Position numbers and translations under genes: made by a program. The notes under the pieces are model-generated. The model saw nothing but the letters and a program-made list of their open reading frames with translations. It was not told the DNA's origin and ran no database searches. A stretch of 64,000 bases of DNA from Pseudobdellovibrio exovorus JSS (GTDB lineage: Bacteria > Bdellovibrionota > Bdellovibrionia > Bdellovibrionales > Bdellovibrionaceae): assembly GCF_000348725.1 (NCBI RefSeq), contig NC_020813.1, positions 620,001 to 684,000 of the forward strand, given 5' to 3'. Positions 1 through 64,000 of the stretch are shown piece by piece (the first letter of the stretch is position 1; the number at the start of each line of letters is the position of its first letter).

Positions 1-326
1 ATCTTTTGAATCAATCCAATGCCACGGTGACTTTGGCTCATTCAAAAACGACAGGCTTAAAAGATCTTGTTAAAGATTTCGACTTTGTATTTGTGGCCGC
101 TGGTCAGCCTCACTTTCTAAAGGCCACTGATTTTAAAAAGAACGCTGTGGTGATTGACGTGGGAATGCATCGCAAAACTGAAGGATTGATCGGAGACGTA
201 GATCCTGATGGCGCTGAAGGGCACTTGTCCGCTATGACACCTGTACCGGGCGGAGTCGGACCTATGACGATTGTAATGTTGATGTATAATACTTTGATTT
301 TGTCAGAAAAGAATCGAGCGAAATGA
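1..326 (+). CDS. folD: FolD, methylene-THF dehydrogenase/cyclohydrolase (3' end, partial)
   Basis: Cut by the window start; only about the last 107 residues are visible, reading in frame from base 3. The enzyme oxidises 5,10-methylene-tetrahydrofolate with NADP and hydrolyses the methenyl product to 10-formyl-THF in the cytoplasm. The visible part is the C-terminal Rossmann domain. It has the strand-loop region FVAAGQPHFL, the conserved VIDVGMH segment and the FolD signature PGGVGPMT near the end. The stop codon overlaps the next start by four bases (ATGA), so the Rieske gene is probably translationally coupled. Its C1 product links to the glycine-cleavage genes further along. Confidence 0.95.
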   Translation, partial: LLNQSNATVTLAHSKTTGLKDLVKDFDFVFVAAGQPHFLKATDFKKNAVVIDVGMHRKTEGLIGDVDPDGAEGHLSAMTPVPGGVGPMTIVMLMYNTLILSEKNRAK

Positions 327-1360
327 CTGAGTTACTAAAGAATCATTGGTACATGGCTTTACCTTCAAAGGATTTGAAAAAATCTCAGATGAAGCCGTTG
401 GAAATCATGGGCGAACCTATCTTGTTTATCAGAACTTCAAGCGGTGAAGTTCAAGCCATTCGCGATATTTGCCCTCATCGTGGTATTCCCTTTCGTCACG
501 GCCGTATGGTCGGCGATTTGGTTGAGTGCCCTTACCATGGTTGGAAGTTTGATGGTGGTGGTGTCTGCCGTGAGATTCCGTCTTTGACCTCAACACAGAA
601 ATTAGATTGCACAAAAATCAAAGTGAAATCTTATAAAATTCAAGAGCGCTATAATGCCATCTGGATTTTTATCGGAGACCAACAGTTTGATCAACAGCAC
701 TGCCCACAGCCTCCTGTTTTTGAAGGATTCCCTTTAGATGTAAAGCCTAACTTAATTGATATTGTCGAATTCCCTTGTCATATCGATCATGCCGTTATCG
801 GCTTAATGGACCCTGCACATGGTCCTTATGTACATAAAAGCTGGTTCTGGAGAAGTTCAAAATCCAGTTATGAAAAACACAAAAACTTCGGGCCGGTTGA
901 GTATGGCTTTCGCATGAAACGTCACGAGCCATCTAAAAACTCTAAAGCCTATAAAATATTAGGTGGCGAGCCTACAACGGAAATTACGTTTCGCTTGCCA
1001 GGCACTCGTGTAGAGCATGTTCAAGTTGGCGACAAAAGCTTCATCGCTGTCACAGCGTTGATGCCACTTAGCGAATCGCGCACGCAGGTCATCCAGATGG
1101 CTTACTGGAATATCCCATGGCTATCACTGGCGAAACCATTTATCTGGAGATTCTCGAAAGTTTTCTTGGGACAGGATTTGGATGCGGTGACCAAACAGCA
1201 AGAGGGTTTAAAGTACGATCCAAGTTTGATGCTAATTAACGATGCGGATACGCAAGCGAAGTGGTATTACTCTTTAAAAAAAGAGTGGGCTGACTCTGCA
1301 AATGAATCGCGTGATTTTAAAAATCCGGTGAAGGATGTCACGCTTTCTTGGCGCAGCTAA
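323..1360 (+). CDS. Rieske [2Fe-2S] aromatic-ring-hydroxylating-type oxygenase
   Basis: A 345-residue soluble protein. The N-terminal Rieske domain has C50-x-H52 and C69-xx-H72 with the usual 16-residue spacing. The C-terminal half carries a mononuclear iron site, D163-xx-H166-xxxx-H171. This matches the VanA/PobA-like oxygenase alpha-subunit family, which hydroxylates or demethylates ring and other hydrophobic substrates using electrons from a separate reductase. No reductase or ferredoxin gene is next to it. It overlaps folD by four bases. The substrate cannot be told from sequence. Relatives also act on sterols, choline-like compounds and chlorophyll intermediates. Confidence 0.85.
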   Translation: MTELLKNHWYMALPSKDLKKSQMKPLEIMGEPILFIRTSSGEVQAIRDICPHRGIPFRHGRMVGDLVECPYHGWKFDGGGVCREIPSLTSTQKLDCTKIKVKSYKIQERYNAIWIFIGDQQFDQQHCPQPPVFEGFPLDVKPNLIDIVEFPCHIDHAVIGLMDPAHGPYVHKSWFWRSSKSSYEKHKNFGPVEYGFRMKRHEPSKNSKAYKILGGEPTTEITFRLPGTRVEHVQVGDKSFIAVTALMPLSESRTQVIQMAYWNIPWLSLAKPFIWRFSKVFLGQDLDAVTKQQEGLKYDPSLMLINDADTQAKWYYSLKKEWADSANESRDFKNPVKDVTLSWRS

Positions 1361-1402
1361 ATGAGCATCTGTATTTACAGTCACTACTAGTAATGAGTTT
1401 AT

Positions 1403-2722
1403 ATGAAAAATTGGAAAATTAAAAAAGGGCACGACTTTCGTATTCGCAATCGTCATCCATGGGTCTTTTCGAATGAACTCTTGGACAGCCCTAAAGGAAT
1501 TTTACCCGGTGAACCTATCGAGTTAACCGATATGCAAGGTCACTTCTTAGCGCGAGGTTATGGTAATCCTCATTCGTTGATTTCGTTTCGTGCGATGAGC
1601 TTTTCAACAAAAGAAAATTTTGACATGACGGCTGAGTTCTTAACAGAGCGTCTTTTGCAGGCGTGGCGATTTCGCCATCGCTCGGGATTTAGAAAAAGTT
1701 TCCGACTTTGCTACTCAGAAGCGGATCAGATGGCAGGCCTTATTATGGACCGCTATGTTTTTTCTAAAGAAGGTCAAGCTTATCAGGTGTTTTCATTCCA
1801 GCTTCTGACTTCAGGGATGGATCGCGCTTTTAAAAAAGACGATACATGGCAGATCATTGTGCAGTCCTTAGTGCAAAGAGCACAAGAAGAAGGCCTCAGT
1901 TCGATGGATTGGGAGCATACACTAATCCTACAGAAAAATGACGTCAGCATTCGTAAGTTAGAAGGTTTAGAGGTTGAAGAGCCGCAGATATTACGTGCGG
2001 TCGATAACTGTGACTTACATGATATTAAAATTGAAGTGCAAAACGTATTACAGCCAGAGCAGGATGTTTTCTTCGATGTGAATCTTGTAGAGGGACAGAA
2101 AACAGGTTTCTTCTTAGATCAAACCTTCAACATGAGGCTGGTTTTAGAACATTTGCAACGCCAGAAGCCTTATTTACAAGGGCGAAAAATAAAGCTCTTA
2201 GATCTTTGTTGTTACATGGGACAGTGGTCTTCACAGATCGTGAATAATTTGAAGTCATGGGGAGTCGACTGTGAAGTTCATCTTGTCGATGTCTCAGAAC
2301 TGGCCTTAGAAAAAGCTAAAAACAATTTAGCGGCCTACGGAGTGCCTGTTTTCACCTATAAAAAAGATGTACTGAGCTTGGCTGAGGTCAGTGAACTCGC
2401 TTCGCAAAAATTCGACATCGTGATTTCTGATCCACCAGCATTTGTTAAAAATAAAAAAGATTTGCCGCAGGGACTGGCTGCGTATGCGAAGTTGAACACT
2501 CAAGCGTTTAAGATGTGTGCTTCTGGAGCTGTTATCGTGTCATGTACATGTTCTGGGTCTGTACAGTTAGATGATTTTAAAGAAGCGCTTCGTAAGGCGG
2601 TACTGAAGTCAGGAGCCAACGCGCGCTGTTTGGCCTATGGCGGGCAGGGATGGGATCACCCACACCTTATGAGCTTCACCGAGGGATATTATCTAAAAAT
2701 GGTATTACACCAGATTGATTAA
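1403..2722 (+). CDS. RlmI-like class I SAM rRNA cytosine-C5 methyltransferase
   Basis: A 439-residue protein with an N-terminal PUA domain (about residues 1-80, HPWVFSNEL near the start), a linker and a C-terminal Rossmann methyltransferase domain. SAM motif I is LLDLCCYMGQWS and motif IV is DPPAF near residue 343. The later SCTC segment supplies the cysteines typical of m5C enzymes. The domain order is that of RlmI, which methylates 23S rRNA C1962. It is longer than E. coli RlmI (396), mainly in the middle. Its stop overlaps the 3' end of the convergent gene on the other strand by four bases. Confidence 0.85.
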   Translation: MKNWKIKKGHDFRIRNRHPWVFSNELLDSPKGILPGEPIELTDMQGHFLARGYGNPHSLISFRAMSFSTKENFDMTAEFLTERLLQAWRFRHRSGFRKSFRLCYSEADQMAGLIMDRYVFSKEGQAYQVFSFQLLTSGMDRAFKKDDTWQIIVQSLVQRAQEEGLSSMDWEHTLILQKNDVSIRKLEGLEVEEPQILRAVDNCDLHDIKIEVQNVLQPEQDVFFDVNLVEGQKTGFFLDQTFNMRLVLEHLQRQKPYLQGRKIKLLDLCCYMGQWSSQIVNNLKSWGVDCEVHLVDVSELALEKAKNNLAAYGVPVFTYKKDVLSLAEVSELASQKFDIVISDPPAFVKNKKDLPQGLAAYAKLNTQAFKMCASGAVIVSCTCSGSVQLDDFKEALRKAVLKSGANARCLAYGGQGWDHPHLMSFTEGYYLKMVLHQID

Positions 2723-3258
2723 TCAGTTTCATTTCTGTTGCGGTAAGCAAAGAAAGCCAGTGATCCGACTGAAATTCCGAAGAATAGCCAGACCCAAAAC
2801 TGACTGACGTCTTCGGGTCTTTCTGCTGACTCTAATCCGAAATAATATACGGCTATTTTCAGCACGATCATAGATTGAAAGAAAGCCCATCCGTATTTAA
2901 AAAGTTTCCAGAAAGTTTTTTGTTCTTCTGTCTGTTTAATCTTGGGCTTGTATGTGATTGTTTTAAATCCCCATGAATTCTGAGTGTAAAAATCACGAAT
3001 GACGTGAGCCCAAGCTGTGGATAAGTTTTCAGATTTGGAGTTCTGGGCTAAAAGTTCGGCGGCCTTTTGGGTTATTTGCAGACGATCCTCATTTGAAAAA
3101 TAGCTATTGAGGTGTGTCGTTAGATCAGTCCAGTGATTTTTTACTATCTGCGCCAAATCTTCGTTTGGAGACATGGGACTAGAGGCATTCCCTCGGTCAG
3201 CAAGATGCGTGTGATAGCTTTCAATAAAAAAATCAGCAAATTCTTTTTCGGTTTTCAC
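2719..3258 (-). CDS. Small membrane protein of unknown family, two C-terminal TM helices
   Basis: Not recognised. The 179-residue protein has a helical, charged N-terminal domain of about 115 residues. Two likely membrane helices follow, around residues 122-145 and 154-172, and the tail is short and polar. It has no signal peptide and no catalytic motif. It converges on the RlmI-like gene and is divergent from the ClC gene 28 bases away, so the two promoters share that short gap. Confidence 0.7.
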   Translation of the reverse strand: MKTEKEFADFFIESYHTHLADRGNASSPMSPNEDLAQIVKNHWTDLTTHLNSYFSNEDRLQITQKAAELLAQNSKSENLSTAWAHVIRDFYTQNSWGFKTITYKPKIKQTEEQKTFWKLFKYGWAFFQSMIVLKIAVYYFGLESAERPEDVSQFWVWLFFGISVGSLAFFAYRNRNETD

Positions 3259-3286
3259 AGGGATACATTTAGCATATTTTATTCAA

Positions 3287-4447
3287 ATGCAGAAGTATCA
3301 AATCAAGTTTGAAAATCCTTTTTATGCACTTTTTTTGACTTTACTCTTGGGTGTTCTTGTCGGCCTAGTGACAGCTGGCTTTCTAGCTGCACTTAATTGG
3401 ATTGCCGGCTTCCATGCGCAACAGAACGTGGCGTTTCCATGGCATTTGTTTTTAATCCCTCTAGTTTTAGGATTAAGTGAATGGGTTCGTCGCCACACTT
3501 TATATTTTCCCATCAAAGTTTCAGAATTAAGATCACCGGCAAGACCTGAACAGTGGAGCAAGAAAATGTCAGGGCTTCACTTCTTAGGAACTTTATTATC
3601 CCATGTCTCAGGTGCCAGTGTAGGGCGCGAAGGAGCCAGCGTTCTTTACTCTGCAGGTTTTGTAAGAGCACTAGGATTACAGTGGTTTTTTTGGGGACCT
3701 ATTGTATCGTCCATGGGGTTTGCTGCTGTTCTTGGTCAGTACTGGGTAGCACCGATCTTTATGTTTGAATTTTTTCAACGAACATCTGTATTGCAAAAAG
3801 TGTTAGGCCTTATAGGTTCTACTGTGGCTGTGTTGCTGATTCAAAGTTTGGGGTTGCCCCATTTGTTCTCGGGTATTCCGGTCGATTCTTTTGTTGGTGG
3901 ATTTTGGGATAAACTTTTGCTGTTAATGATCTTAGGAATAAGTTCGGGGTATCTTATGCGAGCTTATAAAGCGATTCACTATCGCTTGATTTACTTCTTT
4001 GAAGAACGCCAATTTTTCTGGCGTCTTCTATTCAGTTTACTTTTAGTCGGCATTCTTTTTATTCCTGAGTTTAGAAAATTTCAAAGCTTAGGACTTGATC
4101 AGCTCAACAACTTAGAGCATTTGCAAGCGATGTGGTTAGATGCCCCTGTTAAGCTATCCCTGACTGTTCTTTCTGTCTCTTTAGGTCTATGGGGTGGGGA
4201 ATTTATCCCACTTGTCTATGCTGGTGTTCATTGGGGACAATCTTTATTTGTTTCATGGGGACAGAGTGCAACCTTGGGAGCCCTTGTTGGAGCTTATTTA
4301 TTATTCGCTGCTGCTACTCGTATGCGTTGGACCTCTTACGCATTACTTTTATTAACAGTGGGATTTTCTTGGTGGTTCTGGGGTTGGATTTTGATTACGT
4401 TTACACTTTGGTTTGCGGGCTCTAGAAGTCTGTATCGTTCCCACTAA
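3287..4447 (+). CDS. ClC-family chloride channel or Cl-/H+ antiporter
   Basis: A 386-residue polytopic inner-membrane protein with around ten hydrophobic segments. The ClC filter motif GREG (113-116) is present inside GASVGREGAS, keeping the gating glutamate at residue 115. The later GGEFIPLVYAG segment matches the conserved GGxFxPxxxxG region. The protein is shorter than typical bacterial ClC proteins (430-470) and has no CBS domains. Coupled exchange or passive flux cannot be decided. It follows the divergent small membrane protein and precedes the remnant region. Confidence 0.8.
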   Translation: MQKYQIKFENPFYALFLTLLLGVLVGLVTAGFLAALNWIAGFHAQQNVAFPWHLFLIPLVLGLSEWVRRHTLYFPIKVSELRSPARPEQWSKKMSGLHFLGTLLSHVSGASVGREGASVLYSAGFVRALGLQWFFWGPIVSSMGFAAVLGQYWVAPIFMFEFFQRTSVLQKVLGLIGSTVAVLLIQSLGLPHLFSGIPVDSFVGGFWDKLLLLMILGISSGYLMRAYKAIHYRLIYFFEERQFFWRLLFSLLLVGILFIPEFRKFQSLGLDQLNNLEHLQAMWLDAPVKLSLTVLSVSLGLWGGEFIPLVYAGVHWGQSLFVSWGQSATLGALVGAYLLFAAATRMRWTSYALLLLTVGFSWWFWGWILITFTLWFAGSRSLYRSH

Positions 4448-4479
4448 TTTTTTAATGTAGTTTTATTCAAAGTAGTCCG

Positions 4480-4746
4480 ATGAATAGAAGGATATGTAAG
4501 GGTAAAAAGATCCTGATAAATGGAAAGCCGCTACAGAATTCTGCAAAGCAAGCTTATGAAATTGATTCTAAAATGTTAAAGTTATACGCCGACTCTTATC
4601 CGGTTATTCCTGAAAATAGTTATTTAGTTTTAGGTGATAACTCTAGTGGAAGTTTTGATGCGTCCCACTTCGGATTTATTGATCGCAAACAAATCGTCGG
4701 ACGAGTGATCTTGCAATCAAAATCTTTGCATCCATCCCAGCCCTAA
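4480..4746 (+). pseudogene. C-terminal fragment of a signal peptidase I (S26) gene
   Basis: An 88-residue reading frame whose second half matches the end of LepB: VLGDNSSGSFDASHFG followed by IVGRVI, the S26 box-E region (GDNRxxSxDSRxxGxV). The preceding INGKPL also matches the LepB beta-domain. The membrane anchor, catalytic Ser and catalytic Lys are all absent. An in-frame stop lies just upstream of the ATG and the ribosome site is weak. It therefore looks like a 5'-truncated remnant. A short intact protein with another role is less likely. Confidence 0.7.
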
Positions 4747-4786
4747 GTTCAAGTCCTGCAAACAACTGAGAGGGGTTTGCACTTTC

Positions 4787-4906
4787 GAGAGTACGTCTCG
4801 CTATGTGGGTACAGTAACCGCGGGTACGTGGAATGGTTCAACGATTCCTGTCGCTCATGGTGCTACTGGGCCCACTGGTGCTATGACTGTCAGATGTATA
4901 AGGTAA
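4787..4906 (+). pseudogene. Remnant of a tail-fibre / surface-protein repeat
   Basis: The frame ending at TAA 4904-4906 reads ...GTVTAGTWNGSTIPVAHG..., the characteristic repeat of phage tail-fibre and large surface proteins (GTVTSGTWNGTAIAVANGGTG type). It then continues ATGPTGAMTVRCIR to the stop. No start codon or ribosome site belongs to it. The frame runs upstream into the signal peptidase fragment in a different phase. It is best read as a decayed 3' end of a longer gene. Confidence 0.55.
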
Positions 4907-4983
4907 TAGCCTCACTTTAGCGTGTAATATTTTCCCTCTGTGGAGCGCTATTCGATTTCGTAAACTCAGTAAATAATTGTTTT

Positions 4984-5021
4984 TCCCCCTAGGCTGTACT
5001 ATAAAAAGTCCATCAGGGGGA
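4984..5021 (+). promoter_or_regulatory. Stem-loop pairing the ribosome-binding site of the 5029 gene
   Basis: Bases 4984-4990 (TCCCCCT) are complementary to 5015-5021 (AGGGGGA), which contain the purine-rich ribosome site eight bases before the ATG at 5029. The 24-base loop separates them. If formed, the helix would hide the site. No ligand or known riboswitch fold is recognised. Confidence 0.35.
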
Positions 5022-5028
5022 TAAACCT

Positions 5029-5787
5029 ATGAATTCACAATTCAGTCTCATTTTCACCGCGATGGCGATTTTGACTTTATCTGCTTGTTCTCCGAAAAGT
5101 GGTTCTGGTGTTCGCGCGCAAGGTCAGACTGGTCCCAATCCTCAGGTGACGGACATTCTGAAGGGCAAGCCTTCCATTGAAAAACTCAATACAAAATACG
5201 GCGGTGAAAATGGTCAGGTTAAAGCCACGTGCACCCTGACAAGTGAAAAGGTCACAGCCGGAACTCCGCCAGTCGAAACACCTCAGGTTGAAAGTGCATC
5301 TTCAGTAAAACCTCCGGGCTTTGTGCCTCCGGTACAATATCCAGAACAAGATGTTGTTGTTTTCGATATTCGTGCTCAGTCAGAGGTGGATAAAGACCTA
5401 TCCCAGCAAGTGGAAGTGGCTTTAGAGCACGAAAAAGAAGAACAACTGGTTAAAGTGAATATTGTATTAGAGCCAGTTAAGTTTGAAGAAGGCATCAGTT
5501 TAAGTTTAGGGCGTGTGAAGTACATTATGAAGCACACTCCTGTATTAGAGTACAAATACACAGTTGAGCTGCAAGGCACACCTGTGACACCTTCAGCGAC
5601 AACATCGTATAAGATTTATGAAAAAGTTTTGACGAAAGATTTGTTAGCGCAAACTCAAATTGGTGCCGACAGTTACCAGCACTTTCTTTCGTGCAGTATT
5701 AACACCACAGTTAATGACAGTAATGAAGAGTTGGGCCGCGAGTTTCAGTCACAATGGCGCTGCATTGACTGCATGGGACCTCAGTAG
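5029..5787 (+). CDS. Secreted lipoprotein of unknown family
   Basis: Not recognised. The 252-residue precursor has a lipobox LSAC with the lipidated cysteine at residue 20. A Gly/Pro-rich linker follows, then a beta-rich region of roughly 150 residues ending in Cys-containing segments (FLSCSIN, WRCIDC). Cysteines in the mature part suggest disulphides in the periplasm or at the surface. The strong AGGGGG ribosome site supports the start. Confidence 0.75.
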   Translation: MNSQFSLIFTAMAILTLSACSPKSGSGVRAQGQTGPNPQVTDILKGKPSIEKLNTKYGGENGQVKATCTLTSEKVTAGTPPVETPQVESASSVKPPGFVPPVQYPEQDVVVFDIRAQSEVDKDLSQQVEVALEHEKEEQLVKVNIVLEPVKFEEGISLSLGRVKYIMKHTPVLEYKYTVELQGTPVTPSATTSYKIYEKVLTKDLLAQTQIGADSYQHFLSCSINTTVNDSNEELGREFQSQWRCIDCMGPQ

Positions 5788-5943
5788 ACGTCCAGTAAAG
5801 TCGCAAAATGCCTCTTAATTTTGACTGACGCACCCCTAGAAAATTCACATTTTAGTCCAGACTTAGTCTAGATCGGGCATCTGAAGCAGGTGCCCGTTGA
5901 AAAAGTTTTGGTTTTTTCAAATAGACCCTCATAGACTGATTTT

Positions 5944-6558
5944 ATGAAAAACACCATCCTTACAACAATTATTCTTGTATTAGGTTTCGCCGGTAAATCA
6001 TTTGCACAGAATCTTGAGGCCAAGCCTTTAGATCTTTTAGTGCAACAACTAGAAAGCTCGAAGTTCACTTTTAAAGAAAGTGGCTTAGCGCATGGGTTCT
6101 TTAGTATTCACAGTTGTCTTTACGTCAGCGAAGAGTTTGCTGTGTTAAAGAACTACTGTGTACCTAAGAAGAAGTACCCTGCAAAAGGGTATACGATTTT
6201 CTCTAAGAAGTTTGGAGTGATTGACCTTTATCAAGAGCAATTGCCAGGAGTTGTTCAACGTGATGTGCGTATCAGCGTCTTCCCTGAAAATCTTTATCAA
6301 GTGATGAAGTCGCCGATGCCATCATATCGTATTAAGACTCTTAATGCGGTTTCGGATCATTTCTATAAATTGCGTGGCCCAGCTTGCTGGTCAACAAACT
6401 TCAGCCGCTATACAGAGCAGGCTGAATATCAGTGCAATGTTGGCTTAGATACAGTTTCTGGCTTTTTTGATTGGGCAGATGAAACTCAAGCTTTAGCGGG
6501 TAGCGACGCTGATTGGAATGCTCTTTTCAATAAGTTAGAAAGAATTTTCCCTAAATAA
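5944..6558 (+). CDS. Secreted protein of unknown family
   Basis: Not recognised. The 204-residue protein has a clear signal peptide ending near KSFAQ (residue 22). The mature domain of about 180 residues has five scattered cysteines and no catalytic motif. It stands alone between the lipoprotein and a convergent small secreted gene. A 6-bp hairpin (CGGGCA/TGCCCG at 5874-5896) lies upstream, and its meaning is unknown. Confidence 0.7.
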   Translation: MKNTILTTIILVLGFAGKSFAQNLEAKPLDLLVQQLESSKFTFKESGLAHGFFSIHSCLYVSEEFAVLKNYCVPKKKYPAKGYTIFSKKFGVIDLYQEQLPGVVQRDVRISVFPENLYQVMKSPMPSYRIKTLNAVSDHFYKLRGPACWSTNFSRYTEQAEYQCNVGLDTVSGFFDWADETQALAGSDADWNALFNKLERIFPK

Positions 6559-6575
6559 GCTTAATCAAATTAAAA

Positions 6576-7061
6576 CTAAAATCCCTTTTGAGAGGCTTCA
6601 AATATAAACTCATTTGAAGTCCCTCTGATTCTGAACATGCGATCCGTCGTCATGTAGAAGACTTCTCCATTCGACTCTTTAAAAAATGCCGCATTTAAAA
6701 ATTCAGCTTCTTCACCTGTAGTTTTATAGCTCATGTACTGCTGAGCTGGGTCCATAACTGTATTCGGTGATTGATTAAGAACCACTTGGCATTGCGTTCG
6801 TCCAAGGCTACACGCAAGATTGAAGCCTTTATTGGATGTTTTAATCCCTTTGCCTTTGCCCCATGGAGTATCTTGCTCTGGAAGATCTAAAAGAGCATAG
6901 AGCTTTTTAAAATCATCATCTGTGTTGCCTGTGATATCTTTTTCTAAAATCAACGCTAAAGAGTTTCGATTCATAGGTAAAAATCTTAATGAAGTAATGG
7001 CATTAGCGAATAAAGGGGCAATAGCAAGTAATACTAGAATCAAGATTTTCGGCATGTTCAA
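6576..7061 (-). CDS. Small secreted protein of unknown family
   Basis: Not recognised. The 161-residue protein has a signal peptide (cleavage likely after LFANA, residue 21) and a mixed alpha/beta mature part. That part contains two cysteines close together (ACSLGRTQC), which may form a disulphide. It converges on the 5944 gene. Upstream, the sequence AGGAGTTTGAAC before the ATG gives a ribosome site. Confidence 0.7.
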   Translation of the reverse strand: MNMPKILILVLLAIAPLFANAITSLRFLPMNRNSLALILEKDITGNTDDDFKKLYALLDLPEQDTPWGKGKGIKTSNKGFNLACSLGRTQCQVVLNQSPNTVMDPAQQYMSYKTTGEEAEFLNAAFFKESNGEVFYMTTDRMFRIRGTSNEFIFEASQKGF

Positions 7062-7162
7062 ACTCCTAAGTCATTAGTCTAGGAAGAGTTGAAGGGCTTG
7101 TCATGACTTCCGGCATCTTAAGTATTGGCTTTAAAACTCCGAAAATAAGGGCAGGAGAATTC

Positions 7163-7510
7163 ATGAAAAATATAAATTCAGCATTGATCGCATTGGCCTT
7201 AGTTATGATTTTACCCCTTTCGGGCATGGCCGCAGAAAAACAAGAGTACTGTGGCTACCCTCAAAAAGAAGACAGTAGTGTGGTTATCGTTAACAAGGGT
7301 TCTATTAAGGTTGTAGATGCTGAGTCAGCTCAAGCATGGGTTGTGAAGAACAGCGGTGTTTGTTCGTGCTTTAAAGCTGAATTAACTGAAACCACGGCGC
7401 GTTTTGATTATGCGATTGAAGGATCACTTGAGCCGAAGAAAGTAAAGGCGCCACACAGTTCTTGTGAGCGTATCAAAAACGAAACTAGCGATCTTGAGAT
7501 CAACGACTAA
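7163..7510 (+). CDS. Small secreted cysteine-containing protein of unknown family
   Basis: Not recognised. The start is placed at ATG 7163 because GCAGGAG lies just upstream and the protein then begins with a signal peptide ending at GMAA. The longer frame from 7103 has no such site. The mature part of about 92 residues has four cysteines (EYCGYP, GVCSCF, SSCERI), which suggests two disulphides. It ends nine bases before the 3' end of the opposing protease-like gene. Confidence 0.7.
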   Translation: MKNINSALIALALVMILPLSGMAAEKQEYCGYPQKEDSSVVIVNKGSIKVVDAESAQAWVVKNSGVCSCFKAELTETTARFDYAIEGSLEPKKVKAPHSSCERIKNETSDLEIND

Positions 7511-7519
7511 TTTGATCGA

Positions 7520-8353
7520 TTAATGAGTCATATTACGGACAGTGCTTAAGATAGAGCGGCACTGTCTTTCTGTTATGTCTGTACCCACAGCCGGACGCAC
7601 TTCTGGCTCTGATGGATCCATGTCATATTGACGTTGATGAGAAAGCCCATTTCCGCGTGGCTCTGGATAAATTAAAACTCGAGTTGTGAGTATATTATCT
7701 GGCGGGCAAGGGCGGTAAGAGTCCTGTTTTTCATCCCAGCAGGTGTGCGGGGATTCATCTTGAATAAAAATATGGGCCAATTCATGGGATACAATTCGAT
7801 TTGAATTATGACATTCGCGCGGTCCCGTCGAGACACTTCCCATAATCACGCGGTTTTGGACCCACGGCAGAACAAATTGATTCAGTTGGTGGTCTGTATT
7901 TTTTGAAAGATGAAAGCTATCGGTCATCTGGATGTCAGGAAAAGCAAATCCACACATATCAAAGTTATCGACCACAAAAATACTGACTTCATTTTTCTTT
8001 TGGGTTAGTCGCTGTGTCGTTGTCAGTTCAAACATATCTTTTTGATAGAATCTAAAAAAATAGGTCTGGTTGTTATCAACCTGAGCTGAAACCCAGCTGG
8101 GTTCATTGCGAAAAGTAGGACCACTTTTTTCAGAAGAGACATCAGCACGAGTGATATTCGCGTTTAGGCGGAAGCCGCAACGGCGTTCAAGGAGTTCATT
8201 AAAAAACTCAACACCTTCGTGGATACGTGTTTCATCAGCATGGGAAACGCGATTGACATTAAAAATTTTAAAATTGATATCGTAAGTTGCAGATGTAGCT
8301 TGTGCTAATAAACAAAAAGTAAGTGGTATAATAAAGCTCAAGGTTTTTAACAT
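7520..8353 (-). CDS. Secreted HExxH protease-like protein
   Basis: A roughly 277-residue exported protein. The start is put at 8353 because MLKTLSFII begins a normal signal peptide ending at TSA. A GTG at 8386 would add 11 residues, and neither start has a good ribosome site. The zinc-protease motif HELAH lies in SHELAHIF, followed by many cysteines and prolines (CWDEKQDSYRPCPPD). It resembles secreted metallopeptidases of the gluzincin/metzincin type, but no third ligand can be named with certainty. Four to six cysteines suggest a disulphide-stabilised extracellular or periplasmic enzyme. Confidence 0.65.
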   Translation of the reverse strand: MLKTLSFIIPLTFCLLAQATSATYDINFKIFNVNRVSHADETRIHEGVEFFNELLERRCGFRLNANITRADVSSEKSGPTFRNEPSWVSAQVDNNQTYFFRFYQKDMFELTTTQRLTQKKNEVSIFVVDNFDMCGFAFPDIQMTDSFHLSKNTDHQLNQFVLPWVQNRVIMGSVSTGPRECHNSNRIVSHELAHIFIQDESPHTCWDEKQDSYRPCPPDNILTTRVLIYPEPRGNGLSHQRQYDMDPSEPEVRPAVGTDITERQCRSILSTVRNMTH

Positions 8354-8495
8354 GACGGCAGTATAATCGCGCAGGGCTCGGATCACAATGTCTACAGATT
8401 TGACAGGTACCTCTTACAGAAGTGTCTACGAGATATAAACCTACGACTGAGTGTTGCCCTATTTGGTCTCTGTCATGTGTGTTCGACAGGTGGGA

Positions 8496-8528
8496 TTTTT
8501 CCATAGTTTTTCCATGATTTTTCCACGA
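8496..8528 (+). repeat. Three 11-bp direct repeats, TTTTTCCAYRR type
   Basis: Three consecutive copies start at 8496, 8507 and 8518 (TTTTTCCATAG, TTTTTCCATGA, TTTTTCCACGA), followed by a partial TTCC. The spacing is one helical turn. They lie between the divergent protease-like gene and the Tyr/Cys-repeat lipoprotein, where a regulator site would be expected. Confidence 0.6.
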
Positions 8529-8630
8529 TTCCTAATTTTCTAACTATTCTAAATGCTTAAGAAAAACCAGAAAAATAGGCCTCTGGCTTGCTTTGCTAAA
8601 GTGTATTGAACAATTAAATTGGAGGAACTT

Positions 8631-9152
8631 ATGAAAAACATATTTTTAGGATTAGTCTTAGCTTTAGTAGGTTTTGGTTGTGCTCAAGATAAACAGACAG
8701 CCTACACGACGACAGCAACACCACAATACACTTACATGAATGGATCTTGTTATGACTACGCTAACATGGTGTATGTGGCCAGCAGCTACTGTAGTTCGAC
8801 AACGGCATCAACAGGTTACGTCTATAATAATGGATACTGTTATTCGACAACAACAGGTCAGTATGTAGATAGCTCTTACTGCTCAACAACAACAACCGGA
8901 ACAACCAATACAGGATATGTCTATTACAATGGTTACTGCTACTCAACGACGACAGGGCAATATGTTTCAACAGCGTATTGCAGTACGACCGGCACTACCG
9001 GTACAACTGTAGGTGGAACTGGTGGCACTTGCTACGGAACTTATATTTATTCTCAAGGTGGTTATTATCAGTATGTGCAATGTTCTGGCTACAATTGTCG
9101 TGGGTACATGTTGATTCAAGCCAACACAGGTCAAACAGTTTACTGTCAGTAA
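8631..9152 (+). CDS. Tyr/Cys/Thr-repeat lipoprotein
   Basis: The start is ATG 8631, behind the excellent ribosome site GGAGGAACTT; the TTG at 8619 lies inside that site. The 173-residue precursor has a lipobox GFGC (Cys near residue 17). The mature part holds three tandem units of about 30 residues with the pattern Y-x-NG-x-CY ... YV-x3-YCS-T-rich linker. The second and third units are nearly identical and the first is diverged. A fourth Tyr/Cys-rich part ends the protein. Paired cysteines in each unit suggest one disulphide per repeat. Function unknown; a surface-exposed or adhesive role is only a guess. Confidence 0.75.
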   Translation: MKNIFLGLVLALVGFGCAQDKQTAYTTTATPQYTYMNGSCYDYANMVYVASSYCSSTTASTGYVYNNGYCYSTTTGQYVDSSYCSTTTTGTTNTGYVYYNGYCYSTTTGQYVSTAYCSTTGTTGTTVGGTGGTCYGTYIYSQGGYYQYVQCSGYNCRGYMLIQANTGQTVYCQ

Positions 9153-9254
9153 CATAAGAATTGGGACTTGTTAGAACGACGAGTATTTTTGACTCTACGA
9201 AAATGTGAATTTGGTACTTAGATACAATATATACAGAGCTAATGATTTTTAAAT

Positions 9255-9271
9255 TTGGCAAGAGCCTTGCT
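9255..9271 (+). promoter_or_regulatory. Sigma-54 (-24/-12) promoter match
   Basis: TTGGCAAGAGCCTTGCT matches YTGGCACG-N4-TTGCW except for A in place of C at one position. GG and GC are exactly 12 bases apart. Transcription would start near 9282, about 30 bases before the ATG at 9313. Confidence 0.65.
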
Positions 9272-9312
9272 TTAGATGGTTTTAATAACGGGTTACAAAA
9301 AGGAGAACCATT

Positions 9313-9591
9313 ATGAAAATCACAACATCGTTAATCGTCTTAGCTCTAGCAACAGGTTTAATGACAAGCTCTTTCGCACATGCAGAAGAAACTGTAGGTG
9401 AAAAGGCTGCGGCCACAGCAACTAAAGCTAAAAATGCAACTAAGAAAGCTTATCGTAGCGCTAAAGATGAAGTCTGCGAAATGATCAATGGCAAGATGGA
9501 GTGTTTACCTCAAAAAGTAAAACACAAAGCTCAGAATGCCGCAGACAGCGCAGAAGCGAAAGCTAAAGAGGTAAAGAACAAGGTGGATTAA
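9313..9591 (+). CDS. Secreted Ala/Lys-rich helical (LEA/apolipoprotein-like) protein
   Basis: A 92-residue protein with a signal peptide ending at SFAHA (residue 24), preceded by AAGGAGAACC. The mature part is made of Ala/Lys/Glu-rich amphipathic repeats (KAAATATKAKNATKKAY, AADSAEAKAKEVKNK) around a short Cys-containing insert. This composition is seen in LEA-like and stress-induced small periplasmic proteins. A sigma-54 promoter match lies upstream and a long hairpin spans the stop. Exact function unknown. Confidence 0.7.
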   Translation: MKITTSLIVLALATGLMTSSFAHAEETVGEKAAATATKAKNATKKAYRSAKDEVCEMINGKMECLPQKVKHKAQNAADSAEAKAKEVKNKVD

Positions 9592-9603
9592 CACCTTGTT
9601 CTT
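9574..9603 (+). terminator. 12-bp perfect hairpin containing the stop codon
   Basis: AAGAACAAGGTG (9574-9585) pairs fully with CACCTTGTTCTT (9592-9603). The six-base loop GATTAA contains the stop codon. A run of seven T begins seven bases later. It could terminate after the 9313 gene or act as an attenuator. Its last three bases are also used by a second hairpin that covers the next ribosome site. Confidence 0.55.
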
Positions 9604-9629
9604 GGCCGATTTTTTTAACATCAGCCAAG
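9601..9629 (+). promoter_or_regulatory. Hairpin overlapping the ribosome site of the 9639 gene
   Basis: CTTGGC (9601-9606) pairs with GCCAAG (9624-9629). The latter runs into the ribosome site AAGGAGG (9627-9633) for the ATG at 9639. It shares bases 9601-9603 with the preceding hairpin, so the two cannot form fully at once. Confidence 0.4.
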
Positions 9630-9638
9630 GAGGTTGTT

Positions 9639-10142
9639 ATGTCAGAGATTCATGGAAGTTATGATATGGGGCCCAGTGTTTTATCACCTGAAAATGTGGC
9701 TCCAAAAACTGCTGAAGTGCAGGATTTAGAACGCATTCTACGCGGAGAAATTTCAGCAGTAGAAGCGTATAAGCAAGTTCTTGAAAAATACTCGACCTAT
9801 GAAAATGCAAATTCATTAAGGCGAATTCTTGTCGAACATGAAAAGGCAGTTGATTTTTGGAAAAAACAACTGCGCTCGCAAGAGTCGTTTGTTGAGGAAT
9901 CTTCAGGCCCTTGGGGAACTGTCGTTGAAACTTTTGTCGGAGCGGCAAAGTTATTTGGTGATGGGCCCACTTTACGTGCCTTGAAAGAGGGCGAGGAGCA
10001 TGGTCTTAACGAATATCAAGATTTGATTGAAAATGGAAATGTCAATTTTGAGTCAGAATCTTTCATTAAAACTATTTGTTTGGATCAACAGCGATTGCAC
10101 ATCGCAACTTTGGATAGTCTTATTATGATGAACAAGGTTTAA
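9639..10142 (+). CDS. DUF2383-like four-helix-bundle (PA2169 family) protein
   Basis: A 167-residue cytoplasmic, all-helical protein. The pattern LERILRGEISAVEAYKQVLEK ... LRRILVEHEKAVDFW ... ALKEGEEHGLNEYQDL, with regularly placed Glu/His, is that of the ferritin-like DUF2383 family. The family's role is unknown, with stress-linked expression in some bacteria. Its ribosome site AAGGAGG is partly hidden in a hairpin. It lies between two sigma-54 promoter matches and may be read from the first. Confidence 0.6.
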   Translation: MSEIHGSYDMGPSVLSPENVAPKTAEVQDLERILRGEISAVEAYKQVLEKYSTYENANSLRRILVEHEKAVDFWKKQLRSQESFVEESSGPWGTVVETFVGAAKLFGDGPTLRALKEGEEHGLNEYQDLIENGNVNFESESFIKTICLDQQRLHIATLDSLIMMNKV

Positions 10143-10400
10143 TCCTCGTTTAATCTTCAAGGAAAAAATCAGCGAAAGCATTCAGAATCGTCTGGCGGCG
10201 TAGATTAGTGGTAGAAACTGTCACTGGTCTGCGCCGTTTCTTTTTCATCTTCTGATAAATCCTGCATTGGCATGCCGTCCTGATCAAACCAACTAAAATT
10301 AAAAAGGGGAGTTATGGGATTTGAAAAGAGGAAAAATCCCCCATGATTTTCCACTGAATACTTTAAAGTCGGTTTAATTACAGTTCAGATCTAAATTCGG
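10143..10400. other. Non-coding gap, nothing recognised
   Basis: About 260 bases between the DUF2383-like gene and the sigma-54 match. Only very short reading frames without ribosome sites are present on either strand. No hairpin with a T-run and no known RNA family was recognised. Confidence 0.5.
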
Positions 10401-10417
10401 CTGGCAACCCAATTGCT
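10401..10417 (+). promoter_or_regulatory. Sigma-54 (-24/-12) promoter match
   Basis: CTGGCAACCCAATTGCT fits YTGGCACG-N4-TTGCW with the GG and GC elements 12 bases apart; two bases of the -24 element differ. It lies 40 bases before the ATG at 10457. Confidence 0.6.
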
Positions 10418-10456
10418 TTTAGTAAAGTCAAACTAACGTCATCGAAAGGAAGTTAT

Positions 10457-10741
10457 ATGAATCCATCAACTCTTCAGAAAGAAACAGAAAAAAAACTCAA
10501 CGGCGCAGCTAAGGAAATTGGTAATGCTGTTGAAACAGTATCAGATCGTCTAGAGAAATTTTCTCACGACGCTGGCCAACAGGTTGGCAACTTCGCTTCA
10601 GAGTTTTCTGAGCGCGCATCTGAGTACGTAGGTACTAGCAGAAGTTATATTAAAGAGAATCCGATTCAGGCTGCTGCGATTGCGGTCGCTGCAGGGGCTG
10701 CAATTGGCTGTTTATTAACGTTGGCTGCCCGTCGCCGCTGA
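10457..10741 (+). CDS. DUF883 (ElaB/YqjD-like) membrane-anchored protein
   Basis: A 94-residue protein with an amphipathic coiled N-terminal part and a C-terminal membrane helix. The end ENPIQAAAIAVAAGAAIGCL...RRR is the DUF883 signature (ENPxxAxxxAxxxGxxxGxLL-RR). E. coli members ElaB and YqjD are tail-anchored, stationary-phase ribosome-binding proteins under stress sigma control. Here a sigma-54 match precedes the gene, AAGGAAG is the ribosome site, and a strong terminator follows. Confidence 0.8.
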   Translation: MNPSTLQKETEKKLNGAAKEIGNAVETVSDRLEKFSHDAGQQVGNFASEFSERASEYVGTSRSYIKENPIQAAAIAVAAGAAIGCLLTLAARRR

Positions 10742-10759
10742 TAAACACTTTGTAGCCGC

Positions 10760-10796
10760 AAACCAGTGACGCCAAAACGTCACTGGTTTATTTTTT
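10760..10796 (+). terminator. Rho-independent terminator
   Basis: AAACCAGTGACG (10760-10771) pairs with CGTCACTGGTTT (10778-10789) around a six-base loop, followed by A and six T. It ends the transcript of the DUF883-like gene. Confidence 0.85.
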
Positions 10797-10824
10797 AAAC
10801 CACCTCTCAGAAGGAGAATAAAAT

Positions 10825-11442
10825 ATGTTATCTTTAAATAAACTGGTCATGCCCTTATTGCCTATGATTTTACAGTCATTGACTGGAAAAAGTGATCAAG
10901 CTGGTAACATGGTTTCACAAATGCAACTCTTAAGTTTAGTTTCCTCTGAAGTTAAAAAACAAATGTCGAAGTTAATATTAAAAATCTCGTTTGCTTTAGT
11001 CGCGACAGGTGTTTTGATTTATTCGTTAATTATATTAGCGCAATATGCTCACACATTTATGCAGACCTACGAAAATGGTCCTGTGTTTTCTGTTATTTTC
11101 TTTGCAGCACTAACGGGACTGTGTGTTTTCGGTCTTTTTATGATGTTCCGCGAAGAGCCACCTCCGGCACCAGTTAAATCATTTCAGTCACTGGGACGCT
11201 CTTTCAGTTTTGAAAAAATATATACCAACTTTTTAGAAGGATTAGCTCAAGGTATCGAACACAATCAAGAGGTGCATAGAACTGAAAAAACGGGTTCTTA
11301 TAGACCTTCAGAGGAATCCGACAGTGCTCAACAGTCATTTTTCAAAAAAGATGATGAGTATGCTGCCTTAGAACGTGACTATCTAAGAAGCTTCGGTGAT
11401 AGACGCCGTCCTGAGCCGCGCAATAGTTACGATATGAACTAG
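10825..11442 (+). CDS. Two-TM membrane protein, YqjE/holin-superfamily-like
   Basis: A 205-residue protein. Its helical N-terminus is followed by two membrane helices (about residues 52-73 and 88-109) and a long polar, charged cytoplasmic tail with many Ser/Glu/Arg. Proteins of this build (YqjE-like) commonly sit after DUF883 genes, so the pairing supports the call, but sequence identity is too weak to be sure. AGAAGGAG precedes the ATG. The terminator upstream implies a separate promoter or readthrough. Confidence 0.55.
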   Translation: MLSLNKLVMPLLPMILQSLTGKSDQAGNMVSQMQLLSLVSSEVKKQMSKLILKISFALVATGVLIYSLIILAQYAHTFMQTYENGPVFSVIFFAALTGLCVFGLFMMFREEPPPAPVKSFQSLGRSFSFEKIYTNFLEGLAQGIEHNQEVHRTEKTGSYRPSEESDSAQQSFFKKDDEYAALERDYLRSFGDRRRPEPRNSYDMN

Positions 11443-11458
11443 ATCACTAATGGATCAG

Positions 11459-12775
11459 TTACTGACCGATCTTTAAAATATACTCAGCAATAATTTTTAA
11501 CTCAGCATCGGGTAAGGGCATCGGAGGCATCTGCGGATAGTCCGGGCGCTTTTTACCGGGTGCTTTTGTCCATGCGACAATGCCATCAGGGTTTCCCGTA
11601 TAGATCTTAGCAATCTCTTTTAATGGTGGTCCCACCAAGCGTGTATCCAAACCATGACAGGCAAAACAAGCATGGGACAGCTGTTTTCCCCGTTCCAGTA
11701 AAGTCGACTCATCCAGTGGACCCGATTCAACTAAGGCCTGCAGTGCAGCTTGTTCTTGGGCTTCTTTTACCAGCTTCTGATAAGCTATGGTTTTTTCAGC
11801 CACTGCTTTTTTGTGATGTGAAAGAGCCTGCTCACGATAAAAGTGACGGCCAGAGGCCATACACAGAACAGTTAATCCCAATAAGCTCGCAATTTTAATA
11901 ACTCGACTTCCGGCAGTGCCGGTTTCCTGTACTTCTTTCCACATCAACCAAATGGCAGGCACAGCGATAAATACTCCTGAAAAAATCGTCACCAGCATTT
12001 TCATGCTCAGCCCATGTGAGGGCAGGGATATTAAAACCAGTGGCCCAATTAGAAATTGCAAGGCGGTTACAATTAAAGCGATGACATAAAATTGGCGTAT
12101 AAAAAAGGATCTGTTTTCTGCTAAGGAAGATTCAAGTTTGGCAAAAGTTTCGTATTTAAACATCCAAACTAAAAATAAAGAGGTGACGCTGATACAGGCC
12201 GCCATAAAGTGTAAGTAGCGCGTGAACACACTAGGAAGCATCATCGCAGAAACAAAGCCTTTTACTGCCGCCCACTTTTCGGGGAACAGCATCAGATTGA
12301 TATTGGTCAGAAAAACAAGAGGAATAAACAGAAAGATCGCAACCACTATGGCGATGATTGAAATATGGATTGTTTTGTGTTGCTGCAATATAGTCCATGT
12401 GTACTTGTGCAAATAAGTCAGTAAAAAGGCTACGGCGACTGAAGGAACAACAAGCATCCAAACAGATCCTGTTAAAGAGTTCGCTGCGTAAAACCAAACT
12501 GTGTAAAGCACATTGATGATCAGCAAAGGAGCGACGCCCAGTACGACGGCCATACTTTTATTGACGGTGATTGTTTTGGCGATGAACAAAGCCAGCTCGT
12601 CGTAGATTTTATTTCCTCGTCCGCGAATTTCATAAATAAGAGCAAAGATAGCGCCACCGACCATTAGGTTAACAAATAGCAAATGGGCGATGAAGGAAAG
12701 GACTAATAAAGTTTTTAAAAAAACTTCGGCGGCCGGTAGCGGCAAAGGAATGTCATGTGGGATAGGAGTTTTCAT
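11459..12775 (-). CDS. CydA-superfamily membrane cytochrome with C-terminal cytochrome c domain (subunit 2)
   Basis: A 438-residue inner-membrane protein with about nine TM helices, then a monohaem class I cytochrome c domain: CFACH at 370-374 and a later MPPMP giving the Met ligand. The first helix has H in IAHLLFVNLMVGG, aligning with the CydA haem ligand His19 region. The segment YLHFMAACISVT aligns by eye with the E. coli CydA His186 (haem b558) region. The glutamates of the oxygen-binding helix seen in the partner are missing. Its start directly abuts the partner's stop (one base between), so they are co-expressed. It is probably part of a quinol- or cytochrome-linked terminal oxidase or reductase. 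Confidence 0.7.
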   Translation of the reverse strand: MKTPIPHDIPLPLPAAEVFLKTLLVLSFIAHLLFVNLMVGGAIFALIYEIRGRGNKIYDELALFIAKTITVNKSMAVVLGVAPLLIINVLYTVWFYAANSLTGSVWMLVVPSVAVAFLLTYLHKYTWTILQQHKTIHISIIAIVVAIFLFIPLVFLTNINLMLFPEKWAAVKGFVSAMMLPSVFTRYLHFMAACISVTSLFLVWMFKYETFAKLESSLAENRSFFIRQFYVIALIVTALQFLIGPLVLISLPSHGLSMKMLVTIFSGVFIAVPAIWLMWKEVQETGTAGSRVIKIASLLGLTVLCMASGRHFYREQALSHHKKAVAEKTIAYQKLVKEAQEQAALQALVESGPLDESTLLERGKQLSHACFACHGLDTRLVGPPLKEIAKIYTGNPDGIVAWTKAPGKKRPDYPQMPPMPLPDAELKIIAEYILKIGQ

Positions 12776-14161
12776 TTAGCGGGTTTCCTTCTTGTCTTCT
12801 TCAGTTGAAATACCGATAACTTGCACGCCTTCAAACGGTTCTTGGCTGTATTGTAAAGAGATCAGATATTTTGCAAGTGCCTGTCGCTCTTTTTCATTTC
12901 CGGGAAATGGAGGCATAAAAATACGGGTTTGATGCATAACTGCAAGATAGTTGGTAATAGTCTCCACATTCCAAGGGTTGCTGCCGTACATATGACTTAA
13001 CTTAGTGACGACTGAATTCACTCCGTTAACTGTGTGGCATCTGGTGCAAGTGAGATTGAAGACCTCGCGTCCGGCAGCGAGTTTATTTTGTTCTGTTATT
13101 TCGCGTATAGAGACATAAGGTGCGTGTTTTAAGATTCCATCACGTTGTAATAATGGGTAGTCATCTTTACGAAAGCCATTGGCATACAGATAGTTACCGA
13201 TAACGTAGGGTTTACGAATAAACTCACGCGATCGTTCAAATTGCCCCATAAAAATGATGAAAATAATAAAAGGAGTAACCATTACCGCTTTAGAAAGTCT
13301 ACCGGTCTTGATGCCTTTCAATGTCAGTAATAAAACAAACAGAATTGCAATAACAATGGTATAAAGCACACCTTTATACCATGAAGTGAACTCTTGTGTT
13401 GTCAGGGCCACATTAAAATTGGCACGCATAGAATCCGGTATTGCCTGTAAGTACCAATAAGAACCCAAACCTAAAAAAGGCAACCAGGCTAGAATCCATT
13501 TTGAAATAAACTTGGTCGCTTTTTTTCTAAAGTCGTCACTGACTTGTGTAAAAGCCAGAACCAAGAAGGTTGAGCCTCCGGCCATGACCATGGCCAAAGG
13601 CGTTCGGAATGCCAACTGCGGTAAATAGATTGGATTAACAAAACCAGATAAGAAGGATTTATCAGTCAGCCAGTTACCTGGATCCATCATAAAGGCAAGA
13701 ATAGCCACAATGATGGCCATTGTTAGCCATGACGTTAAAGCGAGGTTAAAACCTAAGCGAACATGACCTCGCTTGCGATCATTGACCCATTTATCCCATG
13801 TTAAATAGTAATACAAAATCAGAATCACTTCGGTGACAAAACAAATCCACTCTGTGAACCAGGCCCAGAAAAAAACGCGGATTAAGCTGGCAATAGAGGT
13901 GGGATTAACTAACGATGCCGAAAACCAAATTCCCACACCGGTCATGGCGCCGACAGTAGTGGTGATCAGAAAAAAAGAAAATAAAGTTTTTTTAGCAAAG
14001 CGATCCCATTCGGGATCATAAAGACCTTTTCGTTCCATGCATGCGATGATCAGCATGCCTCCTACCGCAAGGGCATGTGTGATCACAACGTGGGTTATGG
14101 CAACAATTGCAATAAGAAGGCGATTACCAAGAAAGTCTAAATGATATAAGGGGAAATCCAT
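12776..14161 (-). CDS. CydA-superfamily membrane cytochrome with C-terminal cytochrome c domain (subunit 1)
   Basis: A 461-residue inner-membrane protein with about nine TM helices and a C-terminal monohaem cytochrome c domain (CTRCH at 372-376, Met ligand in FMPPF). The N-terminal part follows E. coli CydA: a His in the first helix (ITHVVITHALAVGG), an Glu-bearing loop, a KTLFSFFLITTTVGAMTG segment and a helix with two glutamates (TEWICFVTEV), like the CydA Glu99/Glu107 helix. The equivalent of CydA His186 is not seen. No CydB gene lies next to it. The paralogous partner follows immediately and a RegA-like box lies 53 bases upstream. The donor (quinol or cytochrome c) and the acceptor (O2 is likely) are inferred. 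Confidence 0.72.
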   Translation of the reverse strand: MDFPLYHLDFLGNRLLIAIVAITHVVITHALAVGGMLIIACMERKGLYDPEWDRFAKKTLFSFFLITTTVGAMTGVGIWFSASLVNPTSIASLIRVFFWAWFTEWICFVTEVILILYYYLTWDKWVNDRKRGHVRLGFNLALTSWLTMAIIVAILAFMMDPGNWLTDKSFLSGFVNPIYLPQLAFRTPLAMVMAGGSTFLVLAFTQVSDDFRKKATKFISKWILAWLPFLGLGSYWYLQAIPDSMRANFNVALTTQEFTSWYKGVLYTIVIAILFVLLLTLKGIKTGRLSKAVMVTPFIIFIIFMGQFERSREFIRKPYVIGNYLYANGFRKDDYPLLQRDGILKHAPYVSIREITEQNKLAAGREVFNLTCTRCHTVNGVNSVVTKLSHMYGSNPWNVETITNYLAVMHQTRIFMPPFPGNEKERQALAKYLISLQYSQEPFEGVQVIGISTEEDKKETR

Positions 14162-14206
14162 GCCCCCTTATCGAATATAAAAAAGATTTAGAAAATGCCA
14201 CATGAG

Positions 14207-14230
14207 GTTGCATGCAACTGTCCGTGGCGC
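14207..14230 (-). promoter_or_regulatory. RegA/PrrA-like box before the cytochrome pair
   Basis: GCAAC (14214-14218), five bases, then GTGGC (14224-14228) matches the 5+5+5 layout of RegA/RegR sites (GNGRC-N5-GNCGC). A perfect 12-bp palindrome GTTGCATGCAAC (14207-14218) overlaps it. It lies in the 73-base gap upstream of the subunit 1 start. Confidence 0.5.
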
Positions 14231-14234
14231 AACA

Positions 14235-15485
14235 CTAGATGGCTTCGTCTAAGATGCGATCCCAAATTAAAAAGAAAAAACTAATAAGTAGCATGAATAG
14301 CCCAGAAATTATAAAGGCAAAATAAGAATGAAAACTTGCGTGTTGAATCATGTTCAACGAGCCACCAAATGGAGTAATAATCATAATTGAACCACCTAAG
14401 ACAATAAGTCCACACCAAGCGAATACTTGTGAGGCTGAAAAGAATGAACTTACACTTGGTTTTTGTCGCACATAAACATTTAGATAAATTAATGGGACAG
14501 CTAGGGTTATGATACTGGTTTTGAAGTTTTCAAACATACCACTCGTTAATAATATTTTTCCACTACCGACAGATGTTATGCAGACAAGAACTAACGCTAA
14601 AAGTAAGATCATGTGGGCCGCCCATTCCCCACGTGAAATGATTAGCAATGCATGATTACGCCAGCGATAATTCAGGATCGTTCCCAGTGAAGTAATGTAT
14701 CCAGCTAAGCCGACAGATAGAAAAAACTGATTTAACAAATATAGTAATTGAGACCTATCAGAGGCTTCTGTGATACTTTGAAACCCTGTCAGCATGCAAA
14801 GACCTGATACCACACAGATAATAAGAAGAGGTTTGCTGCTGTCTAATTTTGATGCCACCAATAATCGTAGGAAAACTGTTGTAAAAACACTAATTAAAAA
14901 CATTTGGTCTAAAAAGTCTTTCGCTGGCAATGTTATGGCATAAAGATTATTCGTAGATCCCCAAAAAAATTGCGTGCTTTGTAAGACAAACAGGCACAGG
15001 CCAATGCCAATAAGCGAAGTTAGCAACACTGAAGGAATTTTTTCGATTAAGCTTTGTGAGGATTGATGAGCTCTTTGTTCTACAATAATTAAAGCGGATG
15101 AAACTATAGATCCCAATTGCAGCAATAAAAAGAACAGTTGCCCTTGTTCTGGAGCTTGTTCTAATCCAAAATATGTATAGTGATGGTATAAAAAAGGATA
15201 GAAACAAACACCAATAAATAAAATACTTTGTAAGAAGATAATAGTAGTCACAAGCTTTAGGTTTGGAGGACTATCCTTTTGATATGAATTCATCATAGAG
15301 AGTGCTGGAACCCCAACAATAAATAATCCGCAAGAGAGTACGACATTTATGAATGTATGAAGTATTTCTATATTAGACGAGTATCCTGTAAAAGTACGTA
15401 CAAGCAGTATAAATGCTAAAAGGCAGCCTAAAAGCGTCCAAATAAATGGTAGATTACGATACAGACGGTGGAGTGATATTTCCAT
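14235..15485 (-). CDS. Twelve-TM membrane protein of unknown family
   Basis: The start is ATG 15485, behind GAAGG; an ATG at 15515 lacks a ribosome site. The protein has 416 residues with about twelve hydrophobic helices and very short loops. Histidines occur in or near helices 2 (ILHTFIN), 9 (EWAAHMIL) and 12 (HASFHSYFAF). The helix count recalls the core subunit of haem-copper oxidases or NnrS-type proteins, but the usual paired His motifs are not present, so no family is assigned. Lying between the bd-like cytochrome pair and the RegA-like gene, and behind its own RegA-like box, it probably belongs to the same respiratory module. Confidence 0.65.
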   Translation of the reverse strand: MEISLHRLYRNLPFIWTLLGCLLAFILLVRTFTGYSSNIEILHTFINVVLSCGLFIVGVPALSMMNSYQKDSPPNLKLVTTIIFLQSILFIGVCFYPFLYHHYTYFGLEQAPEQGQLFFLLLQLGSIVSSALIIVEQRAHQSSQSLIEKIPSVLLTSLIGIGLCLFVLQSTQFFWGSTNNLYAITLPAKDFLDQMFLISVFTTVFLRLLVASKLDSSKPLLIICVVSGLCMLTGFQSITEASDRSQLLYLLNQFFLSVGLAGYITSLGTILNYRWRNHALLIISRGEWAAHMILLLALVLVCITSVGSGKILLTSGMFENFKTSIITLAVPLIYLNVYVRQKPSVSSFFSASQVFAWCGLIVLGGSIMIITPFGGSLNMIQHASFHSYFAFIISGLFMLLISFFFLIWDRILDEAI

Positions 15486-15534
15486 AGAACCTTCTTTCGT
15501 GACAAGAGTAATCATGGAAATGAGTCAGAGGAAT

Positions 15535-15549
15535 GCAGCAAATTGCGGC
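15535..15549 (-). promoter_or_regulatory. RegA/PrrA-like box before the 12-TM gene
   Basis: GCAGC (15535-15539), AAATT, GCGGC (15545-15549): the same 5+5+5 layout as the boxes at 14214 and 17491, with flanking AT upstream and GC downstream. It lies 50 bases upstream of the 12-TM gene start and just after the regA-like stop. Confidence 0.5.
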
Positions 15550-15599
15550 GCAGTAGAGATGTCGTAAGTTTATAAAAATTATTTTTATTTAGATTGAGT

Positions 15600-16112
15600 T
15601 TATGTATATTTTTTTAATTTTCGTTGAAGGCTTTGGCGATGTAACCCTAAATCTTTAGCGGTCTTAGTTATATTGCCTTCGTTTTTTGTCAGCAAGAAAT
15701 CTATATATTCATGTTCAACCTGTGAAAGAGAAGGCGCTTTAAAGTCTGGGTCAGCTTGAATCCTTTGTCCTAAAAGAGCTTTTTCAATTTCATAGAAACT
15801 GGCTGGTTTTGTTAGGTAGTCAGTTGCTCCTCTTTTCATAGCCTCCACAGCAGTCGAAACGCTGCCGTAGCCAGATAAGATAACTAAAGAGCAAGTGGGT
15901 GAATTGGATTTGATCAGTTGAATAGCATCTAAACCAAACTCTCCACATAGACGTATATCTACTAAGGCATAATCAAAAAATTCTTTTGGAATTTCAGATA
16001 TTTTCGATGCTGTGACAACTGTATAGCCATGATCAGTGAATTCCTGAGCTAAGCTTTTTGAAAGATTAATGTCATCGTCTAAAATCAGTAAATGACGAGT
16101 AGTCTGAATCAT
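15600..16112 (-). CDS. RegA/PrrA/ActR-family redox response regulator
   Basis: A 170-residue protein with a receiver domain (acidic pocket LDDD at 11-14, phosphoryl Asp52 in VDIRLC, conserved Lys in LTKPAS) and a short C-terminal Fis-type helix-turn-helix. The ending ITKTAKDLGLHRQSLQRKL is the hallmark of RegA/PrrA/ActR regulators (SETARRLNMHRRTLQR in RegA). In proteobacteria these control respiratory oxidases, hydrogenases and redox genes. It overlaps the sensor kinase by four bases and is transcribed with it. Three candidate binding boxes lie in the adjoining gaps. Confidence 0.85.
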   Translation of the reverse strand: MIQTTRHLLILDDDINLSKSLAQEFTDHGYTVVTASKISEIPKEFFDYALVDIRLCGEFGLDAIQLIKSNSPTCSLVILSGYGSVSTAVEAMKRGATDYLTKPASFYEIEKALLGQRIQADPDFKAPSLSQVEHEYIDFLLTKNEGNITKTAKDLGLHRQSLQRKLKKYT

Positions 16113-17494
16113 ACAGCTCCTTTAACCGAGGGCCACTGTAAAATTACACGTCCTCCGGATTCGTAGTTTTGAATGATTAGGTCTCCACCAAGTGACTGTG
16201 CGAACAGCTGTGAGGTGTAGAGGCCAAGCCCTGTGCCGTGGGATTTTGTTGTGATAAAAGGTTCACCGAATTTTTCTAAGACTAAAGAGGGAAAGCCTGT
16301 TCCTTGATCGCTGAATGTTAAAATATGTAATCCATGAAGAAGTTGATGTTGAATTATTATAGGCTTAGCAGGAGCCGCCTCAGCGGCATTATCTAAAAGA
16401 TTTAAAATCACTTGTGCGAATGTCAGAAGGGGAACAGAGACGCGATCTGTTTTTTCTATTTTCAAAATAACAGTCACTTCGGGATGTTGTTCTTTCCATG
16501 TGTCGACGATGTCTTGTATGAATTCAAGCGTACTGACTGTTTTGTTTTTGAAATCGCGCGTATCCATCTGTGAGGAATTCATCTGATGAATCACTTGCTC
16601 GCATGAACGAATAGCGGCTAAAGCTTCTGTTAAGTCCTCTGCGTACTGGGGAACTCGTGCCATGCGTTCAAGTCGGATTTTTGCTGTATTCAGTGGGCTT
16701 GCAAACTCGTGGGAAAAACCAGCGGTCAGTGCCCCTAGAGCTCTAAGACGATCTTGTTTTTCGGCCGCCAACCGCGCTTGTGCATTCCACTGATGTTGTT
16801 TAGCAAGGTAGCCACCGAGGGCATGCATGACGACCCAAAAGCTAAAGATCAGTAAATGTGAAATACAGATAATAACAAATGTCTGTAAGTCGAAAGGGTG
16901 GTTCAAAAGATAATACATTTGCAGCAGTGCTAGAAATGCATGGGTTAAGACAAGGAATGGCCAGCCCAATGATCCGGGCAGAAGAATGGCGCCCAACGAG
17001 GCGTTCAATAGAAACAAGACAATGAAGGGATTTTCGAAGCCACCGCTGCTCAGTAACAAAAGTGAAAGAGCTGTCAGATCGAATGTCAGGTGCAAGCCGA
17101 TCATATAGGGTTCTGCAGATGTTTTACGATGATTCCACACTAACTGCATGAACAGATTAAATAAAAAGACAGTGCTGATGATACCGATGTAAATAGGAAG
17201 ATTAGATCTTTCTAGATAGCCAAAGATGAGGTTCGGTATGGACATGGTAAAAAATAAGAAGACAGCCATCCAGCGTAATTTAATCAGCCAAAGAATTTTA
17301 GTCAGTTCTGGATCTGATTTCTGATAGGGGAATTTAAAAAGATTTAAACTCTCTTTAAGCAGAGATGATACGGAGGCGTCTTCCGAAGTTATCGAAAAAA
17401 GCCTCGTGCGAATAGACTGCAAAGCACTTAACGCATTCACAGCTAAGACATAACGTAGAATTATTATTTTGGCGACTATTGATAATTGATGCAA
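16109..17494 (-). CDS. RegB/PrrB/ActS-family redox sensor histidine kinase
   Basis: About 461 residues from a TTG at 17494. The true start is uncertain: there is no ribosome site, the TTG lies inside a palindrome, and a GTG at 17440 is an alternative. Six TM helices include GGFENPF (151-157), matching the quinone-sensing GGxxNPF of RegB. The H-box is FSHEFASPLNT (His262). A cysteine 36 residues later (IRSCEQVIHQM) aligns with the redox-active RegB Cys265 (DRCRDILRSM). An N-box (NLLDNAAEA) and GTGLGLY complete the ATPase domain. It should sense the quinone pool and thiol redox state and signal to the RegA-like protein. Confidence 0.85.
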   Translation of the reverse strand: MHQLSIVAKIIILRYVLAVNALSALQSIRTRLFSITSEDASVSSLLKESLNLFKFPYQKSDPELTKILWLIKLRWMAVFLFFTMSIPNLIFGYLERSNLPIYIGIISTVFLFNLFMQLVWNHRKTSAEPYMIGLHLTFDLTALSLLLLSSGGFENPFIVLFLLNASLGAILLPGSLGWPFLVLTHAFLALLQMYYLLNHPFDLQTFVIICISHLLIFSFWVVMHALGGYLAKQHQWNAQARLAAEKQDRLRALGALTAGFSHEFASPLNTAKIRLERMARVPQYAEDLTEALAAIRSCEQVIHQMNSSQMDTRDFKNKTVSTLEFIQDIVDTWKEQHPEVTVILKIEKTDRVSVPLLTFAQVILNLLDNAAEAAPAKPIIIQHQLLHGLHILTFSDQGTGFPSLVLEKFGEPFITTKSHGTGLGLYTSQLFAQSLGGDLIIQNYESGGRVILQWPSVKGAV

Positions 17495-17511
17495 CGAATT
17501 GTTGCGTCAAT
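17485..17511 (-). promoter_or_regulatory. Palindromic RegA-like box before regB
   Basis: ATTGATGCAAC (17485-17495) and GTTGCGTCAAT (17501-17511) form an 11-bp inverted repeat with one mismatch around GAATT. The core GCAAC-N5-GTTGC shares layout with the boxes at 14214 and 15535. On the minus strand TTGACG (17503-17508) could be a -35 element. The box lies between the 97-residue membrane gene and the kinase and may serve autoregulation. Confidence 0.55.
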
Positions 17512-17532
17512 TAAAGAGTAAACAGAACTGTC

Positions 17533-17826
17533 TTAAAAGATCCAGTTCGAACGTAACATCCATAGAAAAACAAGACTGGCCATTACAATAGTAGAAGCTT
17601 TCAAGGTCAGCTTTCTTTTTTTCTCTAAATGGCGGCTATTATGTTTTTTTAAATAGGGAATGAACAGAATTAAAAAAAGGAAAATTATGAGTGATCTTTC
17701 AAGAAAGATCAAATCAGGGTAATCAGCCATGGGGGCCTGTACGGGATCTGGCAGTGAATTTGGTACAGTCTGCGGGATATACCATACCGAAGATATTTTG
17801 AGCTGGATAAAATCAAAAAAACTCAT
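17533..17826 (-). CDS. Small two-TM protein of unknown family
   Basis: Not recognised. The 97-residue protein has a polar, Pro-rich N-terminus, two membrane helices (about residues 43-62 and 75-92) and a basic loop (KKHNSRHLEKKRK) between them. AAAGG lies 12 bases upstream of the ATG. It precedes the sensor kinase on the same strand and may be an accessory membrane protein, or could be a chance frame. Confidence 0.45.
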   Translation of the reverse strand: MSFFDFIQLKISSVWYIPQTVPNSLPDPVQAPMADYPDLIFLERSLIIFLFLILFIPYLKKHNSRHLEKKRKLTLKASTIVMASLVFLWMLRSNWIF

Positions 17827-17948
17827 GTTATCGCCAACCTTTTAGGTGTTCTTTAATATGTTTATATTTAGGTTAAAAAAACATGGAGTAAAAAATATAT
17901 AAAAATCATATCTAGCTCTGTGTGTGTAAAAAAGAGGTAAAAATTGCG

Positions 17949-17968
17949 TTTTTTACATATTTTTAACA
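17949..17968 (+). promoter_or_regulatory. Candidate KdpE box before the porin gene
   Basis: TTTTTTACA (17949-17957) and TTTTTAACA (17960-17968) are direct repeats set 11 bases apart, the layout of OmpR-family sites. A near copy occurs before kdpF at 19195. It lies 50 bases before the porin ATG. Confidence 0.45.
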
Positions 17969-18017
17969 CTCTTACCAATGATGATAGTTCTGTTCACATA
18001 TTAAAAAGGAGCAGAAC

Positions 18018-19169
18018 ATGGGTACTCAAAAACTACAAAAAAATAAAATTTTATCAAATTTAAAAAATACGAAAAGCGGTCTGATGGCTCTTTTAACAGG
18101 GACAGCTCTTATCATTCCCAATCAGGGGTTCTCGGCGACAGATAGAAAGATCACATGGTCAGGATATGTTGATACACAATATGCTTTTGACTTCAATTCT
18201 CCAGCGAATGGGGACCGAGCATTTACAACTCAGCCGGCCAGAAATAATGAGTTCAATATTAATCTTGGATTTATCGAAGTGCGTTCGGAATCTACAAAAA
18301 CACGTGGGCGTTTCGCTTTACAAGCGGGTACAGCTGTTCAGAGTAATTATTCTTCTGAACCGACGCGAGGATCTATCAGTGGAGGAGAACTTTCACGTCA
18401 TATACAAGAAGCGCGTATGGGATACGCGGTTGGACAAAATACATGGATTGATGCCGGCGTATTTTTTGCCCATGTGGGTTCTGAATCATGGATTTCAAAA
18501 GACAATCTGACTTTAACGCGTTCACTCGTTGCGGAGTTCTCGCCTTACTATCTATCTGGCATTAAACTTACGCATGCATGGTCTGAGCGACTCGTCTTAC
18601 AATTACTTCTTACCAATGGCTGGCAAAATATGTCTGAAAATAATACCGATAAAAGTTTAGGAACGGGTATCGAATATTCATTGGATAAAGTTATTTTGGT
18701 GTATAATACAATTTTAGGGAACGAGATCTCGGGTGATTTAAATGAAACACCACGAAACAGTGAACTTCGTCATTTTCATAACTTTATTGTAAAGAGCAAA
18801 TCGCTAGAGCGTATAGAGTGGGTTGTACAAGCCGATGTTGGATTTCAACGTAAACCCAATAGCTCTAGTTATAGTTCATGGTGGGGAACGACAGGGATGG
18901 CTCGTTACAAGTTAAATGAAACTCAAAAGATTTCTGGGCGTATCGAGCATTTTGAAGATCCAGATCAAATTGTTTTAGTTACAGGTGCAACTGAAGCCTT
19001 GAATGCAACGGGCGCATCAATTGGGTTTGATCAGATCTTAGATGAAGATTTTTTATGGCGTAATGAAATTCGTTATTTGTCGGCAACAGATTCCGTTTTC
19101 CCAGAAGGAACTAATTCAACTTCAAAAGAAAACACAACACTTACAACCTCATTGGCATTCTCATTTTAA
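18018..19169 (+). CDS. Outer-membrane porin-like beta-barrel protein
   Basis: A 383-residue precursor with an N-terminal signal region (basic start, hydrophobic LMALLTGTALIIP, cleavage near GFSA). A long beta-rich sequence with alternating aromatic and polar strands ends in SLAFSF, the C-terminal Phe expected of outer-membrane barrels. It resembles the DUF3138/BBP2-type porins. AAAGGAGCAG is the ribosome site. It sits 82 bases before kdpF and shares the same candidate KdpE box, so it may admit K+ or other cations through the outer membrane for the Kdp pump. That link is inferred. Confidence 0.75.
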   Translation: MGTQKLQKNKILSNLKNTKSGLMALLTGTALIIPNQGFSATDRKITWSGYVDTQYAFDFNSPANGDRAFTTQPARNNEFNINLGFIEVRSESTKTRGRFALQAGTAVQSNYSSEPTRGSISGGELSRHIQEARMGYAVGQNTWIDAGVFFAHVGSESWISKDNLTLTRSLVAEFSPYYLSGIKLTHAWSERLVLQLLLTNGWQNMSENNTDKSLGTGIEYSLDKVILVYNTILGNEISGDLNETPRNSELRHFHNFIVKSKSLERIEWVVQADVGFQRKPNSSSYSSWWGTTGMARYKLNETQKISGRIEHFEDPDQIVLVTGATEALNATGASIGFDQILDEDFLWRNEIRYLSATDSVFPEGTNSTSKENTTLTTSLAFSF

Positions 19170-19194
19170 ATAGGATAGCTACTAAAGCGGACGA

Positions 19195-19213
19195 TTTTTA
19201 CAGCTTTTTTACG
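19195..19213 (+). promoter_or_regulatory. Candidate KdpE box before kdpF
   Basis: TTTTTACA (19195-19202) and TTTTTTACG (19205-19213) repeat with 11-base spacing, closely resembling the pair at 17949-17968 and the T-rich TTTACA core known from KdpE sites. It lies between the porin stop and the kdpF GTG. Confidence 0.5.
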
Positions 19214-19251
19214 CTTGATTACAGTAATTTATAGAGAACAAGGAGTTTAAC

Positions 19252-19335
19252 GTGGAGTTTGTTTTAGCAGGCCTGATCGGGCTGGCAGTTCTTGGGTATC
19301 TTTTTTATGCGCTTTTTAACCCCGAGAAATTTTAG
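19252..19335 (+). CDS. kdpF: KdpF, small subunit of the K+-transporting ATPase
   Basis: A 27-residue peptide from GTG 19252, behind AAGGAG, that is too short for most gene callers. It is one membrane helix ending in YALFNPEKF, the classical KdpF ending (L-x-x-P-E-x-F). KdpF stabilises the KdpFABC complex in the inner membrane. It ends 15 bases before kdpA and starts the structural operon. Confidence 0.92.
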   Translation: MEFVLAGLIGLAVLGYLFYALFNPEKF

Positions 19336-19350
19336 AGTTAGAGGCTTATT

Positions 19351-21042
19351 ATGAATATATTTGATGTATTACAGTTGATTCTTTTTGTGGGGGTATTATT
19401 TTTATTAACACCCCCTTTGGGAAAATTTATGGCCGCTGTTTTCAAGGGGGAGACAACATGGCTTCATAAGCCATTGGGTTGGCTTGAGCGATTAACCTAC
19501 AAAATAAGTGGCATTGATTCTAAGAAAGATATGGGGTGGAAAGAGTATGCTCTTTGCCTGATGGCATTTAATATCTTAGGGATTGTTGTCCTTTTCCTTT
19601 TGCAGTTGATACAAGGTGGACTTCCGTTTAATCCTCAGGCTATTTCTGGGATCACATGGGACTCGGCTTTAAATACTGCTGTTAGTTTTGTAACCAATAC
19701 CAATTGGCAAGGGTATGCCGGTGAAACAACGATGAGCTATTTGACACAGATGATTGGTCTAGCTTATCAAAACTTTGTCAGTGCGGCTGTAGGTATCGCT
19801 GTGGCTGTTGCTGTGACCAGAGGGATTGCGCGCAAATCTCTAGAGGGAATAGGAAACTTCTGGACCGATCTGACTCGTTCAGTAATTTACATTCTTTTGC
19901 CGAGTTCTTTTGTTTTAGCGATAGTTTTGGTGTCTCAAGGCGTTGTTCAAAACTTTTCACCTTATCTTGAGGCGCTGACATTAGAGGGAGCAAAACAAAT
20001 GCTTCCTTTTGGGCCAGCGGCTTCGCAGATTGCAATTAAAATGTTAGGAACAAATGGCGGCGGTTTTTTCAACTCGAATTCATCACATCCATTTGAAAAT
20101 CCGACAGCTTTTTCTAACCTATTACAAATGTTAGCAATTTTTGTGATTCCAGCAGCTTTGACCTATATGTTTGGCGTGATGACCAATGCAAAAAAACATG
20201 GGTGGTTGATATTTGGTGTAATGTTAGCATTATTTTTAGGTCTTACTGGGGCTTCTCTTTACTCAGAGTATTCTCATAATCCGGTAGTGTCACAAAGTGC
20301 AGTGATGGAAGGAAAAGAAACTAGATTTGGTACCTTTAACAGTGTCCTATTTTCTACTGTGACAACATCGGCTTCGTGTGGGGCCGTTAACTCTATGCAT
20401 TCATCGTTATCACCGCTTTCTGGCGGAGTTGCTTTGTTCAATATGATGTTAGGTGAGATTATTTTTGGAGGCGTAGGCGCCGGACTATATGGGATGTTAC
20501 TTTTTGTCTTACTGACAGTTTTTCTGTCCGGATTGATGGTTGGCCGAACACCGGAGTATTTAGGTAAAAAAATCGAAGGCAAAGAAATGACTATGGTTAT
20601 TGTGGCTATTCTGGCTCCTTGTACGATGATCCTCGTCGGTTCAGCGTTTTCCTCTGTTTTACCTATGGGGCTGTCTAGTCTGGCGAATAAGGGGCCACAT
20701 GGATTTACTGAGATCTTGTACGCCTTTTCTTCTGCGGCTGGTAATAACGGTAGTGCCTTTGCTGGTCTGAATGCGAATACGCCGTATTATAATTTGTTTT
20801 TAGCATTAGCTATGTTTGTTGGACGTTTTGCAGTAATTATTCCCATATTAGCTGTAGCGGGAAGCTTGGCTAAAAAGAAAGTTTCACCTCCGTCCAGCGG
20901 AACATTTGAAGTTGATAGTCTGTTGTTCGCAGTACTTTTAATCGGAGTTATTTTAATTGTCGGTGCATTGACCTTTTTACCAGCTCTTTCTTTGGGACCT
21001 ATTATGGAACATATTTTGATGCTGAACGGACGCACTTTCTAA
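19351..21042 (+). CDS. kdpA: KdpA, potassium-translocating subunit
   Basis: A 563-residue polytopic membrane protein, near the usual 557. It carries the KdpA selectivity-filter segments [29 protein letters not shown] and [14 protein letters not shown]. It binds and selects K+ and passes it to KdpB. It follows kdpF and is 11 bases before kdpB. Confidence 0.97.
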
Positions 21043-21053
21043 GGAGCCCTATT

Positions 21054-23138
21054 ATGAATAAAAATAAAAACAATCTTTTAACAAGTGATCTTTTACTTTC
21101 AGCGATCAAAGAGTCTTTTCTTAAACTGAACCCTAAAGTTCAGATGAAGAACCCAGTTATGTTTGTGACTTTGGTTGGGGCGGCTTTAACCACGGTTATT
21201 TCGTTACTAAATGTTGGTCGCGATTCAAGCTCATTTGAAATTCAAATCACTTTATGGTTATGGTTCACGGTGCTATTTGCAAATTTTGCGGAAGCTATCG
21301 CTGAAGGTAGGGGTAAAGCACAGGCAGATTCTCTGCGTAAATCCAGAACTTCGACAGAGGCACGTCTGTTAAAGTCAGGTAAAGAAACACGTATTTCGGC
21401 AGCAAATTTAAAGCTGCATGATTTAGTGGTTTGCGAAGCTGGGGATATTATTCCTGGAGACGGTGAAATCACTGAAGGGATTGCCAGTGTCGATGAATCT
21501 GCAATCACAGGTGAGTCAGCTCCGGTCATCCGAGAATCGGGTGGCGATAGAAGTGCTGTTACGGGTGGGACACGAGTCATCAGTGATCGTATCGTGGTCC
21601 GTATTACAGCAGAAGCCGGAAGTAGCTTTTTAGATCGCATGATTGCTTTAGTTGAAGGGGCTAAACGACAAAAAACACCGAATGAAATCGCTTTAAGTAT
21701 TGTTTTATCCGGTCTGACAATTATCTTTGTTCTAGCTGTTATGACTTTAAAGCCATTTACTGATTATGCTGCGGCAGCCGCAGGACAGGATTTATCTGTG
21801 ATCATCACAGTTCCAGTGATGATTGCTCTGTTAGTGTGTTTAATTCCGACAACGATCGGCGGTCTTTTGAGTGCTATTGGTATCAGTGGTATGGATCGTT
21901 TGATCCAAAAAAATGTAATCGCGACTAGTGGACGTGCCGTTGAAGCCGCAGGCGATATTGATGTTCTGTTGTTGGATAAAACAGGTACGATCACTCTGGG
22001 AAATCGTATGGCCTCAAATTTTTTGTCTGTTCAAGGGGTACAAACTCAAGATTTGGCAAAAGCTGCGCAGTTGGCTTCTTTGGCAGATGAAACGCCAGAG
22101 GGACGTTCGATTGTAGTACTGGCGAAAGAAAAATTTGCGTTAAGAGCAGAAGCTGTACAACCTCATCAAGTTGAGTTTGTTCCTTTTACAGCTCAGACCC
22201 GCATGAGCGGAATTGATTTTGATCAAGAGGGTAAAACAATCAGTATTCGCAAAGGTGCGGCTGATTCTATTGTGAAGTATGTCCAAGAGTTAGGTGGGCA
22301 GGTTCCTTCAGATCTGAAGGCCATAGTTGATGGGGTCGCTAAAAAAGGAGCGACACCGTTAGTTGTGGTGCAAGAAAAGCAAATTCTTGGCGTTGTTGAC
22401 CTTAAAGACGTTGTTAAAGGTGGTATTCGTGAACGCTTTGCTGAGCTTAGAAAAATGGGTATCAAAACGGTAATGATTACGGGTGATAATGCTATGACAG
22501 CGGCGGCCATTGCAGCTGAAGCCGGAGTCGATGACTTTATGGCGCAAGCAACTCCTGAAACTAAGCTGAAGCGCATTCGTGAAGAGCAAGCCAAAGGACA
22601 TCTTGTCGCTATGACTGGGGATGGAACCAATGATGCTCCTGCTTTGGCGCAGGCTGATGTCGGTGTGGCGATGAATACGGGTACACAGGCCGCCCGTGAA
22701 GCGGGTAATATGGTGGACTTGGATAGTAATCCGACAAAACTGATTGAAATTGTTGAAATAGGAAAACAATTATTAATGACGCGTGGAAGTTTAACGACCT
22801 TCAGTATCGCTAATGATGTCGCCAAATATTTTGCAATTTTACCAGCTTTATTCGGAGCATTGTATATCTCGCAAGCTGAGAAAGCTGGGCCGCTTACTAT
22901 TTTTAATATTATGAATTTAGCATCTCCTCAAAGTGCTATTTTAAGCGCGGTGATTTTCAATGCTTTAATTATTGTGGCACTAATTCCGTTAGCTTTACGT
23001 GGTGTTGCCTACAGAGCAGAGGGCTCGTCAGCTGTTTTGCGACGCAACCTTCTGATTTATGGTTTGGGTGGTATTATTATTCCATTCGTCGGCATTAAAG
23101 TTATCGATTTAGTGATTACCTCTATAGGTCTTGTTTAA
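21054..23138 (+). CDS. kdpB: KdpB, P-type ATPase subunit
   Basis: A 694-residue P-type ATPase. It has the actuator motif TGES, the phosphorylation motif DKTGT with Asp308 (E. coli Asp307), the ATP-binding KGA segment, the hinge [11 protein letters not shown], and seven TM helices typical of KdpB. ATP hydrolysis here drives K+ uptake through KdpA. The length is close to the family norm (682). Confidence 0.97.
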
Positions 23139-23153
23139 AAGGAGTTTTGATTT

Positions 23154-23726
23154 ATGAAAGCGATAATGAATTCAATTCGAATTACATTGTTTTTGATGTT
23201 AGTTTTGGGTTTAGCATATCCGTTAGTGGTGACAGGAGTTGCGCAATTGGCTTTTAATGAAAAAGCCAATGGCTCATTAATCTATGATGGGGATCAGCTT
23301 CGGGGGTCGATGTTGATAGCACAGAACTTTGAAAAACCTGAATACTTTTGGCCTCGCCCATCAGTAATTTCATTTAATCCGCTTCCTTCAGGTGGGAGTA
23401 ATTTGGGCACCACATCTGCGGCCTTACAGCAAACGGTACAGGAAAGACGTGAAAAGTTACAAGCGGCCCATACAGGAATGGGGGCACCGCCTCAGCATCT
23501 TCTATTTGCATCCAGTAGCGGTTTAGATCCCCATGTAAGCGTTGAGGCTGTTCAATATCAGGTTCAAAGAGTAGCTTTAGCCCGTGAACAGTCGATTGAA
23601 GATATTCAGAAACTGGTTTCGTCTCATATAGAGCGTCGTCAATTCGGAATTTTAGGTGAAGAGACTGTGAATGTCTTGGCTCTGAACCTAGCTCTTGATA
23701 AAATGACAGGCAGTAGTAACAAATAA
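23154..23726 (+). CDS. kdpC: KdpC, K+-ATPase accessory subunit
   Basis: A 190-residue protein with one N-terminal TM helix and a periplasmic domain. The motifs FEKPEYFWPRPS and SGGSNLG and the C-terminal GEETVNVLALNLAL are KdpC signatures. It helps the pump's affinity for ATP and K+. It is preceded by AAAAGGAG and followed 12 bases later by kdpD. Confidence 0.95.
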   Translation: MKAIMNSIRITLFLMLVLGLAYPLVVTGVAQLAFNEKANGSLIYDGDQLRGSMLIAQNFEKPEYFWPRPSVISFNPLPSGGSNLGTTSAALQQTVQERREKLQAAHTGMGAPPQHLLFASSSGLDPHVSVEAVQYQVQRVALAREQSIEDIQKLVSSHIERRQFGILGEETVNVLALNLALDKMTGSSNK

Positions 23727-23738
23727 AGGATATAAGGT

Positions 23739-26429
23739 GTGACGGACGAATCTCGGCTGGATCCAGATGCACTATTAAAAGTTATTGATGATGAGGCGAA
23801 ATTAAGGTCTCAAGGTAAGCTTCGTGTTTTTCTAGGTATGTCAGCTGGGGTTGGAAAAACCTATGCGATGCTTAAAGCCGCCCATAGAGCTCAATCCGAA
23901 GGGCACTCAGTCCTTGTCGGAGTTGTCGAGACTCATGGGCGTTCTGAAACAGCAGAGCTGTTGACCGGTCTTGAGATTTTACCACGAAAAATTATCCAGC
24001 ATCGAGGCATTGATTTAGAAGAGTTGGATCTGGATGCAATTCTGATTAAAAAACCTGACATTGTTATCGTCGACGAGTTACCACATAGCAATGTTCCGGG
24101 ATCGCGCCATGAAAAGCGCTATCAAGATGTTTTAGAAATTTTAAGGGCTGGAATTGATGTCTTCACGGCCTTGAATGTTCAGCATTTGGAAAGTCGAAAA
24201 GATGCTGTCGAAAGCATTACGGGCATTAGAATACGTGAAACAGTACCAGATAGTATTCTGGATCAGGCGACGTTGGTTGAAGTGGTCGACATTGCACCTT
24301 CGGAGCTTTTAAAGCGTCTTGCTGATGGTAAAGTATATTTAAAAGACAAAGCGACAGAAGCAGCAGCTAAATTTTTTAAAGAAGATAAGTTAACAGCATT
24401 GCGTGAGATTGCTTTGCGTATGACAGCGGAGCGTGTGGATCAGGATCTGCAACGGTTTTCGGTCAAGCGAAATGATAGCCCATGGCAAACGAATGAAAGA
24501 TTATTAGTAGCTGTTTCACATAGCCCATATTCTGAAAAGCTTTTACGCGCGACTAGAAGACTGGCTTATAATCTTGAGTCTCCTTGGATAGCTGTGCATA
24601 TTGATACGGGTATAAAACTTAGTGATGAGGATCAGGCACAACTGGTAAAAAATCTACATCTTGCGCGTGAGCTCAGTGCTGAAGTTATTACAACCACTGA
24701 CACTAGTATTGCCTCTGCTATTAAACGTATCGCACGACAAAAAAATGTAACTCAAGTTGTTGTCGGACGTCCCACAAGACGGTGGTTTAGGGATGTCATC
24801 GAGGGTGGATCGCTTCTGTCCCGTTTGGTGAATGAAAGCCATGATGTAGATGTCCATGTTATTCGCATGGAGAATCTTAAACATCGTCGGCCGTCCTTCT
24901 GGGCTGAACTAGCTCTTTATCGCACAAAAACAGGAATTATTAAATATTGGAATACGCTGTGTTTTTTAGTGGGCGTTACTTTTTTTAGTGCACTTTTTCA
25001 GGACTATATAGGTTACCGAGCTATAGGATTTATTTTTCTATTAGCGGTATTAATTGTAGGAATGTTTGGAAGTATTGGTGCTGTTCTTTTTGCAGCTGCT
25101 TTCAGCGCATTATTCTGGGATTTTCTTTTTATTGCACCTCGCTTTACATTCACAATAGCTTCCCCAGAAGATATTATTCTGTGCATTTCCTATTTTGCTG
25201 TGGCCTTAATAACCGGATTTTTGACTAATAGGATTCGTTTTCAAGAAAAGCTGATGCGTGAGCGTGAAGAAAGAATGGAAGTTCTTTACCGTATTCTAAA
25301 AGACATCTCAGAAAGTTATGATAAGAAAGAATTTATTCAAAAAGTACGTGCTCGCGTTGGACAGCTATTCGACGGAGAGTGTGGCGTTCTTCTTAAAGCT
25401 AAAGAGAGTGTTTTGGATTTTTCTAATTCCGATGAGTATCCCTTACCTCTGAATGATAAAGAGCGAGCGGTGGCTCTTTGGACTTTTCAAAATCAGAAGG
25501 CGGCAGGTTGGTCGACAGAAACTTTATCACAGGCACAGGCCTTATATTTACCATTAAACGGAATGAATGAAACTGTCGGTGTCTTTGTGTTTCGTCCAGA
25601 AAAAAAAATAAGAAAATTTGGTCTAGATCAAGAAACTTTACTTTATACTATTGTGGGACAATTAGGGTTTTCTATTGAACGCCATTTTTTAAGAAAAAGA
25701 ATTATTGAAGCTCAAAGAGTTGAAGACTCAGAAAAACTACAGCAGACTATTCTGGCTTCTATTTCCCACGAACTCCGAACTCCGTTAACAGCTATTCTTG
25801 GTTCTGCTGCCGCCTTAGACAGTGATTTGATTAGTAATCCTTTGGCAAAGGATATTGTTAAAGATATTGAGTTCAATAGTGAGAGATTGAATCGTGTTAT
25901 TGAGAATTTATTGGATATGAGTCGTCTTTCCAGTGGCTCATTGGCGTTGAATTTGGAATGGCAAGATATTAGCGATCTTATTGGTGTTGTCTTAAAAAAG
26001 CATGCAAAACCTTTGCAAAGCCATCGAGTGGAAGTAGGCCTTCAATCTGAACTACCATTAGTGCGTATGGACTTCCGTCTTTTTGAACACGCCTTGGCTA
26101 ATCTTATATTGAATGCGGCTCAATATAGCCAACCAGATACTAAAATTATTATACGTGCTTATACCCATGAAAAACAGTTGGTTCTAGAGGTAAAAGATCA
26201 TGGTGCTGGTATCCCCGTTGAATTTATAGGGCAGATTTTTGAAAAATTTTATCGCGTTCCCGGGACTTTGCCTGGCGGCACAGGATTAGGTCTTTCTATT
26301 GTGAAAAATATTGTTGAACTTCATCGAGGTACTATTCTCTACCACAAAAATGAACCTCAGGGATCACGATTTATTATTTATCTGCCGTTGGAGCCACAGC
26401 CGACATTGCCTATAGAGGAAAACGCATGA
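23739..26429 (+). CDS. kdpD: KdpD, potassium/turgor sensor histidine kinase
   Basis: An 896-residue protein from a GTG start. The N-terminal KdpD domain has the Walker A-like GMSAGVGKTY and the Walker B region IVDELPHSN. A universal-stress-protein domain (LLVAVSHSPYSEKLLR) follows, then four TM helices (about 405-500), a GAF-like region, the H-box ISHELRTPL (His677), NLILNAAQY and GTGLGLS. It senses low K+ or turgor and phosphorylates KdpE. It overlaps kdpE by four bases. Confidence 0.95.
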   Translation: MTDESRLDPDALLKVIDDEAKLRSQGKLRVFLGMSAGVGKTYAMLKAAHRAQSEGHSVLVGVVETHGRSETAELLTGLEILPRKIIQHRGIDLEELDLDAILIKKPDIVIVDELPHSNVPGSRHEKRYQDVLEILRAGIDVFTALNVQHLESRKDAVESITGIRIRETVPDSILDQATLVEVVDIAPSELLKRLADGKVYLKDKATEAAAKFFKEDKLTALREIALRMTAERVDQDLQRFSVKRNDSPWQTNERLLVAVSHSPYSEKLLRATRRLAYNLESPWIAVHIDTGIKLSDEDQAQLVKNLHLARELSAEVITTTDTSIASAIKRIARQKNVTQVVVGRPTRRWFRDVIEGGSLLSRLVNESHDVDVHVIRMENLKHRRPSFWAELALYRTKTGIIKYWNTLCFLVGVTFFSALFQDYIGYRAIGFIFLLAVLIVGMFGSIGAVLFAAAFSALFWDFLFIAPRFTFTIASPEDIILCISYFAVALITGFLTNRIRFQEKLMREREERMEVLYRILKDISESYDKKEFIQKVRARVGQLFDGECGVLLKAKESVLDFSNSDEYPLPLNDKERAVALWTFQNQKAAGWSTETLSQAQALYLPLNGMNETVGVFVFRPEKKIRKFGLDQETLLYTIVGQLGFSIERHFLRKRIIEAQRVEDSEKLQQTILASISHELRTPLTAILGSAAALDSDLISNPLAKDIVKDIEFNSERLNRVIENLLDMSRLSSGSLALNLEWQDISDLIGVVLKKHAKPLQSHRVEVGLQSELPLVRMDFRLFEHALANLILNAAQYSQPDTKIIIRAYTHEKQLVLEVKDHGAGIPVEFIGQIFEKFYRVPGTLPGGTGLGLSIVKNIVELHRGTILYHKNEPQGSRFIIYLPLEPQPTLPIEENA

Positions 26430-27106
26430 AGTCGGGATCAAGAATTTTAATTATAGACGATGAAGCAGCAGTTCGTAATGTCATTAAAATGACCTTGGCA
26501 TCTGTGGGGCACACTATAGCAGAGGCAAGCACGGCAGCTGAGGGGTTGGTGAAAGCTAACTCTTTTCATCCGAACTTGATTATTCTTGATCTAGGACTTC
26601 CAGATATGAATGGTTTGGATGTATTGAAGAGTTTTAGAGCATGGACGACTATTCCTGTAGTAGTTTTGACTGTGATAGATGATGAAAGAACCAAAGTTAC
26701 TTTACTTGATGCTGGAGCAGATGATTATTTAACAAAACCATTCGGGCCCGAGGAACTATCGGCTCGAATCAGAGTGGCGCTTCGTCATGCTGGAATGATT
26801 GAAGCAACACCAGTTTTTGAGTCGGGTCATTTAAAAGTAGATTTGAATAAAAAAGCAGTTCTTGTAGCTGGTCAACTAGTTAAGTTGACCAGTACAGAGT
26901 ATGAAGTTCTTTCGCGTTTAGTAAGGGATCATGGCAAAGTCGTTTCGCAAGTGCAGCTGTTAAAGGAAATATGGGGAACAACAGCTAAGGATCAGGGCCA
27001 TTACTTAAGAATATACATCAATCAGCTTAGAAAAAAAATTGAGCCGAATCCTGCGGCTCCCATTCATATCCTGACAGAGTCAGGAGTTGGTTACCGATTA
27101 GTTTAA
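26426..27106 (+). CDS. kdpE: KdpE, response regulator of the Kdp system
   Basis: A 226-residue OmpR-type regulator. The receiver has DDE at 11-13, phosphoryl Asp55 in LDLGLPD and Lys in LTKPFG. A winged-helix DNA-binding domain follows (LTSTEYEVLSRLV ... HYLRIYINQLRKKIE). Coupled to kdpD through an ATGA overlap. The candidate targets are the T-rich repeat boxes before the porin and kdpF. Confidence 0.93.
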   Translation: MKSGSRILIIDDEAAVRNVIKMTLASVGHTIAEASTAAEGLVKANSFHPNLIILDLGLPDMNGLDVLKSFRAWTTIPVVVLTVIDDERTKVTLLDAGADDYLTKPFGPEELSARIRVALRHAGMIEATPVFESGHLKVDLNKKAVLVAGQLVKLTSTEYEVLSRLVRDHGKVVSQVQLLKEIWGTTAKDQGHYLRIYINQLRKKIEPNPAAPIHILTESGVGYRLV

Positions 27107-27115
27107 AATTGATAT

Positions 27116-27200
27116 TGGTGCGCGAAGGGGGACTTGAACCCCCATGCTTTTGGGCTCAGGCTTCTGAGACCTGCGTGTCTACCAGTTCCACCATCCGCGC
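27116..27200 (-). tRNA. tRNA-Leu (CAG)
   Basis: On the minus strand the acceptor GCGCGGA pairs with TTCGCGC and an encoded CCA follows the discriminator A (27116-27118). The anticodon stem CAGGT/GCCTG encloses CTCAGAA, giving anticodon CAG. A long variable arm and the TTCAAGT T-loop fit a class II tRNA-Leu. Confidence 0.93.
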
Positions 27201-27250
27201 AAACTAAAACGGATGTCTTAAGGCATCCGTTTCGAGGTAGTTTTAAAATT

Positions 27251-27337
27251 TGGTGCCCAGTGAGGGAGTCGAACCCCCATGCCTCGCGGCGCTAGGTTCT
27301 AAGCCTAGTGTGTCTGCCAATTCCACCAACTGGGCAC
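27251..27337 (-). tRNA. tRNA-Leu (TAG)
   Basis: On the minus strand the acceptor GTGCCCA pairs with TGGGCAC and an encoded CCA is present. The anticodon stem CTAGG/CCTAG encloses CTTAGAA, giving anticodon TAG. It has a long variable arm and the T-loop TTCGACT. It is transcribed first, with tRNA-Leu (CAG) following 50 bases later. Confidence 0.94.
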
Positions 27338-27380
27338 GCAGTTCAATAGTTGTAAGCAAAAATCAGATAAAAAGCAAAAA

Positions 27381-27770
27381 CTACTTTTCGCTGATTAACT
27401 TTTTATACTCAGGAGCGCGTAATAAATTAGCAAGTTCCTTTTCTGAGTCCATTTCGATACGAACTAACCAGCCATCATTATTCGGGTCATCGTTTAATGA
27501 TGATGGGTCATCTAAAAGAGATGAGTTCACTTCGATAACAGTTCCTGATACCGGAGCAAATAGGTCCGAAACGGCTTTAACTGACTCGACCACACCGAAG
27601 GTTTGGCCTTGAGTCACTTTTTGGCCTTCTTCTGGAAGGTCAACGTAAACCACTTCACCTAATTGGTCTTGAGCAAACTCAGTCAAACCAACAGTAACGA
27701 TGTTTTCGTCAACTTGTGCCCACTCGTGTTCTTTTGTGTAGTATAAATCTTCTGGTACATGAAAACCCAT
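27381..27770 (-). CDS. gcvH: GcvH, glycine cleavage H protein
   Basis: A 129-residue lipoyl carrier with the lipoylation site ESVKAVSDL (Lys65), the early YTKEHEW motif and the length of the family. It shuttles the aminomethyl group between the P, T and L proteins. It follows gcvT by 22 bases. LipB and Lpd at the window's end supply lipoylation and the L protein function. Confidence 0.97.
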   Translation of the reverse strand: MGFHVPEDLYYTKEHEWAQVDENIVTVGLTEFAQDQLGEVVYVDLPEEGQKVTQGQTFGVVESVKAVSDLFAPVSGTVIEVNSSLLDDPSSLNDDPNNDGWLVRIEMDSEKELANLLRAPEYKKLISEK

Positions 27771-27792
27771 ATATGCTCCTACGGTCTTAGTT

Positions 27793-28887
27793 TTAGCCTT
27801 TATTTACGAACGGTGTTTTAACAACCTGAGCTTTAACTAGCTTTCCACGAATATCAATGAAAACTGGTGTTCCCTCAGCTCCGAACGAAGATTCAACATA
27901 AGCTATTCCGATAGGTTCATCAAGCGTTGGTGAATGGGTTCCGCTGGTGATAAAGCCTATTTTTTCACCACCTGCGGTCTTTAACTCATAGCCTTGGCGA
28001 GGGATGCCTCTTTCCAGCATTTTAAGACCGACCAACTTACGTTTTAGACCTTCTTCTTTAGCTTTTACGATAATGTCTTTAGCGATAAAATCTTTGGCTT
28101 TTGGTTTAATCACCCAGCCAAGTCCCGCTTCATAGGGATTCGAGTTGTCATCAATTTCATGTCCGTACAAAGAAAATTTCATTTCTGTTCTTAAGGTATC
28201 GCGAGCCCCTAAGCCGATAGGTTTCGCTGTCACTTGAGCGCTTCCTAATAGACGATTCCATAGAGCCGATGTTCCTTGTGCTTCAATAAAAACTTCGCAG
28301 CCTTTTTCACCAGTGTAACCAGTGGTAGCGATCATAATAGCGTGACCTTCGAACGTTCCTTTAACGATTTGATTGCGTGGCATTTCAGAAACTTTGATCG
28401 GAGCAAAAACCTCATCACAAAGTTGAAGTGCTTTCGGCCCTTGAATGGCGATCTGTCCCCAGTAAGAGGATTCGTTGGTGATATCAGCGCCGCGATTATT
28501 TTGCGTCATCCATGCAAAGTCCTTATCTGTATTCGACGCATTTACACATACAAGGTAATCTTCATTTTTAGCTAAGCAGTAAATAAAGATATCGTCGACC
28601 AAGCCACCTTGGGCGTTTGGCAAAAGAGAATAGTGAGCCTGTCCATTTTCTAAAGTGCTCACATCATTTGTCGTGAGCCACTGTAAAGTCTCAACAGCTT
28701 TTGGCCCTTTCACACGAATTTCACCCATGTGGGAAACATCAAATAGGCCTGCATGTTGGCGCGTGTATTGGTGTTCTTCTTTGAGTCCTTCGTATTGAAT
28801 CGGCATTAACCAACCGGCAAAGTCGACCATACGAGCTTTTAAATTTACATGATCATTATAAAGAGGAGTTTTTTGTGTATTTGTCAT
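27793..28887 (-). CDS. gcvT: GcvT, aminomethyltransferase
   Basis: A 364-residue T protein. MVDFAGWLMPIQY and LFDVSHMGEI mark the N-terminus, TTNDVS and GLGARDTLRTEM the folate domain, and FITSGTHSPTLDEPIG the C-terminus. It transfers the methylene carbon from the H protein to tetrahydrofolate, releasing ammonia. It lies directly upstream of gcvH. No glycine riboswitch fold was seen in the 86-base gap before it. Confidence 0.97.
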   Translation of the reverse strand: MTNTQKTPLYNDHVNLKARMVDFAGWLMPIQYEGLKEEHQYTRQHAGLFDVSHMGEIRVKGPKAVETLQWLTTNDVSTLENGQAHYSLLPNAQGGLVDDIFIYCLAKNEDYLVCVNASNTDKDFAWMTQNNRGADITNESSYWGQIAIQGPKALQLCDEVFAPIKVSEMPRNQIVKGTFEGHAIMIATTGYTGEKGCEVFIEAQGTSALWNRLLGSAQVTAKPIGLGARDTLRTEMKFSLYGHEIDDNSNPYEAGLGWVIKPKAKDFIAKDIIVKAKEEGLKRKLVGLKMLERGIPRQGYELKTAGGEKIGFITSGTHSPTLDEPIGIAYVESSFGAEGTPVFIDIRGKLVKAQVVKTPFVNKG

Positions 28888-28942
28888 AGCTGCAAACTAT
28901 CATTTCGACAGAAGCCTAAGCAAGACCATACAAGTCAGATGG

Positions 28943-28984
28943 ACATCAGATCGACAACATCAGATAGGCGACATTAGATCGACA
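28943..28984 (-). repeat. Three 14-bp tandem repeats
   Basis: Units begin at 28943, 28957 and 28971 on the plus strand (ACATCAGATCGACA, ACATCAGATAGGCG, ACATTAGATCGACA). The last unit contains the stop codon of the Rsm22-like gene. The repeats sit in the leader of gcvT. They are too short and too few for a CRISPR. Confidence 0.6.
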
Positions 28985-29951
28985 GAGCGGCTTTCAGTCT
29001 GAGTTCGTTGGATTTGATTTCTAAATCCTCAGGTAAATCAACAAGTTCACCGCGGGATAAGGTCTGCGGAGTCAGAGTTCGATGCATCCATGTTAGAAAC
29101 TCCCGCTGACTATTGCGGCAGACGAGCTGGCGAGTTTTCCCTTTTTGTTCTAAAGAGTCTCCGGTTAAACGAGCTTTGCTTTTTAGCTCAGCGGCAGGGG
29201 GAGTCTTACGGGCTAAAATATAACTGACTGTGACCGTGCGGTTTTTCATAGGCAGAAGTTGTTCCAACTGCAAGAACCACTCGGGTGGGTCCACATGGGC
29301 ACGATCATGGCACCAGTCATTTTGCGAATGAATTAAAAGCGGACAGTCATCATGGTGTGTGCACGGAGCCCAAATATGGTAACCATTCTTTAGTAATTGC
29401 TTTCGCCACTCCATCAGACGTCGGCCATCCTGTGTCGTCGAAGGCTCTAGGATCATCAGGGCTTCATGCTGATTCCAGCCCGTAGGTAATTCATCAAGCT
29501 CAGTTAAGCTGTAAGAAAAAACCAAACACGAACTGGCAGAATGAGCTGTCGTATTGAGATTAATCTGAGTCAGTGGCTGTGGTTTTGTCAGCTTTTCATG
29601 TAAGTCAGAAAAAACACGCAGCACGGTCGGCGAGTGATCGAATAAAATCTGTTGTCGAATTTGAGAGTTAAGACCTTCAGTATGAGCTAAGGCCAAGCTG
29701 GCGGTTGCAGGCCCGCAGCCCCAATCAATAAAATTTGTTAACCCATTGAAAAAACCAACATCAAGTCCACGCTGGATAACTTTTTGGTTCCGAATAAAGT
29801 TCAAAGGTAAAAAATAATGTCGATAGGCAACCTGACAAAACTTTTCATTCCATGGCGTCTCGGCGTCGGGACGGCTGATGTAATAGTCTGAAAGACGTAA
29901 AACACAATCCGCAACAAACTGGAGCTTTTCCGTAGGTGCTTCTAAAAACAT
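28974..29951 (-). CDS. Rsm22/METTL17-like small-subunit rRNA methyltransferase-family protein
   Basis: A 325-residue protein. The SAM-binding motif FIDWGCGPATAS lies near residue 95. The hallmark C-terminal region APCTHHDDCPL ... NDWCHD, followed by LARK, is that of the Rsm22 family. Its Cys cluster binds iron-sulphur in the mitochondrial relative METTL17, so a cluster is possible here. The family is tied to ribosomal small-subunit assembly. It overlaps the GT9 gene by ten bases and sits between gcvP and gcvT. Confidence 0.75.
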   Translation of the reverse strand: MFLEAPTEKLQFVADCVLRLSDYYISRPDAETPWNEKFCQVAYRHYFLPLNFIRNQKVIQRGLDVGFFNGLTNFIDWGCGPATASLALAHTEGLNSQIRQQILFDHSPTVLRVFSDLHEKLTKPQPLTQINLNTTAHSASSCLVFSYSLTELDELPTGWNQHEALMILEPSTTQDGRRLMEWRKQLLKNGYHIWAPCTHHDDCPLLIHSQNDWCHDRAHVDPPEWFLQLEQLLPMKNRTVTVSYILARKTPPAAELKSKARLTGDSLEQKGKTRQLVCRNSQREFLTWMHRTLTPQTLSRGELVDLPEDLEIKSNELRLKAALSI

Positions 29952-30865
29952 TCGGCATTCACTTCAGGAAGCATGAACACTTCAACATCGGGACCGCGTG
30001 GTGCCCAACGGCGCGGGTGTTGAACAGTAATCGGTGAGTAAAGACCTTTCACAAGTGTACCGACGCCAGCGGCAAGGTGAGCCACACCCGTTGACGGAAC
30101 AATTACATATTCTGCATAAGCTAGAACTTCGACTAATTGGTTTAAGTTAAGTTTGGACTGTAGCCATATAACCTGAGGGTGCTGGACACAAGCCGCTTTG
30201 ATTTGATCCAAATAGGGCTCGTCCTGCGCCGTTCCTGTCACGACAACAGAGTGACCTTTCTGAGTCAGTCGCTGAATCAGTTTGATGTACTCTGACTGCG
30301 GCCAGTTTTGAGCCGAGCCCATCATGCCGGGATGAACCACCACATATTTTTTAGGGACCAAACCAAAATCGCTGAGCAGATGACTCGCTTCAGGTTTTTT
30401 AATTTCAAAATAATGGAACTCTTTCGTTGAGGGAATATCCAAAGTTTCTTGCACTAAATCCAGATTGTATTCGAGTTCATGTTTGACGGCTAACGAGCGC
30501 TTCTGACGAATACCTTTATTTAAAAACAGAAAACTATGCCACTGACTTTTCACACCAGAGCGAATAGGGACACGGGCTTTAAAAAGCTCGAAGTTCACCC
30601 ACCATGGCCCCTGTAGACTGATGGCAATATCTGGCTTTAGAGTTTGTAGGAGTTCGCGCAGAAGTTTCGCGGATGTCTTTGGATCTTTTTTGTCGAGTTC
30701 AAAGTATTTGCGGGGCTTTTCGCCTAGATCGACAACAGAACCCAAACCTTTTTGAATGATCCATGTGACATCGTATTCAGACGAATCTAAAACTTGATCT
30801 GCAGGTAAAGAGCAGATCAAGTCACCGATTTTATCTAGTCTAATAAGTAAGACTTTCTTTTTCAC
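29942..30865 (-). CDS. GT9-family heptosyltransferase-like protein
   Basis: A 307-residue GT-B fold enzyme. The start KVLLIRLDKIGDLICSLP is the ADP-heptose:LPS heptosyltransferase signature, and the C-terminal half has VVVHPGMMGSAQNWP and VPSTGVAHLAA, the donor-binding region of family 9. It probably adds heptose to the LPS inner core in the cytoplasm. It is five bases downstream of gcvP and overlaps the Rsm22-like gene. Confidence 0.85.
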   Translation of the reverse strand: MKKKVLLIRLDKIGDLICSLPADQVLDSSEYDVTWIIQKGLGSVVDLGEKPRKYFELDKKDPKTSAKLLRELLQTLKPDIAISLQGPWWVNFELFKARVPIRSGVKSQWHSFLFLNKGIRQKRSLAVKHELEYNLDLVQETLDIPSTKEFHYFEIKKPEASHLLSDFGLVPKKYVVVHPGMMGSAQNWPQSEYIKLIQRLTQKGHSVVVTGTAQDEPYLDQIKAACVQHPQVIWLQSKLNLNQLVEVLAYAEYVIVPSTGVAHLAAGVGTLVKGLYSPITVQHPRRWAPRGPDVEVFMLPEVNAECF

Positions 30866-30870
30866 GTGGA

Positions 30871-33726
30871 CTATTGATATTCATCCAGCGGAGGGCACGA
30901 GCAGATGATGTTGCGGTCTCCGAAAGCATTATCCACGCGACCGACAGGTGGCCAGTACTTATTGCTTTTTACCCATTTCAACGGATAAGCCGCTTTTTCA
31001 CGTGAATAGCTTTGAGTCCACTCAGTCGCCATCAAGCTTTCTGCTGTGTGCGGTGACTGACGAATCACATCCGGAGTCGTGTCGGCTTCTTTGCGAATCT
31101 CAATCATTGCATCACAGAAACGATCAAGCTCTGCTTTGCTTTCAGACTCAGTTGGCTCAATCATCAAGGTACCAGCAACAGGCCATGACATTGTCGGAGC
31201 ATGGAAGCCATAGTCGATCAGACGTTTTGCAATATCAGTCACATCAATATCGTGTGATTTTTTAAGAGGGCGAATATCGATAATGCACTCGTGCGCTACA
31301 AGACCTTCTTTTCCTTTGTAAACAATCGGGTAGTGAGGTTCTAAGCGTTTTGCAATGTAGTTCGCATTTAAAATACTTGTCGTAGTTGCGGCTCTTAATC
31401 CAGAGTCTCCCATCATGGTGATATAAGACCAACTGATTGGTAAAATACTCGCGCTACCCCACGGAGCCGATGTTGTCGAACTCACACCAGTTTCTGGTCC
31501 CGCATCTTTGATCAGCGAGTGAGTTGGTAAGTATGGAGCCAAATGTTTCGCAACACCGATTGGGCCCACACCAGGTCCGCCGCCCCCATGAGGGATAGCA
31601 AATGTCTTATGTAAGTTCATGTGTGAAACGTCTGGTCCGAAAACTCCCGGACGCGCTAATCCCACCATGGCATTGAGGTTCGCCCCATCCATGTAGACCT
31701 GTCCGCCATTTTTATGAATAGTTTCACAGATATCAATGATGGCTTCTTCAAACACACCATGAGTCGATGGATAGGTCACCATCAACGCCGCTAATGAGTC
31801 TTTGTGCTGCTCGGCTTTAGCTTTTAAGTCAGCAACATCGACGTTTCCATTTTCGTCACAGTTTACAACAACAACTTTGAATCCAACCATAACGGCAGAA
31901 GCTGGGTTTGTTCCGTGAGCTGAAGAAGGAATTAAGCAGATATTACGATGAGATTGGTTTGTTTTTTTGAAGTACTCACGAATTACAAGCAAGCCGGCGT
32001 ATTCACCTTGAGCTCCAGAGTTGGGCTGCAAGGAAACAGCGGCAAAGCCTGTGATAGCACAAAGCTTACGTTCAAGATCTTGAATCAGATGACGGTAGCC
32101 TTGAGCCTGCTCAATCGGAACAAAAGGATGTAATTTATTAACTTCAGGCCATGAAATAGGTGCCAGCTCTGTTGCTGCATTCAGCTTCATTGTACAAGAT
32201 CCCAATGGAATCATTGAATGAGTTAATGTGATATCTTTATTTTGTAGACTATAAATATAGCGCATCAACTCTGTCTCTGAGTGGTAGCTATTAAAATTAG
32301 GATGAGTCAGATAAGCAGATTGACGAGTTAGCTCGCTAGGAATATTCGTCGTCAGAGTTTTCTCTAAGTCCTCCACTTTAAAGCCAAGAGCTTGTCCGCC
32401 GTTTAAAATAGTCAAAACAGCCTCAACTGTTTTCACAGTATTAGTTTCATTGAAAGAAAAGCCAACAGCATCTGTAAAGTAACGAAGATTCACTTCGTGT
32501 TTCTCGGAAGCGGCTTTGATCGCAGACAGTTTGTCGCTGGCAACTTTGACTTTGAGTGTATCGAAGAACTGAGTTGTTTCTGCTGTCAGACCAATTTTCT
32601 TAAGTCCTTCAGCTGCCAATTGAGTTAAACGATGAACACGTTGAGCGATGTTTTTTAATCCCTGTGGTCCATGGTAAACCGCGTACATGGCGGCCATGTT
32701 TGCTAATAGCACCTGTGCTGTACAGATATTCGAAGTGGCTTTATCGCGGCGGATATGTTGCTCGCGTGTTTGTAAAGTTAAACGCAGGGCTTGGTGTCCA
32801 TGATTATCTACAGATACGCCAACAAGACGACCTGGAAGTGAGCGTTTAAAACTGTCTTTAGTGGCAAGGAAAGCGGCATGGGGTCCACCATATCCCAATG
32901 GAACACCAAAGCGTTGAGAGTTACCAACAACGATATCAGCACCCCATTCACCAGGAGGAGTTAAAAGTGTCAGCGATAAAAGATCGGCAGATGCGATCAC
33001 AAAAGCTCCGTGGTCATGTAACTTTTGTGAAGTCGAGCGATAGTCTTCAACACGACCACTTGATGTCGGATACTGGAAGACAGCGGCGAAAATTTCTTTT
33101 GAATAATCATAAGTGGCTGGATCTTGTAAAATCATTTCAAGTCCTTGTGGCTCACTGCGAGTTTTCAAAACCTCAATCACGTGGGGATGAGCATCAGGAT
33201 GAACTACAAAAGTTTTCACACCTTGCTTTTTACTTAATGAAAATGCCATTGCGACCGCTTCAGCCACAGCCGTTCCCTCATCTAGTAAAGAGGCATTGGC
33301 GATTTCCATTCCAGTTAAATCACTGATCATCGTTTGGAAGTTTAATAAACTCTGTAGGCGTCCTTGAGAAATTTCAGGCTGGTACGGAGTATAGGCCGTG
33401 TACCAAACCGGATTTTCGAAAACATTACGTGCAATCACAGAAGGTGTGATCGTGTCGTGGAAGCCCATACCGATCAAAGAGGTGTAGATTTTATTCTTTC
33501 CCATGATGGATTTAAGTTCGGCTAAGATATCGTATTCAGAAATTCCGTTGCCGATATCCATCTTGTCTTTAGTTAAGATAGTTTTTGGGACAACCTTTGA
33601 AATCAGTTCATCTGTATTAGAAAAACCAAGTGCCTGTAACATCGTCTTTTGATCTTGATCTGATGGACCGATGTGGCGGCCGGTGAATTCGTTTTGCGTT
33701 GAAAGTTGAGATAGTGTCGTGCTCAT
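30871..33726 (-). CDS. gcvP: GcvP, glycine dehydrogenase (decarboxylating)
   Basis: A 951-residue, single-chain P protein with both halves fused. The PLP lysine lies in [16 protein letters not shown] (near residue 706). The N-terminal half has [13 protein letters not shown] and [13 protein letters not shown], and the C-terminal half [15 protein letters not shown]. It decarboxylates glycine and loads the aminomethyl group on GcvH. It is first in the cluster, with two unrelated genes between it and gcvT. Confidence 0.98.
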
Positions 33727-33784
33727 AAGAACCTCGTTTTTGATGCCAGAAAGCTAGCACAGATTGGCACGAGTCTCAAATGAC

Positions 33785-33829
33785 AAACGGCTTCATCCCC
33801 ATAGACCTCAGGGAGGAAGCCGTTTTTTT
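33785..33829 (+). terminator. Stem-loop with T-run, possibly bidirectional
   Basis: AAACGGCTTC (33785-33794) pairs with GAAGCCGTTT (33816-33825) and runs into seven T on the plus strand. No plus-strand gene lies just upstream. On the minus strand it follows the H1-like gene with a weaker T-rich tail, so it probably ends that transcript. Confidence 0.6.
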
Positions 33830-33860
33830 AAGCGAAATCAATGAGTCGCTAAGTTAGCGT

Positions 33861-34307
33861 CTATTTAGACGCGGTTTTTTTAGCTTTAGCGCGTTTTACA
33901 GTCTTTTTAGCTGCTCCAGTCGTTGCTTTGCGAGCTTTACTCACCTTAGCTTTAGCTGTCTTAGTGGCTTTAACAGGGCCTGTTTTTTGTTTAGCTTTCA
34001 ACATTTTTTCGATTTTAGAGCGCTGTTGAATCGCTTTCTTTTTATAAAGATCTAAGTTTTTCTCGATATCGTTCGCTGATTTTTTCAAACGAGAGATCAC
34101 TTTGTTTACTTCTTTTTGAAGATCCGCTTCTGCTTTTACTACTTTTTTTGCGATATCTTTATATTTTTTTACTGCTTCATCTGCATTCAGAGTTTGAACT
34201 TTCTTTTGAAAGTCAGTTGATAGAGACTGAATGTCTGTTACCACTTTTTTAACATTTTCAGACTCAGACAGTTTTTGGATCAAGGACTGTATTTTATTAA
34301 GAGCCAT
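33861..34307 (-). CDS. Histone-H1-like Lys/Ala-rich protein with helical N-terminus
   Basis: A 148-residue basic protein. Residues 1-105 are strongly helical with heptad spacing (coiled coil). Residues 105-148 are a disordered tail of Lys/Ala/Thr repeats (KATKTAKAKVSKARKA and so on), like bacterial H1 or AlgP-type nucleoid proteins. The first part also resembles phasin-like helical bundles. A DNA- or polyphosphate-binding role in nucleoid compaction is inferred from composition only. The ribosome site AAAGGGGAAAAAA precedes the ATG. Confidence 0.65.
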   Translation of the reverse strand: MALNKIQSLIQKLSESENVKKVVTDIQSLSTDFQKKVQTLNADEAVKKYKDIAKKVVKAEADLQKEVNKVISRLKKSANDIEKNLDLYKKKAIQQRSKIEKMLKAKQKTGPVKATKTAKAKVSKARKATTGAAKKTVKRAKAKKTASK

Positions 34308-34373
34308 TTTTTTCCCCTTTGTGCACCAAGTAGTTTGGTTTTGCTCGGTCGTTATATGCGATTTAGTTTAAAA

Positions 34374-35705
34374 TCACAATGTAAAATTCATTTTATTCAA
34401 CAAGATCCCTGGAACTTTAATACCGCCCAATGTTCGTTTCTGGTAGGTACTGGTACTAACAAAAGTACTGGCACGTTCTGTTAGATCCACAAGTTCGCTT
34501 CCAAATAGATTATAAAGGGTGTCATCAAAACGTAAATCTTGAATAGGGCCAACGATTTCGCCGTTCTCGACCCAGAAACATGCAAAACGAGTCATTCCCG
34601 TAATACGCGCAGCCTGTGGATCGCTCCAGTTAATATAGTGTAGGTTACTTAAGTATAAACCAGTTCCTAACTTGGCGAGGATTTCCTGTTCCTTTAGAGT
34701 TCCGGCTCTAACTTCTCCGGATCTCATCCCTTCGTTATTCCATAAACCCGAATCTGCATTATTGGAAACTAAGTTATACTCTTTTGCTGTGGCAGAACTG
34801 ACAAGGAAGTTTTTTAGCTCGCCATTTTCAATAAGTGGCAAAACTTCAGGGCTCAGTTCCCCTTGCGAGTTAAAGTGTGAGTTCAAACCCAAAGAGTTAT
34901 TTTCAATCAAAGAAAATTTCGCCGAGAACAACTGTTCTTTCTGATGTAACTTTTTCAACGGAGCAAAACCTTGCTCATAAGAACTGCGGCTTAAAGCGCG
35001 CCAATTGAAAATCTGCACGATCTCTTGCACCGCCATCGGAGCAAGGTAAGTGCGGTAAGTTCCAGGCTTTAACTGAAGCTGTGGCTTTTTAAGTTGTGCT
35101 AACGTGCTTTTTAATTGCAAGGCCTGCTCTTTAAAATCCGCATCATTCCAGATCGTTTCCGAGTAAAAGCCTTTCGCGGCACGTGGTCCATCATAAATAG
35201 AGTAATCAAAGAAAAACTGATCGTTTTCAAAGTAGTGGAATTGACCTTTAGAGTTCAAAGAGGCTTGGCGAATAGGGCCAGAACAGTAGTAACCCGCAAG
35301 ATCTGTATCAGCGAATTCTTCAGCGATTTTTTGAATTACCTCTGCTGTTTCTGGTCTTTGACTTTTTTTGTAAACCTCAGAGGTGCCATTATTTTCAAGT
35401 GGTGCATACTTAGGATTGGGATCAATTTTAGGAAGCTCACGACGTAGTCGCTCTAAAGTATTTAAGAGATTCTCGTTATCCAGTGTTTGATTCAGTGTTA
35501 AGCTTAAAGTCGCTCTATAACTGCGTTCATCCCGTTGATAAGTTAGACTCAGTTCGTGTTGGGTCACTTGTGTGTTCTGACGCACTTTAGATTGGTTAAA
35601 ACGAATGAACTCGCTGTCCTCTGAATGTAAGTTCAAGGCAAGCTCTTCATCTGAAGATAAGTTATTGAATGCGATCTCGGCTATCGTTTGTAAATACTGT
35701 TTCAT
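34374..35705 (-). CDS. PmbA/TldE-like subunit of the TldD/TldE protease
   Basis: The start is set at ATG 35705, behind GGAGG, giving 443 residues; the longer frame to 35765 overlaps tldD. The sequence has the TldE-type middle domain (NNADSGLWNNEGMRSGEV; TRFACFWVENGEIVGPI) but no HExxxH, as expected for the non-metal subunit. With TldD it forms a heterodimeric protease that cleaves small peptides. It starts one base after the tldD stop. Confidence 0.8.
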   Translation of the reverse strand: MKQYLQTIAEIAFNNLSSDEELALNLHSEDSEFIRFNQSKVRQNTQVTQHELSLTYQRDERSYRATLSLTLNQTLDNENLLNTLERLRRELPKIDPNPKYAPLENNGTSEVYKKSQRPETAEVIQKIAEEFADTDLAGYYCSGPIRQASLNSKGQFHYFENDQFFFDYSIYDGPRAAKGFYSETIWNDADFKEQALQLKSTLAQLKKPQLQLKPGTYRTYLAPMAVQEIVQIFNWRALSRSSYEQGFAPLKKLHQKEQLFSAKFSLIENNSLGLNSHFNSQGELSPEVLPLIENGELKNFLVSSATAKEYNLVSNNADSGLWNNEGMRSGEVRAGTLKEQEILAKLGTGLYLSNLHYINWSDPQAARITGMTRFACFWVENGEIVGPIQDLRFDDTLYNLFGSELVDLTERASTFVSTSTYQKRTLGGIKVPGILLNKMNFTL

Positions 35706-35706
35706 C

Positions 35707-37173
35707 TTAACCTCCACCGAAAACTTCAATATTTTTAAACAGGGCGTATGGCGACGAGTGGCCAACGCGAATCACTTGGCTGGGTTCGCCTTTACCGCAG
35801 TAAGGTGAGCCATAGGTCTCTGTTTGCGGTGTCAAGGCCTTCAAGGAATTCCAGAACGGAACTGTAATTCCGCGATAGTTTGGATTCTTTAAAGTCTTAG
35901 TCACTTTACCATTTTCAATCAATTTTCCATATTCGCAGCCGAATTGAAATTTACGGCGGTAGTCATCAATAGACCACGAGCGATTAGCGTACATAATCAC
36001 TCCGCGCTCTGTCTGGGCAATCATCTCGTCTAAAGGTGTTGAGCCGCCTTCAAGATTAATGTTGGCCATGCGATCAATAGGGGCACGATTCCACGAACTA
36101 GAACGGGCATTCGCTACTCCCGAAAGATGCGAACGGGCCTGACTTTCTAAACTGCCTAATCCCGCAAGCAGTTGGCCATTTTGGATAAGATATTTTTTTT
36201 CAGCTTTGTTTCCGACCTCATCAAAACTATAGCTCGCCATTTCGTTTGAAACAGTCGGATCAAAAACGACATTCATCAGCGGGCTGCCATATTGCAATTG
36301 TCCGAAGTCTTGAGGCTGAACGAAGCTCCAACCAGCGAAGTTACGTTCGTCCCCTAGGATACGATCTAATTCCAGTGGGTGCCCGATGGACTCATGAATT
36401 TGCAATAACATTTGGTCCGGAGCCAAAATCAAATCACAGGTTTCACTTGGACAGTCCATTGCTGACAAAAGCTCAATGGCTTGATCGGCAATTTCACTAC
36501 AATCCGTTAAAGCCTGATCTAAATTGAAAAACTCAGCGCCGGCTTGTAGGCAGTTTCCGCGTCCTCCGTGCAGCGAGCGCGTTTGAGTTTCTTTTCCATC
36601 GCTGGCCGTAGCTGACATCGAATTAATAATAATATCGAATTCTTGATGGAATTCCGCACCCACGGAAGAAAGGTAGCTTTGTGAACACTCAATTAACATC
36701 GCATCTGAAACCGCAGTGATGATAGCATCACTTTTCTTCAGAGCCCCGGATGTTGTTTTTAAGAAATCAAAAATTTCTGATAGTGATAACTTGTCGAGTT
36801 TAATTTTTCTAGAAGTTTCATAATGCCCACGAGCTGGCGGGCGAACTGACGAATCAAATTTGAATACTGAGTACTGTGAAGATCGCTCTGTCATCGCACG
36901 CGCTTTTTTAAAAGCAGCGGCAATCCCTTCAGGTGTTAATTCACTGGTGGCGCCGTAACCAATATGGCCATTCAACATAATCTCAATTAAAACACCTTGA
37001 TCTAAAAATTCGGAAAGCTCTTCTGTCTTCGTATTACGAACCGAGTAATCACGCGTGCGTTCTGAAATTAATTTGAACGCAACAAAGTCCGCTGAGTCGC
37101 GATACTTTTTGAATTCTCTTTGTAAAAATTGGACGATTTCTGACTGATGGTTTTGAGTGAATGATGCTTGCAT
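35707..37173 (-). CDS. tldD: TldD-like metalloprotease subunit
   Basis: A 488-residue protein with the zinc motif HESIGH inside IHESIGHPLELDRI, and the C-terminal FGCEYGKLIENGKVT region typical of TldD. It pairs with the PmbA-like protein encoded right after it. The ATG at 37173 diverges from the EpmA-like gene 29 bases away. Confidence 0.85.
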   Translation of the reverse strand: MQASFTQNHQSEIVQFLQREFKKYRDSADFVAFKLISERTRDYSVRNTKTEELSEFLDQGVLIEIMLNGHIGYGATSELTPEGIAAAFKKARAMTERSSQYSVFKFDSSVRPPARGHYETSRKIKLDKLSLSEIFDFLKTTSGALKKSDAIITAVSDAMLIECSQSYLSSVGAEFHQEFDIIINSMSATASDGKETQTRSLHGGRGNCLQAGAEFFNLDQALTDCSEIADQAIELLSAMDCPSETCDLILAPDQMLLQIHESIGHPLELDRILGDERNFAGWSFVQPQDFGQLQYGSPLMNVVFDPTVSNEMASYSFDEVGNKAEKKYLIQNGQLLAGLGSLESQARSHLSGVANARSSSWNRAPIDRMANINLEGGSTPLDEMIAQTERGVIMYANRSWSIDDYRRKFQFGCEYGKLIENGKVTKTLKNPNYRGITVPFWNSLKALTPQTETYGSPYCGKGEPSQVIRVGHSSPYALFKNIEVFGGG

Positions 37174-37202
37174 AGTCTGTTTTTATAAGCGATCTTTCTG
37201 GA

Positions 37203-38399
37203 ATGATCAAAACAAGAGATGAATATCTGCAGAAACACTGGACTCGTTATCCTGAAATGCCGCGAGGGGCCTTAAAGTGGGGACGCGTCGAAAATTTACG
37301 ACTAGGAACGCATCAGTTAAGTCAGTGGAATTTGAAAGATTCTCCCTCTTATTTAGGGCAAGATATTTTACAAGATGGGGATCTTGTCGCTTTATTTCCA
37401 GCGAATCAGATTGTACTTTTAGCTCCTAATTTATCAGATAGAACTATGCCAAGGCTGTTGTGGAGTGAGCATCAGAAGTGGCAAGAATTTTTAGTACAAG
37501 TTCGGCAAGTATTTCGTGAAAAAAAATTTCAAGAAGTTAAAACTCCGACGTTAGTTAAATGTCCTGGAACAGAGCCAACCTTAGAGGTTTTTGAAACACA
37601 ACAGCGTATTGGCTCGGAGGTCACACGCTATTTTCTACCGACATCTCCAGAGCTGAATTTAAAAAAACTCTTATCCGAAGGGGCTGAAAAGATTTTTGAA
37701 ATAGCACCTGTGTTTCGTAATGGGGAAAGAACTGAACGACATTCTCCGGAGTTTACTATGTTAGAGTGGTACCGCGCGTTTGCAGGGCTGCACGCTATCA
37801 AAATGGATGTGATCGAACTGGTCGAGACGCTCTGTGATCGATTGAAATTGGAAAGACCGCTGGAGGTTTTAACTTTCACTATTCCAGATTTATTTAAGCA
37901 GTACTGTGATTTTGATTTCAAACCAGATACGACAGATGGTGAATTGAAAGAGTTAGCACATAAGTTGGGTGTGGATGTTTCTGCGGCCACGTGTTTGGAT
38001 GATTATTTTTATTTAATTTTTCTAGAGAAAATTGAAAACAAATGGCCACAAGATCGACTCGTATTTATTGAAAAGTATCCTCCGTATCAGGCGGCTTTAG
38101 CCCGTATCGGTACTGACGGATGGGCAGAGCGATTTGAATTTTATTGGCGTGGGTTCGAGTTGGGAAATGCTTTTCACGAATTAAATGATCCAGTTGTGCA
38201 AAGGCAGCGCTCTTTAGAGGATTTACAGAAGAAACAGCAGAATGGAAAAAGTGCCATCGAGTTAGACGAAAACTTCTTTACCGCATTGGATTTTGGCCTT
38301 CCTCCTTCCGCGGGTATTGCGGTGGGGGTTGAGCGGCTTTTTATGGCGGTGACTCAAACCCGCGATATTTCGTTTTTAAATCGAATATATGGGACTTAG
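37203..38399 (+). CDS. EpmA/GenX-like class II lysyl-tRNA-synthetase paralogue with extra N-terminal domain
   Basis: A 398-residue protein. Its catalytic domain starts near residue 88 and carries FLPTSPELNLKKLL, motif 2 VFRNGERTERHSPEFTMLEWYR (quoted in part) and motif 3 GIAVGVERL. This is the EpmA (PoxA/GenX) pattern, an enzyme that attaches beta-lysine to elongation factor P. E. coli EpmA has 325 residues. Here about 85 extra N-terminal residues with short beta strands (DGDLVALFPANQIVLL) are present. They are too short for a full lysyl-tRNA-synthetase anticodon domain. Neither epmB nor efp is nearby. Confidence 0.78.
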   Translation: MIKTRDEYLQKHWTRYPEMPRGALKWGRVENLRLGTHQLSQWNLKDSPSYLGQDILQDGDLVALFPANQIVLLAPNLSDRTMPRLLWSEHQKWQEFLVQVRQVFREKKFQEVKTPTLVKCPGTEPTLEVFETQQRIGSEVTRYFLPTSPELNLKKLLSEGAEKIFEIAPVFRNGERTERHSPEFTMLEWYRAFAGLHAIKMDVIELVETLCDRLKLERPLEVLTFTIPDLFKQYCDFDFKPDTTDGELKELAHKLGVDVSAATCLDDYFYLIFLEKIENKWPQDRLVFIEKYPPYQAALARIGTDGWAERFEFYWRGFELGNAFHELNDPVVQRQRSLEDLQKKQQNGKSAIELDENFFTALDFGLPPSAGIAVGVERLFMAVTQTRDISFLNRIYGT

Positions 38400-38520
38400 T
38401 AGGCAAAGTGTCCCCAATTTGCTGAGTTTTAAGTGGTGCTTAAATTGCTAAGTAAGGTGTTAAGTTAGCTATTAAGAGCTTCTGAGATGACGACAACAAG
38501 TTTGATTGGAGTTAGGGCCT

Positions 38521-39423
38521 ATGCGAGTGCTAAAAATTGTCCCCTTTTGTCTAATGTTCATACTAATCGGGTGTGGTCCGCAATCGAATCGTTCGAAGGA
38601 TGCCATGCCGCCCTTAATGAAGATGGACTCAGCCCGAGGCTGTGTTTCTGAAAGCAATTTGCTGGCTGCGGGTTTAATCGGCGGGCAAGTGGTACAAAAA
38701 GCAGATCCGGATTCTAACTTTGCAGTATTGATTATTTCCGGCGGTCATATCTGTACGGCCTCACCTATTCGTGACAATGTACTTTTAACGGCAGCTCATT
38801 GTTTTGATAAAGATAAACTCAGTGATACAGTTGCCGTTTTTTATCCAAGTCTTAGTTGTGAGAGTGGTTATGATAAACGTCAACACTCAGTTCCGGCTTT
38901 ATCCGTGGCTATACACGATGACTTCAAATCAGATGTACAGATTGATAAAACAGAAGGGGATATGGCCTTAGTGTTTTTGTCTTCAAAAATACCTGATAAT
39001 TATCCAATTTATAAAGTAGGTCAGCCGAGTAACATTGCGGCTGGCAGTGATTTAGTTTTGTATGGCTATGGTCGCACGAATTCAAATGGTGGTGGCTCTG
39101 GAATTTTAAGAAAAATCCATGTGGGTTCCGACAACTATGTTGTGAGCGAGTTAAATAAGCGTGTGGTCATCAACCAATCGCAAGGCAGCGGGATCTGTAA
39201 TGGGGACTCAGGTGGAGCATCTTTAGTAACCAATCGTGATGGAGAAATGCAAATCCTAGGTATTAGTTCTTATGTGACAGGGCCGACAGAAGATGTTTGC
39301 AGTGCGATGGGTGTTCAGACCTTGGCCTCTACTTACAATGATTGGATCGAAAGAATTATTGCCGAGCAGGGGAATGCGAATCCAATACCAAATCCGGAAC
39401 CGAACCCTGAAGAGTCGCGATAA
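38521..39423 (+). CDS. Trypsin-like serine protease lipoprotein
   Basis: The start is ATG 38521, nine bases after GGAG; the frame extends to a TTG at 38506 that is part of the leader. The 300-residue precursor has a lipobox IGC (Cys near residue 18). The S1 triad is His in LTAAHC, Asp in GDMALVFL and Ser in GDSGGAS, with paired cysteines. A Pro/Asn-rich tail (NPIPNPEPNPEE) ends it. It should act in the periplasm or at the surface; its substrate is unknown. Confidence 0.88.
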   Translation: MRVLKIVPFCLMFILIGCGPQSNRSKDAMPPLMKMDSARGCVSESNLLAAGLIGGQVVQKADPDSNFAVLIISGGHICTASPIRDNVLLTAAHCFDKDKLSDTVAVFYPSLSCESGYDKRQHSVPALSVAIHDDFKSDVQIDKTEGDMALVFLSSKIPDNYPIYKVGQPSNIAAGSDLVLYGYGRTNSNGGGSGILRKIHVGSDNYVVSELNKRVVINQSQGSGICNGDSGGASLVTNRDGEMQILGISSYVTGPTEDVCSAMGVQTLASTYNDWIERIIAEQGNANPIPNPEPNPEESR

Positions 39424-39449
39424 AAAAAGGCGGGTTATTCTTTCCCGCC
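39422..39449 (-). terminator. Rho-independent terminator of the HU-like gene
   Basis: On the minus strand GGCGGG (39444-39449) pairs with CCCGCC (39429-39434) and is followed by seven T. The stop codon of the HU-like gene (39435-39437) lies in the loop. Confidence 0.85.
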
Positions 39450-39722
39450 GTTATTGATTTCTTCTTTTAATTCTTTTCCAACTTTGAAGAAAGGTAGTTT
39501 CTTCTCGTCGACGGCGATGACTTCGCCAGTGCGGGGATTCCTGCCTTTATAAGAGTCATATTTACGATTAACGAACGAACCAAAACCACGGATTTCGATA
39601 CGATTGTCTTTCATCAAAGCTTCTACCATTGTATCAAAAATAGTGTTCACAACAGCCTCAGCTTTAACACGTGTAATTTTTGATTTTTCAGACAAAATAT
39701 CGATTAAATTGGCCTTCGTCAT
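39435..39722 (-). CDS. HU/IHF-family DNA-binding protein
   Basis: A 95-residue histone-like protein. The core FGSFVNRKY, followed by GRNPRTGEVI, is the DNA-bending arm signature, and the helical N-terminus TKANLIDILSEK is typical. It could be HU or an IHF subunit. It sits 21 bases after the GT4 gene at the end of a minus-strand run and has its own terminator. Confidence 0.95.
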   Translation of the reverse strand: MTKANLIDILSEKSKITRVKAEAVVNTIFDTMVEALMKDNRIEIRGFGSFVNRKYDSYKGRNPRTGEVIAVDEKKLPFFKVGKELKEEINNGGKE

Positions 39723-39743
39723 AAATCCCCTAAACTAGCGAAA

Positions 39744-41054
39744 TCACTTTATATTATATTGATCTGCACGGTTTTGAAAGAGACTCTTAAGGCTGGCGCG
39801 CTGTTTAAATTTGTCTGAGTTTGTCAGGATATGCTTATAGGCGCTAATAAGCGACTCAATCATGCGATTGCGGTTAAAAGCATCAACAATTTTCTGGCGG
39901 GCCATTTCTCCGATTTGCTCACGATCAATGCCGTCACGGGTCATAATCTTGTCCAGAAGGGCTGAAAGGGTGTCCACATCGGCTGGGCGGACTAAGAAAC
40001 CATCAAGGCCATCTTCGATCACTTCCGAAATAGGACTTAGCTCTGAACCGATAACGACCTTTTTCTGAGCCATCGCTTCAATCAGACTGGGTTCAAGCCC
40101 TGTCGAGCGCGAACTCAAATCAATGTAGATCGGTGATAAAAGAATATATTCCAACATTTCTTCGGCGGCCACTTCACCGGGCATAATCACACGGCTACCC
40201 AAAGCCAGATTGAGCATTTCAAACTCAACGTTTTTCAGTTGCGGACCTTTACCGACTAACAAAAGATACGTATTCGGTTTTTTAAGAACTACTTTTTCAA
40301 AAGCCTTTAGAAGTGGTTTGACCTCGTGAGTACTGACGAAATCTGAATTGGCTAGAATCACTTGCGCATTATCTGGAATATTCAGCTTCAGTTTGAAATT
40401 TTCAGATTCAGCTCGCGGAGTCAGATCCCCTAAGTTAATTCCGTAAGGCACTGTGTAGGTATGAAAATCTGGGTAGAGGTAATATCTTTCCAGAATCATG
40501 CGCTGTTGGGGAGTTGTGACAAAGATACCATCGGCAGTGTCTAGAATACTGCGATCACGCATGAAGTAGCTGTGAAAAAACTGCCATAAGAGCTTACTGG
40601 TTGTTTTGACAAAGTTAGCCGCCCCAGGTTTACCCGCAGATAAAATGGAAAAGAGTTCTGCCATTTGGATGGCTTCCACATCATAAGCCACAGATACTGA
40701 TAAATTCTTTTTATGACGAGCTATTTTAAAGCCTGAGTCGTCAAGGCTATGTACTAAATCAAATGGTTTTTCTTGATGTAGACTGACGAACTTTTTGTTG
40801 GCCGCATCTGTAAATTTATAGTTTTTATAATGGGGTTGGCCTTCGTTTAAATAGTAAGCGCGAATACCATCACGAAAAATTTCAGGGCGTTTTGAGGGCG
40901 ATGACGTCGAAATAATCGTCACTTCATGTCCGCGCTCAGTTAGACCGCGAGCGAGTGGCCACAGCAAACCTGTATCAGAAGAGCGACTCATAACAGATAT
41001 TTTCTGCCCGATAAGACAAATACGTAACTTTTCTGGTAGTTGGCTGCCGCTCAT
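39744..41054 (-). CDS. Family-4-type glycosyltransferase
   Basis: A 436-residue GT-B enzyme. The N-terminal part has LLWPLARGLTERGHEVTIIS (quoted in part), the acceptor domain. The C-terminal part has LLVGKGP, PSLIEAMAQKKVVIGS and EDGLDGFLV, the GT4 nucleotide-sugar site with the EX7E-like motif. It probably builds an envelope polysaccharide or LPS. It starts two bases after the 41057 gene, so the pair is co-translated. Confidence 0.85.
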   Translation of the reverse strand: MSGSQLPEKLRICLIGQKISVMSRSSDTGLLWPLARGLTERGHEVTIISTSSPSKRPEIFRDGIRAYYLNEGQPHYKNYKFTDAANKKFVSLHQEKPFDLVHSLDDSGFKIARHKKNLSVSVAYDVEAIQMAELFSILSAGKPGAANFVKTTSKLLWQFFHSYFMRDRSILDTADGIFVTTPQQRMILERYYLYPDFHTYTVPYGINLGDLTPRAESENFKLKLNIPDNAQVILANSDFVSTHEVKPLLKAFEKVVLKKPNTYLLLVGKGPQLKNVEFEMLNLALGSRVIMPGEVAAEEMLEYILLSPIYIDLSSRSTGLEPSLIEAMAQKKVVIGSELSPISEVIEDGLDGFLVRPADVDTLSALLDKIMTRDGIDREQIGEMARQKIVDAFNRNRMIESLISAYKHILTNSDKFKQRASLKSLFQNRADQYNIK

Positions 41055-41056
41055 AT

Positions 41057-42037
41057 TTAGAGCTTAACAGATCCCGAGGTCAGCAGTGAAGTCTTTTGAT
41101 GCCAAAGTTTAGAGTAAAGGCGAGACAGTTCATTGATGCTTGGTTCAAATAGGTTCGCAGGCTTGTATGTCGTAGCGGATATATCCGCTGGAATATCTAG
41201 GAACTGCAGATCTTTGATCCAGCTCTCGGCAGGAAGTACGAGGCAGTTATGTCCCGAAGACCAAAAGTAAGAAAACCCTGTTGCTTGGTATTCATTTAAA
41301 AGAATCAAATTCTTGCGATTAAGACATTTGTTAAGCCATTCGGTGAATTCGGTATGGCTTAAGCTCGGATCAGCTAGAACAACGGCCAAGGCTTCATCGG
41401 CAATCAATTGATTTAATTTATTTTCAGAAAGAATTAAGTGGGATTGCGTGCTGATCTTCTGGGTATTGATCATCTCGGCCCATTTTTTTCTTAGTTGAGA
41501 TGAATTAAACTTTTGTAGAAGTTTGCGGCCATCGAAGTAAATAGTCTTTTCTGTTTTAAATTCGATAGCCTCTTCTAATTTTCCTTGTAGAGGAATTAAA
41601 AAAGCCTCGCATTGAATAGAAGATTTCTTGCTTGAGCTTTGCGCCTGAGGAAAAGCAGAAAAGATAAACTTATTACCTGTGATATAGCGATAAAATTTAA
41701 GATGGTTGGTTTGGCTCACACTAAAGGCATCGGGCTTGATATAAGTAAGATAGTTTTTGCCGATACGCTGATCTGAATTGAGCACACTTAAAACAGTGGA
41801 TTTACCCAAAGTTTTACAGACAGCTAAGTGTAAAGCTTCATTTAGATTCAAAGGTAGATTTTCAACAACCATGTGAACTGTTTGATAGGAATTTACAATT
41901 AAACGGGGAACATTCAACGAGTGAGTTAAGTCGACAGCTAAGCCTAACTGCTGAAGTTGTTCTTGCAATAGGGTAGCAGTTTGTTCCGCAATAGGTTCAA
42001 TATTGCGTTTGCGGCAGTAGATAAGAACGTTATTCAT
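41057..42037 (-). CDS. Unknown protein paired with a GT4 enzyme
   Basis: Not firmly recognised. The 326-residue soluble protein has an alternating alpha/beta N-terminus (VLIYCRKRN ... LQQLGLAVDLTHSL) suggesting a Rossmann/GT-B-like fold. None of the GT4 donor-site motifs are seen. It overlaps the Nudix gene by four bases and abuts the GT4 gene. A divergent or regulatory glycosyltransferase partner is possible. Confidence 0.6.
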   Translation of the reverse strand: MNNVLIYCRKRNIEPIAEQTATLLQEQLQQLGLAVDLTHSLNVPRLIVNSYQTVHMVVENLPLNLNEALHLAVCKTLGKSTVLSVLNSDQRIGKNYLTYIKPDAFSVSQTNHLKFYRYITGNKFIFSAFPQAQSSSKKSSIQCEAFLIPLQGKLEEAIEFKTEKTIYFDGRKLLQKFNSSQLRKKWAEMINTQKISTQSHLILSENKLNQLIADEALAVVLADPSLSHTEFTEWLNKCLNRKNLILLNEYQATGFSYFWSSGHNCLVLPAESWIKDLQFLDIPADISATTYKPANLFEPSINELSRLYSKLWHQKTSLLTSGSVKL

Positions 42038-42510
42038 GTGTCCATCTTCAAATCAAAAGCTTTGTAGATGCGATCTAGGTTTCTGCGATTAGCATCAGGG
42101 ATGTTCATCTGTGGTAACTCAGAAGGCTTAACCCATTTCAAATTGATGTGATGTTGAGTTTTAGGTTCGCCTTTCCAGAATAGAACTTCATAGAAAAGAA
42201 TAATAATTCCGACATCACTGTAAGAGTGGGTGCAGGCGATTTTTAAATCTCCGACTTCAGCGATAATGCCTAACTCTTCATTCAGCTCACGGACAAGAGC
42301 TTCTTCCGGAGATTCACCTAGTTCAATTTTTCCACCGGGAAATTCCCATAGCCCTGCAAGAGTATGATTTTCAGGTCTTTGGCCGACAAGAATCAGATTG
42401 TCTTTCTTAAGAATACCGGCAGATACAGGAATCCAGTTCTTCTTCACACGGCTTTTGCCGCGTGACTCAGAGTTTTGAGGATGTTGAGTTCCCTGTTTTC
42501 CGTGTCGCAT
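42034..42510 (-). CDS. Nudix hydrolase (MutT-like)
   Basis: A 158-residue protein with a complete Nudix box (GKIELGESPEEALVRELNEE; ends LGI), fitting G-x5-E-x7-REU-x-EE-x-GU. The length is above E. coli MutT (129) because of a basic N-terminal extension that overlaps pyrD by 44 bases. A GTG at 42447 would give a shorter form. The substrate is probably a nucleoside triphosphate such as 8-oxo-dGTP, which is not proven here. Confidence 0.85.
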   Translation of the reverse strand: MRHGKQGTQHPQNSESRGKSRVKKNWIPVSAGILKKDNLILVGQRPENHTLAGLWEFPGGKIELGESPEEALVRELNEELGIIAEVGDLKIACTHSYSDVGIIILFYEVLFWKGEPKTQHHINLKWVKPSELPQMNIPDANRRNLDRIYKAFDLKMDT

Positions 42511-43486
42511 TTGCCTGTTTTTCGACCTTTCTGAAGAAGTTCAAACCCGAAAAAACCAAAGCTGTGTAAACTTCGACTAAATCGGCTCCGAGCGATATTC
42601 TTTCAAAAACATCCTCTGCTGTCATCACTCCACCGACAGAAATAACCAATTTTTTCGATTTTTCGCTGCCTAAATGCTCAATTGTCGTCTGAAGTGATAG
42701 TTTAGACAGCAATGAAACAGGCTTTCCAGAGAGTCCACCTTCAGAGGGGAAAGTCTGCTTTGTCTGACGAGACAAAGTCGTATTCGTCATAACAAAACCA
42801 TCGATTTGATTTTCGACAGCAATATCTAAGATACGTCGCAACTCGTCGCGCTCTAAATCAGGGCTGAGCTTCAACAGAAGTGGAGTTTTACACTCTAGCG
42901 CCAGCTTCTTCTGATAGATGGGCTTTAAAAAAGCTTCAAGGACTTGTTGGTTGGCAAGGTCTCGTAGACCCTTTGTATTGGGGCTGCTGATATTCACAAC
43001 GAAAGCATCCGCTAAAGTGTGAAAGCGCTCTAATAAGAAACTGTAATCCTGTGATGCGAGTTCATTTGGTGTATCGCGATTTTTACCAATGTTAACAAAA
43101 ACGGGAAGCTTTGAATCTTCTTTGAATGATCTTAAACTATAGAAAACTTCATCGGCACCAGCAGAGGGAAAACCCATTTTATTCCAAAGAGCTTGATCGA
43201 CAATACTGCGATCTAAGATACGGCCTGCATTTGGTTCTTGTGGAAGCGGAGTCACCGTGCCGACTTCAACAAAGCCGCATCCGAGCTTTTCCCATGCGCG
43301 AAGATGATCGGCATTTTTATCGACTCCACCTGCAAGTCCCAAGCGGTTTTGAAATGAGATTCCTTGCCATGTGAAGGGATTCCAGATCGGAGTCTTTTTA
43401 GAATGAAACAAAGAGAAAAGCTCCGCCGCTAGCGGAGCTAAATCATGCGAGGTCTTGGGTGGTAACCAGAGCCAAGGCTTTAACAT
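42467..43486 (-). CDS. pyrD: PyrD, dihydroorotate dehydrogenase (quinone, class 2)
   Basis: A 339-residue FMN enzyme. The motifs RLGLAGGVDKNA, VNISSPNTKGLR with the class 2 catalytic Ser, and VMTNTT fit, as does the N-terminal membrane-association extension. It oxidises dihydroorotate with quinone in pyrimidine synthesis. It overlaps gdhA by one base (TAATG). Confidence 0.95.
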   Translation of the reverse strand: MLKPWLWLPPKTSHDLAPLAAELFSLFHSKKTPIWNPFTWQGISFQNRLGLAGGVDKNADHLRAWEKLGCGFVEVGTVTPLPQEPNAGRILDRSIVDQALWNKMGFPSAGADEVFYSLRSFKEDSKLPVFVNIGKNRDTPNELASQDYSFLLERFHTLADAFVVNISSPNTKGLRDLANQQVLEAFLKPIYQKKLALECKTPLLLKLSPDLERDELRRILDIAVENQIDGFVMTNTTLSRQTKQTFPSEGGLSGKPVSLLSKLSLQTTIEHLGSEKSKKLVISVGGVMTAEDVFERISLGADLVEVYTALVFSGLNFFRKVEKQANATRKTGNSTSSKL

Positions 43487-44778
43487 TAGCGAGGATACAA
43501 TCCACGTAACAACATGGCTTTTTCAAGACGACTGATAGCCGTGGCCATCGCGGCGGTTCTCATGTCGATTTGTTTTTCTTGGCGCATTTTGTAGACGCTG
43601 TCGAATGCTTTTAAGATAACACTCTTTAACTTTAGGTCGACATCAGCTTCGTCCCAGAAGAACGACATAATATCTTGTACCCACTCAAAGTAAGAAACGA
43701 TCACACCGCCACCATTTGAAATAACATCCGGAGCAATGAATTTACCATTTTGTACCATGATCTTAGTGGCTTCAACAGTTACAGGTCCGTTAGCACCTTC
43801 AACGATAATTTTGGCTTTAATTCTTTCCGCGTTGTGCACATCAATCTGACCTTCAAGAGCACATGGTAAAAGAGCATCACAGTCAACTTCTAGTAGTTCT
43901 TCGTTTGTAATAGCTTGTGAGCCTTGGAAGCCTTTCACAAAGCCTGTTTTTTTAACGTGCTCGATCACTTGCGGGATATTCAATCCATCACCATTGAAGA
44001 TACCACCAGAAACATCGCTGACGGCTACGACACGTGCACCACGTTCGAATGCAAATTTAGCAGCGAATGAACCCACATTACCGAAACCTTGTACGGCAAT
44101 ACGTGATCCTGACATTTTCATTTGATTCACTTCAAGAGCGCGCTCACAGACATAAACTACACCTAAACCTGTAGCGTGGTTACGACCTAATGAACCGCCG
44201 ATTTCAACTGGTTTACCAGTGACAACACCTGGTTGTGCAAAGCCACCCTGTTCTTGCGAGTAAGTGTCCATGAACCATGCCATTGTCTGTGGATCAGTTC
44301 CCACATCTGGAGCAGGAATATCTTTTGTTGGTCCCACGAATGCTGCGATTTCAGAAGTATAACGACGAGTTAAACCTTGTTTTTCGGCGCGACTAAGTTT
44401 TGTTGGATCAACACAGATACCGCCTTTAGCTCCACCAAGAGGTAGACCTAAAACTGAGTTTTTAAATGTCATCAATGCAGCTAAACCTACAACTTCAGCC
44501 AAGTCCACATTGTGGTGATAACGGATACCACCTTTATAAGGGCCCAAAGTAGAGTTGTACTGAACGCGATAACCAGTGAAAACTTTCACGGATTGGTCAT
44601 CCATACGCACAGGAATACTGACTGTAAGACAACGACGAGGTCGTCTTAAGCGTTCTGCAATATTAGGGTCGCATTTGATAACTGCTGCGGCCTCGTTAAA
44701 AGTTTGAATAGCATTTTGAAATAATGGTCCGTGTAAATGAGCTTCTGCTTGAGGATTAAGATTGTCTTGTCCAGGCAT
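43486..44778 (-). CDS. Glutamate dehydrogenase (Glu/Leu/Phe/Val family)
   Basis: A 430-residue enzyme with GPYKGGIRYH, the catalytic LPLGGAKGGI segment, DIPAPDVGTD and the nucleotide site VQGFGNVGSFAA. The length and motifs match NAD(P) glutamate dehydrogenases, though leucine or phenylalanine specificity cannot be excluded. It is the first gene of the run towards HU. AAAAGGAG precedes the ATG. Confidence 0.93.
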   Translation of the reverse strand: MPGQDNLNPQAEAHLHGPLFQNAIQTFNEAAAVIKCDPNIAERLRRPRRCLTVSIPVRMDDQSVKVFTGYRVQYNSTLGPYKGGIRYHHNVDLAEVVGLAALMTFKNSVLGLPLGGAKGGICVDPTKLSRAEKQGLTRRYTSEIAAFVGPTKDIPAPDVGTDPQTMAWFMDTYSQEQGGFAQPGVVTGKPVEIGGSLGRNHATGLGVVYVCERALEVNQMKMSGSRIAVQGFGNVGSFAAKFAFERGARVVAVSDVSGGIFNGDGLNIPQVIEHVKKTGFVKGFQGSQAITNEELLEVDCDALLPCALEGQIDVHNAERIKAKIIVEGANGPVTVEATKIMVQNGKFIAPDVISNGGGVIVSYFEWVQDIMSFFWDEADVDLKLKSVILKAFDSVYKMRQEKQIDMRTAAMATAISRLEKAMLLRGLYPR

Positions 44779-44846
44779 AGTGGAGACTCCTTTTAATAAG
44801 TAAAAAACACTTAATTTTTAGTCGGAATGAGTGTAGGAAAGGGGCT

Positions 44847-46247
44847 ATGCAAAGCCAAGTAAAAATTATTTGCTGTCTAGCGTTCATAGTGATGCAGCTT
44901 TTTTCAGGTATGATCTATGCCAATAATGAAACAAATAATGAAAATAGTGCAAACCAAGTACATGAATCAAAATCGGTTTCGGAACTGAATTGGCAAACAT
45001 TAAATAGTAAAACAATGGAAATCGGCCCTTATACGTCAGGGCAAGGCGAGGTCTTAACGTCGCCAATCCCGTTTTTTCGCGAGTTGGGCACATACTTTTG
45101 GTCTTGGGACCCAAAAGTGGGTTTAAAGCAGGCAAAAGCCACCTATCATAATTCGGAAGAAAAGCTGAAAAAAGAGACAGAGTCCATTTATCTGGAGCCG
45201 ATGTCGCCCTTAAATGAAATCATGCGAAATTTGTTTGTACAGTTTGATCTTTCCGACACATCACACTTTAGAAAGGTGTGGTTTCGCATCACTCCATTTG
45301 TACAATTCCGAGGTCTTTTTGCGGTACATGATTTCACAAAGAAGCGTCCACTGATCATTCTGCGCATGGGAATTCATGGCAACGTCGATGAGGTGATGGC
45401 CGAACGATTCTTGATGCGTCTATTATATGAAGAGCTGGATGCCAATGTGTTAGTCTTAGAGAGTTCCACAAGCTCAGGATTTCTTTCTAAAAACAAAGAC
45501 GTTTCTTTTGGCGGAATAGATGAAGGCCTACAGACTTTTTTGGTTATTAACGAGTTGAAAAAAACAGGCATGATGGACATCGTCCAAAGCTTTCACTTGG
45601 TAGGCCTGAGTCTTGGCGGTCATGGAACATTTGTAACAGCATTGTTAGACCAGCATAATGGGCAAAATATTTCATCTATTGTAAACCTGTGCCCCTTGAT
45701 TAACTTACAGCAGACATTTACTTATCAAACACTGCCCGGTTGGAAGAATGCATTTGCAGATTTTTGGAATGCAGGACGTTTGCAGGTACTACTGAGTTCT
45801 TACGCCGCTGAACACAGTGTACAGCAAAGATGGAAGACACTTTTGGATTTCAAACCTCGCTTTACTGTGGCGCTATTAGATCTTCTGAATCGCGAACGTA
45901 AACGGCCCTTAATCCCCACGACTGAAATGGAAAGATTAATCCCTTCGTTAAAATGGCCGGAAGGCTTACGCGAACATTTGGAGCAGTCGAATAGCTTTTT
46001 TGAATTAAATGATTTTTGGCAGCATTATCAAGGTGTGAAAACACCAATGATGATCTACACCACACCGAATGATGAATTAGTTATTAATACGTTGAATGGT
46101 GAGTTGATTTTTAATGGGATACAAGAAGGGGACTTCAGCCATTTGAAGTACACAAGGCTAGAGCGTTCGATTCACTGCGGACTAGCCTCTGTCTATCATT
46201 GGGATTACATTGCGAAGCTTTTAAAAGATGGGTTGTATTTGCACTAA
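44847..46247 (+). CDS. Secreted alpha/beta-hydrolase
   Basis: A 466-residue precursor with a signal peptide (hydrophobic IICCLAFIVMQLFSGMIYA). The nucleophile elbow GLSLGG lies near residue 254 (Ser in GxSxG), and a C-terminal His lies in RSIHCGLAS. A large region of about 110 residues precedes the hydrolase core. It is probably an esterase or lipase-like enzyme in the periplasm or outside the cell. No Asp is assigned with certainty. It is divergent from gdhA. Confidence 0.75.
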   Translation: MQSQVKIICCLAFIVMQLFSGMIYANNETNNENSANQVHESKSVSELNWQTLNSKTMEIGPYTSGQGEVLTSPIPFFRELGTYFWSWDPKVGLKQAKATYHNSEEKLKKETESIYLEPMSPLNEIMRNLFVQFDLSDTSHFRKVWFRITPFVQFRGLFAVHDFTKKRPLIILRMGIHGNVDEVMAERFLMRLLYEELDANVLVLESSTSSGFLSKNKDVSFGGIDEGLQTFLVINELKKTGMMDIVQSFHLVGLSLGGHGTFVTALLDQHNGQNISSIVNLCPLINLQQTFTYQTLPGWKNAFADFWNAGRLQVLLSSYAAEHSVQQRWKTLLDFKPRFTVALLDLLNRERKRPLIPTTEMERLIPSLKWPEGLREHLEQSNSFFELNDFWQHYQGVKTPMMIYTTPNDELVINTLNGELIFNGIQEGDFSHLKYTRLERSIHCGLASVYHWDYIAKLLKDGLYLH

Positions 46248-46285
46248 ATGGCTCTGGTTGAAGTGCACTATAAGTCCGTGAGTTG

Positions 46286-47083
46286 TTATTCAGCAGGCTT
46301 GATGCATATTTCTTTTCGAAACTTTTCATCAATTTCTAATTCAGGAATACGTTTAAATGTCGAAATACGTTTTTTTACGGATTTGTAACCAGCATCATTC
46401 TTGTCAGTATTTTTAATCCAGTAGTTCAGGGCTTGCTCATTGGTGTAATGGCAAAACTGCATCAATGACAAGGATGCGATTAAGCCCGAAGCGTGCCATC
46501 CGTTCCAACAGTGTCCGTAGATAGGTTTCGTATTCATGTCGACAATGTGTTGATGTATTTTTCTAAGTAACTCGATTTGATTGCTCTCTTTAAAAGCTGT
46601 AATTTGTGTGTAGTTAATATTGTTTTTGCTTTTGCTTGCTGTCGTTTCGCAGATCGTATTGGCCTGCATTTGATCCGCATTGTCTGTATAGAAGTAAAAC
46701 GCAGTTCCAAAGTTTTCTTTGCAGAGGTTTTCTAAGGCCACATTGGGTAGAGGGTTGTTGTTTTTACGTTTCTGTAATTTGTTATAAACATTGTTAGCTC
46801 CACCGCGGTAATAGACTCCGTGTAGAACGACACGAAAATTTCTAACACCATAAAGGTCTTGATCTCCATTTCCGCGATTATTCACTTTTTTTGAACTTAG
46901 ATCATTAAGGCCAAAGTGTTTTTTGTAATAGCGAACAGACTCTACCCAATTTTGATATTTTTCGTCGTTAGGGCTACTGGCAGCATTGGATGTGGCATTA
47001 GCAGCGGGGCTATTTTGGCAAGCCATGACGAAAGGAAAAAATAAAGCCATTAGACCTAACTTCAATGAAACTCGGACGTGCAT
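46286..47083 (-). CDS. Lipoprotein with tyrosine-phosphatase-like fold, catalytic Arg missing
   Basis: A 265-residue precursor behind AGGAGC, with a lipobox VMAC (Cys22). The motif YGHCWNGWHASG near residues 189-200 lines up with the PTP/dual-specificity loop HCxxGxxR(S/T)G. Cys192 is kept, but the position of the essential Arg (198) is Ala. It resembles bacterial phosphatase-like proteins that may be pseudo-enzymes or use another chemistry. Its location is the periplasm or the outer membrane. Confidence 0.6.
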   Translation of the reverse strand: MHVRVSLKLGLMALFFPFVMACQNSPAANATSNAASSPNDEKYQNWVESVRYYKKHFGLNDLSSKKVNNRGNGDQDLYGVRNFRVVLHGVYYRGGANNVYNKLQKRKNNNPLPNVALENLCKENFGTAFYFYTDNADQMQANTICETTASKSKNNINYTQITAFKESNQIELLRKIHQHIVDMNTKPIYGHCWNGWHASGLIASLSLMQFCHYTNEQALNYWIKNTDKNDAGYKSVKKRISTFKRIPELEIDEKFRKEICIKPAE

Positions 47084-47114
47084 AGTAGCTCCTGTGCTAT
47101 TAAATGAAGGTGAG

Positions 47115-47936
47115 TTATAGAATCTGATTTTGCCAGAAAGGGGATTTTTCTGCTAGCTCTTTTACGTAAGGTAAGATGTCGGCTTTAAGATGTTCTGGCA
47201 AGGTGTCGAAGTCGCGAATGTGTTCATTTGGAACATAACGGAAGGTGAAATTGATACGTCGGGTTTCGAAGTTTTCTGTATTCAAATCCTTGAATAAGAT
47301 ACCTTTGTCTTCAACCCGTTGAACTCTGTGAAAAAGTTGCTTTTTGAATTTATCACCACCAAAAATTTGTAATGAAGAATCCTCTAGCCACTGTTGTAAG
47401 ACGACAGAACTTTTTTGCCCTTTGCCATCACTTTTTACAAATTGAAACAGAGCTTTTTCCCCGAACGAGATCGAAGCCACCGGCCCAGGTTCGAAGTCTT
47501 TATGTTCTCCGACGCGGGCGCAATCTTTTTTATCGCCCTCGCTGAGTTTGTTCCCATAAAAGTTAATGAGGCAAGTATTCAGATGCCATTTGTCTGGCAC
47601 ATCTTTCGGCGAAAAGTCTCGATGCACGATTTGTTCAATTTCTGAAATTAGTTTTTGCAAAACCGGAGGATAATTTTCTGCTGATACACAGCGGTTTTGT
47701 ATACCTTGAGGAGGGTGGTAATAATTCAAGCAGGCAAATTGCCAGTTCCCCAGCCAATAAACAGGGCGTAAAAGTTGGCGGTTCGGTTCATTGTTGGGTG
47801 GAGGATTTGATTTTGAAAACCGCATTTCCCAGATAGGAAACAGGGTATTTAAATACGTCAAAATCTCGTGTTTCTGAGATTTATTGATATAGTTAGGCCT
47901 GTAAATGAGGTTTTGATATTGCGATAAATTTCGCAT
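47115..47936 (-). CDS. AlkB-like 2-oxoglutarate/Fe(II) dioxygenase
   Basis: A 273-residue protein. NTCLINFYG, the HxD pair in EHKDFEPG, ISFGEKALFQF, the second His in FHRVQRV and RRINFTFR (2-oxoglutarate-binding Arg) follow the AlkB layout. Members repair alkylated bases in DNA or RNA or act on tRNA. The start at 47936 lacks a clear ribosome site. It is divergent from the hldE-type kinase. Confidence 0.75.
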   Translation of the reverse strand: MRNLSQYQNLIYRPNYINKSQKHEILTYLNTLFPIWEMRFSKSNPPPNNEPNRQLLRPVYWLGNWQFACLNYYHPPQGIQNRCVSAENYPPVLQKLISEIEQIVHRDFSPKDVPDKWHLNTCLINFYGNKLSEGDKKDCARVGEHKDFEPGPVASISFGEKALFQFVKSDGKGQKSSVVLQQWLEDSSLQIFGGDKFKKQLFHRVQRVEDKGILFKDLNTENFETRRINFTFRYVPNEHIRDFDTLPEHLKADILPYVKELAEKSPFWQNQIL

Positions 47937-47965
47937 ACAATGACCATGCTATAAGGTAGGTTATC

Positions 47966-49000
47966 ATGTCAAACTCCATTCAAGCGTTGAAGGTTGATTC
48001 AGCGGTTAGAAAATCACTCATTGAAAAAGTTACTTTATTCAAAGGCCGTAAAGTCCTTGTTATCGGCGATGTTGGTGTAGATGAATATATCATGGGAGCC
48101 GTTAAACGTATTAGCCCAGAAGCTCCAGTTCCCGTTCTTGAAGTAGAAGAAGAAGATAAGCGCCTCGGTCTGGCTGCCAATGTAGCTCAGAATGTCGTGA
48201 GTATGGGTGGAGACGTTAAACTTTTATCCGTTGTGGGTATAGACGATGGTGCCGAGATTTTAAAAAATCTTTTACATCAATCCGATGTGAGCCACGAGTA
48301 TCTGATCTCTGATAAACAACGTCCAACAACACGAAAAACCCGTGTGATGACAGGACAGCATCACTTGGTACGTGTGGACCATGAAGTCAGACGTCAGATT
48401 TCGGCGTCCAGTGAACAGCAGCTTTTAGCCTCTGTGGAAAAGAATGTGCAAACAGTGGATGTTGTTGTTTTAGAAGATTACGCTAAAGGGTTGTTGTCAC
48501 AGCAATTAGTCGAAAAAATTGTAGGTCTATGTCACCAGTATGGAAAAACCGTGATGGTGGATCCACATCAGACTAAATTTGCCGACTTCTACAAAGGGGT
48601 CGATTTAATTAAGCCCAATTATAACGAAGCTTTGGCTTTAACAGGTGTGCATGAAGACTCTATTGAAGATCAGCAAGAGCGTGTATTACATGTGGGGCGT
48701 GCTCTACAAAAGATGACGGGTGCTAAGCAAGTTGTTTTGACTCAAGGTAAAGATGGGATGACGATCTTTTCACAAAACGATGTCACCCGTGTACCGACAT
48801 TCGCCAAAAAGGTGTTTGACGTGACGGGTGCAGGTGACACTGTTATCGCGGCTTTAGCCCTTGGGGTGGCGGCAGGATTACCTCTGTCTGAGGCCTGCAT
48901 GATTGCCAATTTTGCGGCGGGAGTCGTGGTGGGTAAGGTCGGCTGCGTTCCTTGCACAGAGCAAGAACTGGTCAACTCTATAAATACTTTAGGGCAATAG
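47966..49000 (+). CDS. HldE domain-1-like heptose-7-phosphate kinase (RfaE1)
   Basis: A 344-residue PfkB-family kinase. VIGDVGVDEYIMGAVKRISPEAPVPV is quoted only in part: the RISPEAP motif is specific to heptose kinases (HldA/HldE kinase domain), and DVTGAGDT is the catalytic PfkB signature. The adenylyltransferase domain of E. coli HldE is absent, so this is the single-domain form. It makes heptose-1,7-bisphosphate for LPS core synthesis and fits with the GT9 enzyme. Confidence 0.9.
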   Translation: MSNSIQALKVDSAVRKSLIEKVTLFKGRKVLVIGDVGVDEYIMGAVKRISPEAPVPVLEVEEEDKRLGLAANVAQNVVSMGGDVKLLSVVGIDDGAEILKNLLHQSDVSHEYLISDKQRPTTRKTRVMTGQHHLVRVDHEVRRQISASSEQQLLASVEKNVQTVDVVVLEDYAKGLLSQQLVEKIVGLCHQYGKTVMVDPHQTKFADFYKGVDLIKPNYNEALALTGVHEDSIEDQQERVLHVGRALQKMTGAKQVVLTQGKDGMTIFSQNDVTRVPTFAKKVFDVTGAGDTVIAALALGVAAGLPLSEACMIANFAAGVVVGKVGCVPCTEQELVNSINTLGQ

Positions 49001-49021
49001 GGGCTATTTCAGCTCCTATTG
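48995..49021 (+). terminator. Hairpin at the end of the heptose kinase gene
   Basis: CAATAGGGGCT (48995-49005) pairs with AGCTCCTATTG (49011-49021) with one G-T pair and a five-base loop. The stop codon TAG lies in the stem. There is no immediate T-run, so it may be a weak terminator or an RNA-stabilising end. Confidence 0.45.
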
Positions 49022-49168
49022 CTTATTCTGGGCCTTATATTGAGGCTTTTCTTTACTTTTTCCGCGGATTTAACTATAAAACTCCTCGTAATAAATGGGA
49101 ATTAACCCAACTGCTGTTGTAAGCAGAGCTATCGTCAATTCGGTCCCCGAAAACGATGCAGAGGAGCC

Positions 49169-50308
49169 ATGATGCAGAATCTAGAAAGTAACCCGACTAC
49201 GGGACGTAGAAATTTTTATTCTTTTACTCTTGAAGGTCTTGAGAGTTTCCTAAAACAATACGGCAAAGAAAAATACAGAGCCCAACAGATTTTTAAATGG
49301 GTCTACGAACAGCGCGTGACTGATTTTGATCAGATGTTGAATCTGTCAAAGGATCTGCGCAGCGAACTTAAGAACCTAATCACGTTTGATATGCCACCAA
49401 TTTTAAAACACTTAGTCAGTGTGGATGGCACGCAGAAGTTTTTATTCGATGTCGGCGATGGCAACTCTATTGAGTCAGTAATTATCCCTTCAGATGATCG
49501 TCTGACTTTATGTGTGTCTTCTGAGATTGGCTGTAACATGGCCTGCAAATTCTGTTTTACAGGGAAGCAAAAATTAAAGCGCCGTTTAAGTACAGAAGAA
49601 ATCGTCGGGCAGTTTATGCAAGTGCAAGACACTTTGGCGAAATCAAATTTAAAAATTTCCAACATTGTTTTCATGGGCATGGGCGAGCCATTAGATAACT
49701 GTGAAGCAGTTTTTGGTTCGATAGATGTGATTCACTCTCCGTGGGGTGTGAATTTGTCTCGTAAAAAAATCACAGTGTCGACTTCAGGTCTTATTCCTGA
49801 AATGTATCGTGTAGCGGAAGCGAAAGTGCGTTTGGCTGTGAGTTTGAATGGTTACAACGATGAGGTTCGTTCATTGGTGATGCCAATCAATAAAAAATAT
49901 CCTCTTAAAGATTTGCTAGACGAGTGTCGTCGTTATGCTCGTGCGACTGGCGATAAGATCACTATGGAATATGTTTTGTTAAAGGGTGTTACAGATCAAT
50001 TGGAGCATGCGCGTGAATTAGTAAAACTTCTGCGGGATGTCCCTTGTAAAATCAATTTGATTCCTTTTAATGAACATCCAGGTTCTGGTTTTGAACGTCC
50101 TTCGGACGAAACAGTTCAGGCCTTCCATACAGAGTGTATGCGCCTTGGAGCACAAGTTTTATTAAGACGTACTATGGGACGTGATATTTTTGCAGCCTGT
50201 GGGCAATTGACCACGACAGCAAATCGTCCAGAGTCGATGGATATTTCAAACTCAAAAATTGGAGGAACTAATGAGCGCCGTTTTAGTGGTGGGCAGCCTA
50301 GCCTATGA
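49169..50308 (+). CDS. rlmN: RlmN, 23S rRNA/tRNA adenine-C2 methyltransferase
   Basis: A 379-residue radical-SAM enzyme. The [4Fe-4S] motif is C122-xxx-C126-xx-C129 in GCNMACKFCF, and the C-terminal catalytic Cys344 lies in AACGQL. It methylates 23S rRNA A2503 and some tRNAs. GAGGAG precedes the ATG. Its end overlaps the next gene by 38 bases. Confidence 0.96.
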   Translation: MMQNLESNPTTGRRNFYSFTLEGLESFLKQYGKEKYRAQQIFKWVYEQRVTDFDQMLNLSKDLRSELKNLITFDMPPILKHLVSVDGTQKFLFDVGDGNSIESVIIPSDDRLTLCVSSEIGCNMACKFCFTGKQKLKRRLSTEEIVGQFMQVQDTLAKSNLKISNIVFMGMGEPLDNCEAVFGSIDVIHSPWGVNLSRKKITVSTSGLIPEMYRVAEAKVRLAVSLNGYNDEVRSLVMPINKKYPLKDLLDECRRYARATGDKITMEYVLLKGVTDQLEHARELVKLLRDVPCKINLIPFNEHPGSGFERPSDETVQAFHTECMRLGAQVLLRRTMGRDIFAACGQLTTTANRPESMDISNSKIGGTNERRFSGGQPSL

Positions 50309-51185
50309 TTCTGTAAAAACCCCGTCAGGGAAGGCTGAAAAGTCTTTGGGCGGATCAGCTAACTATTTTTCTTTAGCTGCAAGCTTGTTTTCTAGAGTGC
50401 GCGTTGTTGGTGTGGTCGGTGAAGACTACTCAGAACAAGATCGTCAAATTCTTCTGAAGCGTGAAGTGGATTTAACAGGATTGCAAACTGTTGCTGGTAA
50501 AACGTTTCACTGGGAAGGTACATACGAAAACAATCTGAATGAGGCCGTGACGCTTAAAACAGAACTCAATGTTTTTGCGCAATTCAATCCGACTTTGCCA
50601 GAGGACTATCGTGATTCAGCTTATGTCTTTCTAGCGAACATTGATCCGACCTTGCAATTGCAGGTGCTTTCACAAGTGAAGAAGCCTGTGTTCGTGGGTA
50701 TGGACTCAATGAACTTCTGGATTGGTTCAAAACAATCTGAGCTACGCGAAGTTCTTAAAAAAGTAGACATTGTTTTTATGAACGATGCAGAAGCGAAGAT
50801 GTTAACGCAAACTTCTAATACGATTACAGCTATTAAAAAAACAGCTGAGTTGGGACCGAAGTATGTCGTGATCAAAAAAGGTGAGTATGGTGCGACTCTG
50901 TATTCACAAAAATATGGTTTTTATCAAATCCCAGCTTTGCCTGTTGAAAATGTGGTGGACCCAACAGGGGCCGGCGACAGCTTTGCCGGAGGATTCTTCG
51001 GAACTCTTGCGTCCCGTTTGAACGCTGATCAAATCCCAGAATGGAACGATTTGAAAGCGGCGACGTTAGCTGGAACAGTGATGTCGAGTCAGACGATACA
51101 GGACTTTAGTATGAAAGCATTGATTAAAGTCGACCAGAATTTATTTGAGGGTCAATTAGTTCAATTAAAGCAGATGATCCACTAG
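50271..51185 (+). CDS. PfkB-family sugar/nucleoside kinase
   Basis: The start is ATG 50271, placed right after GGAGGAACTA; a TTG at 50259 is inside that site. The 304-residue protein begins VLVVGSLAYDSV with the substrate-binding segment LGGSANYFSLAA, and has the PfkB signature DPTGAGDSFAGGF. It resembles the ribokinase/adenosine-kinase group. The substrate is not settled. It overlaps rlmN, so the two are probably co-transcribed. Confidence 0.85.
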   Translation: MSAVLVVGSLAYDSVKTPSGKAEKSLGGSANYFSLAASLFSRVRVVGVVGEDYSEQDRQILLKREVDLTGLQTVAGKTFHWEGTYENNLNEAVTLKTELNVFAQFNPTLPEDYRDSAYVFLANIDPTLQLQVLSQVKKPVFVGMDSMNFWIGSKQSELREVLKKVDIVFMNDAEAKMLTQTSNTITAIKKTAELGPKYVVIKKGEYGATLYSQKYGFYQIPALPVENVVDPTGAGDSFAGGFFGTLASRLNADQIPEWNDLKAATLAGTVMSSQTIQDFSMKALIKVDQNLFEGQLVQLKQMIH

Positions 51186-51196
51186 GTTATCTCGAG

Positions 51197-51222
51197 AGCC
51201 TCACCTAGACCTTGGTGGGGCT
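51197..51222 (+). terminator. Hairpin after the PfkB-type kinase gene
   Basis: AGCCTCACC (51197-51205) pairs with GGTGGGGCT (51214-51222) with one T-G pair and an eight-base loop. Only a mixed A/T tract follows, so termination is uncertain. Confidence 0.4.
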
Positions 51223-51297
51223 TAAAAGCTCTTAAATATCTAGAAAGACAGACCTTTTTAATTAAAGTATTCCTGTCTCAAAACCGATATTTCTAGT

Positions 51298-52635
51298 ATG
51301 AGCAGCTCTAAATCTAAAACTCCGGCAGAAGAATTAATCGAGTCTTTACTAAAAGACGTCGGTGATGATTTGAGTCTGGAGTCCTCAGATGACTCTTCAG
51401 AAAGCATTGATAGTTTAGAGCTGAATACGTCCACAGCCCTTGAAGGCCTTGTGTTGCCTGATATCCCTGAAGAAAATAAATTTGTTCTAGGCTCTGAAGG
51501 TGGCGAAGCTAACTATTCAGATACTATCGAAAATGAATTTGAATCGACACGCAATACCAGTCAAGGAACTGTGAACACATTAGATTTATCGTTAGCAGAC
51601 GACGATTCTGGTGATGCTAATTTATCTGAAGCTCTTGGGCAGTTACTCATGCAGAATAACCCTTCGGAAGACGAAGCGTTGAGCCTTGAGATTCCGGATG
51701 CGACCCAAGCACTACCAGATCAAGCTAATGCCATCAGTTTAGAATTAGGGACTCCTGATCAAGCTGAGGGCTTAGGTTCTAGTTTAGACTCTTTAGACTT
51801 TCCTTTACCTAATGAAAATATGGCTATTGGCAGAGATGAAAAAACAACTGAGTTCGCTCAGGCTGGTTTTGGCTCTTCTGACTTTGGCGGCATGACATCC
51901 AATGATTCTGAAAAAACTGTGGCCGTAGCCGGTTATCAAGTTCGCAGTCCTTCTGATTACGACGATAAAATCAAAGTCAGTGTCGGGCAGAACCGCGCAG
52001 CCTCATCGGGATATTCAGCGTGGAACAGCGGTGGCTCTACAGATTCGCACTTAGCACAAGCTGAAAATCTACGTATTGCTCAAGAAAAAATATTAGATTT
52101 AGAGCGCGAAAACGAAAAGTTACGTCTACAAAATGAAGAGTTAATGGCCGCATCTGAAATCATTAAAGAGCGTTCTGACTTATTGTCAGGTCAGTTAGCT
52201 GAATATAAAAATGATCGCGATGGTTTAGAAGACTCTTTTAAAAATGAAATCGTTTTATTGAAGAATCATTTGGCTCGTAAAGATGCCGAACTTCAAAGAG
52301 CACATTTTAAAAATGAAGAATTAGATTCTCGTCTTAAATTTGACATGAAGAAAATTCGTGTACGTGAGCGCGAGTTAGAAAATCGACTTGAGCTAATTCG
52401 TGCGGAAAAGAATGCCATTGTTAAAAATAAAGATGAGCAGATCTTAGATCTTAGACGTAAAATGGATGTCTTGCAGATGGAAGTGGAAAGCTATCGTCAG
52501 AAATGCGTTGAGCTTAATAAAGCCATTGAGTCGAGCCAAGAGTCATTCAAACGTACAACTCGTGCCTTGCGTTTAGCAATGGCCAATCTGGAATTACAAG
52601 AAGAGAACAAAGCTGCATTGAAAAAAGTTGATTGA
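51298..52635 (+). CDS. Acidic N-terminal / coiled-coil C-terminal protein of unknown family
   Basis: Not recognised. The 445-residue protein has residues 1-225 acidic, Ser/Leu/Asp-rich and probably disordered (segments such as SLDSLDFPLP repeat the theme). Residues about 255-440 form a long coiled coil rich in Glu, Lys, Arg and Leu (KILDLERENEKLRL). There is no signal peptide. This build is seen in motility and cell-polarity scaffold proteins, but no homology is claimed. Its stop lies two bases before the ATG of the metallophosphoesterase. Confidence 0.7.
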   Translation: MSSSKSKTPAEELIESLLKDVGDDLSLESSDDSSESIDSLELNTSTALEGLVLPDIPEENKFVLGSEGGEANYSDTIENEFESTRNTSQGTVNTLDLSLADDDSGDANLSEALGQLLMQNNPSEDEALSLEIPDATQALPDQANAISLELGTPDQAEGLGSSLDSLDFPLPNENMAIGRDEKTTEFAQAGFGSSDFGGMTSNDSEKTVAVAGYQVRSPSDYDDKIKVSVGQNRAASSGYSAWNSGGSTDSHLAQAENLRIAQEKILDLERENEKLRLQNEELMAASEIIKERSDLLSGQLAEYKNDRDGLEDSFKNEIVLLKNHLARKDAELQRAHFKNEELDSRLKFDMKKIRVRERELENRLELIRAEKNAIVKNKDEQILDLRRKMDVLQMEVESYRQKCVELNKAIESSQESFKRTTRALRLAMANLELQEENKAALKKVD

Positions 52636-52637
52636 TT

Positions 52638-53759
52638 ATGCCAGAAACCACATCAAATGTGACGACACCACCATCTGCTGCTAAAAAAATCAAACTTGTG
52701 CTGAGCGATTTACACTTGGGCAAAGGACGTCAGCTAGAAAATGGCAGTCTAAATTCGTTAGAAGAATTTTATTACGCAGAAAAACTAGTCGAGTTCATTC
52801 AGTATTATTCGACGGGTGGATATCGTGACTATGACGTCGAGATCATCATCAATGGTGATTTTCTGAATTTTATTTCTGTGGATTATAAAGGTCATTTTTT
52901 AACAGTGGTTACAGAGAGCATCGCGCTTGAAATGTTGAAGTCCGTTATTAAAGGACATTCGCAGGTCTTCAAAGCTATGGGTGAATTCTTATCGCAGCCC
53001 AATCGTAAAATCACTTATGTCATTGGTAATCATGATCAGGGTATGATGTTTCAAGCCTGTCGTGATTATTTGGATCAAGTGGTCGGGCATCCGCTGCAAT
53101 ACAAAAATATTATTTACTACTTTGATGGTGTGCATATAGAACATGGACACATGCATGAAGCGGCAAATCGAATGGATCCTAAAAAATTCTTTTTAAAGCA
53201 GGGCCTACCGGAGCCCATTTTAAATTTACCATTCGGGTCCCATTTTTTCGTAGAGCTAGTACTCAAGGTTAAAGAAAGATATCCTCACGTAGATAAGGTC
53301 AGACCATTCGGACAGATGCTCAAATGGTCTTTATTCAACGAGACCTCTTTGACGCTAAGAGCATTTATTGAGTTATTTAAGTACGTGTATCGCATTCTAT
53401 TTGCGACAGACGTTCGCTTTCGTTGGTCTTTTAAAAATTTGATAAAAATATTTTTTGAAAGCGCCATCTTTCCAGATTTAAGCACGGCGGCAAAAAGAAT
53501 TCTGAGTGACCCTAGAGTTCACACAGTGATTTTCGGTCACACACATGTGTATGAATACAGACAGTGGGCCAATCAAAAAGAGTATTTCAATACAGGTACG
53601 TGGACTGAATTAACATCTTTGGATGTCGTATCATTGGGCAAAATCACAAAGCTTACTTATGTGTTGCTCGACTATGGAGATCAAGACGCTAGACCTAGGG
53701 GTAGGCTGAAAGAGTGGAAGGGTTTCCATCGTATCGAGGAAGACGTAGCAGTTGCGTAG
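52638..53759 (+). CDS. Calcineurin-like metallophosphoesterase
   Basis: The start is ATG 52638 (a TTG at 52632 is inside the previous stop region), giving 373 residues. The five metal motifs are present: SDLHLG, INGDFLNF, VIGNHDQG, IEHGHMHEA and IFGHTHVYE. The first motif and length suggest LpxH-like or related phosphodiesterases, but the large middle insertion (about 190-270) with hydrophobic helices is unusual. It is coupled to the coiled-coil gene. Confidence 0.82.
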   Translation: MPETTSNVTTPPSAAKKIKLVLSDLHLGKGRQLENGSLNSLEEFYYAEKLVEFIQYYSTGGYRDYDVEIIINGDFLNFISVDYKGHFLTVVTESIALEMLKSVIKGHSQVFKAMGEFLSQPNRKITYVIGNHDQGMMFQACRDYLDQVVGHPLQYKNIIYYFDGVHIEHGHMHEAANRMDPKKFFLKQGLPEPILNLPFGSHFFVELVLKVKERYPHVDKVRPFGQMLKWSLFNETSLTLRAFIELFKYVYRILFATDVRFRWSFKNLIKIFFESAIFPDLSTAAKRILSDPRVHTVIFGHTHVYEYRQWANQKEYFNTGTWTELTSLDVVSLGKITKLTYVLLDYGDQDARPRGRLKEWKGFHRIEEDVAVA

Positions 53760-53821
53760 ATTATCTTGCTTGTATGAAAAAAATTATTCATACATAATGG
53801 TTAATCGAGGATAAATAACAG

Positions 53822-54733
53822 ATGTCAGATACCGCTGATAAAACCAGTATAATTTCAACCGAGACGTTTAAGGGGAAGCTAAAAGCAGCTGATGATGCTC
53901 CTCCTGCGGTTGTTGTTTTGGTTGGACCGCAAGGTTATGTCGGTAAGCAATGGTTGATCACAAAAAGTGATATGATCATTGGTCGCTCTGTTGAAGCTGA
54001 ACTCTACGTTTCTGATGCATCGCTGAGTCGTTCACACGCTCGTTTTGAAGTGGTGGGTAATGACATTTTTATTTTAGATATGGGTTCAACCAATAAAACG
54101 ATTGTGAATGGTATGCCATTGGCGCCAATGACAAAGCGTAAGTTGGTGAATAATGATCAGATCAAAACGGGAAATGTGATTTTTAAGTTTCTTGAAAAAG
54201 GAAATTTGGAATCGATTACCAATCAGCAAGTTTTTGAAAAAGCGCAAAAGGATGCTTTGACAGGAGCTTTCAGTAAAGGTGCTTTACTTGAAAAAGGCCC
54301 TGAAGCGGTGAAGCGTGCAGAAGTTTTATCTGAGCCATTGTCTGTTATTACGTTTGATATTGATCACTTTAAAAAGATCAATGATACCTATGGCCATCCC
54401 GGCGGGGACTACGTTCTAAAAGAGCTGGGCAGCCTGATGCAATCTAAACTGGTGCGCTCTAATGATTACTTCGCTCGTTATGGTGGGGAAGAGTTCGTTG
54501 TTATATTGCAAGCGACACCACTGAAAACGGCTCAAGAAGTGGCGGAAAGAATTCGTCATACCGTGGAAGCCCATCCGTTTTTATTCAATGGACAGCAGAT
54601 TAAGGTGACGATTTCTATCGGTGTATCTACTGGAGTTGCAGCGGATTCATGGGATAAAATTTACAATCGCGCCGATCAGGCTCTTTATCAAAGTAAACAA
54701 AACGGCCGCAATCGCGTGACTGTTTCGGCTTAG
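53822..54733 (+). CDS. FHA-GGDEF diguanylate cyclase (DgcB-like)
   Basis: A 303-residue protein. An N-terminal tail of about 30 residues has several Ser/Thr (KTSIISTET). The FHA domain (30-125) has GRS, SRSHARF and TNKTIVNG. The GGDEF domain (about 145-300) has the active GGEEF and, five residues before it, an RSND inhibitory site (RxxD) for c-di-GMP. In B. bacteriovorus DgcB (Bd0742) has this same order and is needed for predation (from memory), with the FHA reading a phosphorylated N-terminal Thr. That makes it the likely orthologue. Confidence 0.88.
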   Translation: MSDTADKTSIISTETFKGKLKAADDAPPAVVVLVGPQGYVGKQWLITKSDMIIGRSVEAELYVSDASLSRSHARFEVVGNDIFILDMGSTNKTIVNGMPLAPMTKRKLVNNDQIKTGNVIFKFLEKGNLESITNQQVFEKAQKDALTGAFSKGALLEKGPEAVKRAEVLSEPLSVITFDIDHFKKINDTYGHPGGDYVLKELGSLMQSKLVRSNDYFARYGGEEFVVILQATPLKTAQEVAERIRHTVEAHPFLFNGQQIKVTISIGVSTGVAADSWDKIYNRADQALYQSKQNGRNRVTVSA

Positions 54734-55042
54734 TTTATTTTCAAATTTTAAGTTAAATTCTAAATTAAATTTTTAAATCTTTTTTACTTTATGTGGGGCC
54801 ATTAGGTTCATTTTTGCCTCTATAAATAGTTGTCACATAAGAAAAATTTATAATACCAATAGGTCAATTTTATAAAAACCTAATAAAATCAATACTTTAG
54901 TATCTTTTTGGCTCTGACTCGGCGGCATAGGTATTGCTATTATTTATATCGAGTGCTCAGATGCAATAAGGGGGGAACTTAGAGCTCTAAGCATGAAAAA
55001 AAGTAAAAAACCTTAACCGAATATGACAGGGGGGCTGTCTAA
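54734..55042. other. AT-rich gap before the ECF sigma gene
   Basis: About 310 bases without a gene. The first 200 bases are very AT-rich and show no structure I can name. GGAACTT at 54974-54980 matches an ECF -35 element and is followed by a palindrome TAGAGCTCTA, but no good -10 is seen at the right spacing. A seven-codon frame MKKSKKP (54993-55016) may be a leader or chance. Confidence 0.4.
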
Positions 55043-55672
55043 ATGAAAAGAGAAAGCGATCAAGATCTAGTAAAAACAGATATGCAACTGATCGAAGAAG
55101 TGCGTAAGGGACAACGCTCATCTTTCTCAGAACTCGTGAAACGACATCAAAGAGGATTACTACGGTTGAGTATGAGATTTATGAAGGACATGGATGCCGC
55201 ACAGGATGTTGTGCAAGAAGCATTCATCAAATCTTACGAGAAGTTGGCGTTATTTGAGGGCCGTGCTTCATTCAAAAGCTGGTTATATCAAATAGCGGTA
55301 AACACGGCACGTAACAAGTTACGAGAAAACAGATATGATTTCTCTAACATTGATGACGTGAACTTAAGTATATCCGCTACGGCAGAGAACTCTCTGGTGC
55401 ATGCAGCAGTGAGTGAGATCATCCAAAAAGAAGTGGATCGTCTGCCATTCAAACAAAAAACCGCCCTAGTTTTAAGAGTGTACGAGGACATGAGTTTTGC
55501 TGAAATCGCAGAAGTCATGGAGTGTCCTTATGACACTGCTAAAGCAAACTACCGCCATGCATTGATGAAGTTAAAAGATGTTTTTGAAAAGCAATCAGAG
55601 CTTCGTAAGTGGACAGAGGATGTCGGAGGATTTTTTATGGAGTTGAATACTAAATTTGTGGAGGCTGAATGA
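55043..55672 (+). CDS. ECF-type RNA polymerase sigma factor
   Basis: A 209-residue protein. Region 2 has DAAQDVVQEAFIKSYEKL with FKSWLYQIAVN, and region 4 has LVLRVYEDMSFAEIAEVMECP. It is of the SigE/RpoE class. It overlaps the next gene by four bases (ATGA), the standard sigma/anti-sigma arrangement. In HD100 the neighbour of dgcB, Bd0743, is a sigma-E-like factor (remembered), and the order agrees with that. GGGGGG lies before the ATG. Confidence 0.92.
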   Translation: MKRESDQDLVKTDMQLIEEVRKGQRSSFSELVKRHQRGLLRLSMRFMKDMDAAQDVVQEAFIKSYEKLALFEGRASFKSWLYQIAVNTARNKLRENRYDFSNIDDVNLSISATAENSLVHAAVSEIIQKEVDRLPFKQKTALVLRVYEDMSFAEIAEVMECPYDTAKANYRHALMKLKDVFEKQSELRKWTEDVGGFFMELNTKFVEAE

Positions 55673-56154
55673 AGAAAACAGAGAGCATGAAAGAGATGAT
55701 TCTGGTTAAGAAGCTAAAAGCTGAAGATTCTATAGAACTACCAATGGATGAGTCGTTCTATAATAATTTGCACGACCGAATCATGTTGTCTGTTGATAAT
55801 GCTGAAATAAAAAAGCTCAGTCGTCTTTCTAAAACGTGGGTTTTTCTCGAACGTAAGACCTCACACCAGCGTGCTAAATTTAAAAAAGCAGCCAAAGCTG
55901 GAGTGAGTGTATTGGTGATTGCAGCGGCTTTCGGGCTGTTGCAGTTAGGATATCAGAGTCAGGTTCAAACGATGAATCTGACTCAAATCAGCAACCAAGA
56001 GGGCATTTTGAAAGAGGCGCAAAAAGATCCGGCTAAATGGTCAGAGCTTGCTGCGAGTTATCAAAATGAAGAGGATCTTTTTGCAGAGATGCTCAGTCGG
56101 CAGGATCTTTCGACTATAGTCGAGCTTAATAAAGCCTTGTCGTCCTCATTGTAA
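55669..56154 (+). CDS. Membrane anti-sigma-like protein
   Basis: A 161-residue protein with a cytoplasmic N-terminal part of about 83 residues, one TM helix (AAKAGVSVLVIAAAFGLLQL) and a periplasmic tail of about 55 residues. No HxxxCxxC zinc motif is seen. Its place directly after the sigma gene, with a four-base overlap, and its topology support an anti-sigma role. That role is inferred; sequence similarity to RseA or CnrY was not established. Confidence 0.6.
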   Translation: MKKTESMKEMILVKKLKAEDSIELPMDESFYNNLHDRIMLSVDNAEIKKLSRLSKTWVFLERKTSHQRAKFKKAAKAGVSVLVIAAAFGLLQLGYQSQVQTMNLTQISNQEGILKEAQKDPAKWSELAASYQNEEDLFAEMLSRQDLSTIVELNKALSSSL

Positions 56155-56207
56155 GTACACGACTCGGAAATGGACGTCCGAAGTCAGCTCGGGCATACTC
56201 AATATGT

Positions 56208-56729
56208 ATGTTAAAAAAACGGTTTCTTCTTTCACTTCAACTTTTCCTTATTTTTTCAGTTACCTCGTCAGTAACCCTTGCTAATGAATCTGCAGAACTC
56301 AAAAGAAGTTATTTAGAAGACATTTTCATTTGGAAAATGAGCGATGAACTCAAACTAACAGCTAAAGAAGAAAAAGAATTTACTGAAATCAATAAATCTT
56401 TAAATAAACGCAAATCAGAGATTAACAAAAAAATTCAAGATTCAGTACAAGCCTTAAAAGAAAATGCAAGCGAAGCTGAATTACGCACGCATTTGAAGTT
56501 AATTGAAAGCTACAATCAAATTGCGGTAGACGAATTTAACTCAATCAAAAAATTGCTAGGATCCAAGAAGTTTGTTTCTTACCTTAAAGTGAAGAGTGAT
56601 TTGACTTCGCGTATTCGTACTATTTTAGCATCAGAGCGTGCATCCGATACAAATCGGAAAGGGGCTGGCGCAGACAATCCAGCCAGCAAGTTGCCTCCAC
56701 CCAAAATCATTATTGAAAAATCAGAGTAG
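56208..56729 (+). CDS. Periplasmic helical protein, CpxP/Spy/CnrX-like
   Basis: A 173-residue precursor with a signal peptide ending at TLANE. The mature part is helical (KMSDELKLTAKEEKEFTEIN; IQDSVQALKENASEAEL), with a paired-helix hairpin and a Pro/Lys-rich tail. This shape and the L-x-T-A-K-E-E motif recall the LTxxQ periplasmic sensors such as CpxP, Spy, ZraP and CnrX. As third gene after sigma and anti-sigma-like genes it could sense envelope stress and release the sigma factor. Confidence 0.55.
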   Translation: MLKKRFLLSLQLFLIFSVTSSVTLANESAELKRSYLEDIFIWKMSDELKLTAKEEKEFTEINKSLNKRKSEINKKIQDSVQALKENASEAELRTHLKLIESYNQIAVDEFNSIKKLLGSKKFVSYLKVKSDLTSRIRTILASERASDTNRKGAGADNPASKLPPPKIIIEKSE

Positions 56730-56740
56730 CTATCTGGTGG

Positions 56741-57823
56741 TTATTTTGCGGCTTGTGCGCGGTAGTCTTGCGCCCACTTTTCAAACTCAGCCTCTGCGTT
56801 ATCGGCCTTATTGAGCTCTTCACACTTCTTTAGAAACTGAGGGATGTTCGCTCCGTTATGTTGATAGACAGTTTCAAACATATCTAAGCTTTTCATATAG
56901 GTGTTGTATATACTTAAATCGGCGTTATTAAACTGTTTGCCGAAAAGTCGCTCGTATGAGCGTGTGCGAAGTTTAGGTTTTAAATTCTTTTCGAAATTTA
57001 GAGCGATTTGATCTAAACGGGATCTGCGAACGGACTCTTGATCCTCTTGGGGCAGCGCTGTGGGATCGAAATTTTCATACCATTTTTTGAGTTGGTCTAA
57101 CTCGGCCGTGATAAAAGCAGAAAACAGCTCATCATCGTGATTTTCATCTTGAATGCGTTTTAATGTCGGTGAATCTTTGCCTTCTTTTTCTAAGTAGAAA
57201 ATTTCAGTGCCTTTGTTGGCGACAAAAACAGCAAGCCGCTCGTTAAAATCAATATTATCTTTGATAAATAAAGTCGTATGCACCAATTCATGAATAATGG
57301 TGTTTGTCAGAATATGTTCAGGATAATTCAACATAGAAGACAAAAGCGGGTCGGTCATTTTTCCCAGTGTCGAGTAAGCTGAAACACCACGTGTGGTGAC
57401 ATCCAGATTTTTCTTTTCAAGCTCTGTGGCCTCTTCTTTAGCGGCCGCTTCACTGTAAAACCCTTTATAGGGAGCTTTACCAATGATGGGGAAATTCCAA
57501 AGATAGGGCTCAAACTTCCACTTTTGCGAAGCGGTCACTGTATAGGTGACGTAGGGGCGTTTAAGATCAACGTATTCAGAATAGTTCTTAGTTTTTTTGA
57601 GCTGTAATTTTTCAAAAGCAAAGACACGAACTTCTTGGCTCAGGCGAATTTTATTTTTCTGTTCTTCATTCACACGATCTGATGACAAGATGCTGTCGAT
57701 GGACTCTTTTGAATTCAGCATACTCAGGTGATTGTAACTGACATGCCATAGGTAGTTCAGTTGACAGGAGCTCAGAATAGTTGCAGTCAAACTCAGTAAG
57801 AATATTTTTTTTAAAGGTACCAA
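56741..57823 (-). CDS. PF10023-type putative aminopeptidase lipoprotein
   Basis: A 360-residue precursor from a TTG start with lipobox LSSC (Cys20). RGVSAYSTLGKMTDPLLSSM and the zinc motif HELVH are the signature of the putative aminopeptidase family PF10023. It is likely a periplasmic or outer-membrane enzyme; activity is not proven for the family. Its start overlaps the 3' end of the barrel gene by 13 bases. Confidence 0.8.
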   Translation of the reverse strand: MVPLKKIFLLSLTATILSSCQLNYLWHVSYNHLSMLNSKESIDSILSSDRVNEEQKNKIRLSQEVRVFAFEKLQLKKTKNYSEYVDLKRPYVTYTVTASQKWKFEPYLWNFPIIGKAPYKGFYSEAAAKEEATELEKKNLDVTTRGVSAYSTLGKMTDPLLSSMLNYPEHILTNTIIHELVHTTLFIKDNIDFNERLAVFVANKGTEIFYLEKEGKDSPTLKRIQDENHDDELFSAFITAELDQLKKWYENFDPTALPQEDQESVRRSRLDQIALNFEKNLKPKLRTRSYERLFGKQFNNADLSIYNTYMKSLDMFETVYQHNGANIPQFLKKCEELNKADNAEAEFEKWAQDYRAQAAK

Positions 57824-58374
57824 GTAAGGCCTGCTTTAAACGAAGTATCGTCAGAGTTCGTTCCATCACTAAGTGGTGTCTTCCAAACATCGTAAGAAAG
57901 TTTCACAGAGAATCTTTCTGTTAAAGCCACTTTAAGCCCCACACCATAACTTGGGGCCCAACCCGCAGACTCCGGTATTTCAATCGAGTTAGCATTAACG
58001 TATTTGATTGTTTGATTTTTTCTGATGTGGGCGGCTCCGCCTTTGATGTAAGGCTGAACGGCACTGCTTCTGTCTAACATCATCCACATCAGTGAGGCAT
58101 TGGCGATTTTGCTTCTTTGCTGAACGGTACGTGTAGACGTGATGTCCGATTCTTGGCTTTCATAGAAAGATTCCGTGTAGCTGGTTTCAATGGCCCATTT
58201 TTCTAGAAAGTAAAAAGCCACCGAGCCAGATATCGAATCGGTCTGATAAAAGTTGGTTGAATTAAAGGTTTTCTTTGAGTACCCATACGAAACCCCCAAT
58301 TCTGTTAACAGGGCATGCGATGGAATACTGAACGCAAGGACTAAAAAGTAGGCAGCAATTTTGAGGTAAGCCAT
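57811..58374 (-). CDS. Small outer-membrane beta-barrel protein
   Basis: A 187-residue precursor with a signal peptide ending at SHALL and about eight amphipathic beta strands (IETSYTESFY, SAVQPYIKGGAAHI, FSVKLSYDVWK). It ends AGLTWYL with a C-terminal hydrophobic residue, as for OmpA-type or OmpW-type barrels. Function unknown. It overlaps the aminopeptidase gene and follows the TonB-like gene by 14 bases. Confidence 0.7.
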   Translation of the reverse strand: MAYLKIAAYFLVLAFSIPSHALLTELGVSYGYSKKTFNSTNFYQTDSISGSVAFYFLEKWAIETSYTESFYESQESDITSTRTVQQRSKIANASLMWMMLDRSSAVQPYIKGGAAHIRKNQTIKYVNANSIEIPESAGWAPSYGVGLKVALTERFSVKLSYDVWKTPLSDGTNSDDTSFKAGLTWYL

Positions 58375-58388
58375 GCCCCTATTTTAAC

Positions 58389-59243
58389 TCAATTAGAGCG
58401 GTAGGCATCCACATAGACGTTAAATCTATACCTAAGACGAACAAAGCCGTCGGCCTCGACCTTCGCCCGAGGAGGGTTGGGAAAGAACTTTGCATTCTGG
58501 AAAGCGTGCACAGTGGCGTCGTCAAAGGGTTTGTAGCCACTGGACTGGCGAATATAAGAAGAATGATATTCTCCTGTAGACGTCAGCCAAACTTCAATTT
58601 GTGTGGACCAGGTTTTTCCACTGAGGTTCCGACGTTTGAAGTCAGGATCTAGCCGGTCCCAATAATAACGAACGCGTTCGACCCAACGAACATAAAACAA
58701 ATCTTCCACGCGACTGTAGAATGAGTAGTAGATGTTGGCGTCTGTATTGAGGTTGGTGGCGTTGGAGTTTTGAATATCACTTGGAAGAAGTGAACTGATA
58801 GCTGAAGGTTGACTGACCTGACTGGGAGCCGAGGGAACACGAGGACGTGCGAACTCCGGAAGATCGGAGTCTTCCGCAGGCTTTTGTACTTTTTCTGGTT
58901 GTGGCGGAGTGGGAGGAGGTGTTGCAACTGAATTCACTGTTGGGCCAAGGATGTTACTTTTCGTTTCTTTTTCTACTCGCTGAGTTTTTTCGGATTCAAA
59001 ACGAGCTCGCAGAGTGGGGTCGTTGATTTTCTTCACTGTGGTGTCGAGTTGTTTCACCATTTGGCGCGCTTGTTCCAGTTTATCTTGAAGCGAGGGTTCT
59101 GAAGCTGGATCAAGGATCTCAATTTGAGTCAGTTCAGTTGTCGGGTTTTGTTGGTAGAGTTTTTCTGCGAAGTACAGGGCCGAAGTACTCAGCAGAAAAT
59201 GAAAAATAAAACTGAAAAGCACAAAAAACCCTAATTGTTTCAC
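58389..59243 (-). CDS. TonB-like energy-transducer protein
   Basis: A 284-residue protein with an N-terminal membrane anchor (FVLFSFIFHFLLSTSALYF), a coiled and then Pro/Gln-rich periplasmic spacer (TPPPTPPQPEK), and a C-terminal TonB domain. That domain contains TSTGEYHSSYIRQSSGYKPF ... NPPRAK. ExbB/ExbD genes are not seen here. It starts the run barrel-aminopeptidase and may energise import or rearrangement of the outer membrane. Confidence 0.72.
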   Translation of the reverse strand: MKQLGFFVLFSFIFHFLLSTSALYFAEKLYQQNPTTELTQIEILDPASEPSLQDKLEQARQMVKQLDTTVKKINDPTLRARFESEKTQRVEKETKSNILGPTVNSVATPPPTPPQPEKVQKPAEDSDLPEFARPRVPSAPSQVSQPSAISSLLPSDIQNSNATNLNTDANIYYSFYSRVEDLFYVRWVERVRYYWDRLDPDFKRRNLSGKTWSTQIEVWLTSTGEYHSSYIRQSSGYKPFDDATVHAFQNAKFFPNPPRAKVEADGFVRLRYRFNVYVDAYRSN

Positions 59244-59350
59244 GCAGTTAATCTAGTATTAAAAACGGGGACTCTCAAGTTGAAAGAGGGGGTGGAGGGC
59301 TCAAGTTGAAACACTTTTCTGCCGATAGAGGTATATCTGGGGGTTTTTAC

Positions 59351-59854
59351 ATGGGTAAAGTCATTGATTTAAGTACAAGATTTAAAGCAACCGCTACGGC
59401 TCAGCCGTCTGCACAGGCTGTAAACGTTGTGGATTACAACGAGCAAAAACAGAAAATCTTGGGCCATGAAAGACGTCAAATTAAAAGAACGATCTTAACT
59501 GAGTTTGTAAGTGCTATGGTAGTGGTGCCTGAAAAAGGGCTATTAAAAGTGGCGATTTACGATATTTCAGAGCAGGGTATCTCTTTTGATGTGGAAGCTG
59601 AGCAAGGAGCCTTCCAAGCCAACGAAGAAATTTCGATGCGCGTTTACCTGAATCAGAAGACTTATTTTCCTATTGAAGTCCGTGTAAAGCATGTTACCGT
59701 TGAGGCTGTAGAAGGTGTCACTCGTCACGGTTCTGTGTTCACGCATCAGCCTGCAAACGATGCTGCGCTACAGTATTTCGTGAAGTTCATCGAAGCTGTA
59801 AGCCATGGTTTGAAAAAAGATAATGGCGACCTTATGGTGACTAAAATTTCCTAA
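59351..59854 (+). CDS. PilZ-domain protein (c-di-GMP receptor)
   Basis: The start is ATG 59351, behind CTGGGGG; the TTG at 59306 would add 15 residues without a ribosome site. The 167-residue protein carries RRQIKR and, later, DISEQGISFD, the RxxxR and D/NxSxxG motifs that bind c-di-GMP. The rest is a six-stranded barrel with no enzymatic motif. It is a single-domain effector, plausibly read by the cyclase encoded 5 kb upstream. Confidence 0.82.
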   Translation: MGKVIDLSTRFKATATAQPSAQAVNVVDYNEQKQKILGHERRQIKRTILTEFVSAMVVVPEKGLLKVAIYDISEQGISFDVEAEQGAFQANEEISMRVYLNQKTYFPIEVRVKHVTVEAVEGVTRHGSVFTHQPANDAALQYFVKFIEAVSHGLKKDNGDLMVTKIS

Positions 59855-59970
59855 TTTCTGTCTGAAAAAAATCAAGAAAAGAGTGTGACTTTAGACCGGC
59901 TCTATTGTCGAATTTAGGTAACAGTTTAAAGGGATTAAACTGCTACTAACGTTCGACCATGGAGGTCCAT

Positions 59971-61290
59971 TTGACAGTCAAAACGAAGCGTCGCAAAGTT
60001 GTTCTTGATACCAATGTAATTCTATTTGATGCCTTTGCTCTTTTGAAGTTCGGTGATGCTGATATTCACATCCCTTTTGCTGTCATTGAAGAAGTCGATA
60101 AATTTAAACGTGACCAAGGTGAAAATGGTCGAAATGCTCGTCAGTTCAGTCGCTTTGTGGATGTTCTTAGAAATAAAGGAAGTCTTGCTCAGGGTGTGCA
60201 AATTGATAATCACGAAACGTTTGTCTACATCACGACTGATATGGGAATTTCGGGGTTAGGCACTGAGCTAGATCAAGCCAAAGCCGACAATCGTATCCTC
60301 AGCACAGCCTTAGCTTTACAAAAACAACATCCACGTTCGAAAGTGGAGTTGATTTCAAAAGACATCAACTTGCGTATCAAAGCCGATGTTTATGGTATTT
60401 ATGCAACTGACTACGATAACTCAGATGTAAATCAAGAAGACCTATACGAAGGATATCAAGAGTTCGACGTAGCCCCTTCAAAAATTGATCAGTTCTACCA
60501 AGATAAAAAAGTGACGATCGATGCGAAACTGTATGGCAATCAATATGTCATTTTGAAAGATTCATCTAATCCAAATCACTCAGCGATTGGCCGCTACTCA
60601 CTTAAAGAAAAAGCAATCATTCCCTTGATCAATCCTCCGGATAGCATTTGGGGCATTACGGCACGTAACGTAGAGCAAAGCTTCGCGTTAGATGCATTGA
60701 TGAATGACGAGTGCATGATGGTCTCTTTGGTGGGAAAAGCCGGTACGGGTAAAACACTTTTAGCGATCGCAGCTGGCCTATTTAAAACTTTGGATGAAGG
60801 TCGCTACCAAAGATTACTGGTTTCGCGTCCAATCTTTCCTATGGGACGTGACATTGGTTACCTACCAGGTGACATCGAGCAAAAATTGAATCCATGGATG
60901 CAACCTATTTTCGATAACGTGGAATTTTTGATGGGTGCTGATAAAAAAGCAGCAGGTCGTACACAAGAGTTAATCAATCAAGGCATGCTGAATATTGAAC
61001 CACTGACATATATCCGTGGACGAAGTATCCCGAAACAGTATTTGATTGTGGACGAAGCGCAAAACTTGACCCCGCACGAAATCAAAACGATTATCACTCG
61101 CGCAGGTAGTGGAACAAAGATCGTGTTAACAGGTGACGTATACCAGATTGATAATCCGTACGTCGATTCTGCGAACTCGGGTCTTACCCATGCTGTCGAG
61201 AGATTTAAAGGACAAGAAATTGCAGCTCACGTTACCTTAACTAAAGGTGAAAGATCTGCATTAGCTGAATTAGCTGCTAATATTTTATAA
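59971..61290 (+). CDS. PIN-PhoH fusion ATPase (PhoH2-like)
   Basis: The start is the TTG at 59971, five bases after GGAGGT; an ATG at 59959 contains that site. The 439-residue protein has an N-terminal PIN nuclease domain (VVLDTNVILFDAF; acidic residues in ADNRILSTAL and DINLRIKADVYG) and a C-terminal PhoH domain with Walker A GKAGTGKT and Walker B LIVDEAQN. PhoH2 proteins unwind and cleave RNA. The gene is followed 15 bases later by a MaoC-type gene. Confidence 0.88.
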   Translation: MTVKTKRRKVVLDTNVILFDAFALLKFGDADIHIPFAVIEEVDKFKRDQGENGRNARQFSRFVDVLRNKGSLAQGVQIDNHETFVYITTDMGISGLGTELDQAKADNRILSTALALQKQHPRSKVELISKDINLRIKADVYGIYATDYDNSDVNQEDLYEGYQEFDVAPSKIDQFYQDKKVTIDAKLYGNQYVILKDSSNPNHSAIGRYSLKEKAIIPLINPPDSIWGITARNVEQSFALDALMNDECMMVSLVGKAGTGKTLLAIAAGLFKTLDEGRYQRLLVSRPIFPMGRDIGYLPGDIEQKLNPWMQPIFDNVEFLMGADKKAAGRTQELINQGMLNIEPLTYIRGRSIPKQYLIVDEAQNLTPHEIKTIITRAGSGTKIVLTGDVYQIDNPYVDSANSGLTHAVERFKGQEIAAHVTLTKGERSALAELAANIL

Positions 61291-61305
61291 TTTAAGGGGA
61301 TTGAG

Positions 61306-61716
61306 TTGGAGTCAGAAATTTGTGTAGGTTTTAAAGCGCAAGAAACCGTAAAAATCACGGATAAGATGGTTCGGCAGTTTGCCGAACTGTCTGGTGACTT
61401 TAATCCAATTCACCTTGATGACGAGTATGCACAGAGCACTCGTTTCAAAAGACGTATTGCTCACGGCATGATTTTGGGTGCTTTAGTCTCTCGTCTTTTA
61501 ACCGAGAAAATTGGAACAGGTGGAATCTATTTGGCGCAATCGCTAAAGTTTTCGAATCCTGTTTTTATTGATGATGATATTACCTTTGAATTTGAAGTGA
61601 TCAAGTTACATAAATCTCGTGGATTCGGCGTTGTGGAAACAAATGCAAAGAACAAACAAGGTGAGTTTGTTCTTAAAGGTGAAGCGACAATTATGATGAG
61701 CTGGGGAGTCAAATAA
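61306..61716 (+). CDS. MaoC-like (R)-enoyl-CoA hydratase
   Basis: A 136-residue protein from a TTG start behind AAGGGG. It shows the hydratase 2 motif, with Asp and His in SGDFNPIHLDDEYA, and then RIAHGMILGALVS. It hydrates trans-2-enoyl-CoA to (R)-3-hydroxyacyl-CoA, as PhaJ does. It lies between the PIN-PhoH gene and a kinase, three bases before the next ATG. Confidence 0.88.
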   Translation: MESEICVGFKAQETVKITDKMVRQFAELSGDFNPIHLDDEYAQSTRFKRRIAHGMILGALVSRLLTEKIGTGGIYLAQSLKFSNPVFIDDDITFEFEVIKLHKSRGFGVVETNAKNKQGEFVLKGEATIMMSWGVK

Positions 61717-61719
61717 GGC

Positions 61720-63189
61720 ATGTCCAAGCCTGATTCTGCTTTGCTTAAGAAGTATCAAGACTCATTAAGTAATGCAGAAATGGGTTATTGGGAGCTATCC
61801 CTGGCTGAAGAAGTTTTGAAGTGGGATGATGGCTTTAAAAAGCTATTCGATCTTAAAGGTGATGATTACACAGGCCCTTTAAAGAGCTTTTTAGATAAAG
61901 TTCATCCTGAAGATCAAGATGGCTTAAAAAAATATGTAAATTCAGTTATAGAAGGAAAAAAAGATAACAGACATCTTTTTCGAATAGTCCTTCCTAAAAA
62001 TAAGATTAAGCATATTCGCACCTGTGTATACACTAACAGTAAACTACGCAGTAAAGAGCTTTTGATTGGACTCAGTTGGGATGTGACTTCAGAGATCATA
62101 CTTCAAGAAGAGTTAAGTAAGGCGCAAAAGTTTACTGAAAATATTTTGAATTCAGTTCCCGATCCGATCTTTGTAAAAAATGAAAAGCACCAGTGGGTGT
62201 ATACGAATACTGAATTCGAGAGGCTCTTAGGTAAGAAGCGTGAAGAACTCATCGGTAAAGATGACATGGCTTTTTTTAAAAAAGAGTTTGTCGAAATCTA
62301 CTGGGCCCGCGATCAAGAGGTGCTTTTAAGCAATAAGCCTAACGAAAATGAAGAAAAGATCATTGATGCTTGGGGAAGAACTCGCGACATTCTAACAAAA
62401 AAGACACCTCTAAATATTGGTGAGAATGAAAAAGTATTAGTCGGCGTTATTCGTGACATCACAGATATGAAGCGAATTCAGGATTCACTTGTTGAGCAGT
62501 CTAAAATGGCGTCACTGGGTGAAATGGCCGCTGAAATTGCGCATGAAGTGAATAATCCCCTGATGATCATTCAAGGGAAAGCGCAACTTTTACAAGAGAA
62601 AATCAGCAATCCCAATAGTGACATCAATGCTTTTCGTAAAGATTTAGAACTCATTGTTCAGAACTGTGTTCGTATTGATAAAATTATTAAATCGTTAAAA
62701 TCCATTTCTCGCAAAGCGGATTTAGATCCTCCTGAAAACGTCAGCGTCTTGGGTTTAATTGACGAAGCATTTGAAATTTCTAAAGAGAGATTCAGAAAAA
62801 AACGTCTGAACTTATTTGTCGTCACGGATGAAAAAATTGATTACACCTACCGAACGCGAGTTCGCCCTTCTGAGGTTGTACAGGTTCTAGTGAATCTTTT
62901 AAATAACTCTTACGATGCGGTTTCTCACCAAACCAGTGGTTGGGCACGCATTAATCTGAGTATTGTAAAAGAAAAATATCGTGTAGAAGTGGTCGACTCA
63001 GGCCCTGAAATAGAGCCAGAGATCATCAATAAAATGATGGAACCTTTTTTTACAACTAAATCGACAGGAAAGGGAACTGGCTTGGGACTCAGTGTATCTA
63101 AGCAGATTATTCAAAAGTACAAAGGTGATTTTTACTTTGATAAAAAGAATCCGAATACGTGCTTCGTCTTCACCTTACCCAAAATTTAA
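61720..63189 (+). CDS. PAS-PAS sensor histidine kinase
   Basis: A 489-residue soluble kinase with two PAS domains (about residues 13-125 and 145-255), H-box HEVNNPLMIIQGK, N-box NLLNNSYDAV and G-boxes DSGPEIEPE and GTGLGLSVSK. There is no TM segment or receiver. No response regulator gene is adjacent, so its partner lies elsewhere. Confidence 0.88.
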   Translation: MSKPDSALLKKYQDSLSNAEMGYWELSLAEEVLKWDDGFKKLFDLKGDDYTGPLKSFLDKVHPEDQDGLKKYVNSVIEGKKDNRHLFRIVLPKNKIKHIRTCVYTNSKLRSKELLIGLSWDVTSEIILQEELSKAQKFTENILNSVPDPIFVKNEKHQWVYTNTEFERLLGKKREELIGKDDMAFFKKEFVEIYWARDQEVLLSNKPNENEEKIIDAWGRTRDILTKKTPLNIGENEKVLVGVIRDITDMKRIQDSLVEQSKMASLGEMAAEIAHEVNNPLMIIQGKAQLLQEKISNPNSDINAFRKDLELIVQNCVRIDKIIKSLKSISRKADLDPPENVSVLGLIDEAFEISKERFRKKRLNLFVVTDEKIDYTYRTRVRPSEVVQVLVNLLNNSYDAVSHQTSGWARINLSIVKEKYRVEVVDSGPEIEPEIINKMMEPFFTTKSTGKGTGLGLSVSKQIIQKYKGDFYFDKKNPNTCFVFTLPKI

Positions 63190-63196
63190 GAGTTTT

Positions 63197-63856
63197 TTAG
63201 ACAAGGTCTTCGATATTTTTTTTGAGTTTATTGGCAAACTCGCTGCGATCTATTTTTTTATCAAGAAGTGTTTCAAGACAGATCATGGTGTTCGATGTAA
63301 ATCCACAGGGGTTCATTCCTTGGAAAGCTTCAGGATCATATTCTAGATTGATAGCGGCGCCATGAAAGCAGATCCACTTTTTGACAGCAATTCCCAACGA
63401 GGCGATTTTTTGCCGTCCGATCCAGACTCCAGTTTCGTCTGTTTCACTTTGTTGTCCGGCTAGCTTTTGTGGGGTCTTGCCAATGGCATTTACACCATAT
63501 TCAGCTAAGGTGACGACAATAGCTTTTTCTAAAGCGCGCAAATATCCACGAATCTCTTGTGCGCCTCTGTCGTGTCGAGGCTTTTTTAAGTTCAGTATAG
63601 GATAGACCACTAATTGAGAGGGACCATGATAGGTGGCACGTCCACCGCGCGAAACCTCAACAATCGGACCCTTCCACGAGAATATATCCTCGGGTTGAGT
63701 CTGACGTCCAGTGGTCACAACATGGGGGTGGGAACAAAAAACTAAAAAGCCAGAATGATCATCGTTCTGGCTTAGGATATCAACGAGTTCAAGCTGTTTA
63801 TCAAGAGCCGATTGATAGTCAATCAGCCCCCAATCTTGAAACTCTGGCTTATGCAT
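63197..63856 (-). CDS. lipB: LipB, octanoyl-[acyl carrier protein]-protein transferase
   Basis: A 219-residue protein with [18 protein letters not shown], the catalytic Lys150 in [11 protein letters not shown] and the catalytic Cys184 in GMNPCG, as in E. coli LipB (Cys169, Lys135). It transfers octanoate to lipoyl domains such as GcvH and the E2 subunits. It overlaps lpd by eight bases and is transcribed with it. Confidence 0.93.
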
Positions 63857-64000
63857 GCGCCGATTTACCAGATTTCGCTAATGGTTTTTGAATAATATGA
63901 ATGGCATGTCCTAAAGTCGCTTCGGCTGCTTCCATCATCGTTTCGCCCAATGTGGGATGAGGATGGATACTTAAAGCCAAGTCTTCTAGACGGGCACCCA
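63849..64000 (-). CDS. lpd: Dihydrolipoyl dehydrogenase (C-terminal end, partial)
   Basis: The last 49 residues run off the window end. [26 protein letters not shown] (quoted in part) has the HPHPT-L-E signature with the catalytic His-Glu pair of dihydrolipoamide dehydrogenase. It reoxidises lipoyl groups in glycine cleavage and 2-oxoacid dehydrogenases. The Ala/Lys/His-rich tail beyond the family end is short. Its stop overlaps lipB. Confidence 0.92.

Follow-up and report, generated by a model that had tools for sequence, protein, structure and literature searches.

Do two neighbouring CydA-like proteins, each carrying its own cytochrome c domain, make a bd-type oxidase that works without CydB, and if so, in which of the two do the haem sites lie? 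The question is raised by two genes in the window, the whole stretch of 64,000 nucleotides analysed here (Pseudobdellovibrio exovorus JSS, contig NC_020813.1). A preliminary description had read them as two CydA paralogues that share haem sites between them. We refer to the proteins as S1 and S2.

Two abutting genes with fused cytochrome c domains

The two open reading frames lie on the minus strand exactly where the preliminary description had put them, and they abut, the stop codon of S1 (TAA) being followed with zero spacer by the ATG of S2.

12776..14161, minus strand: S1, CydA-like, probable catalytic subunit, 461 aa; open reading frame with eight TM helices and a C-terminal cytochrome c domain
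12854..13093, minus strand: cytochrome c domain in S1, residues 357-436 (PF13442, E 2.4e-7, and PF00034); C372-x-x-C375-H376, distal M416
11459..12775, minus strand: S2, CydA-like, probable second subunit, 438 aa; open reading frame with eight TM helices and a C-terminal cytochrome c domain
11465..11698, minus strand: cytochrome c domain in S2, residues 360-437 (PF00034, E 1.4e-8); CFACH at 370-374

These Pfam matches bear out the proposed fusion of a cytochrome c domain to each protein. The other motifs that had been described are likewise present in both: CxxCH (372-376 in S1, 370-374 in S2) with MPP downstream, and a TM1 histidine ahead of a glycine pair (H24/H29 then G34-G35 in S1, H31 then G40-G41 in S2). 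C372, C375, H376 and M416 of the S1 c domain are invariant in 81 relatives, and the S2 c domain is c551/c552-like by structure comparison. The helix count has to be corrected, since about nine TM helices had been assigned to each protein whereas the predicted models give eight per subunit, one fewer than CydA. Given eight helices and an N-terminus placed as in CydA, the C-terminal c domains of both subunits would lie in the periplasm.

S1 and S2 have the CydA fold

The membrane parts of S1 and S2 received no family name from Pfam or NCBIfam, and a Pfam search of the whole genome gave zero matches to PF01654 (CydA) and PF02322 (CydB). The pair is thus CydB-less, as had been proposed, to the extent that no cydB was found by Pfam elsewhere in the genome. 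Since the Pfam CydA model misses S1, oxidase censuses relying on that model would overlook such pairs.

More sensitive comparisons place both proteins firmly. With S1 alone, phmmer against the PDB retrieved Geobacillus CydA (5doq_A, E 2.9e-7). When relatives were added and the cytochrome c domains removed, hhalign matched the TM part of S1 to the CydA profile with an E-value of 7e-12, against 0.0067 for the CydB profile, and the TM parts of S1 and S2 to each other at 2.5e-10. The AF2 model of S2 (pLDDT 87.9, pTM 0.75) superposes on ten CydA chains with Z scores of 24-26 over ∼300 residues (26.4 for 7ose_A), and for the S1 half, taken from a model of S1 and S2 as a joined chain, Z scores against CydA are 23-25, 25.4 at best. 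The joined model itself, at pTM 0.62, is too weak to support S1-S2 contact. By structure Z scores and profile E-values alike, S1 and S2 therefore have the CydA core fold by which membership is judged, and it is confirmed that they are distantly related CydA-fold proteins of the cytochrome bd superfamily, in agreement with their earlier assignment as CydA-type members.

Two other origins were considered for S2. Descent from CydB is ruled out by the profile comparison of its TM part (E 0.0097 for CydB versus 1.7e-8 for CydA). A protein of the NrfD or alternative complex III type is a weaker match in fold: alternative complex III subunits, the next best fold for the S2 model, reach a Z score of ∼17 versus 26 for CydA.

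In a tree of the TM parts, S1, S2 and the CydA of quinol-type (qOR) enzymes form three separate, fully supported groups, with branches so long that the branching order among the three is unsure. S1 and S2 split before the family spread, and several relationships are seen in the S1 and S2 groups alike: the window pairs with an Oligoflexia genome, Thermus pairs with Methylosinus, and Kaistia with Agrobacterium.

The dihaem ligand set is complete in S1

Haem ligands were mapped by profile alignment and by conservation across 81 S1 and 80 S2 sequences. In E. coli CydA, H19 is a haem ligand and E107 acts in proton transfer. E445 and E99 are the active-site ligands facing haems b595 and d, while H186 and M393 bind haem b558 (PMC6853902). 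The S1 equivalents are H24 (H19), E104 (E99), E111 (E107), E313 (E445) and R316 (R448), and all five, together with H29 and E309, are invariant in the 81 relatives. E104 and E111 are spaced by seven, as in the Geobacillus enzyme and one below E. coli, whose two-glutamate helix has an inserted Leu101 (PMC6853902). S1 thus holds the whole dihaem active-site set (H19, E99 and E445; also E107 and R448), of which S2 has only the H19 equivalent, H31. This histidine is invariant in S2, and the relatives from Thermus, Methylosinus and L125 have it as well; the glutamate pair of the active-site helix is absent from S2. Because the complete set lies in S1 alone, S1 is probably the catalytic subunit and S2 probably a CydA-derived partner in the place of CydB.

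The b558 ligands tell a different story. At the H186 position S1 has F185/R186, and a conserved methionine equivalent to M393 is absent from S1 in the 81 relatives, so the b558 site is gone. The earlier observation that S1 has the two-glutamate helix and lacks the H186 equivalent therefore holds. S2 does have a histidine here, H189, and lacks the glutamates, as had also been noted, but the histidine is not fixed in the family: it is His in 67 of the 80 relatives and Glu in 13.

Two half-enzymes might share the haem sites: a dihaem site in S1 and, on H189 of S2, a haem resembling b558 would together rebuild the three-haem CydA. The alignment of H189 with E. coli H186, which S1 lacks, speaks for such an arrangement, as does the presence of the histidine in the distant relative L125; the glutamate in 13 of 80 S2 proteins, the loss of H189 in Thermus and Methylosinus and the lack of any conserved S2 methionine across the 80 relatives that could stand for M393 speak against it, and we consider it quite unlikely. 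The proposed split of ligands between the subunits thus stands only in that the H186 equivalent occurs in S2 and not in S1. All mappable active-site ligands are in S1 and the b558 pair is not rebuilt in S2, and the sharing of haem sites by the two paralogues is not supported; the invariant H31 of S2 corresponds to H19 and not to a ligand that S1 is missing.

The thirteen S2 relatives with Glu-189 (L020, L022, L023, L035, L041, L048, L055, L058, L063, L073, L077, L079 and L082) are all Bacteroidota by record title, and their RYxEF motif is otherwise unaltered.

S1 has a second invariant TM1 histidine, H29. To our knowledge, nothing in the E. coli enzyme explains the invariance of S1 H29 and S2 H31, and we count this against our main reading of S1 and S2 as an oxidase. 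H29 might give a low-spin bis-His haem, and S2 has lost the active-site glutamates; both would suit a complex that transfers electrons or acts as a sensor and has no O2 chemistry, the bd fold being a mere haem scaffold. Every mapped active-site residue of S1 (among them E104, E111, E313 and R316) is nevertheless kept in 81 of 81 relatives, which makes such a complex very improbable.

Relation to known bd families

According to papers citing Murali et al. 2021 (ISME J 15:3534), the bd superfamily comprises three families, qOR, OR-C and OR-N, with a quinol site only in qOR. A 2021 review (PMC8509429) adds that every bd-type cytochrome characterised biochemically by then was a quinol oxidase, and that one using a different donor was still to be obtained. 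The qOR features, H186 and M393, the Q-loop and a CydB partner, are absent from S1S2, in which the second protein is CydA-like, and the tree separates the three clades. The absence of a quinol site and the predicted use of cytochrome c, given for OR-C in PMC8509429, are matched by the loss of the b558 ligands and the fused c domain, a combination that does not on its own tell OR-C from OR-N. Judged by described family features, S1S2 probably belongs to the non-quinol part of the superfamily, in OR-C, with whose members, as portrayed in papers citing Murali et al. 2021, it would share a position outside qOR, a predicted donor that is cytochrome c or another non-quinol and a fused c haem.

The OR-N CydAA' enzymes of Nitrospinota and Nitrospirales also have two CydA-type subunits, no CydB and cytochrome c as presumed donor (PMC10839748 and PMC12342949). 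The first of these papers regards the OR-N enzymes as likely CydAA' pairs using cytochrome c. They differ from S1S2 in lineage and gene neighbourhood, standing for example beside alternative complex III, and the likeness is one of description only.

The CydAB quinol oxidases (E. coli bd-I; Geobacillus thermodenitrificans, 5doq) have in common with S1S2 the CydA fold and, in S1, the H19/E99/E107/E445/R448 set with the Geobacillus-type glutamate spacing. They differ in that S1S2 is without b558 ligands, Q-loop region and TM9, has a CydA-type partner replacing CydB and has gained cytochrome c domains. The archaeal CydAA' of Caldivirga reportedly also consists of two co-associated CydA paralogues without CydB; it is said to oxidise quinol and to have no c haem, and is likened to S1S2 by description only.

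The pair is widespread and patchily distributed

In 84,980 species genomes that were scanned, 129 stretches were confirmed, and the analysis covered the best 80 of these. The loci among these best 80 of 129 come from Bacteroidota, Pseudomonadota, Planctomycetota, Acidobacteriota, Verrucomicrobiota and others. S2 lies directly behind S1 in 81 of 82 loci, the remaining one ending at a contig edge, and the relatives from Thermus, Methylosinus and L125 likewise have S2 behind S1. With 80 loci elsewhere, dozens of invariant S1 positions and this constant pairing, the observation as a whole is far beyond chance. The c domains are less uniform. That of S2 is absent in many alphaproteobacterial and more distant relatives, whereas the S1 c haem is invariant, and S1 of L125 has two c domains. 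A planctomycete S1 (L025, 3997-6081) is lengthened to 694 aa and has a second CxxCH motif.

Within the window's own GTDB family, S1 was found in 2 of 66 genomes, and a full-length match in ∼6 of 369 genomes of its phylum. So patchy a spread suggests that the pair has moved horizontally or has often been lost. Plasmids of Agrobacterium, Thermus and Methylosinus carry related pairs, whose genes are annotated there only as, for example, 'c-type cytochrome', 'cytochrome C' or 'hypothetical protein'. One genome of the same phylum (L124, G150) has a distant S1-like gene at 1489-2793, with no S2-like frame among the open reading frames listed in that stretch.

S1S2 is most probably a further example of a widespread type of pair whose family has already been proposed in the literature and is biochemically uncharacterised. 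Being compact and made of two genes, it would be a clean candidate for a first test of a non-quinol bd enzyme, and pairs are present in cultivable hosts (Xanthobacter, Myroides, Flavobacterium, Methylobacter and Agrobacterium).

Proposed function and mechanism

We think it likely that S1 and S2 together form a CydB-less, cytochrome c-oxidising O2 reductase of the bd superfamily. The donor is proposed from the fused c domains and the lost b558 ligands, and the earlier suggestion that electrons enter through c haem is supported by these domains. Electrons would pass from a periplasmic cytochrome c to the c haem at the C-terminus of S1, and to that of S2 where present, and from there to the dihaem site of S1, bypassing quinol and haem b558. 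H24, E104 and E313 of S1 would serve as haem ligands and E111 would stand on the proton input path. At the dihaem site O2 would be reduced to water with protons taken from the cytoplasm, which would render the reaction electrogenic. S2 is probably a structural partner replacing CydB in the putative heterodimer and may bind a haem of its own through H31.

A further step can be imagined, in which H31 of S2 binds a b-type haem, by way of which electrons from the c haems reach S1, while H29 remodels the S1 active site. We hold this to be possible but doubtful; if true, it would give a bd oxidase whose haems are arranged differently from those of qOR, electrons entering through a haem in the second, CydA-type subunit.

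Neighbourhood and genome context

S1 and S2 lie downstream of a two-component pair and a membrane protein, all in one direction.

16109..17494, minus strand: RegB/PrrB/ActS-like redox histidine kinase, probable regulator of the operon (NF033792, E 4e-37, below the equivalog cut-off)
15600..16112, minus strand: RegA/PrrA/ActR-like response regulator (NF033791, E 5e-33, below the equivalog cut-off; PF00072 and PF02954); gene overlaps the kinase gene by 4 bases
14235..15515, minus strand: polytopic membrane protein with no family match, encoded between the RegA-like gene and S1 and apparently in one operon with them

The five genes apparently form one operon; promoter- and terminator-like sites at the locus were near or below chance. 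The two regulators are named RegB/RegA-like because their best NCBIfam families score below the equivalog cut-offs (128.1 bits versus 350 for the kinase, 114.5 versus 250 for the regulator). The kinase has the sequence GGFENPF, which we take to fit the quinone-sensing GGxxNPF motif of RegB. RegB-like kinases adjoin S1S2 in ten loci of the set, the window included, and RegB-like is the best NCBIfam match for the kinase in seven relatives, of which two are plasmid-borne. Such kinases stand next to the pair in Bdellovibrionota, Alphaproteobacteria and one planctomycete. Bacteroidota instead have an AraC-type regulator as neighbour, joined in some cases by SCO1/SenC and YHS-domain proteins. In the window, expression of S1S2 is probably governed by the adjoining RegB/RegA-like redox sensor.

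NO and peroxide also react at bd-type haem sites, which we count against the main reading. S1S2 could be a c-type enzyme that detoxifies NO or peroxide on the bd dihaem site and not a respiratory oxidase: NO detoxification is reported for quinol bd oxidases (PMC10839748), and the genome already has genes for two haem-copper oxidases, so that the need for a third is not obvious. The regulator, however, is of the type that senses redox state and the quinone pool, and is so in several phyla, and no NO-response gene was recognised among the annotated neighbours; a detoxifying role seems unlikely to us.

One of the two haem-copper oxidases has a c-haem-bearing CoxB and the other is cbb3-like. A cytochrome bc1-type b subunit (PF00033) gave no match in the genome; a single NrfD-type protein is present, which could belong to an alternative complex III. 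The haem-copper oxidases and the possible alternative complex III make a cytochrome c pool plausible.

The membrane protein at 14235-15515 had zero matches in Pfam, NCBIfam, the PDB or the plasmids, and tblastn found it only in the window's own genome and in a genome of the same family (L002). There its relative also stands beside S1, and no histidine motif was seen in common between the two. Elsewhere in the window, an apparent kdpA-kdpB-kdpC-kdpD potassium uptake cluster, judged from its sequence, occupies 19351-26429 on the plus strand, and a small secreted-looking protein encoded at 8619-9152, also on the plus strand, consists of repeated Tyr/Cys/Thr-rich units (YxYxNGYCYSTTTGQYV-like).
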